DNA of 40,606 nt from positions 1 through 40,606 of the forward strand of contig LSCG01000006.1 in NCBI GenBank assembly GCA_001577055.1. Reading direction: 5' to 3'. The DNA comes from Fidelibacterota bacterium TCS56 (GTDB lineage: Bacteria; Fidelibacterota; Marinisomatia; Marinisomatales; TCS56). Made by a program: the position numbers and the translations under genes. The notes beneath the pieces were generated by a model. It had not been told where the DNA came from, searched no databases, and was given only the letters and a program-made list of their open reading frames with translations. Numbering within the stretch: the stretch's first letter is position 1; every line of letters begins with the position of its first letter. This document shows positions 1-40,606 of this stretch, piece by piece.

Positions 1-1539
1 CGGCCGGGTCCCATGGAGAACATCGACAGTTTCATCAAGCGCAAACACGGCAAGAAAAAGATCGAATACGTGCATGAGGCGCTGGAACCGATCCTGAAAG
101 AAACCTACGGTATCATCGTTTACCAGGAGCAGGTGATGCAGATCGCCCACGAAATCGGCGGCATGAGCCTGGCCGAAGCGGACAATCTGCGCCGGGCCAT
201 GGGTAAGAAGATCGCCGCGCTGATGAAAGAACTGGGGGGTAAATTCGTGGAAGGGGCGGTAGCCAAGGGTACCCCTAAGAAAACAGCCCGGAAGATTTAT
301 GATTTAATCGAGAAATTCGCCCAGTATGGCTTCAATAAAAGTCATTCCACCGCCTACGCCTATATCGCCTACCAGACCGCCTGGCTCAAGACCCACTACC
401 CGGCGGCTTTCATGAGCGCCAATCTCACCAGTGAGATGTCCAATATCGAACGGGTTGTGATCCTGATCAACGAATGCCGCAAGCTGGAAATTGAAGTTAC
501 TCATCCTGATATTAATGTATCGGACGTCAATTTCCACCCGGTGGATGAGAAAACGATTTCATTCGGACTGAACGCCATCAAAAATGTGGGCACCAAGGCC
601 CTGGAAAACATCGTGGCGGTGCGGACGGACAAGGGACAATTTAAGAGTTTATTCGACCTGTGCCTGCGGGTGGACTCCCGCACGGTAAACCGTAAAGTGC
701 TGGAAAGCCTGATCATGGCCGGCGCTTTGGATGAGCTGGAAGGCACCCGAGCCCAGCAATTCAACCAAATCGAGCAGGCCCTGAAATACTGCCAGAACTC
801 CCAGGCCGACACCAACCGGGCCCAGGTGGATATGTTCGGCAATGTCATCGGTGAACAATCGGTGGTGCAGATTCCACCCCTGCCCGACGTGGAGGACTGG
901 AGCCAAACCCAGGCTTTGGCTAACGAAAAAGCGGTGCTGGGCATGTACCTGTCCGGTCACCCGCTGTTGAAATACGCCGATGACCTGGAGCAATTTTCCA
1001 CCTTTGATTTCAGCGAAGACGCGGAGCAGATCGAGCTGGAGAAAGTGCGGGTAGGTGGCACGATCCAGGAGCTGCGCCAGCACCAGGACCGCAAAGGCAA
1101 GACGATGGCCTTCTTCAAATTGGAATGTCTGGGTGGATCCGCCGATATTACCGTTTTTTCCGATACCTACGAGAAATATCGCACCGACCTTCATAATGAC
1201 AACCTGGTATTTATTCAGGGTAAACCATCCACCGACTCTGATTTCAGTGACCTGAAACTTTTGGGTGATGAAGTGGTACCGATTGCCAAAGTCCGCGATT
1301 ACTATTCCAAGCGCATTAACCTGCGGATTAATCCTGATGATTTTTCAAAAGAACAGGTGGATGATTTATTCGAGCTGACCAGTCAGTACGGAGGCAAATG
1401 CGGATTAATGTTCCACGTTCCCAACGGCCGCGGGAACGGCAAGCGAATTATCAGCCACAAACTAAAGGTTTCGTCTCATCGCGATTTCCTGAAAAAACTG
1501 GCCGAGATGGTGGGTAAGAAGAATGTCTGGGTGGAATAA
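1..1539 (+). CDS. dnaE: DNA polymerase III alpha subunit, C-terminal part (5' end outside window)
   Basis: This is the replicative DNA polymerase catalytic subunit, cut by the window edge. The frame is open from base 1 and starts RPGPM, the conserved RPGP motif of C-family polymerases, so the ATG at 13 is internal and not the start. The segment continues with YGIIVYQEQVMQIA, a signature of the fingers region, then LRRAMGKK, and FNKSHSTAYAYIAYQTAWLK, also highly conserved. After that come the tandem helix-hairpin-helix region (around residues 190-250) and an OB-fold (VRVGGTIQELRQ) near residue 345. The layout is that of DnaE1, not PolC. The last 80 residues are a poorly conserved tail. About 510 residues are present out of a usual 1100-1200. 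The gene is followed by a 200-base repeat-rich gap before dtd. Confidence 0.97.
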   Translation, partial: RPGPMENIDSFIKRKHGKKKIEYVHEALEPILKETYGIIVYQEQVMQIAHEIGGMSLAEADNLRRAMGKKIAALMKELGGKFVEGAVAKGTPKKTARKIYDLIEKFAQYGFNKSHSTAYAYIAYQTAWLKTHYPAAFMSANLTSEMSNIERVVILINECRKLEIEVTHPDINVSDVNFHPVDEKTISFGLNAIKNVGTKALENIVAVRTDKGQFKSLFDLCLRVDSRTVNRKVLESLIMAGALDELEGTRAQQFNQIEQALKYCQNSQADTNRAQVDMFGNVIGEQSVVQIPPLPDVEDWSQTQALANEKAVLGMYLSGHPLLKYADDLEQFSTFDFSEDAEQIELEKVRVGGTIQELRQHQDRKGKTMAFFKLECLGGSADITVFSDTYEKYRTDLHNDNLVFIQGKPSTDSDFSDLKLLGDEVVPIAKVRDYYSKRINLRINPDDFSKEQVDDLFELTSQYGGKCGLMFHVPNGRGNGKRIISHKLKVSSHRDFLKKLAEMVGKKNVWVE

Positions 1540-1544
1540 AGAGC

Positions 1545-1574
1545 AGACCACGGAACTCACGGAAAGACACGGAA
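1545..1574. repeat. Short CACGGAA-type repeats after dnaE
   Basis: Just after the dnaE stop the heptamer CACGGAA occurs three times at 8-10 base spacing. It leads directly into the 41-bp tandem repeat. From memory, similar CACGGAA or CACAGAGA low-complexity strings occur between genes in many environmental bacterial genomes; their origin is unclear. No open frame or terminator is evident here. Confidence 0.6.
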
Positions 1575-1656
1575 GAAAAATCAGTGTCAGGGTGTTAATG
1601 TGTTAAAGTTCCCCCGAAAAATCAGTGTCAGGGTGTTAATGTGTTAAAGTTCCCCC
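1575..1656. repeat. Perfect 41-bp tandem duplication
   Basis: Two identical, directly adjacent 41-base units lie at 1575-1615 and 1616-1656. Each begins GAAAAATCAGTGTCAGGG and ends AAAGTTCCCCC. The absence of any mismatch suggests a recent duplication or ongoing copy-number change. There is no spacer between the units, so it is not a CRISPR array. Confidence 0.95.
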
Positions 1657-1702
1657 CTGCACCCCCGCTCCCCTGCACCCTGCTCCCCTGCACCCCTGCT
1701 CC
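1652..1702 (-). repeat. C-rich tract with G-quadruplex potential on the minus strand
   Basis: Six runs of three to six cytosines (1652-1657, 1662-1666, 1670-1673, 1678-1680, 1685-1688, 1693-1696) are separated by only 3-4 bases, alternating TGCA and GCT/TGCT. The minus strand therefore carries six G-runs with short loops, well above the four needed for an intramolecular G-quadruplex. The plus strand could form an i-motif. The tract ends about 40 bases before the dtd start codon. Confidence 0.8.
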
Positions 1703-1739
1703 TCCGGCTCTTCCCTCTTAGCTCTTACCTCCTAGCTCA

Positions 1740-2186
1740 ATGATCGCCGTAATCCAGCGCGTATCCGAGAGTAAAGTGGTAGTCGATAATCAAACCACAG
1801 GAGAAATCGGACACGGTTTAATGATTCTGTTGGGAGTATATCAGGGCGACACGGAGGAAGATGTGGAATTTCTCGCCAGGAAGATCACCGGGCTGCGCAT
1901 CTTCGATGATGAGAACGGCAAGATGAACCTGTCGCTGCTGGACGTGGGTGGCAGCGCTCTGGTGGTAAGCCAGTTCACTCTCTGCGGTGATTGGCGCAAA
2001 GGGCGGCGACCGTCCTATATTCATGCTGCCGAACCGGCAGAGGGCGAACGGCTCTACGAAGATTTCATGACACGGCTCCGACAATTATCCGTGCCGGTGG
2101 AATCGGGTCGCTTCGGCGCCATGATGGACGTTCACCTGGTCAACGACGGCCCGGTAACCTTCGTGATCGACAGCCGCGCCCGCTGA
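1740..2186 (+). CDS. dtd: D-aminoacyl-tRNA deacylase
   Basis: Dtd hydrolyses the ester bond of D-aminoacyl-tRNAs (and glycine wrongly charged to tRNA-Ala), keeping D-amino acids out of translation. The protein is 148 residues, the normal size. It starts [13 protein letters not shown] as the family does, carries the SQFT motif at 77-80, and has NDGPVT with the cross-subunit Gly-cisPro dipeptide at 137-138. The start is fixed by this N-terminus, yet no Shine-Dalgarno sequence precedes it. The bases before the ATG are a pyrimidine-rich run (CTCTTACCTCCTAGCTCA) that continues the repeat region. It converges with ubiA, with 26 bases between the stops. Confidence 0.96.
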
Positions 2187-2212
2187 GTTATTCGTCCAAT
2201 GCCAGCGGAACT

Positions 2213-3073
2213 TCAGCCGACATAAATGGCCACAACCCCCATTAAGGTGGCCGCTTTCAATATTCCGGCCGCCCGGGCGGCGCTGGCCGGTTCCGGCACG
2301 CGGGCCAGCAGATAAATGATGTAAGCCAGCGGCAGGATAACGCCCAATCCGGAAACGATCAGGTAATAAATGCCGTAATAATCAAAAATGAACGGCAGCA
2401 GGGTGGCTACCGCCATAAGAAAAGAAAGGTTGATGGCGGTGACAATCGCCCCACTGGTCCCCATCACTAACGGCAGGGTTTTCAATTCCGCCTGGGCGTC
2501 CCCTTCCACATCGGCAATATCTTTTACCAGTTCGCGCACCAGCGTTAACCCAAAAGCCAGCAGGGCCGGGATCACCAGCGGTCCCGGGTTCCCCACCGCC
2601 GCTCCGGTAAACAAAAAGGCCAGTCCCAGAATCAGGGCCACGGCGAAATTACCCAGCAGCGGCAGTCCTTTTAGAATCGGGGTATAAAACGCCATCATCG
2701 GCAGGGCGGCCCCCAGAGCCAGCAACCGCGCACCCCAATTCAATTTGATCGACAGCAGAGATCCAATAATGAATAATAAAATTGCTACCCACTGGGCGGT
2801 AGCACGTTTTACCAGTCCCGTTACCAGCGGCCGGCCGGGCCGGTTTATCCGGTCGATTTCATAGTCACAAAAATCATTGAGAGCATTGGCGGCGGCATTA
2901 TAACACACCACCAGCAACAAGGCAAACAATACTGTGGTGCTCTGTCGCAGCTCGCCGGCGATGGCCGCCCCGCTGAAAACGGCAAAGGCACCGATTGCCA
3001 GATTCAGAGGGCGCAGTAATTTTACATGAGCCAGAATTTTTTCGGATATGGTCGCTGATTCAGTCTTCGTCAT
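2213..3073 (-). CDS. UbiA-family prenyltransferase, geranylgeranylglyceryl-phosphate geranylgeranyltransferase-like
   Basis: This is an integral membrane prenyltransferase of 286 residues with about eight hydrophobic segments. The first aspartate-rich motif is NDFCDYEID (N66, D67, D70, D74), followed by RINRPGRPLVTG. The second, KDIADVEGD, lies near residue 190. The run NDxxDxEIDRINRPxRPL is typical of the archaeal digeranylgeranylglyceryl-phosphate synthase branch, and of bacterial homologues in the FCB superphylum, more than of UbiA or MenA proper. The probable reaction is transfer of a polyprenyl chain to a lipid acceptor, possibly (S)-3-O-geranylgeranylglyceryl phosphate. Homogentisate- or hydroxybenzoate-type substrates remain possible. 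It is the last gene of the DUF1385-prfA-prmC-ubiA run, starting 28 bases after prmC. No other lipid-ether gene is in the window. Confidence 0.8.
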   Translation of the reverse strand: MTKTESATISEKILAHVKLLRPLNLAIGAFAVFSGAAIAGELRQSTTVLFALLLVVCYNAAANALNDFCDYEIDRINRPGRPLVTGLVKRATAQWVAILLFIIGSLLSIKLNWGARLLALGAALPMMAFYTPILKGLPLLGNFAVALILGLAFLFTGAAVGNPGPLVIPALLAFGLTLVRELVKDIADVEGDAQAELKTLPLVMGTSGAIVTAINLSFLMAVATLLPFIFDYYGIYYLIVSGLGVILPLAYIIYLLARVPEPASAARAAGILKAATLMGVVAIYVG

Positions 3074-3101
3074 CTTTCCCGGTACAATATTTACGGTGAG
3101 T

Positions 3102-3980
3102 CTAAGCGGGTTTCATGACGATTTTCAACACCCGATCATCGCCATTATAATCCCGGATCAACTCGGCTTTTTCAAAGGATTGATTATCAAACAATTTTTT
3201 CGCCCGGGCCGGATGATCACCCCGCCCCACCTCCAGTACCAGTCCGCCACCGGATTTAACCAACCGCGGCGCGATTTCCGCCAGGCGCCGATAGAAATCC
3301 AGGCCGTCATGACCATCGGTGAGGGCCTGTGCCGGCTCAAACTCTTTTACTTCCGGCATCAGATCGTCCATCTCCGCCGCCGGAATGTAGGGCGGATTGG
3401 ATATGATCAGGTCGAATTCTCCGGCCGGTGTATCGGTGGTTATGTCAAGCGTTAAAACTTCCAGATTGGATACTGAATTTTTCTCTGCGTTGGCAACGGT
3501 GATTTCCACCGCCTCCGGAGAATTATCGACAGCTATTATTTTCACCGCCGGGCGCTGTTTTGCCAGGGCCAGCGCCAGACAACCTGAGCCGGTACCCACG
3601 TCTAAAATCCTGGTTTCCCTGTCTTCCGGTATCAATTCCAAAGCCACCTCAACCAGTCGCTCCGATTCGGGCCGGGGAATCAGAACCTGGGGCGTCACGG
3701 CCAGCGTCAACCCAAAGAATTCGGTCTCGCCGAATATGTATTGCAGCGGTTCATAAGTCAGGCGCCGTTTAACCAGAGCTTTGAATTCCTGCAGCATCCG
3801 ATTACTGAACGGTTCCTCGAAACGCAGGTAAAGATCGATCCGTTTGCATTGCAGATACCCGCACAACAACCATTCGATTTCGGTGCGGGAGTGATCAAAT
3901 TGTTGATTGCGGAAATAGTCCGTACCCCAGTTGATTAGATCTATCACCCGCCAGGTTCGGGACCCCGGGGAACCGGTCAT
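3102..3980 (-). CDS. prmC: Peptide chain release factor N5-glutamine methyltransferase
   Basis: PrmC (HemK) uses S-adenosylmethionine to methylate the glutamine of the GGQ motif in release factors RF1 and RF2. The protein has 292 residues, with an N-terminal helical substrate-binding domain (about 1-85) and a Rossmann methyltransferase domain. SAM motif I is ILDVGTGSGCLALALA, and the catalytic NPPY motif sits in IISNPPYIPAAEMD near residue 195. It starts 2 bases after the stop of prfA, which encodes its substrate; this pairing is very common in bacteria. Confidence 0.96.
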   Translation of the reverse strand: MTGSPGSRTWRVIDLINWGTDYFRNQQFDHSRTEIEWLLCGYLQCKRIDLYLRFEEPFSNRMLQEFKALVKRRLTYEPLQYIFGETEFFGLTLAVTPQVLIPRPESERLVEVALELIPEDRETRILDVGTGSGCLALALAKQRPAVKIIAVDNSPEAVEITVANAEKNSVSNLEVLTLDITTDTPAGEFDLIISNPPYIPAAEMDDLMPEVKEFEPAQALTDGHDGLDFYRRLAEIAPRLVKSGGGLVLEVGRGDHPARAKKLFDNQSFEKAELIRDYNGDDRVLKIVMKPA

Positions 3981-3982
3981 GG

Positions 3983-5044
3983 CTACTCTGCCGCCAGCAG
4001 CTTTTTCTGCTCTTCGATGCGCAGGTTGTCAATCAACTCGTTCAAATCACCGTCCATATATTCCTCCAGACGATAGGCGGTATAATTAATGCGGTGGTCC
4101 GTAACCCTTCCCTGGGGAAAATTATAAGTGCGAATTTTGGCCGACCGGTCTCCGGTTGATACCATCGATTTGCGGGCATCGGAGCGTTCTTTGGCTAATT
4201 TTTCCTGCTCCAAAGCCAGCAACCGTGAACGCAGCACCTTGAGAGCCGCCGCCCGATTTTTATGCTGGGAAGACTCATCCTGGCAGGTTACTACCAACCC
4301 GGTTGGAATATGCGTAATGCGGATGGCCGATTCGGTTTTGTTCACATGCTGGCCTCCGGCCCCCGAAGCACGGTAGGTATCGATTTTTAAATCCTGCTCC
4401 GCGATGGCCACTTCGGCCTCCTCCGCTTCCGGCAAAACAGCAACGGTGGCGGCGGAGGTATGGATCCGCCCGCCGGCCTCGGTCTTGGGCACGCGCTGCA
4501 CCCGGTGCACGCCGCTTTCGTATTTCATCCAACCGAAAACTTCGTTGCCGCTGAGGGAGAAAATCACTTCCTTAATGCCGCCGATGCCTGTATCGCTGGA
4601 ATCCAGGACTTCCTGGGTCCAGCCCACCCGCTCGGCGAAGCGGGAGTACATGCGGAACAGGTCTGCGGCAAACAGGGCCGCCTCTTCACCGCCGGTGCCG
4701 GCCCGGATTTCCACGATGGTATTCTTGTCATCGTTGGGATCACGGGGCAGCATGAGGAATTTTAATTCTTCCTCCAATGCAATTTGCTGCTCCTCCAGCT
4801 CTTTCACTTCTTCCTGGGCGATTAATTTCAGCTCATCATCTGAGCCCTCCAGAATTTCCCTGTCATCGGCAATTTGTTCAGTGATGGCGATGTAATCGCG
4901 GGCTTTTTTAACAATCGGCTCCAGATGATTATGCTCTTTAGCCACATCCCTCAGCAAATCCTGATTATTGATCACGGCCGGATCGGTCAATTGCTGGGCC
5001 AGGTCGTGATAATGCTCGATGATTTGCTCCAGCTTATCAATCAT
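3983..5044 (-). CDS. prfA: Peptide chain release factor 1
   Basis: RF1 recognises UAA and UAG stop codons and triggers peptide release on the ribosome. The 353-residue length is typical. The peptidyl-transferase loop [15 protein letters not shown] (GGQ near residue 230) is present. The codon-recognition tripeptide fits PxT (here PKT, in [16 protein letters not shown]), which marks RF1 rather than RF2 (SPF). No programmed frameshift is present. The ATG overlaps the upstream DUF1385 stop as ATGA, indicating translational coupling. Confidence 0.97.
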
Positions 5045-6006
5045 GCGATAGCCTCCGCAGTATATTTTTTGCCTACCATTTCCTCATAACGATCACCGAA
5101 AGCCGCCTTCAAAGCGGCAATTGCCACCTCCACCATCTCGTCTTCAGGTTGTTTGGTGGTGATACGCTGGAGCCACAAACCAGGAGCCCGCAGCATCCGG
5201 AATAATAGGCGATGACCGTTACGAGCGCTGATTTTGATCACTTCATAGGACAGGCCCATTACCAACGGAATCAACGGCAGGTGGACCAGCAGGCGAATAC
5301 CCAGAGTGATGGTGCCAATCAGGCTGATGACAATCGTGTCGATGACAGCGAAAATCAGGATGGCGGAAATCAACACCACGAACAGAAAACTGGTGCCGCA
5401 GCGGGGATGCTGAGTGGGAAAGGACTGGGCGGTAGCAGTATTAATCGGCTGACCCGATTCAAAATTATATACCACCCGATGTTCGGCGCCGTGGTACTTA
5501 AACAGGCGGCGGACGTCTTTCAGCAGGGAGATAATGACCAGATACAGAATGAAAAAAGTGATGCGGAAAGCGCCGGAAACCAGATTGAAAAACAGGGCTT
5601 CCTTCTCAATGTCCAGCAGCCAGGTGGTGATCCACATGGGGCCGATCATAAACAGCAAAAGGGCCAATACCACGGCGAACAGAATCGACAGGAAGTTTCC
5701 CAGCTTACCCGGCTCTTTTCCTTTTTCCTCTTCCGGCAGGGCCACATCGGCTGACCATTGTAATGTCCCGAAACCGATTTTCATGGATTCGAACAGGGCG
5801 GCCACACCGCGCAAGACCGGTTTCTTCCAGATCGGTTTACGGTCACCCAGCGATCGAAATTCGTGACGGTCGATTTTAATCTCACCCTGAGGGTCGCGAA
5901 CGGCGGTGGCATAGGCACCGGGAACGCGCATCATCACGCCTTCAATTACGGCCTGCCCACCCACCAGAATGGCCGGTTTGGATAAAATCCAATGTAATAT
6001 TCGCAT
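5041..6006 (-). CDS. DUF1385 (YqhQ-like) integral membrane protein
   Basis: The 321-residue protein opens with the family signature [15 protein letters not shown] (residues 14-28). It has about four hydrophobic segments, including a long one around 105-130, and the second family motif [11 protein letters not shown] near residue 200. The biochemical role of DUF1385 is not established. Members are often found beside rpmE and prfA, as here. The ATG at 6006 is only two bases downstream of the U-run of a hairpin and has no visible Shine-Dalgarno sequence. The start could therefore be slightly later, or expression could depend on that hairpin. Confidence 0.9.
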
Positions 6007-6008
6007 AG

Positions 6009-6044
6009 AAAAAATGGCTTCCCACCGGAAAAACGAGAAGCCAT
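6009..6044 (-). terminator. Intrinsic-terminator-like hairpin between rpmE and the DUF1385 gene
   Basis: Read on the minus strand, ATGGCTTC pairs perfectly with GAAGCCAT (arms 6037-6044 and 6014-6021) around a 15-base loop, and a run of five to six U follows at once. It lies 16 bases after the rpmE stop, and its U-run is two bases from the DUF1385 start codon. This fits a Rho-independent terminator or attenuator that separates rpmE from the prfA run. Confidence 0.65.
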
Positions 6045-6059
6045 ATTTATTTTAGTTAG

Positions 6060-6263
6060 CTATGATTTTTGCTGATACTTGCGCTGGAATTTTTCAATCC
6101 GCCCGGCGGTATCAACCAGTTTCTGCTTGCCGGTAAAGAAGGGATGGCAGGCGGAACAGATTTCGATTTTCTGATCACCGATCGTATTGTACACCTCGAA
6201 CGAATTGCCGCAGGCGCAGGTAATTTTTCCCAGCTTGTATTCAGGATGAATATTTTTCTTCAT
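6060..6263 (-). CDS. rpmE: 50S ribosomal protein L31, zinc-binding (C+) form
   Basis: The protein has 67 residues and starts [22 protein letters not shown]. The four zinc ligands of the C+ form are present: C16, C18, C36 and C39 (CxC and CxxC). In this family the zinc-free paralogue replaces L31 under zinc limitation; no paralogue is in the window. A clear AGGAG lies 8 bases before the ATG. It follows the aminotransferase by 9 bases and is followed by a terminator-like hairpin, so it probably ends that transcript. Confidence 0.97.
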
Positions 6264-6272
6264 CGCTGGCTC

Positions 6273-7481
6273 CTATTCTAATAATTTTAAAACTTTGCTT
6301 ATCCTTTCAATACCTTCACGGATATTGTCCAGATTGGTGGCAAACGAAAAACGGATATGTCCCGGAGAACCGAACCCATCACCGGGAACGGTAACCACCC
6401 GTGCTTGTTCCAACAGGTAATTCCCCAGATCAAATGAATCTTCCAGAACCTGGCCGTCGGCTTTTTTACCAATATAAGCGGAAAAATCAGGAAAGGCATA
6501 AAATGCTCCGCCGGGCAGGGCGCAACTTACGCCGGGGATTTCATTCAACAGGCCCACCATCAAATCCCGTCGCTCGCGGAAGGTGTGACGCATTTCTTCC
6601 ACCGCCGACTGGTCACCGGTTAGGGCTTCAATGGCGGCCTTCTGTCCGATGGAATTGGGGCAGGAAGTGGCTTGTCCCTGGAATTTGGCCATGGCTTTGG
6701 CAATCACCGGATCGGCCACGGCATAACCGATGCGCCAGCCGGTCATGGCATATGTTTTGGAAAGACTCATGCAAGTGACGATGCGGGCGCCGTGGTCATT
6801 CAATGTTTCGGCGCTGATGAACGGTTTTCCATAAACCAGCCGCTCGTAACATTCATCGGCAATCACGGTCCAGTCCTGTTCGGCGGCCAATTTCAACAAC
6901 TTCCGGACCGCCTCATGGGACCAGACACCACCGGTGGGATTGGATGGTGTGTTAATAATAACACCTCTGGTCCGGGGTGTGATTTTTTCTCCCAGATCAT
7001 CAAAATCCGGCTCAAAAGCCTGCTCAGGATCGGTATTCACGAAGACCGGCTCGGCATCAGCCAAACGGACAAATTCCGGGAAGGACACCCAATAGGGCCT
7101 GAAAACAATTACTTCGTCTCCGGACTGAAACAGTACCTGACAGGCATTGAACAGGCTCTGTTTCTCACCGTTGGATACCACCACCCGGTCCGGTTCGGCT
7201 TTGATATTATTCTCCCGCGCCAGTTTAGCGCAAACAGCCTGGCGCAGTTCGGGCATGCCGGCTCCGGCCGTGTATTTGGTGAAGCCGTCATCCATGGCCC
7301 GCTGGCCGGCGGTGATGATATTAGCCGGTGTGTTGAAATCGGGCTCACCGACGCTAAAATTGATCACATCAACGCCCTGAGCGCGCAATTCGGCGGCCTT
7401 GGCCGCCATCTCCAGAGTAAAAGAGGGCTTAACCCGTCCGATCCTGTCGGCCAGACGGATCGCCTTGGCAGATTTTACCAT
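6273..7481 (-). CDS. Pyridoxal-phosphate aminotransferase, class I (aspartate aminotransferase type)
   Basis: This fold-type I PLP enzyme has 402 residues. Conserved segments are INFSVGEPDFNTP near 40-52, YTAGAGMPELRQAV, NGEKQSLF, NTPSNPTGGVW, IADECYERLVYG, and the Schiff-base lysine in SLSKTYAMTGWRIGY near residue 240. The C-terminal RFSFATN supplies the substrate-carboxylate arginine. This matches the Thermus/Bacillus-type aspartate (or aspartate/prephenate) aminotransferase subgroup; the exact acceptor cannot be fixed from sequence. Its start overlaps the end of the Cas6-like gene by 7 bases, which implies shared transcription. Confidence 0.93.
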   Translation of the reverse strand: MVKSAKAIRLADRIGRVKPSFTLEMAAKAAELRAQGVDVINFSVGEPDFNTPANIITAGQRAMDDGFTKYTAGAGMPELRQAVCAKLARENNIKAEPDRVVVSNGEKQSLFNACQVLFQSGDEVIVFRPYWVSFPEFVRLADAEPVFVNTDPEQAFEPDFDDLGEKITPRTRGVIINTPSNPTGGVWSHEAVRKLLKLAAEQDWTVIADECYERLVYGKPFISAETLNDHGARIVTCMSLSKTYAMTGWRIGYAVADPVIAKAMAKFQGQATSCPNSIGQKAAIEALTGDQSAVEEMRHTFRERRDLMVGLLNEIPGVSCALPGGAFYAFPDFSAYIGKKADGQVLEDSFDLGNYLLEQARVVTVPGDGFGSPGHIRFSFATNLDNIREGIERISKVLKLLE

Positions 7482-8488
7482 TCGTGTCGTTTCTTGTGAT
7501 ATTCTTCAGTATTGAAACGAGATTCATCGTCCGGTTCTTCTTTGGGCTTGGACGGACGCTTACGGCGGCGCGGGGCCGGCCGGGATTCTTCCTCGATGTG
7601 GAATTCTTCCGATAACACCTTGCGGGTGCCGCTGCCACGTCGTGGTTTTGACCGCCCTGAGGAACGCTTACTGCGGGCTCGGGGCCGGGGTTTGGGCACG
7701 TCTTCCATGCTTACGCCATCGTCGCTGGCCAAGTTGGGTACTTCCTCATCCGGAATATCTTCTTCCTTAATTTCACCCTTGATTTCGCTCTCATCAAATG
7801 AGAACATGGCCGGATTGTACAGGCCATAAAGCGCGCCGTAACCGCGGGTAATGCCATTACCAATCCCAAGGTAGTTGGGTAAAATGAAATTGGTACGGAA
7901 CTCACCATTGAAAGCGCCCCAGTAAGTTTCATCCACCGTTTTAGGGAACAGGGATGTGAGACTCAAGCGGGTAAATACTTTCTCTTCCAGTTGCATACCC
8001 ATTTCGCGCGCCAGGAAGACGATGTTTTGACTCAGCAGCCGGCTCAGATAATTCATTTTCTCCATGCTGTTGAGATAACGGTAACGGATACCGGTAGTCT
8101 GATTAAGGGCGATCCAGGGGGTAATGAACCGGTAACGAATCATGCGGGTGATTGGTCTGAATAAATCATCCCTTTCCTCCAAATCGACATCCAGCACCTG
8201 GAAGGTGATATTGCCGAAATCCAGGAAATCAAATTTATCCGCCATCGCCATAATTGAATCTACACCCTCGTTAATTCCAACGACATATATCTGTTCGTTC
8301 AGAATTTTTACCTGAACCCGGGGATATAAAAACCGATCACGATAGCGCCCATCCAGCAGCGGGATGATTTCCTCATCCGGGTACTGGCGCATGAAAACAC
8401 CTTTTACCTGGTACGGCGTCTTTTTAACCGGTTTATCGGTTATAATCTTCAGCGTTACTGTTCGTATCGCAGGACTTGAAGATTCCAT
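7475..8488 (-). CDS. Cas6b-like (RAMP-fold) protein with a charged tail, not linked to CRISPR
   Basis: The protein has 337 residues. Residues 8-225 resemble Cas6-family CRISPR endoribonucleases of the Cas6b type by my reading. An N-terminal beta-rich part ends in YPRVQVKIL and IYVVGINEGVDSI, the segment RYRFITPWIALN lies at 118-129, and there is a C-terminal run FNGEFRTNFILPNYLGIG followed by the glycine-rich loop NGITRGYGALYG (211-222). In Cas6 this loop contacts RNA. The usual catalytic histidine (after PLL in the N-terminal half) is replaced by DGRYRDR, and no histidine occurs before residue 297, so cleavage by the usual mechanism is unlikely. Residues 230-337 are a low-complexity tail, first acidic and then rich in R, K, P and S, which looks disordered and nucleic-acid binding. 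GAGGAG precedes the ATG. It lies 44 bases after rho and overlaps the aminotransferase start. I infer an RNA-binding role; the function is unknown. Confidence 0.72.
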   Translation of the reverse strand: MESSSPAIRTVTLKIITDKPVKKTPYQVKGVFMRQYPDEEIIPLLDGRYRDRFLYPRVQVKILNEQIYVVGINEGVDSIMAMADKFDFLDFGNITFQVLDVDLEERDDLFRPITRMIRYRFITPWIALNQTTGIRYRYLNSMEKMNYLSRLLSQNIVFLAREMGMQLEEKVFTRLSLTSLFPKTVDETYWGAFNGEFRTNFILPNYLGIGNGITRGYGALYGLYNPAMFSFDESEIKGEIKEEDIPDEEVPNLASDDGVSMEDVPKPRPRARSKRSSGRSKPRRGSGTRKVLSEEFHIEEESRPAPRRRKRPSKPKEEPDDESRFNTEEYHKKRHEW

Positions 8489-8532
8489 TGCTACTCCTCT
8501 TACTATAATTAACTTAACAGATTAGTAAGTCG

Positions 8533-9780
8533 TCACTGACTCATTGTATTGAGAAATTCCTCATTGGTTTTAGTGCGTTTTATCCGCTCCTGGAGAAATT
8601 CCATAGCTTCTATAACGTTCATTTCGTTGAGCAATTTGCGCAAAATCCACAAACGAGCCAATTCTTTTTTATTCAACAGCAGTTCTTCCTTGCGGGTGCC
8701 GGAACGAATCAGGTCGAAAGAGGGAAAGATTCGTCGGTCACTCAGCCGCCGGTCCAGGACCAGTTCCATGTTGCCGGTCCCTTTGAACTCCTCAAAAATC
8801 ACGTCGTCCATACGGCTGCCGGTATCGATCAAGGCCGTGGCTATAATTGTAAATGTTCCACCTTCTTCGGTGTTCCGGGCGGCTCCGAGAAACTGTTTGG
8901 GTTTTTTCAAGGCGTTGGTGTCAATGCCACCCGACATGATCTTTCCGCTGTGCGGTATTATTGTATTATGCGCCCTGGCCAGACGGGTAATACTGTCTAA
9001 TAGAACGACCACATCCTTGCCAAACTCAACTGAACGTTTGGCTTTTTGCAAAGCCATATCCGCCACCGATACATGGCGCTCCGGCGGTTCATCGAAAGTC
9101 GAACTGACCACATCCGCATCAACGTGGCGCTTCATATCGGTGACCTCTTCTGGACGCTCATCGATCAACAGCACAATCATTTCCGTATCAGGATGGTTGG
9201 CGCGAATTGCATTGGCGATTTTTTGCAGGAGGATTGTTTTCCCGGTTTTAGGCTGGGCCACAATCAGGGCGCGCTGGCCTTTTCCAATGGGAGCAAACAA
9301 ATCCAGTATGCGGGTGGATATATCCTTGGGGTCAGATTCCAGATTATAACGCTCTTCCGGGTGATAAGGCGTGAAATTATCAAACAGGATGGCCTGTTTT
9401 AACTGCTCCGGGAGAAAACCATTAACCTGGTCAACTTTCAATAAGGCATAAAACCGCTCTTTTTCCTTTGGGGGCCTGATTTCACCATTTACCAGGTGAC
9501 CGGTACGCAGACCGAAGCGTTTGATCTGCGAGGGGCTGACATAAATATCATCAGGGCCCGGCAGATAATTAAAATCGGGACTGCGCAAAAAACCATAGCC
9601 GTCAGGCAGCACTTCCAGCACACCGGTGGCGCGTAATGCTTCATCCTTAGATTTCTGGGTTTCCAGAATTTTTACAATTAATTCCTGCTTGCGCCGACCC
9701 GAATATCCCTGTACACCCAGGTCTTGAGCGAGCTTGGTCAGGTCCTTTATTTTTAATGCCTGGAGCTCGTTAACATCCAT
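8533..9780 (-). CDS. rho: Transcription termination factor Rho
   Basis: Rho is a hexameric RNA-dependent ATPase that loads on C-rich untranslated RNA and dislodges RNA polymerase. The protein has 415 residues, near the E. coli length. It has an N-terminal helical Rho-N domain (1-45), a cold-shock-like RNA-binding domain ([20 protein letters not shown], 53-72), Walker A AQPKTGKT at 175-182, Walker [11 protein letters not shown], the Q-loop segment [13 protein letters not shown] and the C-terminal [18 protein letters not shown]. There is no large insertion. GAAGGA lies 7-12 bases before the ATG. An 84-base leader separates it from folC and holds a terminator-like hairpin. Rho genes often autoregulate through their leaders. 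Confidence 0.97.
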
Positions 9781-9847
9781 GAGGATTTCCTTCTAGTGAA
9801 TTATGGCTTGTTATCTACAGAAAAAACCGTTGCCGGAAAATAAAATC

Positions 9848-9883
9848 TGAGACGGTAAATTACATTAAATAATACCGGTCTCA
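9848..9883 (-). terminator. Terminator-like hairpin at the folC end, upstream of rho
   Basis: On the minus strand TGAGACCGGTA pairs with TACCGTCTCA (ten pairs with one bulged base) around a 15-base AU-rich loop, and is followed by GATTTTATTTT. It overlaps the last codons of folC and lies 68 bases before the rho start codon. It probably ends the amidase-folC transcript, leaving rho under its own promoter or an attenuated one. Confidence 0.6.
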
Positions 9884-11130
9884 AAGGAAAATCCGAAACG
9901 CCTGAATACCCGGTCAGCCAGATAATGGCTGCCAAAAACCAGGCCGGGCTGTTGAGAATCAGCGGTTTTCAACAACCAATCCATGGCAACTTCAAAATCC
10001 GGCAAAGGACGACAATCGACACCGGCTTCCGACAGGCTCGCCGCCAGTTGGAAAGCATCCATCAATCCGGTATCCGGCAAGGAGGTAACCAGCAGCCCCT
10101 CCAGGCCTTTCTGCAGGGCCGCCGCCAGGCGCTTAATTTCTTTATCACTTTTCACCGCAACCACACCAACGGACTGTCGGGGGTACATTCTACCCAGATT
10201 ATCCAGCACGCCGGAGATGCCATGCTCATTATGTGCGACATCATAAAAAACCGGCGGATCAGAATTGAGTCTCTGCAGCCGTCCGGGCCAGGTAACGCTG
10301 GCGAGTCCGCGGGCAATTATTGAATCGCTGATTTGCGGATCAAACAGCCGGACCGCTGCCATGGCGCAGGCGGTGTTGAGCGCCTGGTGGTGACCGATTA
10401 ACGGCGTACGGTAAGCTTGGCCGCGCCAACAAAATTCAGTGCCGGTAGCGTTGATAACTATCGGCGGCTGCGGTTCTTCCACTTCCGCCACCGGGGCCGC
10501 TAACTGCGCGGCGTAATTGTTAATTACTGTTGCCGCTTCCGGGTGTTGAGGCGCCAGGACCAGCGGTGTTTGGGGTTTGATAATACCGGCTTTTTCCACC
10601 GCAATCTTGGCCAGGCTGTCACCGAGTATTTCGGTATGATCCATTCCCACCGGCAATATTGCGGTAATGGCCGGCTCAATTACATTTGTGGAATCCAATC
10701 GTCCGCCCAAACCGGTTTCCACGACCGCCACATCCACTTCCTGTCTTTCAAAATGCCAGAACGCCATAGCCGATGTAGTTTCAAAAAAGGTGGCCTGAAT
10801 GCGCTCGATGGCCGGGCGGTATTCCTGGACAAAACGCACGATCTCCTCATCGGAAATAGGCACCCCGTTAATGCGGATACGCTCATTGAATCGTACCAGA
10901 TGGGGTGATGTGTACAAGCCAACCCGCCGACCGGCAGCTTTTAGGATTGCGGCAATCGTGGCAGCCGTGGAGCCCTTGCCGTTGGTACCGGCCAGATGAA
11001 TCGATTCCAGGCGCTGATGGGGATTACCGCAGGCTTCCAGCAATTGGCGCGAATGCTCCAACCCCACCTTGATTCCCAGTCGCTGCAAGCGGTAAAGCCA
11101 GTCCAACAGGGTGGAAAGATCATCAGGCAT
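9865..11130 (-). CDS. folC: Folylpolyglutamate synthase / dihydrofolate synthase
   Basis: This Mur-ligase-family enzyme adds glutamate to dihydropteroate and/or to folates, using ATP. The protein has 421 residues. The P-loop GTNGKGSTAATIAAIL is at about 49-64, followed by LYTSPHLVRFNERIRI, typical of FolC, and VVETGLGGRLDSTNV. GMDHTEILGDS and the downstream lysine region EKAGIIKPQTP are also present. The C-terminal domain has FYDVAHNEHGI. It starts 29 bases after the amidase gene. Whether it performs both reactions cannot be judged from sequence alone. Confidence 0.95.
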   Translation of the reverse strand: MPDDLSTLLDWLYRLQRLGIKVGLEHSRQLLEACGNPHQRLESIHLAGTNGKGSTAATIAAILKAAGRRVGLYTSPHLVRFNERIRINGVPISDEEIVRFVQEYRPAIERIQATFFETTSAMAFWHFERQEVDVAVVETGLGGRLDSTNVIEPAITAILPVGMDHTEILGDSLAKIAVEKAGIIKPQTPLVLAPQHPEAATVINNYAAQLAAPVAEVEEPQPPIVINATGTEFCWRGQAYRTPLIGHHQALNTACAMAAVRLFDPQISDSIIARGLASVTWPGRLQRLNSDPPVFYDVAHNEHGISGVLDNLGRMYPRQSVGVVAVKSDKEIKRLAAALQKGLEGLLVTSLPDTGLMDAFQLAASLSEAGVDCRPLPDFEVAMDWLLKTADSQQPGLVFGSHYLADRVFRRFGFSFETGII

Positions 11131-11159
11131 GATTCAGCAACCGACAGCCGGAAAAATGA

Positions 11160-12647
11160 CTATCCTTTAGCCAGTTCCGTTTCCCGGGAATTTTTAAACT
11201 CTATAATTGCTTTATATAAGGCTTCGGCAATCTCCTGGCGGTAGGACGGCCGGCGTAATTGTCGCTCCTCCTGGGCATTGGATAGGAAGCCCGCCTCAAC
11301 CAGGACATTAGGCATACTGGCACCGATCAACACATAAAATCCGGCCTGTTTAACGCCACGGTTGGGACTCTTTATCTTAGCATCCAAATGGTTTTGAATT
11401 ATGGCGGCCAAATCTTCACTTTCCTTCATGAAAGCGCTCTGAGCCATAGTAGCCATAATCAGCGCTTCACCATTTAGATCGGAATAATGATTCTCCTGCT
11501 CCTCCAGCTTGATAACCTCGTTTTCACGGGCTGCCACTTCGATGGCGTCATCGGTTTTTCCCGGCCGTAATAAATAGGTCTCAAATCCCCTGATTTTCCG
11601 ATTGGTGGAAGAATTCACATGTACGCTGACAAAAAGTTTACCGTTGTTGGCATTGGCGATTTTGGGTCGCTCGGCGATGGGGATAAAAACATCCTCATCA
11701 CGGGTATAGACCACACGAATATTGGTGTTCTTTTCCAGCAACAGACCCAGCCGCTTTACCAGGTCCAGGGTGATATCTTTCTCTTTAGTTCCTTTTCGAC
11801 CCACGGTTCCGCCATCTTTGCCACCATGACCCGCATCCAATACGACTGTATCCAGATACCAGCGTTCGCGCACATTTTTCAGGCGTGCCATGCTATCCAC
11901 CACCGGCGTGCGCAGGGTAATCACAATTTCAGAGGGGTCGCGATTCTGATAGAATTCCTGGCTCTCAATTTTCTGACGCAACTGAAAAGCCAGTTGTACC
12001 GATTCATCCATCTGATCGATCAGCACCCGTCGAATCGTGCGACCAAAATCGGAGCGGACCAGCGTGGTGGAATCAGCCAGGCCTCCTGCAACCGTAATGT
12101 AAAACCAGCCATTATCGTGGACAAATGAACTGAGGTTGCCTTCGGGAAAGCGGTTTTTGGTCTGCAACCGGATAATCGATCCGTTGGTTTTCTCTTCCAC
12201 GGTCATGGACACGATATTGTAGCTTACCACATCGATATCCAGCAGTTGCCGGCCCGTATTGTACGTCAGGCCGGGAATCACTACCCGGTTCAGAATGGCG
12301 AAAAAGGTCTCCGCCGGTATATAAATATCATCACCCACCAGCTTGGTGGGCGTAGGCATCTGAAAGACCTGATCATCAATAATCACATAACTGGATTGGG
12401 CGGAAATCTTTACACGGTGATTGGTAAGGTAAAGTACTATTTTCTGTCGTTCGGGATTCAAATAGTACCGGCAGGACAGAATACGCGCCAGATCAATGGT
12501 GGAAAAATACGTGCCCGGACCCCGTTCCAGGGTCTTCAACTTGTCCTGCCGCATGTCGGCTCGATACAGCACGCGGATGGGGGCGGCCGGCAGCAGAACC
12601 GAGCCCAGCAGAAAAATGATAAGCAGGTTAAGTATGACTTTCTTCAT
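11160..12647 (-). CDS. N-acetylmuramoyl-L-alanine amidase (Amidase_3) with signal peptide
   Basis: This exported zinc amidase cleaves the bond between N-acetylmuramate and L-alanine in peptidoglycan, usually for daughter-cell separation. I place the start at the ATG at 12647 (495 residues), because MKKVILNLLIIFLLGSVLLPAAP is a good signal peptide; an upstream TTG would add 16 hydrophilic residues. The N-terminal half has a copper-amine-oxidase-like segment (STIDLARILSCRYYLNPERQ) and an AMIN-like beta domain. The catalytic domain starts at VVLDAGHGGKDGG, with zinc ligands H (DAGHGG), E (TKEKD), H (VSVHVNSS) and the catalytic glutamate in VLVEAGFLSN. No PG-binding repeat follows. No Shine-Dalgarno sequence is visible before the ATG. 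Confidence 0.93.
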   Translation of the reverse strand: MKKVILNLLIIFLLGSVLLPAAPIRVLYRADMRQDKLKTLERGPGTYFSTIDLARILSCRYYLNPERQKIVLYLTNHRVKISAQSSYVIIDDQVFQMPTPTKLVGDDIYIPAETFFAILNRVVIPGLTYNTGRQLLDIDVVSYNIVSMTVEEKTNGSIIRLQTKNRFPEGNLSSFVHDNGWFYITVAGGLADSTTLVRSDFGRTIRRVLIDQMDESVQLAFQLRQKIESQEFYQNRDPSEIVITLRTPVVDSMARLKNVRERWYLDTVVLDAGHGGKDGGTVGRKGTKEKDITLDLVKRLGLLLEKNTNIRVVYTRDEDVFIPIAERPKIANANNGKLFVSVHVNSSTNRKIRGFETYLLRPGKTDDAIEVAARENEVIKLEEQENHYSDLNGEALIMATMAQSAFMKESEDLAAIIQNHLDAKIKSPNRGVKQAGFYVLIGASMPNVLVEAGFLSNAQEERQLRRPSYRQEIAEALYKAIIEFKNSRETELAKG

Positions 12648-12703
12648 TGGAACAGGAGGGGCAAAATTATCCTCTGCCAGTGATCGAATCAACAAAATGA
12701 AAT

Positions 12704-14434
12704 TTACAGGTTTACTTCAATAAAGGCTCCGGCTTCACAGGCGCTGTCTTTCCAGGGATGATCACCTTCCATAATTAACCGCAAACGGCCGGCCAGCAGA
12801 TATCCGTCAGGCTGGCGATAAATCACCCGAAGGCCGGGATACCAGCCGGTCTGCGCATACATACGGCTACGCATTTCTCCCGGCAGGTTAATATCCCAGA
12901 AATACACCCGCGCGGAATAATCGGCAACCCTGGTGTACACCAGCTCGAACTGTCCACGATAATTTCCCCGCTGGTAATTAATCTGAGCTCTGATACCTTG
13001 TCCGGTGACAGCCTTATGCCCCACACCACTGCAGGTATGGTTCATCTCCAGCTTACCACTCCGTAACTTATTCTGCTCGAGGGTCAGAATCAATTTGGTG
13101 ACTTGTCTTCTTTCGGTGAATTCGACCGCTTCCCCGAGATATCCTGTGGCGGACTGTTCTGATCGTTCCTCAGTTTTCTGTTGCACGGTGATGGCCGCTC
13201 CCTCCTTCCACCACCGCCAGCGCCAGGCATTTTCGAAACCGGTCAGAGGATCACCATACTGCTCCTGAACTTTTATTTTTTGATACAAATCACCATAAAC
13301 CGCCAGCCGGTGCCGGCCAACTTTCGCTTCCAGCGCCTGAAAAAGCCCCTGTTCGTTGGCCCCCCCGTCCCACTCCGCCAGGGGATTAGCACGAAAACCG
13401 GCAAAATCCAGAGCATACCTTCGGCCGCAAATCAGGTACCTGACAGGACCACTGTCCGACCTGACACCACCCAGCCAACCGGTGGAACCAGCCGGGTCGC
13501 GGGCCGCTTCACCGAAGATAATTATATCGGCGGCAACATAACGGGCATACAGACTGATCGATTGCTCCATATTGGCCAGCGCGGCGGTCATTCCTGACTC
13601 CAACGAATTTTGACAAAATTCTGCCGCCAGCAATCCGGTTGGCAGCCGGCGGGATTGATCTGGTACAGATAACGGCTGATCTGCCAATGCCAGATTCACA
13701 CCCAGGCAGCCTTTCTTCATGGCCAGGGCGACTCCACGCAAATTCCAGTCGGGGATAAATGATCGGTAGGGTTGAACTCCGGAACCGGTCCGTGGCAGAC
13801 TATTCACCGTTCCAAAACCTTTATAGCGGGCACTGCCGCGCCAGAAATTGAGGCCGTAGCCACTGACAAACTGGAAATCTCCGGCCAGCAATCTCAGATT
13901 ATCCCGGGCAATTTCAACCGTTGCAGCCGCCAGTTTTATCTGTCCCTCATCTTCCGGATCCCCGGAGAAATTACCGCTCACCACCAGGTTTTTGCTGATG
14001 ATACGAGAACGCCAGCGATAACGCAAAGTCGACGATTTGCTGATGCGCTGTAACAGGTGAATAGTCGGTCGCTCCACTTGCTCGACAGCCAGCAACTGCC
14101 AGACGATTTTTCCAGCCTCCGACAGGCGTTCAGACTCAACCTGCCGGCTTTCAGGATTATTGACCCTTGCCACCAGAATTTCCAGATCGGCAGTCGATAA
14201 AAAAGATAATTGCCGCAGACCGGTTTCCACCGAACGGGCCGAACCCAGCCCGGATTGCAGTTCTTCCAGAATGGCCAGGTCCTCATCCGGAAGGGGCTGC
14301 TCGGCTTCCACCGACAGCGCTTCCGTCAGGCGTTCAATCGCTGCCGTGCTTTGACCGTTGACCGGGCCAAGACAGGCTAAGACCAGCAGTATGCGATAAC
14401 GGTAAATGCTGATGTGAGGTAACCTGATATTCAA
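12704..14434 (-). CDS. Predicted outer-membrane beta-barrel protein with N-terminal helical region (HHH/ComEA-like Bacteroidota type)
   Basis: The 576-residue protein has a signal peptide ending near GPVNGQ (residue 28) and a helical region (30-125) with LSTADLEILVARVNNPESRQ, resembling degenerate helix-hairpin-helix repeats. A long beta-rich part follows. The block LLAGDFQFVSGYGLNFWRG, then PRTGSGVQPYRSF and LRGVALAM, matches a pattern I know from Bacteroidota helix-hairpin-helix outer-membrane proteins (GDYxxxFGQGLxLW ... GRGxRPYTS ... RGAA). Function is unknown. The start is a TTG, as no ATG is available near the signal peptide. The first 33 codons lie inside the end of the upstream gene in another frame. 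It precedes the amidase gene by 56 bases. Confidence 0.75.
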   Translation of the reverse strand: MNIRLPHISIYRYRILLVLACLGPVNGQSTAAIERLTEALSVEAEQPLPDEDLAILEELQSGLGSARSVETGLRQLSFLSTADLEILVARVNNPESRQVESERLSEAGKIVWQLLAVEQVERPTIHLLQRISKSSTLRYRWRSRIISKNLVVSGNFSGDPEDEGQIKLAAATVEIARDNLRLLAGDFQFVSGYGLNFWRGSARYKGFGTVNSLPRTGSGVQPYRSFIPDWNLRGVALAMKKGCLGVNLALADQPLSVPDQSRRLPTGLLAAEFCQNSLESGMTAALANMEQSISLYARYVAADIIIFGEAARDPAGSTGWLGGVRSDSGPVRYLICGRRYALDFAGFRANPLAEWDGGANEQGLFQALEAKVGRHRLAVYGDLYQKIKVQEQYGDPLTGFENAWRWRWWKEGAAITVQQKTEERSEQSATGYLGEAVEFTERRQVTKLILTLEQNKLRSGKLEMNHTCSGVGHKAVTGQGIRAQINYQRGNYRGQFELVYTRVADYSARVYFWDINLPGEMRSRMYAQTGWYPGLRVIYRQPDGYLLAGRLRLIMEGDHPWKDSACEAGAFIEVNL

Positions 14435-15158
14435 TATTAATCCATTTTAGATTTAAACTTATCACTCCAAGCAGTTGGGCCGGCGCAGTGCGATAACCCG
14501 CCGCTATCCGGCACCAGCCGGAGAGCTTCCGATCATAATTAAAAACCAGACGTCCCTGATAATCACGATCATGGGACCAGTTGACGACAACCCGATGCTG
14601 TTGGTTGCTGGTCAGGGTCAACCCGGTATGTATTGTTTTTGGAATATTGCCCTGCATTTCACTGTCCAGCCAGCAACCAAGATTATCGAAAAAACTATGC
14701 CATACCAGTTGCCGGTTGACGGCCACCTGCCAACCCAGGCCTGCCCCGTAGCCCGTCAGCGTGGGATAATTTCTGATTTGCTGTTCGAATCTTCTACCCG
14801 ACAGGAGCAGAAACAGGCTGGGGCGCAGGCGCAGGGCAATTAACCCGCCAATTGATTGTTCCCGGTACAGCTTGCTTAAACTCAGATTCCCGCTGCTTAT
14901 CCCAATCCCCAGATTTTCTTTGAGAAACAGCAATCGACAATGGTTGCGAGACAGTTCAGGCTGCCCGAATAAGGTTCCGACTGCGGTAGTTAATACCAGT
15001 CGATTGTTATTACTGTTGGAGTATAAATCAGATTCGAGCATGAACGAATTATGAATTGGGAGGGCTGAATGATAACCAAGCTCAAATGCCGCCGGGCAAT
15101 GGATGTGCAACAATAATATTAGTACCCCACAATACAACCAACGCGCCAAGATAAACAT
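14334..15158 (-). CDS. Predicted exported beta-rich envelope protein, unknown family
   Basis: The 274-residue protein has a signal-peptide-like start (ILARWLYCGVLILLLHIHCPAAFE). Alternating hydrophobic strands follow, such as NRLVLTTAVGTLFG, GLIALRLRPSLFLLLSGRRF and NLKWINIEYQV, ending in GLSLSWPGQRSKHGSD. This suggests a small barrel or beta-sandwich. I do not recognise the family. Its last 101 bases overlap the start of the next gene. GGAGG lies close to the ATG, inside a small hairpin. The pairing with the HHH-type barrel gene suggests they work together. Confidence 0.65.
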   Translation of the reverse strand: MFILARWLYCGVLILLLHIHCPAAFELGYHSALPIHNSFMLESDLYSNSNNNRLVLTTAVGTLFGQPELSRNHCRLLFLKENLGIGISSGNLSLSKLYREQSIGGLIALRLRPSLFLLLSGRRFEQQIRNYPTLTGYGAGLGWQVAVNRQLVWHSFFDNLGCWLDSEMQGNIPKTIHTGLTLTSNQQHRVVVNWSHDRDYQGRLVFNYDRKLSGWCRIAAGYRTAPAQLLGVISLNLKWINIEYQVTSHQHLPLSHTAGLSLSWPGQRSKHGSD

Positions 15159-15161
15159 CCC

Positions 15162-15174
15162 TCCGAAAATCGGA
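15162..15174 (-). promoter_or_regulatory. Small hairpin over the ribosome binding site of the 274-residue envelope gene
   Basis: On the minus strand TCCGA-TTT-TCGGA forms a 5-bp stem whose 3' arm runs into the GGAGGG just before the ATG at 15158. It could partly hide the ribosome binding site. With such a short stem this is only a suggestion. Confidence 0.35.
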
Positions 15175-15230
15175 AATATAGTTTATCCAAGTTAACACCA
15201 AACAATTAATTAGTCAAATCAACTCCGCTG

Positions 15231-16130
15231 TCAGGCTTGCCGGGCGCCGCGAATCACCGCGGCCACCACCAGGTAGCGCACCAGCCAGGGAAAAGCATAA
15301 ATCGAATAAACCAGTCGAACAAGGGCAAGCATCAGGAGATTAAACACCAACCGCCCCTTCAGACTGTGGACCCACTCACCGGCCAGTTCCTGTCGGTGTT
15401 GAGGATAAATTGCCAGCAGGCGCGGCAGATTTTCACGGCCGTAGCTCTCCATCGAACGGCAAAATTCCGCCACCGTTCGCCGGTGATGATGATAACTTAC
15501 CGCCCGAGAGGAAAACCGTAATCCCTGAGGATAAGCCTCCCACAAACGGATAGCCAAATCGGTATCTTCGCCACCGTAGGTTGTGAATGATTCATTGAAA
15601 AAACCAATCCGTTCCAAGGCGCTGAAACGAACCAGGGCATTATTAAACAGGAACCAGCGAAAATGTAATGGCTGGCTTTCGCCGCTTTGCCGGGCGCCGC
15701 GGTAAAAACTGTAAAAATATCGATCCAGGCGGTTCGCTTTTTCCTGTGGCGGCAAACGACTGTCGCCCATGGCGCCCACAACCTGTTCATCGACGATAGA
15801 GGTTAAACAACGGAGCCAGTCCTTCGCCACAGTCATGTCACCATCAAGAAACCCGACCAACTCCGACTGCGCCACACGAATTCCGGCATTACGCGCTTTG
15901 GCGCGCCCCTGGTTTTCGGTAAAATTAATAACCGCCACCCGGGGGATCGATTCTTTGGCCGCCAGAATCTTGCCGGTAGCATCGGTGGAACCATCATTGA
16001 TAAAGACAAAACTGAGTTTCTCTGCGGGATAATCCTGGGCCAGCAAATTATCGACGGACCGTGTCACCACGTGTTCCTGATTGTAAAACGGGACGATGAT
16101 GGTCACCGTGGGCAGTTTACTCACAGCCAC
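15231..16130 (-). CDS. Family 2 glycosyltransferase, membrane-associated
   Basis: The 299-residue GT-A enzyme transfers a sugar from a nucleotide-sugar donor. Its N-terminus PTVTIIVPFYNQEHVV, the INDGSTDATGKI segment and the metal-binding DGD in VGFLDGDMTVAKDW are classic family 2 features. TTYGGEDTDLAIRLWE supplies the ED motif of the acceptor region. The C-terminus holds hydrophobic stretches (FNLLMLALVRLVYSIYAF and WLVRYLVVAAVI) that probably sit on or in the inner membrane. It starts with GTG (16130 or 16124) and overlaps the upstream glycosyltransferase gene by 10 bases. The donor and acceptor sugars are unknown. Confidence 0.92.
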   Translation of the reverse strand: MAVSKLPTVTIIVPFYNQEHVVTRSVDNLLAQDYPAEKLSFVFINDGSTDATGKILAAKESIPRVAVINFTENQGRAKARNAGIRVAQSELVGFLDGDMTVAKDWLRCLTSIVDEQVVGAMGDSRLPPQEKANRLDRYFYSFYRGARQSGESQPLHFRWFLFNNALVRFSALERIGFFNESFTTYGGEDTDLAIRLWEAYPQGLRFSSRAVSYHHHRRTVAEFCRSMESYGRENLPRLLAIYPQHRQELAGEWVHSLKGRLVFNLLMLALVRLVYSIYAFPWLVRYLVVAAVIRGARQA

Positions 16131-17206
16131 CCCTTTTCACAATAATAATCATACAGCCGGTCGGCCGTATTATTCAAATCGTGGTGGCGCACCACCCATT
16201 CACGCGACCGGCGTTTCCGGACTGCCAGTTGTTCACGATTGCCAACCAAAGCCCGTAAATTTCGTTCCAGTTCCTCTGCGCTGGCATTCACAAACGGATG
16301 ATCCGGGATAAAGGCCTCATATTGTGGCACCAGTTCAGTGACGCAGCACAAGCCCATGGCCAGGGCTTCCACCGAATTCATTCCATAGCCCCAGCCGCCG
16401 CGGTTACCCACCTGATCGATTAAAACATCACAGGTTTGTTTCAATACCCGGGCTTCCCGATTGGGTTGATTCTCAATCAGAATAAATTCGATTAAGCCCT
16501 CATCTGCCAGTTTGCGACCAACGGGGATTATCCAGTCGCTGCCCTTATAAAACCGATCGGTGGGACTATGGCATACCCGTACCGGATTACTGACGGTGAA
16601 ATCCGGCTGGAATTGACCGGTGTCGAATGGCAGGAAAAGATAATTGATATCAGGATGCTTCTCCAGCAAGTCCAGTTCACTGGTCAGATTGAGATCACTG
16701 ATTTCATCCACTGCCGGAATCACCCCCCGGGTGCGTAAATCCTGACCGTGGTACGTGCAGATCACCGGCTTGCCGGCCTGATGATAACGGCGGGCGAAAC
16801 GGCCGCTCCGATAAAAATCCAGCCCCCATTCCAAATGCAGAATATCATAATCCGCCAGTCCGTGATGCGCAATGGCCGCCTCGATTTTAAAATGCCACAG
16901 CCAGTCCCGCCACCGGAAATACCAGCGTTCCAGCGACGAATTGGGCTTCCAGGCCGGCGGATAACCCGGTTTTTCCGCATAATCACCCAGCTCACCCCGA
17001 AACCGCTGATAGTAGCGGTGGCGGTTTTTCAGATAAAAATAGCTGGCCTGCACCAGTGGTAAATTAAGGCAGATACCCGGATCAAATCCGTGGCGACCGG
17101 GATAAAAGGTGACAAAATCACATTGATTACCCCGGGCGGCGTGAGCCTGCTGCCAGAGATTTAGGGTACCTACCGTGTTTTCGGGTGAGAGATACAGAAT
17201 TTTCAT
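16121..17206 (-). CDS. GT-B fold glycosyltransferase (GT4-like)
   Basis: The protein has 361 residues from the ATG at 17206, which shares one base with the upstream stop (TGATG). It starts MKILYLSPENTVGTLNLW as GT-B enzymes do. HLEWGLDFYRSGRF and ICTYHGQDLRTRG lie in the first half, and WGYGMNSVEALAMGLCCVTE in the donor-binding half resembles the GT4 E-x7-E region, though the first acidic residue is not clear. It is one of three coupled glycosyltransferase genes after the histidine ammonia-lyase. The product could be an exopolysaccharide, lipopolysaccharide or glycosylated secondary product. Confidence 0.82.
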   Translation of the reverse strand: MKILYLSPENTVGTLNLWQQAHAARGNQCDFVTFYPGRHGFDPGICLNLPLVQASYFYLKNRHRYYQRFRGELGDYAEKPGYPPAWKPNSSLERWYFRWRDWLWHFKIEAAIAHHGLADYDILHLEWGLDFYRSGRFARRYHQAGKPVICTYHGQDLRTRGVIPAVDEISDLNLTSELDLLEKHPDINYLFLPFDTGQFQPDFTVSNPVRVCHSPTDRFYKGSDWIIPVGRKLADEGLIEFILIENQPNREARVLKQTCDVLIDQVGNRGGWGYGMNSVEALAMGLCCVTELVPQYEAFIPDHPFVNASAEELERNLRALVGNREQLAVRKRRSREWVVRHHDLNNTADRLYDYYCEKGWL

Positions 17207-18312
17207 CACAACATCAGCGTCCGGTAAAAATTACACAGGCGGTGGGCCATTGTTCCCCAGGAAAATTGCCGCCGAACCGCTTCGGCGCCCCGGGCGCCCA
17301 TTTGTTTACGGCGCTGTTCATCAGCCTCCAATTCCAGGATGGTTTCACTCACCGTCAGGGGAATATAGTTTTTTAGAACAACACCGGTTTCCCAATCCGC
17401 CACCGCATCTTCGGTGAAGGGTGTGCGCCCGCAGATTACTGGAATGGAATGGGCCAGATAACTGAACACTTCGATCTGCTGGCTGCGCTGGAAAAAATCA
17501 TCTTCATTGGGCGTGGCCAGGCCCAGCAAACGGCGGTTTCGGGGAAGTTGGCGGTAAAATTCAGGTTGAAGGTGAACGGCATCTTTCAGATGAAACTCTG
17601 CCAGCAATTGATCGAATCCGGCGGCCACTCTGTGAGCCAAGGGGCGGGTGATGACCAACTCTATTTCAGGGTATTCCATCTTAACTAAGAATACCGCGTC
17701 CAGAATCAATTCCAGGTCGCGGACTTTTTCCGTTAAACCACTATAAACCAGCGTCAGGGGTGCCTCTGCTTCCACCGGTTCCGGTTCCGCTTTGGGTCGG
17801 GGATAATTACAGACACAGATCTTACGCCGGCAGAAGCGCCCTACCCCCGGCCGGGAACGGGGGGCCGCCATCACCAGTCCGTCAATGAAAATCACACCGA
17901 TAACTTCAATCAATTTCAGCACTGTGGCCTTAAAACGTGCCAGCAGCGTGGGCGGCCCGAATTTCCACAGAAAATAGTGATATGTTGGATAATGGGCGTC
18001 GTAAATAATGGCGGCGCTGGTAAGCAAACGGAAGCACCACCCCAGAATCAGCAGTTCCGGTCCGTGTAAATGATAAACCCGGGCCCGCAGCCGCAAGGCC
18101 AGCAGGTAGGCGTTGATAATCATGATCAGGCGGGAGCGCTGTCGATAGGTAACCAGCCGCACGCGCCCTGCATGGCTCACCTGCCCGTCCCCGGGAGCGA
18201 TAATGGTAATCTGGGGACAACAATCCTGCAGGCTGGTGGTTTCTTTTAACACCCGCTCCTCCAGGGCTTCGGTACTGATTGTCAAATGGCAGTAATTGGC
18301 CGGATATGACAT
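17206..18312 (-). CDS. GT-B fold glycosyltransferase (GT4-like)
   Basis: I choose the ATG at 18312 (368 residues, MSYPANYCHLTISTEALEER), because it overlaps the hutH stop as TGATG; the longer frame reads back into hutH. Features are the acceptor-domain segment VYHLHGPELLILGW with IIYDAHYPTYHYFLW, then LTLVYSGLTEKVRDLELILDAVF at the start of the donor domain, and QIEVFSYLAHSIPVICG with TGVVLKNYIP in the nucleotide-sugar region. Together these indicate a retaining GT4-type enzyme. The substrate is unknown. It is coupled to the next glycosyltransferase by another TGATG. Confidence 0.82.
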   Translation of the reverse strand: MSYPANYCHLTISTEALEERVLKETTSLQDCCPQITIIAPGDGQVSHAGRVRLVTYRQRSRLIMIINAYLLALRLRARVYHLHGPELLILGWCFRLLTSAAIIYDAHYPTYHYFLWKFGPPTLLARFKATVLKLIEVIGVIFIDGLVMAAPRSRPGVGRFCRRKICVCNYPRPKAEPEPVEAEAPLTLVYSGLTEKVRDLELILDAVFLVKMEYPEIELVITRPLAHRVAAGFDQLLAEFHLKDAVHLQPEFYRQLPRNRRLLGLATPNEDDFFQRSQQIEVFSYLAHSIPVICGRTPFTEDAVADWETGVVLKNYIPLTVSETILELEADEQRRKQMGARGAEAVRRQFSWGTMAHRLCNFYRTLML

Positions 18313-19883
18313 CAATTCCCCAGGCTGTATTTTACCCGGTCGCTCCCGTAAAGCTCGCAGCCCAACTCCCGGGCCTGGCCGGTAACGGCCCGCAATAGCA
18401 CTTGATTCCTGATTAATTGACAAGCCTGATCGATATCTTCGGCAAATACCCGGTCCTGGTCGGCGTGGTCGATCACCCGGCGAACCTGGCGGTGTCCCGC
18501 TTCCAGCAGCGGACTGGATTTCAGCGGATGGCGAAAATCAAAGGCCTGAGCCGCTGTCACCAGTTCAATCGCCAGGATATTTTCCAGATTGTCAATTAGC
18601 TGCGCCAACTTGCGACCACTGATGGAGCCCATGCTCACATGATCTTCCTGCCCCAAAGAAGTGGGAATACTGTCGGCCGAGGCTGGAAAACACAAAGTTT
18701 TGTTTTCACTGGCCAGCGCCGCGGAGGTGTACTGGGCGATCATGAATCCGGAATTGATCCCCGTTTCTTTCATCAACAGACGGGGCAGGCCCCGTTTTTC
18801 ACCATCCAGCAGCAGGTAGGTGCGTCGATCGGAAATATTGCCCAGCTCACTGGCGGCCACCGTGGTATAATCCAGGGGCAGCGCCAGAGGTTGTCCATGA
18901 AAATTGCCGCCGCTTACCGCCGTACCGTCGGGTAGAATAACAGGATTGTCGGTTACGGAATTCAATTCGGTTATCACAATTTCATGCAAGTGTCGCCAGG
19001 CAGTCCGGGTGGCGCCGTGCACCTGGGGCATACAGCGTAACGAGTAGGGGTCCTGCACGCGATCACAGTCGGCATGCGACGCCACCATGGCGGAACCATC
19101 CAGAAGATTCTTGAGCGTATTGGCTACAAAGCGGCTGCCGTCATGGGGACGCAGGTGATGCAATTCATCCCGGAAAGGACTGACTGAACCCTGCAGGGCT
19201 TCCAGTGACATGGCGCCGATAATGTCGGCATTATCGCAGCAGACTGACAGCCGCTCCAGTCCGTGAATCGCGAAAGCCAGCATGTACTGGGTTCCGTTGA
19301 TCAGCGCCAGTCCTTCTTTGGCAGTCAATTGTAACGGGGTGACGCCCATTTTGGCCAGCGCTTCATCCGCCGGCAGGATGGCGCCCCGGCAGCGGGTGTA
19401 TCCCTGGCCGATTAATGGCAGAAACAGGTGGGCCAGCGGCGCCAGATCACCGGAGGCGCCCACCGATCCCTGGGCCGGTACCACCGGTGTGATATCGTTA
19501 TCCAGTAACCATAAAATGCGCTCAACGATTTCCGGGCGCACTCCGGAATAGCCTTGGGCCAGGGCATGGATTTTAGTAACCAGCATCAAGCGGACAATTT
19601 CATCGCTCAGATCGGGGCCCACGCCGGTGCTGTGGCTGCGCAGGATATTTTCCTGCAATCGTTCGGTATCGGCGCGAGAAATTCGGGTAGTGCACAGGGG
19701 GCCGAAGCCCGTATTGACGCCATAAACCGGTAGATCGTCCGCCAGTATCGCTTCCACCTGCTCTCTGCCGGCGACGATTTTTTCACGCACAGCGGCCGGG
19801 ATTGAGCCCGCCAATTCCCGGCGGGCCAGTTTCAGCACAAGGGCGGGCGTCAATTGATCCTGACCGTAAGTAAAGGCTTTCAT
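18312..19883 (-). CDS. hutH: Histidine ammonia-lyase
   Basis: This enzyme deaminates L-histidine to urocanate without added cofactor, using a self-made MIO group. It has 523 residues, a normal size. The MIO tripeptide is A143-S144-G145 in GSVGASGDLAPLAH. The active-site tyrosine is Y54 in YGVNTGFG, the specificity dipeptide is SH (83-84), and the QEDHVSMG segment carries the glutamate typical of histidine rather than tyrosine or phenylalanine lyases. No hutU, hutI or hutG lies nearby. Instead it heads a minus-strand run of three glycosyltransferases, with one base of overlap. It may serve a standalone catabolic step or feed a specialised product. It is divergent from the GT4 gene at 20035, with 151 bases between. 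Confidence 0.93.
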   Translation of the reverse strand: MKAFTYGQDQLTPALVLKLARRELAGSIPAAVREKIVAGREQVEAILADDLPVYGVNTGFGPLCTTRISRADTERLQENILRSHSTGVGPDLSDEIVRLMLVTKIHALAQGYSGVRPEIVERILWLLDNDITPVVPAQGSVGASGDLAPLAHLFLPLIGQGYTRCRGAILPADEALAKMGVTPLQLTAKEGLALINGTQYMLAFAIHGLERLSVCCDNADIIGAMSLEALQGSVSPFRDELHHLRPHDGSRFVANTLKNLLDGSAMVASHADCDRVQDPYSLRCMPQVHGATRTAWRHLHEIVITELNSVTDNPVILPDGTAVSGGNFHGQPLALPLDYTTVAASELGNISDRRTYLLLDGEKRGLPRLLMKETGINSGFMIAQYTSAALASENKTLCFPASADSIPTSLGQEDHVSMGSISGRKLAQLIDNLENILAIELVTAAQAFDFRHPLKSSPLLEAGHRQVRRVIDHADQDRVFAEDIDQACQLIRNQVLLRAVTGQARELGCELYGSDRVKYSLGN

Positions 19884-20034
19884 GGAATGCTCTGCTGTAA
19901 TATCATTCAGGTTAAAAGGTTGTGCCGGTCGATGCGTTACAAATACTTTGTCGGTTCGTACTCCACTTGATTAATTTAGAACTTTATGAGCGTAACACGG
20001 AATAAATTCTGACGGCGATTCCAGTAGCTGAACC

Positions 20035-21213
20035 ATGAAAATATTTATTATTCCATCCTGGTATCCATCGCGGTTGCACCCTGAGAGCGGCAGCTTTTTT
20101 AAGCAACGGGCTGCCATGCTGGAAAACTATGGCCACGAAGTAACCGTGGTAACGGCGCAGATTCACAGCCTGAGCGACTGGCGCCCGACCCGTGGAATGC
20201 GGTTGCCCCAGTTCAGCCGTGACAATAATTCCCAACTGCCCACTTTCCGCTACGAAGCCCTGAATCGCCACCCCTTCATGCCACGGCGGTTCCTGGCCAA
20301 TTATCGCCGTAAATTGATCCGACTCTTTAAACTGGCCTGCCAGCAACAGGGACAACCCCAGGTGGTAATGGTCAACTCATCACTATGGGCCGGTTTCGCC
20401 CTGGCTGAGTACCTGGCTGATTTAGCTATTCCATTCGTGGTCAGTGAGCACCTCAAAGAATTCATCGTACCGCCGGGTTTTGATGAATATCAACAAACCG
20501 CTCTGCGAACGACTTATGGAAAAGCCGCCGCCATCGTTGCCACCAGTCCGGCTCTGGCAGATGGGATCACCAGACATTTTCCCGCTTTTACCCGCAAGAT
20601 TGTCCATATTGCCAATCCCGTTGATACCGATTTCTTCCATCCGCCGGATCAGGTGATTAGCCATGAGCGGCAATTCTCATTAGTGACCGTCGCGTTACTG
20701 CGCCCCGAAAAACGGATCGATCTGCTGCTTAGGGCGTTGGCGCTATTGAAATCCACCGGGCTGACTCTACACTTGACCGTAGCCGGCGACGGACCCGAAA
20801 GGAAGGCGCTCCAGCGATTGACGGCAAAATTGAAGCTTGAAAACCAGGTCCGGTTCGTGGGGTACTGTCCTCCGCAACAGGTTCGCCGGCATTTGGAAAA
20901 TAGCCACGCCCTGGTGTTGCCATCGGATGTGGAAACCTTCGGCGTCGTGTTGATCGAAGCCCTGGCCTGTGGCAGACCGGTAGTGGCCACCGACTGTGGG
21001 GGTCCCGGCAGTATCATCGGGCCTGAAAACGGAATTCTGGTGGAACCCGGAAATGCCAAGGCGCTGGCTGACGGTATCCGTGATTTGGTCAACAATTACG
21101 GAAAATACTCAGCCGGGGATATTCGCCAAACCACCGTGGATAATTATAGTCCGGCCGTCTATGGCAAAGTTTACACCGGTCTGCTTGAGCAGATAAGCGC
21201 CGATAGCGAATGA
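20035..21213 (+). CDS. Family 4 glycosyltransferase
   Basis: The 392-residue GT-B retaining glycosyltransferase starts MKIFIIPSWYPSRLHPESG with SGSFFKQRAAML, a typical GT4 opening. The donor half has FSLVTVALLRPEKRIDLLLRAL, LTVAGDGPERKALQRL and the E-x7-E motif in SDVETFGVVLIEALACG. It is one of only four plus-strand genes in the window (with a fragment at the right edge). Its last base pairs overlap the FGGY kinase start as ATGA. The acceptor is unknown. Confidence 0.92.
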   Translation: MKIFIIPSWYPSRLHPESGSFFKQRAAMLENYGHEVTVVTAQIHSLSDWRPTRGMRLPQFSRDNNSQLPTFRYEALNRHPFMPRRFLANYRRKLIRLFKLACQQQGQPQVVMVNSSLWAGFALAEYLADLAIPFVVSEHLKEFIVPPGFDEYQQTALRTTYGKAAAIVATSPALADGITRHFPAFTRKIVHIANPVDTDFFHPPDQVISHERQFSLVTVALLRPEKRIDLLLRALALLKSTGLTLHLTVAGDGPERKALQRLTAKLKLENQVRFVGYCPPQQVRRHLENSHALVLPSDVETFGVVLIEALACGRPVVATDCGGPGSIIGPENGILVEPGNAKALADGIRDLVNNYGKYSAGDIRQTTVDNYSPAVYGKVYTGLLEQISADSE

Positions 21214-22661
21214 CATACGATAAGGCTTTATATCTGGTTATCGACCAGGGAACTTCCGCCGGTAAAGTTTTCCTGTTTAATCGTCGACAGGAAGCGGTTT
21301 TCAGCACCCGCTTTCCCCATCGACTGTCGCGGCCGGCCCCGGGACAGGTGGAAAGCGATCCCCTGGTCATATTGGAGGGTTGTTTCAGACTGATCAAAGA
21401 GGCGATTGATTACGCCGCCGAACACCAACGGCCAATTGCAATGGCCGGATTATCGGTCCAGCGTTCCACCTTCTTATTCTGGGAACGGCAGTCGGCCCGT
21501 CCCCTTACTCCGGCCATCAGTTGGCAGGATACCAGGGCGATTGCCGAAGTAAATAAGCTCAGTGATCAGGCTGACCTGATTCAAAAACGTACCGGGATAC
21601 CGCTAAGCGCCCATTTCGGCGGTCCAAAGTTCATGCATCTGGTCAACCAGGATCCGGCGCTGGCCCGGGGCGTGGCCAATGGAACGGTTTTATTCGGTCC
21701 TTTAAGCGCCTTTCTTTCCCAGTCTTTCACCGGCGTCAGCGCTATGGACCAGTCGATTGCCGGGCGCTCCCTGTTTGTTAATTTGGACAGGGTTGAGCTG
21801 GATGATGATCTGTTAAATTTATTCGGGGCCAACCGGGCGGTAGTTCCCCCCCTGCTGCCAACCGGGGCCGACTATGGCCAGATAAGTCTGGATAATCGTA
21901 CTGTTCCCCTGGGGTGTGTAGTTGGTGACCAGCAGGCTGCGCTGCTGGGACAGGGCGGCTGGGCAACCGGCGACCTGGCGTTGAATTACGGGACGTCTGG
22001 TTCGGTATTATTAAATACGGGGCCCCGGCCTGCCAAGATTCCCGGTTTGGTAAGCAGCGTCCTGTATTCTGATGCTAAGTCGGTGCGCTATATCGTGGAG
22101 GGCACGATCAACACCTGTAAATCAATCTTCGACTGGCTGGAGCATGATCTGGCGATTCCTGTCCACCGTCGCAAGTGGAATCGAATCTGCGCCGCTATAT
22201 CCACCACGGGAGTGATTATACCTGGTTTCAGCGGCATGGCAGCACCCTACTGGTGTGATCGTTTTCCTACCCTGATCGATGGCATTGAGCGGGCAAATAC
22301 CGATGAAATTATCCGGGCGGCGGTGGAGTCGATTGGTTTTTTCTCCTATGACATCCTGCGACTTATTCAACATCACCTGCCGGTGGAATTACATTCAATT
22401 ACCGCCAGTGGAGGTCTTTCCCGCGCCGCGTTGCTGCAGTTTATCGCCGATCTGCTGGGCCAACCGATCCGGCATACCAGCATGAAGGACCACACTGCTC
22501 TGGGGGTTTTCAATCTATTATACAAACTGGAGACCGGTGTGGCTTCAGGTGCTGAATTCCGGGAAGTCTATAACCCGCAAATGGACGCTGAAGCTCGTGA
22601 GACCAAGATCAAAACCTGGCGCGCAGGATTAGAGAAATGCGGGATTACTCCTGTAGAATAA
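21210..22661 (+). CDS. FGGY-family carbohydrate kinase (glycerol-kinase-like)
   Basis: The 483-residue two-domain sugar/polyol kinase starts YLVIDQGTSAGKVFLFN, the phosphate-1 motif. GLSVQRSTFLFW and AISWQDTRA match the substrate-binding region of glycerol kinase, and GCVVGDQQAALLGQG holds the catalytic aspartate. LNYGTSGSVLLNTG is the adenosine-binding region, and PGFSGMAAPYW resembles the glycerol-kinase PAFxGLxAPYW. SGGLSRAALLQFIADLL is the C-terminal FGGY signature. At 483 residues it is a little shorter than GlpK. Glycerol is the simplest guess, but other polyols or ketoses are possible. It is coupled to the GT4 gene by ATGA overlap. Confidence 0.85.
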   Translation: MTYDKALYLVIDQGTSAGKVFLFNRRQEAVFSTRFPHRLSRPAPGQVESDPLVILEGCFRLIKEAIDYAAEHQRPIAMAGLSVQRSTFLFWERQSARPLTPAISWQDTRAIAEVNKLSDQADLIQKRTGIPLSAHFGGPKFMHLVNQDPALARGVANGTVLFGPLSAFLSQSFTGVSAMDQSIAGRSLFVNLDRVELDDDLLNLFGANRAVVPPLLPTGADYGQISLDNRTVPLGCVVGDQQAALLGQGGWATGDLALNYGTSGSVLLNTGPRPAKIPGLVSSVLYSDAKSVRYIVEGTINTCKSIFDWLEHDLAIPVHRRKWNRICAAISTTGVIIPGFSGMAAPYWCDRFPTLIDGIERANTDEIIRAAVESIGFFSYDILRLIQHHLPVELHSITASGGLSRAALLQFIADLLGQPIRHTSMKDHTALGVFNLLYKLETGVASGAEFREVYNPQMDAEARETKIKTWRAGLEKCGITPVE

Positions 22662-22666
22662 TCCCG
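22640..22666. terminator. Hairpin at convergent gene ends (possible bidirectional terminator)
   Basis: CGGGATTA (22640-22647) pairs perfectly with TAATCCCG (22659-22666) over an 11-base loop. The stem includes the kinase stop codon and lies 24 bases from the end of the convergent sorting-domain gene. No U-run follows on either side, so it may stabilise 3' ends or act with Rho rather than be a classic intrinsic terminator. Confidence 0.5.
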
Positions 22667-22689
22667 TCCACACTCATTGTTGCTGCCGT

Positions 22690-23703
22690 CTATTTAATCA
22701 GCAGCAGTTTGGCCGATCGGAGGTAGCGGTTGCCGAAATTAACGCGACAGAGATAGACGCCGCTGGCCACCTCATAGCCCTGCATATCGCGTCCCCGCCA
22801 GATAACTGTTTTTAAACCTGCTTGTTGCGGCTCGGCAACAAGCATACGTACCAGTCGTCCCTGCAAATCATAAATCGCTAACTCTACGGGCGCAGCTTCC
22901 GGCAGGCAATAGCGAATCGTGGTTTGCGGATTGAAGGGATTGGGATAGGGTTGCAGCAAAGTGTATTCGGTGGGATTGGGCGGCCTGGTCTCGACCTGCA
23001 TTCCATAACAATCACTTTGATAGGAATTCAATACTATCAGGCCATCACGGCTGCCACCGACCGTGAATTGTGGGTAGCCATAGGCGCCGTCCCAGAAATC
23101 GAGGGTATAGGTACCGGGAGGCAGAGGCGCGAAATCAACAGTCAATTCGAAGGGACATTCGCAATCACAGGGGGCGCCGGTGTCGGTCATGGTAACATGA
23201 AAAACATCGCCGTTTAGCCAGCCGCACCAATCAGTTTCCAGGCAGCAATTGAGCAGCGGCGTATCCCAGAACAGGTTCAAGGTATCACCGTTGACAGTCA
23301 ATTCAATAAAGGCCGTGTCTTCTCGGGCAGTCAGACAGCCGGAGGACTGGGGATTTACGGCGCCGATATCCGTCAAGGTGAAATCGGTGGAGCCCCAGTA
23401 AGTTTGATAAATTGAATCGGTGCCGAAAACCTCCACCGTGTAATTACCGGCTGCCAGGCCGGTTACCGCCACGGATAAGTCAAAACTGCATTCACAATAA
23501 CAATATTCACCCGTATCGACTTCGGTAACGGTAATAATGGAATCGTCTACCGTCACCTGGAGATCAAATAATGAGCAGCAATTACGGCGGGTCTGGTCGT
23601 GATGAATGGTAACGGTATCACCACTGATGGTTGTATAAATATTATCGGTTTGCGACCACAGGCCGGTCAGCAACAGCACTACGAAAAATAGCTTTTTATT
23701 CAT
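22690..23703 (-). CDS. Secreted protein with two cysteine-rich repeats and a C-terminal sorting (FlgD-Ig/type 9-like) domain
   Basis: The 337-residue protein has a signal peptide (KKLFFVVLLLTGLWSQ). Two homologous modules follow, about 22-112 and 131-218. Each has a CC pair (C42-C43; C153-C154), a DTG turn and a CxCxC cluster (C68, C70, C72; C179, C181, C183), then FxL and a beta strand ending GxYTVEV or GTYTLDF. The regular cysteines suggest disulfides or metal binding. The C-terminus (from YPNPFNPQTTIRYCLPE, residue 253) is the FlgD-Ig-like sorting domain common in the FCB superphylum, where it usually directs type 9 secretion or surface attachment. AAGGGG precedes the ATG. It follows the VWA lipoprotein gene by 52 bases. 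Confidence 0.83.
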   Translation of the reverse strand: MNKKLFFVVLLLTGLWSQTDNIYTTISGDTVTIHHDQTRRNCCSLFDLQVTVDDSIITVTEVDTGEYCYCECSFDLSVAVTGLAAGNYTVEVFGTDSIYQTYWGSTDFTLTDIGAVNPQSSGCLTAREDTAFIELTVNGDTLNLFWDTPLLNCCLETDWCGWLNGDVFHVTMTDTGAPCDCECPFELTVDFAPLPPGTYTLDFWDGAYGYPQFTVGGSRDGLIVLNSYQSDCYGMQVETRPPNPTEYTLLQPYPNPFNPQTTIRYCLPEAAPVELAIYDLQGRLVRMLVAEPQQAGLKTVIWRGRDMQGYEVASGVYLCRVNFGNRYLRSAKLLLIK

Positions 23704-23744
23704 GTTTCACCCCTTTAACGGATATTACTCGATCAAATTCTTGG

Positions 23745-23764
23745 ATGCAAAAAATTTATTGCAT
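23745..23764. promoter_or_regulatory. Near-perfect 20-bp palindrome between the VWA and sorting-domain genes
   Basis: ATGCAA and TTGCAT enclose AAAATTTA, so 18 of 20 positions are symmetric. It spans the stop codon of the VWA gene and lies about 40 bases before the sorting-domain gene start on the minus strand. It could be an operator or an AU-rich RNA hairpin; nothing further supports either. Confidence 0.35.
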
Positions 23765-25213
23765 GTTTTCTGCCAGTTTTCGCACCAGCTCACATTCGAT
23801 TGCCAGGGTGGCATCGTTTAAATCAGCGTTAATACCGGTCAAGTAATTATCCAGATCGGCCAGAGCATCAACTGCCGCTGGCGCATTACCGTCCTGATAT
23901 AGGGCGATGGCTGTTTTCATCCCCGTAACCATCTCCACCAGAAACACCAGTTTCTGCACCCCAGGCTGGTCATAATCAATGCTGTTATCGCCGGAAATCA
24001 ACTCATCGGTGGCAATCTCCAGGTTTTCCATATATTGCCCGCTACCGTCGGCTGCTTCATACGACAGCGAGAGGTGTGACAAGCGTGCGGTGGTGGTTTG
24101 ACCAGCGGTAAACGCCAGGCCAATGGCGCCTTTATTGGAACTGAGAAAGAGCGTAGCCGCCTGCCAACTAAACTCATTAGCCGTGGTTCCGGGTAGCCCA
24201 TAGATGTTTTCCAATTGCACATTGTCATCGGGTAAAACCGATAACTCAAAGTCATATGCCACCGGCGTAATTAAAAACTCAAACTGTTCATTCACCAGAC
24301 TGCCAATAGCATCAGCATCGCGGAGGAAAACATAATTGCCACCACGCAATTCCGAAATTGCGGTAGCCAGTTCAAACCCAAAATCCAACCCCACGCCAAA
24401 AGCCGTAAGACCAATATCCTGCCGGGCATAATTCTCAGATAAAATCAGAAAATCGCTCTCATCCGTGTTGCCCGTATTGGGCAGAGCATCGGTAAATAAC
24501 AGCACCCGGCGCTGGCGATTCGACCCCATATCGCTTTCCGCCAATCTAACATATCCCGCCTCAAGGGCTGATTCGATATCGGTACTGCCACCGGCATCCA
24601 GACTGTTGATTGTGTCAATAATCGCAGCACGATTCCCCTCCAGGAATGATAGCTCCCAGTCCTCGGAATACTCAGAATTGAATGAGATCAGACCCAGACC
24701 GTCATCATCATTCAAAAAGTTGACCAATTGCTCCAAGGTATTGCAGGTCTCGGCAAATTTCTCACCGGTCATGGAGCCGCTGCGATCAAACACAACGATA
24801 AAATCTGTGGGTTGGTGAACAAAGGTTTCCAAATCAATACTGGAGGTCAGCAGCAGTTGTGCCAGATATTGGTATTCGTCATTCTGTGGTGTGGCATAAC
24901 GAGCCAGCGAATAGTCAACACATACATGTTGGTCACAGTCACGCGTATCCAGATCGAAGTCATGTTCAGAGAACAAACCCTCATACGTGATTGCAGCGGG
25001 ATCTGGCACCATTCCGGCGGCAATAATCTCGCGGACATAGCCAATATCCTGACTGCCGCCCGGCGTTATTCCGGCGTTAGTACCACCGGATAATTCAGTC
25101 AGCCCATAGCCTTTCTGGCTACCGCCTCCACCGTTACTATCAAATGGATTGCGGCCACAACCCGTGATTAACAGAATTGCCCCGATTAGAATCATTGTTT
25201 TATTTAACGGCAT
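23756..25213 (-). CDS. Lipoprotein with von Willebrand factor A domain (YfbK-like)
   Basis: The 485-residue protein has a lipobox LITGC (lipidated C19), with glycine at +2, followed by a flexible glycine-rich linker. The segment GYVREIIAAGMVPDPAAITYEGLFSEHDFDLD resembles the N-terminal YfbK extension of bacterial VWA proteins. The VWA domain starts TDFIVVFDRSGSM and has a complete MIDAS metal site: D143, S145, S147, T211 and D242. After it come a beta domain and a helical C-terminus (QKLVFLVEMVTGMKTAIALY) of the type that closes YfbK-like proteins. It probably binds a protein partner in the envelope. The start overlaps the small lipoprotein gene by 14 bases. It is part of the sigma-54-controlled operon proposed here. 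Confidence 0.88.
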   Translation of the reverse strand: MPLNKTMILIGAILLITGCGRNPFDSNGGGGSQKGYGLTELSGGTNAGITPGGSQDIGYVREIIAAGMVPDPAAITYEGLFSEHDFDLDTRDCDQHVCVDYSLARYATPQNDEYQYLAQLLLTSSIDLETFVHQPTDFIVVFDRSGSMTGEKFAETCNTLEQLVNFLNDDDGLGLISFNSEYSEDWELSFLEGNRAAIIDTINSLDAGGSTDIESALEAGYVRLAESDMGSNRQRRVLLFTDALPNTGNTDESDFLILSENYARQDIGLTAFGVGLDFGFELATAISELRGGNYVFLRDADAIGSLVNEQFEFLITPVAYDFELSVLPDDNVQLENIYGLPGTTANEFSWQAATLFLSSNKGAIGLAFTAGQTTTARLSHLSLSYEAADGSGQYMENLEIATDELISGDNSIDYDQPGVQKLVFLVEMVTGMKTAIALYQDGNAPAAVDALADLDNYLTGINADLNDATLAIECELVRKLAENMQ

Positions 25214-25610
25214 TGAACCTCCCGCGATTTATTTCCCCGGGGAACCCAACAAATATCCAATCCCCGGTGATGGAATTCCCATCCTGCACACCCTGCAGGA
25301 AAACATTATTATCGGCCCACTCCGGATTGAGATTTATCCAAATTGCGGTGCTCTCCCGGCCACCGATGAAATTACCGCTGCCGATCTGGGGACCGAAATC
25401 AGTATCGTTTTCATCACCGGTGAAAGACCATTCACCGGAGATGCTGGTGGAATCGCTCTCGTCCAATGTGAACCAGCCGGATACCACCAGGTCATGGTTG
25501 TTATCGTAGGCGGTGTAGCGATATATATTGTTTTCATCACAGCCCACGGTTAAAAGTGACACAATAATTAATAATGCGGGCCCACCAACGGATTTAAATA
25601 AACCTACCAT
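25200..25610 (-). CDS. Small predicted lipoprotein, beta-rich
   Basis: The 136-residue protein starts with a hydrophobic segment (ALLIIVSLLTVGC) ending in a lipobox, with the lipidated cysteine at position 24 followed by D. The rest consists of short beta strands with repeated ISGEWSFTG and ITGDWIFVG motifs, reminiscent of small beta-barrel or lipocalin-like folds that measure a difference between two states. I do not recognise a named family. It overlaps the upstream barrel gene by 7 bases and the VWA gene by 14, so these three are almost certainly co-translated. Confidence 0.75.
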   Translation of the reverse strand: MVGLFKSVGGPALLIIVSLLTVGCDENNIYRYTAYDNNHDLVVSGWFTLDESDSTSISGEWSFTGDENDTDFGPQIGSGNFIGGRESTAIWINLNPEWADNNVFLQGVQDGNSITGDWIFVGFPGEINRGRFNAVK

Positions 25611-27418
25611 TTGAATTCAGCGCCGATCTTAAAGAAGCGCGGCTCCAGAATGGATTCGTGAAAGGCGGCGGTAATCCTGAATCGCTCACGGTATTTAAAG
25701 CTGATACCGGCGTTTAATTCATAATAATTGTCCAGCAGATTGATATCAGGAAATTGATAACCATCAACATATGCAGAATCACTGGAAGTAATTGTCGTAC
25801 CGTCAATCCGATGGGTATTCGTTTCGTGATAAACCACCAGATCATAGCCCTCTTCTATATCGACGGTCCGAATGATCTTGGTTAAACCCAGCGTCAATTC
25901 CACACTTTCGCCGGCTTTAACTATAACACCCGTTGGTAAGCTTGCCTGGTTTACCCGTTTATCACGCCGCCAGGAAAAACTTTTATCGTCGGTCTGCAGA
26001 TATTCCACTTCAGAATTATTATTCCATTCCCGGCGGTAAAAGGTGTATTTCTCCCCCAAAAACGGTTCCTCCGCCCGGCGTTTATCGGTATCAGTCATCA
26101 ACGCCAGGCCACCGACAAAACGCACTTTGGGTGAAAGCCACCAGTCAACTCCCAGATTGATTCGATAATTTTTAACGCGGTAAGTCCCGGAACCGGCGCG
26201 TTCAATCTGCATTCGTGAGTGGCTGTCATTTTCACGGTGCTCCGATTCATCATTATACCAGTAGATACTGTGGTGCCGGGATCGACGCCACATGGATTCT
26301 GATTCCTGCAAGTCCGCCCGACGTTCTTCAAATCCCAGCCCCCAGCGCACCTGTGCTGCTTCCGTCACCTGCCAGTCACCATGAATCATTCCATAATTAC
26401 CATGGCCGTCATAAATCCAGTCTTTATTCGAGCTGTAGCCACTGCTGCTTCGGTAAGTATTGGACCGATTCGTATCAGGATGATGAAAATAACGACTGTA
26501 ATAATATGAACTGTCACTTTCCGCCAGTCTGCGATCAATGTTCCCGGTGATGCGACCAACCGTGGCTCCCAGCCTGGAATTACCGCCTGAATTGATCATA
26601 ACACCAACCGACAGATCATATTGCTCGAAAACTTGGTCACGGGTTTTTACGACAGAATTATACCGCAGATACTCGTCGCGCCAGGGACTGTCGTCGTAAT
26701 TATTGAAATCACGATAATCACCGTCGATTTCCCGCCGGTCAATGGTCAGCCGCATACCGGTGGACAGGAACGAGAATAATGGCATCGCTATAAAGGAACT
26801 AATACGAAATCCCTGCTCATCCTGGTTGTTTTCTCCGCTTTCCACCAGGCGATAATCCTCATATGGATCCACTAACTCCCGATCGTATGCCGCGCCATTA
26901 GCGTCATATTCACGCCAGCCCCAGCTATACCAGTACGGCTGGTAAAACTCTTGCCGGGCAAAGAAATATTCGGCCGTTAGCCCCAGGCGCAGAGGAAATA
27001 ATTTCATCGGTCGCCCCAGATACACCAGCCGGCCCAGGGGTTCCTGCGCCTCCGCCGGTGCCTGCTCCCGGTAAGGTGACCAGTAATACGGTGAGCTATA
27101 GGCCAAATCATGGTAAATCCCCGGCCGGGCATACACCTCATCTTCGGCGGCTGGTTCACTCTGATCGCCGGCTAGATCCAGGTAGAAATATTGACCATTA
27201 TTGAGCCCCAGGTAAGCCGGGTTGCGAAAAGCATTATCCAGGGGATGATTATACAATCCGTTGAATTCCACTCCCAGGGCCTGCAAACCAATTGAATGAA
27301 TCTTCATTGGTGCCAGATAGCGCTGGGGCAGGACATAATCAGTAACCATCACCGAATAATCCGGGTACCAGGCCCGGAGGAGGGTCACAATAACAAAAAA
27401 GGTACTGGCTTTCTTCAT
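25604..27418 (-). CDS. Predicted outer-membrane beta-barrel protein, unknown family
   Basis: The 604-residue protein starts MKKASTFFVIVTLLRAWYP, a short signal peptide. The remainder is rich in Y, W, R and D with alternating beta strands, and it ends RFFKIGAEFKW with a terminal aromatic residue, as outer-membrane barrels do. The early segment FNGLYNHPLDNAFRNPAYLG is of a type I have seen in uncharacterised FCB proteins. It may be a porin or anchor for the two following lipoproteins. GGGAG lies 9 bases before the ATG. A strong sigma-54 promoter and a pair of palindromes lie in the 199-base gap upstream, so this is the first gene of the regulated operon. Confidence 0.78.
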   Translation of the reverse strand: MKKASTFFVIVTLLRAWYPDYSVMVTDYVLPQRYLAPMKIHSIGLQALGVEFNGLYNHPLDNAFRNPAYLGLNNGQYFYLDLAGDQSEPAAEDEVYARPGIYHDLAYSSPYYWSPYREQAPAEAQEPLGRLVYLGRPMKLFPLRLGLTAEYFFARQEFYQPYWYSWGWREYDANGAAYDRELVDPYEDYRLVESGENNQDEQGFRISSFIAMPLFSFLSTGMRLTIDRREIDGDYRDFNNYDDSPWRDEYLRYNSVVKTRDQVFEQYDLSVGVMINSGGNSRLGATVGRITGNIDRRLAESDSSYYYSRYFHHPDTNRSNTYRSSSGYSSNKDWIYDGHGNYGMIHGDWQVTEAAQVRWGLGFEERRADLQESESMWRRSRHHSIYWYNDESEHRENDSHSRMQIERAGSGTYRVKNYRINLGVDWWLSPKVRFVGGLALMTDTDKRRAEEPFLGEKYTFYRREWNNNSEVEYLQTDDKSFSWRRDKRVNQASLPTGVIVKAGESVELTLGLTKIIRTVDIEEGYDLVVYHETNTHRIDGTTITSSDSAYVDGYQFPDINLLDNYYELNAGISFKYRERFRITAAFHESILEPRFFKIGAEFKW

Positions 27419-27454
27419 CGAATAAACTCCCGGATATTGATTTGATTGATAAAA

Positions 27455-27470
27455 TTCAAGCTCCGTGCCA
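27455..27470 (-). promoter_or_regulatory. Sigma-54 (-24/-12) promoter
   Basis: On the minus strand the sequence is TGGCACGGAGCTTGAA. The consensus TGGCACG-N4-TTGCW is matched at 11 of 12 fixed positions with exact spacing; the only change is A for C in the -12 element. The -12 element lies 36 bases upstream of the start codon of the 604-residue barrel gene, leaving room for a short leader with a GGGAG ribosome binding site. An NtrC-type activator is encoded 2 kb upstream on the same strand. Confidence 0.8.
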
Positions 27471-27559
27471 TCCGGTTGAATTGTGATGCACTGCTATTTT
27501 TCTCGACGGACGCCACGCGGCAGGGGGCCTTAAATCAACTGGGAATGGAAAGTAAATCT

Positions 27560-27593
27560 GTCAGTTTTCTGACGGCAGCCTCAGAATTCTGAA
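27560..27593. promoter_or_regulatory. Paired palindromes, probable upstream activating sites for the NtrC-type regulator
   Basis: Two sites share TCAGNNTTCTGA: 27561-27572 (TCAGTTTTCTGA, within GTCAG-TTTT-CTGAC) and 27581-27592 (TCAGAATTCTGA, a perfect palindrome). Their centres are exactly 20 bp apart, two helical turns, on the same DNA face. They lie about 100-120 bp upstream of the -24/-12 element. This is the usual arrangement of enhancer sites for a sigma-54 activator dimer pair. Confidence 0.7.
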
Positions 27594-27617
27594 ACTTATA
27601 ACAGGGTGAAACAGAAC

Positions 27618-28646
27618 TTACAGATTAAAAATGACGCCCGTTTCCAGTTGCAGTTTGTTGTAATATTTCTGATTCATAATCGTTTCGTTTGAAAGGCGGC
27701 CGAACTGCATAAACAGGATCGCCGGTGTCAAGGACCGCTCCAGCCGCAGGTAGACCCGGTTTTGAATACGCTCTTCCGGGTCACGATTTATGGTAACGAT
27801 GGCGGGATAGCGCTGCGGATAAATTTTCTTCACCCGGTGAATATAAAAATGCAGCAGCAACCCGGCCGGTAAATGGCATGATAAATAGAACCGCCCGCGT
27901 AAGGCCCGGTAATCACCGGCGGCGCTATTGGAATTCAGCCCTTCCCAGGTGATACGGGCGCCGACTATCATTCGCCGCTGGTAACGTACGCTGAGACCGG
28001 TGCGAACTAAGCGATCACACTGGTTTACCGAGCCGTGTACCAGGCTGGTATCGTTGACCAATTCCTGTGCGTGGTAATTTTCGAAATCTATCCGCCCAAG
28101 CGCAATATTGGCCGCAATCAACCAGTGGCGCCGGTATTTGTTGGTCAGCTTCAGTGCCAGTTGTGTTTCATTAAAACGAACAGAATCTAACAGCGCAAAA
28201 TTGGTTAAACGCCGGGACAAATCACCGGTTATGCTCCAGGTACGTCCCGGTTGCAAGGTGAGGTTAGCGGCCAGTTGAGACCAGCGATAAGTGTATTCCG
28301 CTTCATTGAAAGATTTCTGAAAATGGCTGAATTCTACCGTCCCGAATAATTTTTGCGCCAGAGCCCGGCTGATTCCGGCACCGCTATTCACAATCAATTT
28401 TGATTGTTCACGATAAATTGCGTCAAGATGAGCCTGAGCCAGGATTGTACCATAGAAATGATTTTTACGGTGGTCCACGCCATGAGCCAGATTACCCCGC
28501 AGCTTCAGTCCCACCGAGGATACGCCCCGGTCAGCATCTTCCCTTAAATTGGAATCAAAATAACCGCCGGCAACCAGGCCGGCCTGCTGGCAGCGCACAC
28601 TGACCACCAACAATAATCCCGTCACAATAAATTTACGGCCCGTCAT
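27618..28646 (-). CDS. Predicted outer-membrane beta-barrel protein, unknown family
   Basis: The 342-residue protein has a signal peptide (KFIVTGLLLVVSVRCQQ). Its long amphipathic strands are typical of a barrel: RNHFYGTILAQAHLDAIYR, RWSQLAANLTLQPG, RRHWLIAANIALGRIDF, GRFYLSCHLPAGLLLHFYI. It ends NKLQLETGVIFNL. About 14-16 strands could fit. I do not recognise a family; a porin or surface-protein assembly role is possible. Its start overlaps the coiled-coil gene by 14 bases, so it belongs with the sensor-kinase transcript. The sigma-54 promoter lies downstream of it. Confidence 0.72.
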   Translation of the reverse strand: MTGRKFIVTGLLLVVSVRCQQAGLVAGGYFDSNLREDADRGVSSVGLKLRGNLAHGVDHRKNHFYGTILAQAHLDAIYREQSKLIVNSGAGISRALAQKLFGTVEFSHFQKSFNEAEYTYRWSQLAANLTLQPGRTWSITGDLSRRLTNFALLDSVRFNETQLALKLTNKYRRHWLIAANIALGRIDFENYHAQELVNDTSLVHGSVNQCDRLVRTGLSVRYQRRMIVGARITWEGLNSNSAAGDYRALRGRFYLSCHLPAGLLLHFYIHRVKKIYPQRYPAIVTINRDPEERIQNRVYLRLERSLTPAILFMQFGRLSNETIMNQKYYNKLQLETGVIFNL

Positions 28647-29556
28647 TCTCCGCCAGTTGTGAATCGATAAACTCCAGTAATTGTAAGTATTGACGGCGTT
28701 TACTTAGCAGGGTATCCCCGGGTAAAGAGGTAACATCATACGGCAATCCAGACCGGTCGCCAATCGGGGTAGTGTAGGCGACTGAGGCCGTCAGCGGCTG
28801 GTCCAGAGTACGCGACTTTTCTGTTTCTTCACCACCCGGCCATTCGCCATCGTATCCTCCCAACTGGGAATTTGACACATCAAAAACCGATTTTGCCACC
28901 GGGGAGCCCAAGTCACGATCGGATTCCTGTTGGAGATTCAAATCGGCATGAAACTCTCCCAGGCGCGCCAACAGCTCTTCCGCTTCCCGCCGCTGGGTTA
29001 TCAGCGCATCAATCTGGCTGATCTTCCCGGTAACCACCACCTGGAGATCGCCGAGTACCAGTCGGCGCACTTCCTGATCGGAGTACCGGGCGGCGGCCAC
29101 GGCCCGATAGTCCGGCAATTCCACCCGGTCAGCCGATTCCCTGATTAACCACTGACCAATATTAATCGCCCGCGCCTTGTCATCGCGCGTCAGTTGACCT
29201 GAGTCAACCAGAGTACGGTAAACGGTTTTCAATCGTGCCAGGTCCTCCCGGCGCCGGCGCTCCAGTTGATCGATTAATCTGCTCGCATTCGCCGCGGAAT
29301 CGCTCAGCGCCACCAACCGCGCGGTTTGTGCCGCCAGCCGCATTTCGGCATACCAGCCGGTAAGCCAACTGTCATTTTGTTGCCAGTGCGCGATTTCCTG
29401 CTGCAATTGCCGGGTCTGGGCCTGGTAATACTTAAGCCGGGAGCGGGCCTGCCTGAGCTGATTATCGCTGGAATAAAAGGCCTGCCAGGCCGACTCAAAA
29501 TCCTGGGCCGTCAGCGATACCAGCACACCGGCAATTACGATCATCGACCTAATCAT
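28633..29556 (-). CDS. Predicted exported coiled-coil protein, unknown family
   Basis: I place the start at the ATG at 29556 (307 residues, MIRSMIVIAGVLVSLTAQDF), which overlaps the NtrC-type gene stop region; ATGs at 29568 and 29544 are alternatives. A longer frame further upstream reads inside the regulator gene. The signal peptide ends near LTAQ. Residues 20-200 are helical and rich in Q, R, A, L and E with heptads (LRQARSRLKYYQAQTRQLQQEIAHWQQ in part, and RLIDQLERRRREDLARLKTVY), so a coiled coil in the periplasm is likely. The C-terminus is less ordered. It could sense or transmit an envelope signal beside the kinase. Confidence 0.7.
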   Translation of the reverse strand: MIRSMIVIAGVLVSLTAQDFESAWQAFYSSDNQLRQARSRLKYYQAQTRQLQQEIAHWQQNDSWLTGWYAEMRLAAQTARLVALSDSAANASRLIDQLERRRREDLARLKTVYRTLVDSGQLTRDDKARAINIGQWLIRESADRVELPDYRAVAAARYSDQEVRRLVLGDLQVVVTGKISQIDALITQRREAEELLARLGEFHADLNLQQESDRDLGSPVAKSVFDVSNSQLGGYDGEWPGGEETEKSRTLDQPLTASVAYTTPIGDRSGLPYDVTSLPGDTLLSKRRQYLQLLEFIDSQLAENDGP

Positions 29557-30895
29557 CGCGCTCAACATCCAGCCCGTATTTTTCCATTTTGTAGTAGAGG
29601 GTACTGGTCTTGATTCCCAGACGGCGGGCGGCCTGCTGCTTGACACCGCCGCTGTCGCGAAGCGCTTGGCGAATCATGGCAATTTCCGTTTCTTCCAGCA
29701 CATCGGTCAATTTCCCATTTGGTACGGGCGATTCTTTTTCCGGTTGTTGGAGACAGATGGTTTCCGGCTGAATCTCCTGGTCTTCGGTAAAAATCAATAA
29801 TCGCTCCAGAAAATTCTCTAATTCCCGAATATTGCCGGGCCAGGGATACCGGGCCAGCGCCGACTGGGCCTCATCTGAAAACCGAGGTTGGGACCGCCCC
29901 AGCTCCAGGCATTTCTTATTGGTAATATAATCAATCAGGGCCGGCAGATCGGCCTGTCGCTCGCGCAGGGGTGGGATATCAACCGGCAACACATTCAGGC
30001 GAAAGTATAAATCCTCGCGGAAATCGCCGCTTTCGATGGCGGTGGTCAGGTTGCGGTTGGTGGCGGCGATGATGCGCACATCAGTGGAAATTTCCGTGGT
30101 GCCGCCCACGCGCAGAAACACCTGCCGCTGCAACACCCGCAGTAATTTCACCTGCATGGCCGGTGATATTTCGCCGATTTCATCCAGCAGAATGGTACCG
30201 TCATCGGCTTGCTCAAAAAGCCCCAGATGGCGGCGGGTGGCTCCGGTGAAGGCACCCTTCTCATGGCCGAATAATTCGCTCTCCAGCAGGGTATCGGTAA
30301 GGGCGCCACAATTGACAGCCAGAAACCGCTGCCGGGCCCGGCTGCTCTCCCGGTGGATCGCCTGCGCCACCAGTTCCTTGCCAGTGCCGCTTTCGCCGGT
30401 AATCAATACCGGACTCTCTACCTGGGCGATGCGCCTGATTTGTTCCACCAGAGGCTTCAATGACCCGTCGGCGCCGATGAGCCCATGGAAATTGGATGTC
30501 GGCGGTGGTGCAGGTCCCTCCGCAGTTTTACTGATGGCCAACTGCACTTTATTCTTTAATTCATCAATGGAAAACGGTTTGGGAATGAAATCACGGGCGC
30601 CGGCTTTCAGAGCGTTTACGGCCAGATCGATGGTGCCGTAAGCCGAAATAATAATCACGGGGATACCGGGGCTGGCGGCGGTGAATTCGCCCAGTAACTG
30701 CAAACCGCCTTTACCCGGCAGCTTTAAATCGGTGATCACCAGATCAGGCCGGTCGGCGGCAAACATCCGGGACCCGGCTACGCCATCGGCCGCGTCAGCC
30801 ACCTGATGATTTTCCTTACGCAATACGGTGACAATCCCGTCCCGCAGGTTTTGATCATCTTCAATTACCAGAATTTTGCAGCTTTGATGCTTCAT
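29549..30895 (-). CDS. NtrC-family sigma-54-dependent response regulator
   Basis: The 448-residue protein has the classic three domains. The receiver domain (1-120) has acidic pair D13-D14 and phospho-acceptor D56 in DLVITDLKLP. The AAA+ domain has Walker A GESGTGKELVAQ and the sigma-54-contacting GAFTGA loop in ELFGHEKGAFTGATRR. Walker B is DDGTILLDEIGEI, and the R-finger region is FREDLYFRLNVLPV. The Fis-type helix-turn-helix at the end is KQQAARRLGIKTSTLYYKM. All residues for sigma-54 activation are intact. It overlaps the kinase gene by 4 bases (ATGA). The most likely target is the sigma-54 promoter at 27455-27470. Confidence 0.96.
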   Translation of the reverse strand: MKHQSCKILVIEDDQNLRDGIVTVLRKENHQVADAADGVAGSRMFAADRPDLVITDLKLPGKGGLQLLGEFTAASPGIPVIIISAYGTIDLAVNALKAGARDFIPKPFSIDELKNKVQLAISKTAEGPAPPPTSNFHGLIGADGSLKPLVEQIRRIAQVESPVLITGESGTGKELVAQAIHRESSRARQRFLAVNCGALTDTLLESELFGHEKGAFTGATRRHLGLFEQADDGTILLDEIGEISPAMQVKLLRVLQRQVFLRVGGTTEISTDVRIIAATNRNLTTAIESGDFREDLYFRLNVLPVDIPPLRERQADLPALIDYITNKKCLELGRSQPRFSDEAQSALARYPWPGNIRELENFLERLLIFTEDQEIQPETICLQQPEKESPVPNGKLTDVLEETEIAMIRQALRDSGGVKQQAARRLGIKTSTLYYKMEKYGLDVERDD

Positions 30896-32253
30896 TGATT
30901 CTTCGGCAGCGTTAATTGGAATTCGCTGCCCTGTCCCGGTGCACTTTCGACAACTATCGTGCCATTCATTTCATCCACAATCTTTTTGACCAGGGGCAAA
31001 CCCAGGCCATAACCTTTATCGCGGGTAGTAAAATGGGGATCAAATATCCGCCTCTGCAAATCGGTTTCCATTCCGCTGCCCGTATCAGTGAATTTGATGA
31101 TAAAATTAGTGTTATCCTCTTCGATAACTACCGTGATTTTTCCGGCGCTTTCAACAGCCTCCAGACTGTTCTTCAACAGATTCAACGCCAGGCGGCGCAA
31201 CTTGGATTCATCGGCGGCGATTGTACCGCTGCCCGAAATATCGAATTCAATCGAACGTTGATCAAATTCCGGTTGGAGCAGGCGGGCGGCGTCGGCTACT
31301 GCAGTTTCAATTTTCTGAGGCTTGATATCACTTTTGGGCGGGCGGGCAAAATCCAGATAATCCAGTACGATACGCTTTAAATTTTGCACTTCGGTGATTA
31401 TTCGCCGCAGGTAATCCCGCTGTTCATCATTACTCTCCAACTCCTCCTCCAACAAGCCGCTGTAAATCTCGATGCCACCCAGAGGATTTTTTATCTCGTG
31501 GGCGATGCCCGCCAATAATTGTTTATTGCGCTGTTCATTATGGCGGATTTCGGAATGCATCTCAATCAGGGCCTGATTCAGACTACCTATTTCATCCTGA
31601 CGGCCTAAATCCACCGGGGGCGTATAAATACTGCGTTTAATTCGATCGGTGTAGCCGGCCAGATGATCCATCGGGCGGATCAACGCCAGGGAAAATATGT
31701 AAGCCAATCCGGCACCGGCTACCAGCGACAGGAGTAGGATCCACAACAGGCTGCCGGCCAACTGGTCCACATCTGACAGGTATTCAGCGCCACCCCAGAT
31801 AACCAGCTCAGCCTCGGTGGTCCTAATGCGAATGGCGGCGGCTTTGAGGGTACCGGAACCGGGAGTTTTAATCCCCGCCGAAACCAGCGGTTCGCCTCGG
31901 CTGGACGGGTCGAGCGGATTGGTGGATTCGAACCCTTCCTGCCGGCTGTAGAAAGCCAGCTTTTTTCCACCGGATGAATAAACGCCGGCGGCCATTACAT
32001 CCGGGTGACACAAATCCATGAGGTGGTCTTCCAAAGCCATCCGCAGGGCCGGTAATTCGGCCGGACCGGTGAGCGGACCGACCAGTTGCAGGTCGAGTTG
32101 CTCCACCATCAGTACTATGCGCAGGCGCAGGTTGCGATCCACTTCATCTTCCAGAGCGCCGCGGGCATACCAATACAACGGGACTGACAGGAACGTCATG
32201 GCCGCTACAATCAGGCCGGTAATGGCCAGGAATATTTTTAATCTCAGTTTCAC
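30892..32253 (-). CDS. Membrane sensor histidine kinase
   Basis: The 453-residue protein has a first membrane helix (IFLAITGLIVAAMTFLSVPL, 8-27) and a periplasmic sensing domain of about 140 residues. A second helix follows (LLWILLLSLVAGAGLAYIF, around 168-186), then a HAMP linker, a HisKA domain with the phospho-acceptor in LAGIAHEIKNPLGG (about residue 252), and a HATPase domain with N-box LALNLLKNSLEAV, FTDTGSGM and GYGLGLPLVKKIV. This layout resembles ZraS- or AtoS-type kinases that pair with NtrC-like regulators. It starts with GTG and has no clear Shine-Dalgarno sequence. It is followed by its regulator with ATGA overlap. Confidence 0.95.
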   Translation of the reverse strand: MKLRLKIFLAITGLIVAAMTFLSVPLYWYARGALEDEVDRNLRLRIVLMVEQLDLQLVGPLTGPAELPALRMALEDHLMDLCHPDVMAAGVYSSGGKKLAFYSRQEGFESTNPLDPSSRGEPLVSAGIKTPGSGTLKAAAIRIRTTEAELVIWGGAEYLSDVDQLAGSLLWILLLSLVAGAGLAYIFSLALIRPMDHLAGYTDRIKRSIYTPPVDLGRQDEIGSLNQALIEMHSEIRHNEQRNKQLLAGIAHEIKNPLGGIEIYSGLLEEELESNDEQRDYLRRIITEVQNLKRIVLDYLDFARPPKSDIKPQKIETAVADAARLLQPEFDQRSIEFDISGSGTIAADESKLRRLALNLLKNSLEAVESAGKITVVIEEDNTNFIIKFTDTGSGMETDLQRRIFDPHFTTRDKGYGLGLPLVKKIVDEMNGTIVVESAPGQGSEFQLTLPKNQ

Positions 32254-32268
32254 CGATACATCATCAGA

Positions 32269-32297
32269 AAATTAGTGTAAATAATGGGCTAATTTAC
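32269..32297. promoter_or_regulatory. Two interleaved inverted repeats upstream of the sensor-kinase gene
   Basis: AAATTAG (32269-32275) is complementary to CTAATTT (32289-32295), and GTAAAT (32277-32282) to ATTTAC (32292-32297). The right arms overlap, so only one stem can form at a time. The element is 16-44 bases upstream of the kinase GTG, in the 76-base gap after the HAD gene. It could be an operator or alternative RNA hairpins; support is modest. Confidence 0.35.
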
Positions 32298-32329
32298 ATT
32301 CAAATTCAATATCATTTATGGCTGGTGCG

Positions 32330-33028
32330 CTAAGCGGTGCCAGCGTTGACAACCGAAAAAATGCGCTCAACTTCATCCAGCGTATCGACGATTAAATCCG
32401 CTCCGGCCGCGGCGATAGCCGGGCGCCATTGGGGCTGACGACCGACAATAACCGAACGGCAGCCGCAGGTTGAAGCCACCCGGGCATCATGGGCGGTATC
32501 GCCAATAATCACCAGGTCGGCATTGGTCAAACGGTGCCCCAGAAATTCCTCGGCTCGTTGCCGGGCAATCGCCGGCAGATCGGCCCGGTCGGCTGAATCA
32601 TCTCCGTAAGCGCCAAACTTGAAACGCCGGGCCATATGGAAATAATCGAGCTTGATGCGCGCCCCGGATGACACATTCCCCGTTAGCAGCGCCGGGCAAT
32701 GACCGTGCGCGTCCACCGCATTCAGTAATTGCACGGCATCGGTATGGAGAACCGGCCGGGTCGAGCGGGGATATTCCTTACGCATCGTAGTCAGATAGTA
32801 GTCCAAGACCGCCGTCCCTAATTCGGTCAGGTTACCATCACCGATACCCAGTTTTTTCAATCCGTTGGTGATAATTAATGGATCGGTGAGTCCGGCCACG
32901 TCTTCCAGCTCCAGGCCGGGATCGCCTCCGGCAATAGCGCGAAACGCCCGTCCCAGAATCTCCCGTGGCAACAGTCCCGGAGAGAGCAGCGTACCATCGA
33001 TATCAAACAGGAATACCTTTTTCGTCAT
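32330..33028 (-). CDS. HAD-superfamily phosphatase (phosphoglycolate-phosphatase-like)
   Basis: The 232-residue protein starts KVFLFDIDGTLLSPG, with the nucleophile D9 and acid/base D11. Motif II is in PALLTGN, and motif IV includes LVIIGDTAHDARVASTCG. The cap between motifs I and II is helical (C1 type, alpha). It resembles Gph/PGMB-type phosphatases that act on small phosphorylated metabolites; the substrate is not predictable. It follows the DJ-1 gene by 32 bases. Confidence 0.9.
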   Translation of the reverse strand: MTKKVFLFDIDGTLLSPGLLPREILGRAFRAIAGGDPGLELEDVAGLTDPLIITNGLKKLGIGDGNLTELGTAVLDYYLTTMRKEYPRSTRPVLHTDAVQLLNAVDAHGHCPALLTGNVSSGARIKLDYFHMARRFKFGAYGDDSADRADLPAIARQRAEEFLGHRLTNADLVIIGDTAHDARVASTCGCRSVIVGRQPQWRPAIAAAGADLIVDTLDEVERIFSVVNAGTA

Positions 33029-33060
33029 TACTAATAATTACCGGTGGAAAGTGCCTTGCG

Positions 33061-33609
33061 TTAAAGCCGGGCCAGGACGCCTTGATTCACTTCTTTGGCC
33101 TTTTCCGCTCCAAACAGGGCCGTGACCAATTCGAAAGCGAATTCCATGGCGGCGCCGGCGGCACAACCGGTGATAATATTGGCGTCACGGTGTACCCGGC
33201 TGGCTTGGTATTGGCCATCCTTCAACCTGGCGCTCCAGGCGGGATGTATTGTAACCTGGCGCCCCGGCAGAACACCGGCCTGGTCCAGCACTGAAGGTGC
33301 GGCACAAACGGCTGCCGTTAACTTTCCCTGGCGGTTGTGTTGTGCCAGTAATTCCCGCAGGCGCTCATCGGCAGCCAGATTGGGGGTTCCCGGCACGCCG
33401 CCGGGGAGTACGACCATATCCCAGTTTTTACCGGTTTCCTCGGCGATAACACTGTCGGCCACCAGATGTATTCCGTGGGAACCGGTAACGTTACGTTTTT
33501 CCAGTCCGGCGGTAACCACTTCGGCTCCAGCCCGACGCAGGATATCAATTATCGTAACGGCTTCTATTTCTTCAAAGCCCGGTGCCAGTGGTATCAGAAC
33601 TTTTTTCAT
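33061..33609 (-). CDS. DJ-1/PfpI family protein
   Basis: The 182-residue protein belongs to the DJ-1/YajL group. It starts KVLIPLAPGFEEIEAVT with the conserved glutamate E16, and has the nucleophilic cysteine C102 in AAVCAAPSVL and the VVLPGGVPG loop. The AAGAAMEFAFELVTALFG segment near the C-terminus is typical of DJ-1 proteins. Roles reported for this group include protection against oxidative or glyoxal damage and chaperone activity. The start lies 38 bases inside the end of the small membrane-protein gene. Confidence 0.93.
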   Translation of the reverse strand: MKKVLIPLAPGFEEIEAVTIIDILRRAGAEVVTAGLEKRNVTGSHGIHLVADSVIAEETGKNWDMVVLPGGVPGTPNLAADERLRELLAQHNRQGKLTAAVCAAPSVLDQAGVLPGRQVTIHPAWSARLKDGQYQASRVHRDANIITGCAAGAAMEFAFELVTALFGAEKAKEVNQGVLARL

Positions 33610-33883
33610 TGTTTACTCGCAGATGTAATAATTGCAGTCTTTTATGGGTGCGCCGGATGAAAAATTTGAGTTCCCGCACACCGTGGGAACCGGACAGGAA
33701 AAATCCGGCAATCAACATCACCCAGGATGTAAGATAGCAGCCGCTGCCAACCGCGATCCAGAAATAGGCTTTGGTTTTTAGAAACAGAACACCACCGATC
33801 CACAGACCGCCCAAACCGAGCGGATAGTTCAGTATCAGCAGGACCAGGCCTGTCAGGTAGCGGATGCGCCTGATGCGATTCAA
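33572..33883 (-). CDS. Small membrane protein, unknown
   Basis: The 103-residue protein starts with TTG (MNRIRRIRYLTGLVLLILNYPLG). A positive N-terminus is followed by three hydrophobic stretches: LTGLVLLILNYPLGLGGLW, AYFWIAVGSGCYLTSWVML and MLIAGFFLSGS. After these comes a basic tail (RELKFFIRRTHKRLQLLHL). It lies 20 bases after the large SPOR-protein gene and overlaps the DJ-1 gene by 38 bases. I do not recognise a family. Its position suggests co-expression with the SPOR protein. Confidence 0.6.
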   Translation of the reverse strand: MNRIRRIRYLTGLVLLILNYPLGLGGLWIGGVLFLKTKAYFWIAVGSGCYLTSWVMLIAGFFLSGSHGVRELKFFIRRTHKRLQLLHLRVNNEKSSDTTGTGL

Positions 33884-33903
33884 CGGTAGCCGGTAACAGG
33901 GAA

Positions 33904-36900
33904 TTAACGGCTTAAATCAGACAGGCGAACGACCTGCGGTTTATCCCCATTACGCTCAAACCAGGGCGGTACTTCTTTCAGGGCTTTTTTGGCCGCCCGC
34001 TTGGAATTGAAATCCCCCAGGCAGACGGTATAACAGTCCTGATCATCTAATGTTCTGGGCAGCAGGAAAAATGACGATGAACGATTGACGGCGCTGTAAG
34101 CATCGGCCACGGATATGTCCTGGCAGGCTACCATCAGGCGAATGGTATAGCCGTTGGCGCCGGCCTTTTTCTGAATTTCCCATAAGCCGGCAGCCTGAAC
34201 ATAGTGCCCAAGGTTTAATAATTCAGCAGGGCTGTAATCGGGTTGCAATTCCTCCACAGCAGTTTCGTCAACTTCCAGGCTGGCAATATCCACATAAGTT
34301 TCGGTGGCGGTTTGTGTTTCCGGTTCCAGGGCGGCGGTAGCCGTGTCCATCTCAATCCAGTCATCGGTGACGGTTCCACTGGTTAATACCACTACCGTAT
34401 CTGCCGGTGCTGTTGCACCTGGCTGTTCAAGCGCACCGGCGGGGTCAGATTCCGCATCTGCTGCGGACTGATCATCCGCCGGCAGTGTCAACATGGCGGA
34501 GATAAAGGCCTCTTCGGCCACGGAAACATCATTGGCGTCGGTGGTGTCAACAGCGCGATCTGTGGTTGTATCCGCTGAATTTTCCTGCACCGGGGACGGC
34601 GTACTCTTCGCCGGTTTGGAATCTGCAACCTGAATGACTGCTTCCTCCTGCGGCCGGGCAGCCTCCGGCTCAGGCTTTGGAGGGCGGACCGGCGTTACGG
34701 TAGGCCGGGTTATTTTAATCCGCCCGAAACTGCTGATCAGCGGTTTAGCCTGATTATCATAAAACCAGGCAGGTATTTCATCAAACCACTGCCGGGCATC
34801 TTCCCGGCTGGCGAAATCGCCCCAACAGATGGAATAGCAGGCACGATTGTTTAACGCCCGGGGCAAAACAAAGAAATCAGCCGGTTTATCCAGGTTGCGA
34901 TAGGCATTGAGAATAGTGGACTCTTCACAACCGAATAGCATCAGAATAGTATAATTGTCCGGTTTAGCCTTCTTTTCCCGGCCCCAGATTTCGGCGGCCT
35001 TATGATAATCACCGCGCTCGAAATGATCCCAGGCCTGGCGATTAACACTGAGGTTGCGCAAGGGCAGGGTTTTAACCTGCGGTCGAGGCTTGGGCGGAGC
35101 CGGAACCGGTTTTTCTTCCACCGGAGCGACCACCTCTTCCTCCACCGTTGGTTCGGGCTCCGGGGTAATTTCCTCGGCAGCCGTATCGATTACGGCCACG
35201 GCCTCTTCGATCACCGCCTCTGCCGTTGGTGTCGGCGGCGGTTGATCAACCACCACTTCATCGGTGGTAACCGGTGTGTCTTCTTCGGAAGGCCAAAAGA
35301 TATAGACAGCCGCCAGACCCACGATCACCGCAGCGGTGATGGCCAGCCATTTGGTCAACCTGCCGGGGACCGGTTGCTGTTCGACATCCTCATCAACCAG
35401 ACTCAATTCAGGAGCTGAATCGTCTGGCTTTTGTTCAGTGGCTTCTTCAGCTTCGTCCGCCGCTGCAGCCGGTGCAGTTTCAGACTCAGACCGGCCCATC
35501 CGGCGTTCCAGGGCTTTGATGCGCTGCTGCTCATAATCATCCTCGACCGGTTCGGCGGTCGGAGCGGTTTCTTTCGGCTCCGGTTCCGGTTCGGGCTCAG
35601 GGACAGGTGTAGGTTCAGGTCGATCCTCCTGGGCTGCGACCGATGGTTCTTTCGTGTCCGGGGGCGGTTCGTGAGCCTGGGGTTCTTCTTGGTGAACTTC
35701 CGGCTCCTGTGGAGTAGCCTCGTCTTCCAGCGGTTCTCCCAGGGCTTCCGCCACCTCTTGTTTTTTTGCCGCCAGTTTCTCCGGGGGCACATCCAGACCG
35801 GACAGGGTCTCGAGCAACGCAGCCGCCCGTTTAGGAAATCCCTGGCTGAGATATAGATCCACCAGGTAAAAGCCCGGTACTGCAGGATCAACACCGGCTG
35901 ACGCCGGTGTTTTATCAGCCGCCGGTTCACTGGCTGCTTCCTGGGCGGCCTTTTCTTCGGCTTCCAGCTTTTTCAATTCCGCCAGCGACAGACGGTAATT
36001 GCTGATCACCTTTTCATCCACGGTAAAATCGCTGAAATCAGAATCAAGTAAATAGGAGGAGTCAGAGGGAATATCTTTATCCTTATCCGGCTTCTGTCCT
36101 TTGGCTGGTTGGGGCTCAGGCGGGCTTTCCTCCTGTTCGGAATCCGGCGCTTTATCCGCTTCAGGCGCGGGGGTCGGTGACGGTTCGGAAGGTAACTCGT
36201 CGCCGCTTTTATCGATATTAAAATCTTTCAGTTCAGCTTCAGGAGATTTATCCCCTTCCTCCGGTTGTTCCGGCTGGGAACCGTCTTCCTGGCTGAAACC
36301 CAGGGTTGACATTAAATCATCATTATTTTTGTTTTCCACAGTGGCAGGTCTTTCTTCCGGCTCTGACGCTGGTAAATCCTGAGCCTCCGGTGCGGATGGT
36401 TCGGGAAGCAAGGTCAGGTCGGTATCGGTTGCACCGGAAAGAATTCCGATGACGGTATTAATCAGGGTTGCCTCGGCGATTTCGCCGAAGAAGATGGAAT
36501 GGGCCCTCAGCCCCCCCGGGGCACTGTCACGGTTGATTGAACCGGTCAGTGAGTGTAATGCTCCGCGTTCGATGGCAGCCCGCACATCAGTTTCATCCGG
36601 CTGGCTGTCAATATTAATGATATGACCACCGGATGATCCTTCACGCAGATGCGGTAAAAGCGTCTGGCACCAGTTTAAGGTAGCGCTGAAAGAAGCGCTG
36701 ATACGATCCTGCCAGGCTACCGAATCGGCTGGTTCATCAGCAGTGGCGCTTATTCCGTTATTGAGATTAATCAGGCCGTCAATCCGTCCCACTTTTGCCA
36801 GTATTTGCTGCCATGCTTCGGTGACATTCTGGTTTTTCTCAAACTTGCCGGCAAGACGGAAATGCCCGGGAGAAACTTCGTTCAGAGTGGTTGTGTCCCC

Positions 36901-37011
36901 TAAGCGGGCATCAACAACCCGGGCTCCCGAACGCACCAATTCCGCAACAATATTATCGGCAGTGGTCCCGCCGAAACCGGTCAGCAAATAGGTATATTTA
37001 TCTAATTTCAT
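33904..37011 (-). CDS. Pseudo-SDR / transmembrane / double SPOR-like protein
   Basis: The 1035-residue protein appears to join three parts. Residues 1-200 look like a short-chain dehydrogenase: TGFGGTTA at 11-18 in place of TGxxxGxG, LNNG at 83-86, Ser136 kept in IINIDS, but Ala145 and Arg149 where Tyr and Lys should be, so it is very probably not an enzyme. Residues 205-550 are acidic and proline-rich with a TPR-like stretch (FYLVDLYLSQGFPKRAAALL). A single membrane helix follows (WLAITAAVIVGLAAVYIFW, about 554-573). Two homologous modules lie at about 655-765 and 920-1035. Each holds Y..AA..W....K, YTI.LM..C, FF.LPR.L, CY..C.GDF and P.WF...KP, resembling SPOR domains that bind septal peptidoglycan. 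The N-terminus should be cytoplasmic and the SPOR pair periplasmic. No fusion of this kind is familiar to me. Confidence 0.75.
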   Translation of the reverse strand: MKLDKYTYLLTGFGGTTADNIVAELVRSGARVVDARLGDTTTLNEVSPGHFRLAGKFEKNQNVTEAWQQILAKVGRIDGLINLNNGISATADEPADSVAWQDRISASFSATLNWCQTLLPHLREGSSGGHIINIDSQPDETDVRAAIERGALHSLTGSINRDSAPGGLRAHSIFFGEIAEATLINTVIGILSGATDTDLTLLPEPSAPEAQDLPASEPEERPATVENKNNDDLMSTLGFSQEDGSQPEQPEEGDKSPEAELKDFNIDKSGDELPSEPSPTPAPEADKAPDSEQEESPPEPQPAKGQKPDKDKDIPSDSSYLLDSDFSDFTVDEKVISNYRLSLAELKKLEAEEKAAQEAASEPAADKTPASAGVDPAVPGFYLVDLYLSQGFPKRAAALLETLSGLDVPPEKLAAKKQEVAEALGEPLEDEATPQEPEVHQEEPQAHEPPPDTKEPSVAAQEDRPEPTPVPEPEPEPEPKETAPTAEPVEDDYEQQRIKALERRMGRSESETAPAAAADEAEEATEQKPDDSAPELSLVDEDVEQQPVPGRLTKWLAITAAVIVGLAAVYIFWPSEEDTPVTTDEVVVDQPPPTPTAEAVIEEAVAVIDTAAEEITPEPEPTVEEEVVAPVEEKPVPAPPKPRPQVKTLPLRNLSVNRQAWDHFERGDYHKAAEIWGREKKAKPDNYTILMLFGCEESTILNAYRNLDKPADFFVLPRALNNRACYSICWGDFASREDARQWFDEIPAWFYDNQAKPLISSFGRIKITRPTVTPVRPPKPEPEAARPQEEAVIQVADSKPAKSTPSPVQENSADTTTDRAVDTTDANDVSVAEEAFISAMLTLPADDQSAADAESDPAGALEQPGATAPADTVVVLTSGTVTDDWIEMDTATAALEPETQTATETYVDIASLEVDETAVEELQPDYSPAELLNLGHYVQAAGLWEIQKKAGANGYTIRLMVACQDISVADAYSAVNRSSSFFLLPRTLDDQDCYTVCLGDFNSKRAAKKALKEVPPWFERNGDKPQVVRLSDLSR

Positions 37012-37104
37012 ATTTTGCTACCCACGCTTTAACTGCACTCCCAATCGGATTATTCAACATATCAAGAAACCGATTAATTATCAACCCTGCGTGTTAAATT
37101 AGTA

Positions 37105-37114
37105 TTACCGGTAA
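37105..37114. promoter_or_regulatory. TTACCGGTAA palindrome in the plsC / SPOR-protein gap
   Basis: This is a perfect 10-bp palindrome in the 112-base intergenic gap, 10 bases past the plsC stop and 94 bases before the start of the pseudo-SDR/SPOR gene. A second inverted repeat, AATCGG...CCGATT, lies closer to that gene. They may belong to a promoter region, but no convincing -35/-10 pair is visible. Confidence 0.3.
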
Positions 37115-37123
37115 CAATTTACT

Positions 37124-37831
37124 TTATTTTTCCCTCAGTAAAGCCAGTAATTTATCACGGGTCAGGTCCCGCAACTCCTCGACCGAAATATAGCGGTAAT
37201 CATCAGCGGTGAGCGGTTGGCCGAATTGTACACGGATGATACCCGGTCGAATGCGCCAGTCATTTTTAGGTTTAGCTCTCAGCGAATTAAAAAAGGCCAG
37301 CGGGACAATGGTGGCGCCGGTGTTTTTAGTCACGTGGAAAGGCCCTTTCTTGAACGGCAGCAATTCGCCGGTAATTGTACGAGTCCCTTCCGGTGAAATA
37401 AGGAACGACACGCCATCGCGGATGGCTGCTTCAGCCAGGACGAGACTGGCGATGGCACTTTTCAAATCACTGCGAATAATGGGAGTGATACCATATTTGC
37501 GCAGCATGGCTCCCCACAGGGGATATGAAAACTGGTAATCGGCACCAACCGCGGTAACGTAATGGCGGACGACGGCGCCAATGATAAAAGGATCAAACAT
37601 GGTGGCATGGTTGAACATGAAGATATACGGCCCGGCGTCATCATTAAAATCGTTGCGGTTAACAACCAGTATTTGTCCACTGCACAGCAGGATGAACCGG
37701 CATAACATCCGTACCACATAATGTAAATGGTGTCGGGGGATCACGGTAATAGCCACAATGAAGATCATCCCCGACAGGATAAATCCCGTCAGGGCCAGCG
37801 GCCAGATCAACAGGGCAATAATGGTTTTCAT
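37124..37831 (-). CDS. plsC: 1-acyl-sn-glycerol-3-phosphate acyltransferase
   Basis: This enzyme acylates lysophosphatidic acid to phosphatidic acid at the inner membrane. The 235-residue protein has a hydrophobic N-terminus (ALTGFILSGMIFIVAITVI), the catalytic H75-x4-D80 in FNHATMFDP, and SPEGTRT around 146-152. Motif IV is in IVPLAFFNS. The paralogue PlsB is far larger, so PlsC fits. It shows that ordinary ester phospholipids are made, which matters when judging the archaeal-type UbiA enzyme. It overlaps the YprB-like gene by 4 bases (ATGA). Confidence 0.93.
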   Translation of the reverse strand: MKTIIALLIWPLALTGFILSGMIFIVAITVIPRHHLHYVVRMLCRFILLCSGQILVVNRNDFNDDAGPYIFMFNHATMFDPFIIGAVVRHYVTAVGADYQFSYPLWGAMLRKYGITPIIRSDLKSAIASLVLAEAAIRDGVSFLISPEGTRTITGELLPFKKGPFHVTKNTGATIVPLAFFNSLRAKPKNDWRIRPGIIRVQFGQPLTADDYRYISVEELRDLTRDKLLALLREK

Positions 37832-39099
37832 TCCACTTGTTCTCCCAATTTCCGCCGCAGTCGCTTGATGCGATGCAGCAGGGCGCGCTGGTCGCGGGTC
37901 CGATTACAGGTCAGCTTGCGTAAACCGCTCACCGTTGTATCCAGTGCCTGTTGACAATCCCTGGCTCGATGCTCAAAATATTTGGCCAGTTCCACGTAAG
38001 CCTGCAGGAAAACAGCCGGACCGGCCAGGACGGCCTGCCATTGTTCCACCGCCTCGGACCACAACCCATCCTTTTTATATATTCGGGCCAGTTCCAGCCG
38101 TGCCTGCTGGGTAATGGCAGACGCTGGGCCTTGGGATACAAAATCCTCTAATACGTGCCGGGCGGCGTCCCGTTCCCCGTGCCGCAGGAGAATCCGTGCC
38201 CGGGGCAGTTGGGCCTGCCGCGTGCACCCGCCGGGGCGGCTCAGTTCCCACACCAGCGGCAACAAGACCACCAGTGACAGTAAATCATGGGCGTTATGCT
38301 CAAACACGCGATACAGGGGATCGGCGCCCCTGCCCTGCAAAAATCTGAAATAGGCCGCCGGTACCTGGCTGCCGGGTAAATCATCGCGGCGCTGAAAGCC
38401 CAGCACTGCCGTTTCCAGGGTCTGCAACCGGCAGTTCTCCAGGGAAAAACCCCAGATTTGCCGGGACGGATGCAGTAAATCCAGATGATTCAATTCGGCG
38501 AATGGTGAGTGGCGGCGTTGCATAATGTAGCGACTCTCCAGCAGTGGCAGATCATAAGTTTTGCCATTGAATGATACCAGGTTCCGGAATTCGCTTACCT
38601 GATCTGACACCAGGCCCAGCATGCCTTCTTCACGATTATAGGCATCGGCAAAATACTGTTTTACCATTACGCCCCTGTCGTCGGCGTAAGCTAATCCGAT
38701 CAAGAAGGCCAGCGTTCCCGTGCCACCGGCCAGCCCGGTAGTCTCGGTGTCCATGAACAGCAATCCGTTTCTGTCGAATTCGGACCGGCACGGGAATTTG
38801 CCCAAACGGCTCATCCAGTCTCCGTTGATTTTCCGCAAAGTACCCAAAGCAAAATCGCCGTGGAGTTCATCCCAGCCGTAATGGCCGGTGGCGACAAAGA
38901 TGTCGCCAAAACTGGTGTTTTCGTATTCACCTGCGACAAAATCATGGATCCCACGGTGATCACGTACAACTGACTCATCTGCCAGAGTTTTAGACTCTGC
39001 ACCCTGACGGTATAATCGCTGTAAATCACGGCGGATATGCGATTCCCTTGCGGGATTTTCATCCAGTTCTCGTAGGCGCTGGCGCAGGGATTTAGGCAC
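37828..39099 (-). CDS. YprB-like RNase H-fold 3'-5' exonuclease with TPR-like C-terminus
   Basis: The 423-residue protein starts with GTG. Residues 110-285 form a DEDD-type exonuclease domain of the RNase_H_2/YprB group: D117 and E119 in LLFMDTETTGLAGG, then LVSFNGKTYDLPLLESR with the second aspartate, and the final ExxAHDLLSL (H and D). The C-terminal 120 residues consist of TPR-like helices (ARILLRHGERDAARHVLEDF, ARLELARIYKKDGLWSEAVEQW). Its substrate is unknown; YprB proteins may act in DNA or RNA processing. It is coupled to plsC by ATGA overlap. Confidence 0.88.
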   Translation of the reverse strand: MPKSLRQRLRELDENPARESHIRRDLQRLYRQGAESKTLADESVVRDHRGIHDFVAGEYENTSFGDIFVATGHYGWDELHGDFALGTLRKINGDWMSRLGKFPCRSEFDRNGLLFMDTETTGLAGGTGTLAFLIGLAYADDRGVMVKQYFADAYNREEGMLGLVSDQVSEFRNLVSFNGKTYDLPLLESRYIMQRRHSPFAELNHLDLLHPSRQIWGFSLENCRLQTLETAVLGFQRRDDLPGSQVPAAYFRFLQGRGADPLYRVFEHNAHDLLSLVVLLPLVWELSRPGGCTRQAQLPRARILLRHGERDAARHVLEDFVSQGPASAITQQARLELARIYKKDGLWSEAVEQWQAVLAGPAVFLQAYVELAKYFEHRARDCQQALDTTVSGLRKLTCNRTRDQRALLHRIKRLRRKLGEQVE

Positions 39100-39162
39100 G
39101 GTCGCCCCCGGTAGCCGCTACGTTTGAGTAGGTCGTTATCTGCTCAGGTTGGTATAGGTCCA

Positions 39163-39702
39163 TCACTGGTCGCTGGATTTATTCCAGTCGCTTTTCAAGA
39201 TTGAGAAACTGAAGTGGTCGATGCGCCGGCCCCGAATTTTCAGGTATCCCCGGCGAATTCCCTCGTAGCTGAATCCGACTTTTTCCAACACCCGACGACT
39301 GGCAGGATTATGAATGCTGCACACCGCTTCAATGCGCTCCATATTGGAGTGGGTAAAGATTAATTCCAGAACCTGAGTCACGCCGGCGGTACCATAGCCC
39401 CTACCCCAGAAATCGGGTAGAATCGTATAGCCAATGCGACCAATACCTTGTTCGATCTGCAGACGATGGAACGAAACCATCCCCACCGGAATTTCCTGCT
39501 GGTGATCATATATAACCCATTTATATCCCAATTGACTGGAGTCGCCCAGGTTGCTGTTGCTAAAATTTTCCAGCAACAGTCGCATCTTATCCAGCTTGGT
39601 AATTTCAATCGGCTGGTGGCGGCGGTTCTCGGCCGTATTGCGGATCCGGTACCAGAATTCCAGATGGCCCCCGGCCAGCGGAACCAGCTTAATGGCCACC
39701 AT
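39163..39702 (-). CDS. GNAT-family N-acetyltransferase
   Basis: The 179-residue protein resembles RimJ/RimL-type GNAT enzymes. The acetyl-CoA-binding motif A region is IGRIGYTILPDFWGRGYGTAG, in which GRGYGT gives the pyrophosphate loop. NPASRRVLEKVGFSYEGIRRG is the typical end of the family. It could acetylate a protein N-terminus, an amino-sugar or a small amine. It overlaps the HAD gene by 14 bases. Confidence 0.9.
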   Translation of the reverse strand: MVAIKLVPLAGGHLEFWYRIRNTAENRRHQPIEITKLDKMRLLLENFSNSNLGDSSQLGYKWVIYDHQQEIPVGMVSFHRLQIEQGIGRIGYTILPDFWGRGYGTAGVTQVLELIFTHSNMERIEAVCSIHNPASRRVLEKVGFSYEGIRRGYLKIRGRRIDHFSFSILKSDWNKSSDQ

Positions 39703-40342
39703 TAATCATTTCCTGCAGCAGCCCGGTTGAGATTTCATCCAGGGTTGAGACACAGCGATCCGCCAGCGGCAAATCACGACCGGGATGGGTACCGGACAGA
39801 CCGATTACCGCCGCCCCGGCGGCTTTACCTGAGCGCACGCCGTTTATCGAATCTTCGATCACCACGCATTCGGCCGGTTCAACCTCCAGGATTTCCATCA
39901 TCCGCTGAAACGGCTCCGGATCAGGTTTGTTGGCGCTGACTTCATCGCCGGCAATGACACTGGGGAAATAATCCGTCACCGGTAAAATTGTATCAATTTC
40001 CCCGACAAACTCCCGATCAGTGGAAGTGACTAATCCAAGTTTATATTTGCCTTTAATACGATCAATGATGGCCGGGAAACCAGGTACGTATTTCAGGTTG
40101 GCGCGGAATTCCGCCAGCATCATTTCACGACTGCTTTGGCGCACCTGCTGACGATCCCAGCGCACACCGTATTTATTTTCCAGAACATCATAAACCGCCT
40201 CTTCCGACATGCCCTTAAAGCTGAGATAATCCTCATCCGACAAAGCCACACCCAGTTTACACAGTTCCCGCTCCTGCACACGCTGATAAAGCTCTTCCGA
40301 ATCAATCACCACACCATCCATATCAAACAGTACCGCCGGCAT
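39689..40342 (-). CDS. HAD-superfamily hydrolase (beta-phosphoglucomutase-like)
   Basis: The 217-residue protein starts PAVLFDMDGVVIDSEELYQ, with nucleophile D7 and acid D9. Motif II is LGLVTSTD, the lysine of motif III is in SANKPDPEPFQRM, and motif IV is CVVIEDSINGVRSGKAAG. The cap is the small helical type of phosphoglucomutase and 2-deoxyglucose-6-phosphatase-like enzymes. The precise substrate is unknown. It is the first gene of a minus-strand run reading toward plsC. Confidence 0.9.
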   Translation of the reverse strand: MPAVLFDMDGVVIDSEELYQRVQERELCKLGVALSDEDYLSFKGMSEEAVYDVLENKYGVRWDRQQVRQSSREMMLAEFRANLKYVPGFPAIIDRIKGKYKLGLVTSTDREFVGEIDTILPVTDYFPSVIAGDEVSANKPDPEPFQRMMEILEVEPAECVVIEDSINGVRSGKAAGAAVIGLSGTHPGRDLPLADRCVSTLDEISTGLLQEMINGGH

Positions 40343-40594
40343 TATTGCTCCTTAATTGTTTGCTGTTGCTTCAATTTCCAAAACCATCCGGGGAATGTAC
40401 GTCGAATTTTCCATTTTAAGCAGCCTCCCCGGCCGATTGTCCTCAGGATTATTGCCTTCCTGGAAAATCAACTGGTTTTCAGGATCACCGGTCTAACCTG
40501 AATTATTCATTAGGATGCTGAAATTGTTCACAAGGATTCCCCATAATATTCGTAAATTCAGGTAGTTAAAGCCATGAATAAACGCGGAGAATCC

Positions 40595-40606
40595 ATGCAA
40601 ACAATT
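40595..40606 (+). CDS. Possible start of a plus-strand gene running out of the window
   Basis: GGAGA at 40586-40590 is well placed before the ATG at 40595 (M-Q-T-I). An in-frame ATG at 40574 is a second choice. Only four codons are visible, so nothing can be said about the product. The gap from 40343 to 40594 would be a divergent promoter region; no strong -35/-10 pair is evident in it. Confidence 0.35.

Follow-up and report, generated by a model that had tools for sequence, protein, structure and literature searches.

A rho-linked Cas6b homologue without the catalytic histidines in the phylum Candidatus Neomarinimicrobiota

Where CRISPR parts have been reused outside immunity, mobile elements or entire CRISPR modules are usually involved. 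Pyrococcus furiosus, a CRISPR-bearing organism, has a Cas6 paralogue described as non-catalytic, Cas6nc (PDB 3ufc). In Cas6b of Methanococcus maripaludis (PDB 4z7k/4z7l; PF17955 and PF17262) two histidines have been implicated in catalysis, and Cas6 of Sulfolobus solfataricus (Sso1437) cleaves without an active-site histidine (PMC3652601). Solo Cas4 and other cas genes have been described outside CRISPR loci (PMC5704561). The protein described here, which we named Cas6L, shares with M. maripaludis Cas6b homology over residues 8-220, the (predicted) fold and a glycine-rich loop. It differs from it in lacking the His-x-His pair, in a lysine-to-asparagine change in the loop and in the absence of cas genes and arrays from its surroundings, as well as in its constant linkage to rho, its vertical inheritance and, in one order, an additional charged tail. 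S. solfataricus Cas6 likewise has a Cas6 fold without an active-site histidine but stands apart as an active CRISPR endonuclease, relying on basic residues (PMC3652601). Cas6nc has the Cas6 fold in common with Cas6L, yet it belongs to another Cas6 subfamily and is not linked to rho. Solo Cas4 is, like Cas6L, a member of a Cas family found outside CRISPR (PMC5704561), but of a different protein family, whereas Cas6L is a core gene that reaches deep into its phylum and stays linked to rho. In the open-access literature our searches turned up no account of a Cas6b linked to rho or occurring without CRISPR.

Candidatus Neomarinimicrobiota (Marinimicrobia or SAR406; Fidelibacterota in GTDB) is a mainly marine phylum. 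We analysed 40,606 nucleotides from one of its members, Fidelibacterota bacterium TCS56 (GCA_001577055.1, contig LSCG01000006.1, positions 1 to 40,606), referred to below as the window (Table 1). The cas6L frame, its start 44 nt past rho and its 7-nt overlap with the aminotransferase gene are as claimed in an earlier, sequence-only reading, which had likened the protein to Cas6b on the strength of FNGEFRTNFILPNYLGIG, NGITRGYGALYG and RFITPWIALN. All three segments lie within a Pfam Cas6b_C match at residues 115-220 (7.6e-23; 81.3 bits against a cut-off of 39.4), and Cas6b_N matches residues 8-106 (2.4e-11; 44.1 bits against a cut-off of 25). A sequence search of the PDB returned Cas6b 4z7k (2.1e-26) and the PADLOC Cas6b model matched with 2.7e-39, while no NCBIfam model matched Cas6L.

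An AlphaFold2 model of the single chain, built on an alignment of 34 orthologues, had block-mean pLDDT values mostly of 88-97 across residues 11-220 and a pTM of 0.73. Compared with the PDB by Foldseek, its top matches were Cas6b 4z7k/4z7l (TM to target 0.82-0.88; for 4z7k, E 3.8e-19 and TM 0.82), with type IV Cas6 and further Cas6 proteins ranking next; Cas6nc matched more weakly (8.5e-7). The model thus has the double-ferredoxin fold of Cas6b, and the non-ferredoxin-like prediction that would have refuted the earlier reading did not arise. Since the Pfam, PDB sequence and fold matches agree, the resemblance noted there is real homology, and Cas6L is confirmed by these three routes as a true Cas6b homologue, the fold being that of a predicted structure. 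Because annotation tools score it as Cas6b, Cas6L can be mistaken for a lone CRISPR gene in genomes where there is no sign of CRISPR.

Table 1. Features of the cas6L locus (positions in the window)
Feature	Position	Strand	Details	Basis
rpmE, ribosomal protein L31	6060..6263	-	67 aa; cas6L operon	named by eye from translation
Aminotransferase class I/II, aspC-like	6273..7481	-		PF00155 5.4e-76
cas6L, rho-linked Cas6b-like gene	7475..8488	-	337 aa, ATG start	Pfam, PDB, PADLOC matches
Conserved C-terminal motif RFNTEEYHKKRHEW	7478..7519	-	consensus FNxxxYHxKxH	present in 86/86 tailed members
Low-complexity tail	7478..7822	-	residues 223-337; acidic 223-262 (net -11), basic 263-292 (net +11), then mixed	
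Two-RRM domain, Cas6b-type	7823..8467	-	residues about 8-222	AlphaFold2 pLDDT, Foldseek
Glycine-rich loop GIGNGITRGYG	7835..7867	-	residues 208-218	column conservation
Site of the Cas6b catalytic His-x-His, IPLLDGRYRDRFLYPRV	8315..8365	-	residues 42-58; no histidine in Cas6L	aligned columns
rho, transcription termination factor	8533..9780	-	415 aa	Rho_N, Rho_RNA_bind, ATP-synt_ab matches
folC-rho intergenic, putative rho promoter (TGTAATTT) and leader hairpin	9781..9864	-		pair counts from family f7 relatives, not window sequence

The window protein has histidines only at positions 297, 331 and 335, and so none in its first 296 residues, as the earlier reading had pointed out. The catalytic pair is missing from the other rho-linked proteins as well. 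At the two His-x-His columns of the alignment, histidine occurs in 9/10 and 10/10 Cas6b proteins and in 0/113 and 0/113 rho-linked ones. Where Cas6b of the phylum carries the segment IHNHLxxGKFRYxYPxIQFK, or a close variant of it, the rho-linked clade has INGxYRxxxxYPRVQVK, with G47, R50 and R57 conserved at 94-99%. By our reading of the motif, the histidines implicated in catalysis by the M. maripaludis enzyme would correspond to this pair. A glycine-rich loop forms the RNA contact of Cas6 proteins. In it, G210, G216 and G218 are invariant (100%) in both groups, whereas position 211 is lysine in 10/10 Cas6b and asparagine in 95% of the rho-linked clade.

The missing histidines are no proof of lost cleavage, because S. 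solfataricus Cas6 cleaves without one (PMC3652601). Cas6L might accordingly still be an endoribonuclease, with a site rebuilt from the conserved basic and aromatic residues R50, Y55, R57 and K61; its targets would be RNAs of the host, such as the transcripts of the cas6L operon or those terminated by Rho. Conservation of these four residues (94-97% in the rho-linked clade), the replacement of the His-x-His segment by NGxxR....YPR and the existence of histidine-free Cas6 enzymes (PMC3652601) speak for this possibility. We regard it as unlikely, however: Y55 and K61 are also found in Cas6b and may be structural, the loop lysine has changed together with both catalytic histidines, and no substrate is known.

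Across the phylum, PF17262 was matched in 130 of 245 genomes, which we split by gene position and score into 126 with the rho-linked kind and 4 with Cas6b only. Cas6L was found in 51/61 near relatives of the window's genome and in 99 genomes of its order, where it is missing from only one large group, a genus with genomes of about 0.4-1.0 Mb. Among GTDB representatives, a pattern-based scan found 116 relatives of Cas6L; of the best 80, 78 came from Ca. Neomarinimicrobiota or from unnamed or FCB bins with the same neighbourhood, and 2 were archaeal. As other phyla were sampled by this one pattern-based scan, and only through the best 80 of 116, rho-linked Cas6b elsewhere is not excluded. The archaeal proteins L181 and L198 were considered as cases of horizontal spread, which we rejected, as both are ordinary Cas6b with the His-x-His pair and are not linked to rho. 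No relative of Cas6L was found in the viral contigs searched.

The sequence-only reading had proposed that conservation of the rho neighbourhood be checked in homologues, and the adjacency to rho itself holds throughout: in 94/94 distinct loci for which upstream sequence is available, the next gene upstream of cas6L on the same strand is rho. The gap is within 250 nt in 92 of the 94 (median 36); in the other two it measures 410 and 507 nt, with nothing between the genes but an antisense ORF or a truncated rho. Other neighbours are less constant, with aspC adjacent downstream in 84/95 loci and folC upstream of rho in 77/86. Ancestrally, the genes run folC-rho-cas6L-aspC-rpmE-DUF1385-prfA-prmC-UbiA. 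The other neighbours, or all of them but UbiA, have been replaced in families f22 and f23, where the rho-cas6L pair is intact; in f25 the upstream side is altered and the pair is retained; in f13 aspC is displaced. A binning or assembly artefact was rejected, since the arrangement recurs across many independent assemblies, including single-contig chromosomes; some of the contigs with the pair have single-cell-like names. In lineages without Cas6L, aspC comes directly after rho, unless the operon has been broken up and a different gene follows. Rho is present in 237/244 genomes of the phylum, the Cas6L-free lineages included, and can therefore work without Cas6L. Genus g17, with reduced genomes of about 0.4-1.0 Mb (G016, G026, G032, G038 and G050), has lost Cas6L and has aspC directly after rho; its Rho frames seem longer at the N-terminus (428-452 aa, as against 415).

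Because the operon also carries rpmE, prfA and prmC, a role in translation is possible, in which Cas6L would be an RNA-binding translation or ribosome-assembly factor that merely shares an operon with rho. These three genes belong to the ancestral operon, and charged tails such as that described below also occur in ribosome-associated proteins. We nevertheless find such a role quite unlikely, because it was rho that stayed with cas6L where the operon broke up (f22 and f23), and because Cas6L is never found without rho in front, whereas aspC and folC move. With rho as the sole constant neighbour, action with or on Rho is our best guess.

To place Cas6L relative to Cas6b we used an unrooted tree of 70 rows, which included ten Cas6b (eight from the phylum and two archaeal). 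A branch supported at 100/97 separates these ten from the rho-linked proteins, whose subclades track taxonomy; the f25 sequences, the most divergent, are placed beside the Cas6b branch. Distances of Cas6L correlate with those of PrfA (0.74) and of Rho (0.66) as those of Rho and PrfA do with each other (0.68). Judged from these sequences, Cas6L is inherited vertically from early in the phylum, with losses. Since the tree is unrooted, the direction from Cas6b to the rho-linked protein is only the parsimonious reading; that Cas6b would be the ancestor is the simplest one, because Cas6b with the His-x-His pair occurs in archaea too.

The Cas6L domain is under strong purifying selection. For pairs with unsaturated dS, its dN/dS was about 0.008 (L061/L062), 0.012 (L005/L006) and 0.016 (L084/L085); the tail of L005/L006 gave about 0.14. 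That the catalytic residues are gone could also suggest a decaying former cas6 kept by chance, an idea to which we give practically no credence with domain values near 0.01 and with Cas6L present in nearly all genomes of the order outside one reduced genus. On dN/dS, a pseudogene was rejected.

The earlier statement that neither an array nor another cas gene lies nearby was borne out. The window contains no repeat-spacer array, only repeat families of two copies (the 41-nt duplication mentioned at the end is one of them), and a PADLOC scan of 20 further window proteins revealed no other cas genes; an NtrC-type regulator matched the AAA part of RtcR models. In the window's genome (about 88% complete) there was no match to Cas1, DevR-type Cas7, Cas3_HD or Cas10. 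Two combined searches, covering 245 and 244 genomes, found cas1 in 12 of the 126 genomes with Cas6L (5/99 in the window's order) and none detectable in the other 114. Elsewhere in the phylum, genes with stronger Cas6b matches (104-146 bits) sit in cas operons, for example Cas6b-Cas8(TM1802)-Cas7-Cas3 at L092; in G066, G067, G179, G083 and G218, Cas1 and Cas3 matches share a contig with Cas6b. Several genomes (G014, G017, G066, G067, G108 and G179) have both Cas6L and such a Cas6b, in separate locations in, for example, G066, G067 and G179. Pairs of Cas6L and a histidine-bearing Cas6b within one genome are L096/L088 (G017), L097/L090 (G108), L062/L087 (G179), L076/L094 (G066) and L077/L093 (G067).

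Close homologues of Cas6L therefore stand behind rho and not in CRISPR loci, in a clade distinct from the histidine-bearing Cas6b, and Cas6L is not a CRISPR gene; arrays were searched in the window only, and the remaining 1.9 Mb of the genome lie outside that search. In principle, Cas6L could act in trans in the manner of stand-alone Cas6 proteins, maturing crRNA from arrays at other places in the genome, and annotation of the PADLOC type would indeed name it Cas6b. This is highly improbable and was rejected: the other cas genes sought are absent from the window's genome and cas1 from most genomes with Cas6L, several CRISPR-bearing relatives hold a histidine-bearing Cas6b of their own, and vertical inheritance and low dN/dS are unlike those of cas genes. 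Taken with the linkage to rho, the loss of the His-x-His pair and the separation from Cas6b of cas operons, the results support the suggestion of the sequence-only reading that a Cas6 fold was taken over for a non-defence role.

The acidic and then basic tail, also noted in that reading, is present as described, and ends in a conserved motif that the reading had missed. A tail occurs in 86/113 distinct rho-linked members and is lacking in 27; it is absent from members outside the window's order. It is about 112 residues long, with 22% K/R and 19% D/E (86 tailed members). Closing a disordered tail, FNxxxYHxKxH looks like a docking motif. We rejected the notion that its conservation is a by-product of the overlap with aspC, as the motif is kept in L119 and L120, where aspC is displaced.

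We consider it probable, without being certain, that Cas6b was exapted once, long ago, and that Cas6L, inherited vertically since then, is a housekeeping RNA-binding protein that probably works with Rho; the RNA binding, the loss of cleavage and the link to Rho are inferences. Early in Ca. Neomarinimicrobiota, a cas6b-type gene would have been placed directly behind rho and would have lost its catalytic pair, to be passed on vertically thereafter as a housekeeping gene and lost again in some lineages. As both RRM-like halves are kept, together with the glycine-rich loop, the most likely function of Cas6L is to bind cellular RNA, with weak cutting or none. It may mark or mask RNA sites for Rho, or tune rho expression and termination, and in the window's order the charged tail and its end motif may add another point of contact, with RNA or with a partner protein. 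A role near transcription termination, raised in the earlier reading, is consistent with the strict linkage to rho but has not been demonstrated: gene adjacency is not interaction, and no RNA target has been identified.

A more specific version, which we offer only as a tentative possibility, is that a dead Cas6b serves as a dedicated, phylum-wide Rho cofactor, recognising RNA sites and steering Rho termination, possibly at rho's own leader, with the tail motif docking on Rho, RNA polymerase or the ribosome. Known Rho partners are NusG, Rof/YaeO, Psu and Hfq. To our knowledge none of them is derived from Cas6, and no homology to Cas6L is suggested; they would be functional analogues if the link to Rho is right. 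Cas6L would then be a Rho partner of a new kind, and would clearly exemplify the conversion of a defence protein to housekeeping. In much of a bacterial phylum, a single crRNA-processing protein has apparently turned into a core gene that is passed on vertically.

An Rfam search around the cas6L gene returned nothing. The TGTAATTT box upstream of rho is conserved in orthologous folC-rho intergenic regions (for example L161:1844-1903, L100:8630-8689 and L153:3624-3683) and is perhaps a -10 element. Downstream of it, a 5-bp hairpin was supported in 17 sequences of family f7, with 89% of cells pairing and a covariation of 0.60, compared with 0.20 after shuffling. Although the hairpin covaries and is real in family f7, we make no claim that it is a binding site of Cas6L, because a similar one can be drawn by eye in the rho leaders of genomes without Cas6L. 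Box and hairpin may together form an undescribed cis-regulatory element of rho. Elsewhere in the window, the minus-strand gene at 18312-19883, among glycosyltransferase-like genes, encodes a protein of the aromatic amino acid lyase family (PF00221, 4.7e-188), which could be histidine ammonia-lyase or a relative, and a 41-nt unit is exactly duplicated in tandem in the intergenic stretch 1575-1656.

Follow-up and report, generated by a model that had tools for sequence, protein, structure and literature searches.

A putatively vestigial short-chain dehydrogenase domain on a DamX-like, predicted bitopic SPOR protein in Fidelibacterota

Introduction

Why would a short-chain dehydrogenase (SDR) that has lost its catalytic residues stand at the head of a predicted membrane protein ending in two SPOR modules? 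The question is raised by an uninterrupted open reading frame of 1035 codons (37011-33904, minus strand) in the window, that is, the whole 40,606-nucleotide stretch of DNA analysed, from Fidelibacterota bacterium TCS56 (G000). The initial annotation placed a pseudo-enzyme in the cytoplasm and peptidoglycan-binding modules in the periplasm, and proposed a possible sensor or scaffold at the division site. Nothing relevant on an SDR-SPOR fusion was found in the literature, and nothing specific on cell division in Neomarinimicrobiota, a field that appears little studied.

Results

The protein consists of an SDR-like domain, a long acidic linker, a membrane helix and two SPOR modules (Table 1). The single helix expected from the initial annotation corresponds to one hydrophobicity peak and is flanked on both sides by acidic, proline-rich segments. 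By the positive-inside rule, the side carrying R551 and K554 would be inside; the proposed layout, with the N terminus in the cytoplasm and the SPOR modules in the periplasm, is probable as a predicted topology. A helical segment of the first linker is conserved in three related proteins; no Pfam TPR match was obtained for its residues, and thus the name "TPR-like" is a judgment by eye. The spacing from the Val224 GTG codon to the DDLMSTLG motif equals that from the probable GTG start in an SDR-less homologue of the sister genus (G002), and translation from an internal start at Val224 could possibly already produce a protein without the SDR in the window genome. The linker of this homologue (L032/L011) contains an ExxRIxALxxR-like motif about four times, and that of the window protein contains it once (YEQQRIKALERR, residue 493). 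Between the fusion gene and the DJ-1 gene lies a gene for a small basic membrane protein with no Pfam match (window 33572-33883, minus strand), which is conserved in G001 and G002 and absent from G012.

Table 1. Features of the fusion gene and its upstream neighbour, in window coordinates
Feature	Position	Strand	Remarks
Whole gene: SDR-like domain, acidic linker, membrane helix, two SPOR modules	33904..37011	-	1035 aa
Putatively vestigial SDR domain, residues 1-205	36397..37011	-	Asn -> Ser107, Tyr deleted, Lys -> Arg149, C-terminal lid lost, Ser136 kept
GTG codon, Val224	36340..36342	-	Possible internal start
DDLMSTLG, residues 231-238	36298..36321	-	Short motif common to the window protein and the SDR-less G002 protein
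Acidic proline-rich linker, predicted cytoplasmic, residues 206-551	35359..36396	-	
TPR-like helical segment, residues 376-428	35728..35886	-	Conserved in G002, G012 and G013, by eye
Single membrane helix, residues ~555-573	35293..35349	-	One hydrophobicity peak
Acidic proline-rich linker, predicted periplasmic, residues 574-653	35053..35292	-	
SPOR module copy 1 with leading helical hairpin, residues 654-768	34708..35052	-	Cys695, Cys725, Cys729
Acidic inter-module linker, residues 769-922	34246..34707	-	
SPOR module copy 2, residues 923-1035	33907..34245	-	Cys963, Cys993, Cys997; Pfam SPOR above cut-off
plsC-type acyltransferase gene	37124..37831	-	Conserved upstream neighbour anchoring synteny

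The C-terminal module was present in 5 of the 245 genomes of the phylum, namely the window genome, two others of the same family (G001 and G002) and two from other families of the order (G012 and G013). The SDR and the module were fused in three of the 245, a very rare fusion, as the initial annotation had suggested. A pattern scan with three modules, the one search that extended beyond the phylum, returned only two contigs, both from 'Candidatus Neomarinimicrobiota'. Other SPOR proteins, mostly three, were present in all 61 close relatives; those of the window genome comprise one with a long helical-repeat-like N-terminal part, one lipoprotein-like and one short protein. The window protein is thus an extra SPOR protein.

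Next, the identity of the N-terminal domain was examined. Residues 9-175 matched Pfam adh_short above the Pfam cut-off (E=6.6e-12), and adh_short_C2 matched as well (E=1.6e-6). An AlphaFold model of residues 1-207 matched SDRs in the PDB (probability 1.00, E about 1e-7, TM about 0.6), with a mean confidence of 67 that was low around the active site and beyond residue 137, and fair to high over residues 20-80, leaving a partly confident Rossmann-like half. Both Pfam and the model therefore recovered an SDR fold within residues 1-205, in agreement with the initial assignment of the first 200 residues or so.

Residue losses were judged by alignment to 29 relatives. The catalytic Lys is replaced by Arg, as had been noted, and the catalytic Asn by Ser, and the catalytic Ser is kept. 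The catalytic Tyr falls within a four-residue deletion, so that the "Ala145" previously given in its place reflects an ungapped register only. The lid segment P..IDTPxNRxAMPDADFxxW, present in the intact relatives, is lost. The degraded glycine motif, also cited initially, is weak evidence: TGFGGTTAD keeps both family-invariant glycines (G12 and G15), and although the later Gly of the TGxxx(A/G)xG loop is replaced in TGFGGTTA, catalytically complete relatives show similar loops (TGANGTVAS and TGAKGATAE). The window SDR keeps 18 of 43 near-invariant positions, whereas the figure is 40 to 43 of 43 to 45 in five comparison proteins, both intact fusions among them. At core hydrophobic positions it keeps 23 of 30 against a background of about 40%, and the others 28 to 30 of 29 to 31. 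On the plsC tree, the tip of the window SDR measured 2.8 substitutions per site and that of its plsC neighbour 0.7, and the SDR/plsC path ratio was 1.97 for the window versus 0.66 to 1.18 in 16 others, the window's genus being one genome in the data set. With plsC as the yardstick, the rate of the window SDR is about double that of the other SDRs. These losses and this rate are marks of relaxed selection, and the domain is presumably inactive as an enzyme. Because 23 of the 30 core positions are kept and residues 20-80 are modeled fairly well, a residual constraint on folding is possible.

The lid segment of the intact relatives matched only dihydropteridine reductases in the PDB, apart from one unrelated surface protein, and the whole domain was nearest to FabG-type and related enzymes. 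At the family level, no SDR of the plsC-linked family was found elsewhere in G000, G001 or G002. A weak match in G002 (E 0.003) was rejected as a replacement, as this lone SDR is of an ordinary kind and lies in another context.

The history of the domain was read from the gene order, which in this taxonomic order is conserved as a MutY or exonuclease gene followed by plsC, SDR and DJ-1. The plsC-type acyltransferase gene of this locus was found in 104 of 130 genomes, in many of them followed by DJ-1 and peptidase genes. In some genomes (G006, G034, G064, G079, G045, G017, G004, G021, G044 and G019), a lone SDR of about 225 aa stands directly behind plsC, and these lone SDRs carry the complete Asn, Ser, Tyr and Lys set. 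At the same place in G012 (a 948-codon frame) and G013 stands a catalytically intact SDR fused to an acidic linker, which is followed by a helix and a single SPOR module. The three fused SDRs cluster in the tree with a support of 77. The G013 fusion is split just before the membrane helix by a run of eleven A (L014, G013:C17 ~1140-1149, minus strand), where one frame ends in KKKK and a stop and the next continues as KKKVSPLRLFSLIL; this run reflects an indel error or else a slippage site, which would yield both a soluble SDR and a membrane-bound form.

In the sister genus, one G002 contig carries plsC and directly behind it, without an SDR, an open reading frame that starts after a stop in the linker and reaches the contig end. 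The remainder of the linker, followed by the helix and two SPOR modules, lies on a second G002 contig, which overlaps the first by 17 nt and keeps its reading frame; the two contigs would thus adjoin. In G001, a CsgG-like domain behind a signal peptide takes the place of the SDR and helix before the SPOR module (L012, G001:C237 11388-12416, minus strand); this genome has about ten copies of the CsgG-like domain. The genes downstream of the G001 module are the same as in the window, and the plsC and SDR of the locus were not found in this genome. The arrangement is possibly a domain swap or an assembly joint. A CsgG-like paralogue in the window genome (L083, G000:C109:7146-7667) is broken by one in-frame TAG.

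Altogether, one site holds a graded series: a lone intact SDR, a fused intact SDR in two families, a fused decayed SDR in the window, and an SDR-less form in the window's family, the last seen in one genome (G002) and all of the genomes being draft MAGs. The series indicates that evolution kept the membrane and SPOR part and not the dead enzyme.

In addition, the duplicated C-terminal modules were compared with SPOR domains. Copy 2 matched Pfam SPOR at residues 968-1029 (21.6 bits against a cut-off of 21). Copy 1 alone gave no Pfam SPOR match by sequence; its AlphaFold model, built from seven modules (pLDDT 92, pTM 0.84), had the DamX SPOR domain (2lfv) as its top PDB match (probability 1.00, E 1.3e-3), and its matches also list the SPOR domains of CwlC, RlpA and DedD. 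Hence one copy by Pfam and the other by its model agree with the SPOR type named in the initial annotation. Against PDB sequences, the module profile matched DamX alone (E=0.024). A Pfam NIPSNAP match to copy 1 (E 0.015-0.16) was rejected as chance, since the copy 1 model matches SPOR.

The two copies are about 31% identical. The three cysteines per copy described earlier are invariant across all seven modules found, which also carry a leading helical hairpin with an invariant WxxxK. A highly conserved SPOR side chain that touches glycan is Gln270 in RlpA and Gln351 in DamX, and Trp416 of DamX also matters in SPOR complexes (PMC6895207). In the profile alignment, the window protein has Leu (copy 1) and Arg (copy 2) at the position of this Gln, which is replaced in all seven modules, by Leu, Ile or Val in copy 1 and the single-copy forms and by Arg or Lys in copy 2. 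In contrast, the three other SPOR proteins of the window genome keep the Gln (VQVGAF, IQVSAK and VQVLMT). The modules are SPOR domains by fold, and probably by descent, in which the canonical Gln contact is not kept. Because the Gln is absent from all seven, wall binding is not assured; of the peptidoglycan-binding modules proposed initially, the SPOR type stands and the binding is uncertain. SPOR-glycan contacts are mostly made by the backbone and a basic patch (PMC6895207), by which the modules could possibly bind glycan. The invariant cysteines, which would lie in the periplasm under the predicted topology, may form a disulfide. Any septal location of the protein would be hypothetical. No division genes adjoin the fusion gene, whose neighbors are plsC, the MutY or exonuclease gene and DJ-1.

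Discussion

The explanation that we favor, and consider fairly likely as a whole, is a vestigial SDR on a DamX-like bitopic inner-membrane SPOR protein whose long linkers would be disordered. An SDR gene behind plsC, FabG-like and with a lid motif as in quinonoid dihydropteridine reductase, would have been extended at its C-terminal end by a linker, a helix and SPOR. The SPOR module would have been duplicated in the window's family, where the SDR would have lost its function and be eroding, with the sister genus having lost the SDR altogether. The SDR remnant would be a leftover of the fusion event. The part that does the work would most likely be the SPOR modules together with the helix and the TPR-like segment; through them, the inner membrane would be tethered to the wall or to envelope proteins of the periplasm. 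At a single gene position, the locus offers a natural series of graded steps, in which an envelope protein would have taken up an enzyme and later shed it, with the envelope part surviving. It would illustrate how a pseudo-enzyme domain can be transient baggage, not a sensor, and it adds a SPOR subtype without the usual glycan-contact Gln.

The SDR remnant might instead be kept as a cytoplasmic pseudo-enzyme that binds a cofactor or partner and, via the SPOR modules, reports to or scaffolds the division site. Its 205 codons without a stop or frameshift would fit such a role, but an N-terminal position keeps the frame open even if the domain is useless. The hydrophobic core (23 of 30 positions), the partly confident Rossmann-like half of the model and the two invariant glycines of the nucleotide loop also speak for it, whereas the fast evolution of the domain and its absence from G002 and G001 speak against it, and we regard this role as unlikely. 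The SDR-less sister genus and the intact fused SDRs of two other families argue that the dead domain is a decay stage of one lineage and not, as initially suggested, a conserved sensor or scaffold. In G012 and G013, the intact fused SDR may be an active membrane-tethered reductase beside PlsC with a lipid or pterin substrate, the SPOR module mainly placing the enzyme, and the window lineage would have given up the enzyme. This proposal, which is compatible with the vestigial SDR that we favor for the window, draws on the full catalytic set of both proteins, the conserved plsC linkage and the similarity to FabG-type and dihydropteridine-reductase-type enzymes. We consider it doubtful, as it leaves unexplained why the helix and SPOR part stayed, and even duplicated, after enzyme loss, and in most of the genomes where the lone SDR occurs it functions untethered.

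The modules could also have the SPOR fold and no longer bind denuded glycan, binding protein or sensing redox through the three cysteines instead. The replacement of Gln in seven of seven modules, while it is retained in the three other SPOR proteins of the window genome, and the invariance of the cysteines speak for this possibility, which we hold to be less likely than not. On the other side, the Gln may not be essential, since SPOR-glycan contacts are largely made by the backbone and a basic patch, and the FtsN SPOR domain also has a disulfide, which correlates with binding (PMC6895207). An extended form of these proposals, which we hold to be quite improbable, is that the G012 and G013 proteins are active tethered enzymes of the dihydropteridine reductase type, placed by a SPOR-fold module in which a Cys- or protein-based signal replaces glycan recognition, so coupling reductive or lipid metabolism to the envelope; the window protein would then be such a module being freed from its enzyme. 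Finally, unrelated genes could have been joined in a MAG by assembly or prediction, all sources being draft MAGs. This artifact was rejected as hardly credible because the same fusion recurs, with the same gene order, in separate assemblies from three families.

Among known systems, the lone plsC-linked SDRs of Neomarinimicrobiota (G006, G034, G064, G079 and others) share the syntenic position and a homologous domain with the window protein and differ in being lone, about 225 aa long and catalytically complete. Quinonoid dihydropteridine reductase (8b5t and 1dhr) shares the lid IDTPxNRxAMPxADFxxW with the putative ancestral SDR; in contrast, the similarity of the whole domain is higher to FabG-type SDRs, and the window protein has lost the lid. 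With the PF05036 proteins FtsN, DedD, RlpA and CwlC, the window modules share the fold and, in copy 2, also the Pfam profile, but they are without the conserved glycan-contact Gln and carry the WxxxK hairpin and the Cys triad.

The closest likeness is to DamX of E. coli, in which one helix separates a folded cytoplasmic domain from a long linker and a SPOR domain, and which stimulates PBP1B in a manner that depends on its membrane region (PMC7642682). The window protein shows the same order of a cytoplasmic domain, single helix, long linker and C-terminal SPOR, its topology being predicted, and the DamX SPOR domain (2lfv) is both the best sequence-profile match and the best fold match of its modules. 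As evidence of orthology, the profile match is weak (E=0.024), and the cytoplasmic domain and gene context differ. Unlike DamX, the window protein has an SDR remnant as its cytoplasmic domain, two SPOR modules and three invariant cysteines, and its modules do not keep Gln351 and Trp416 of DamX.
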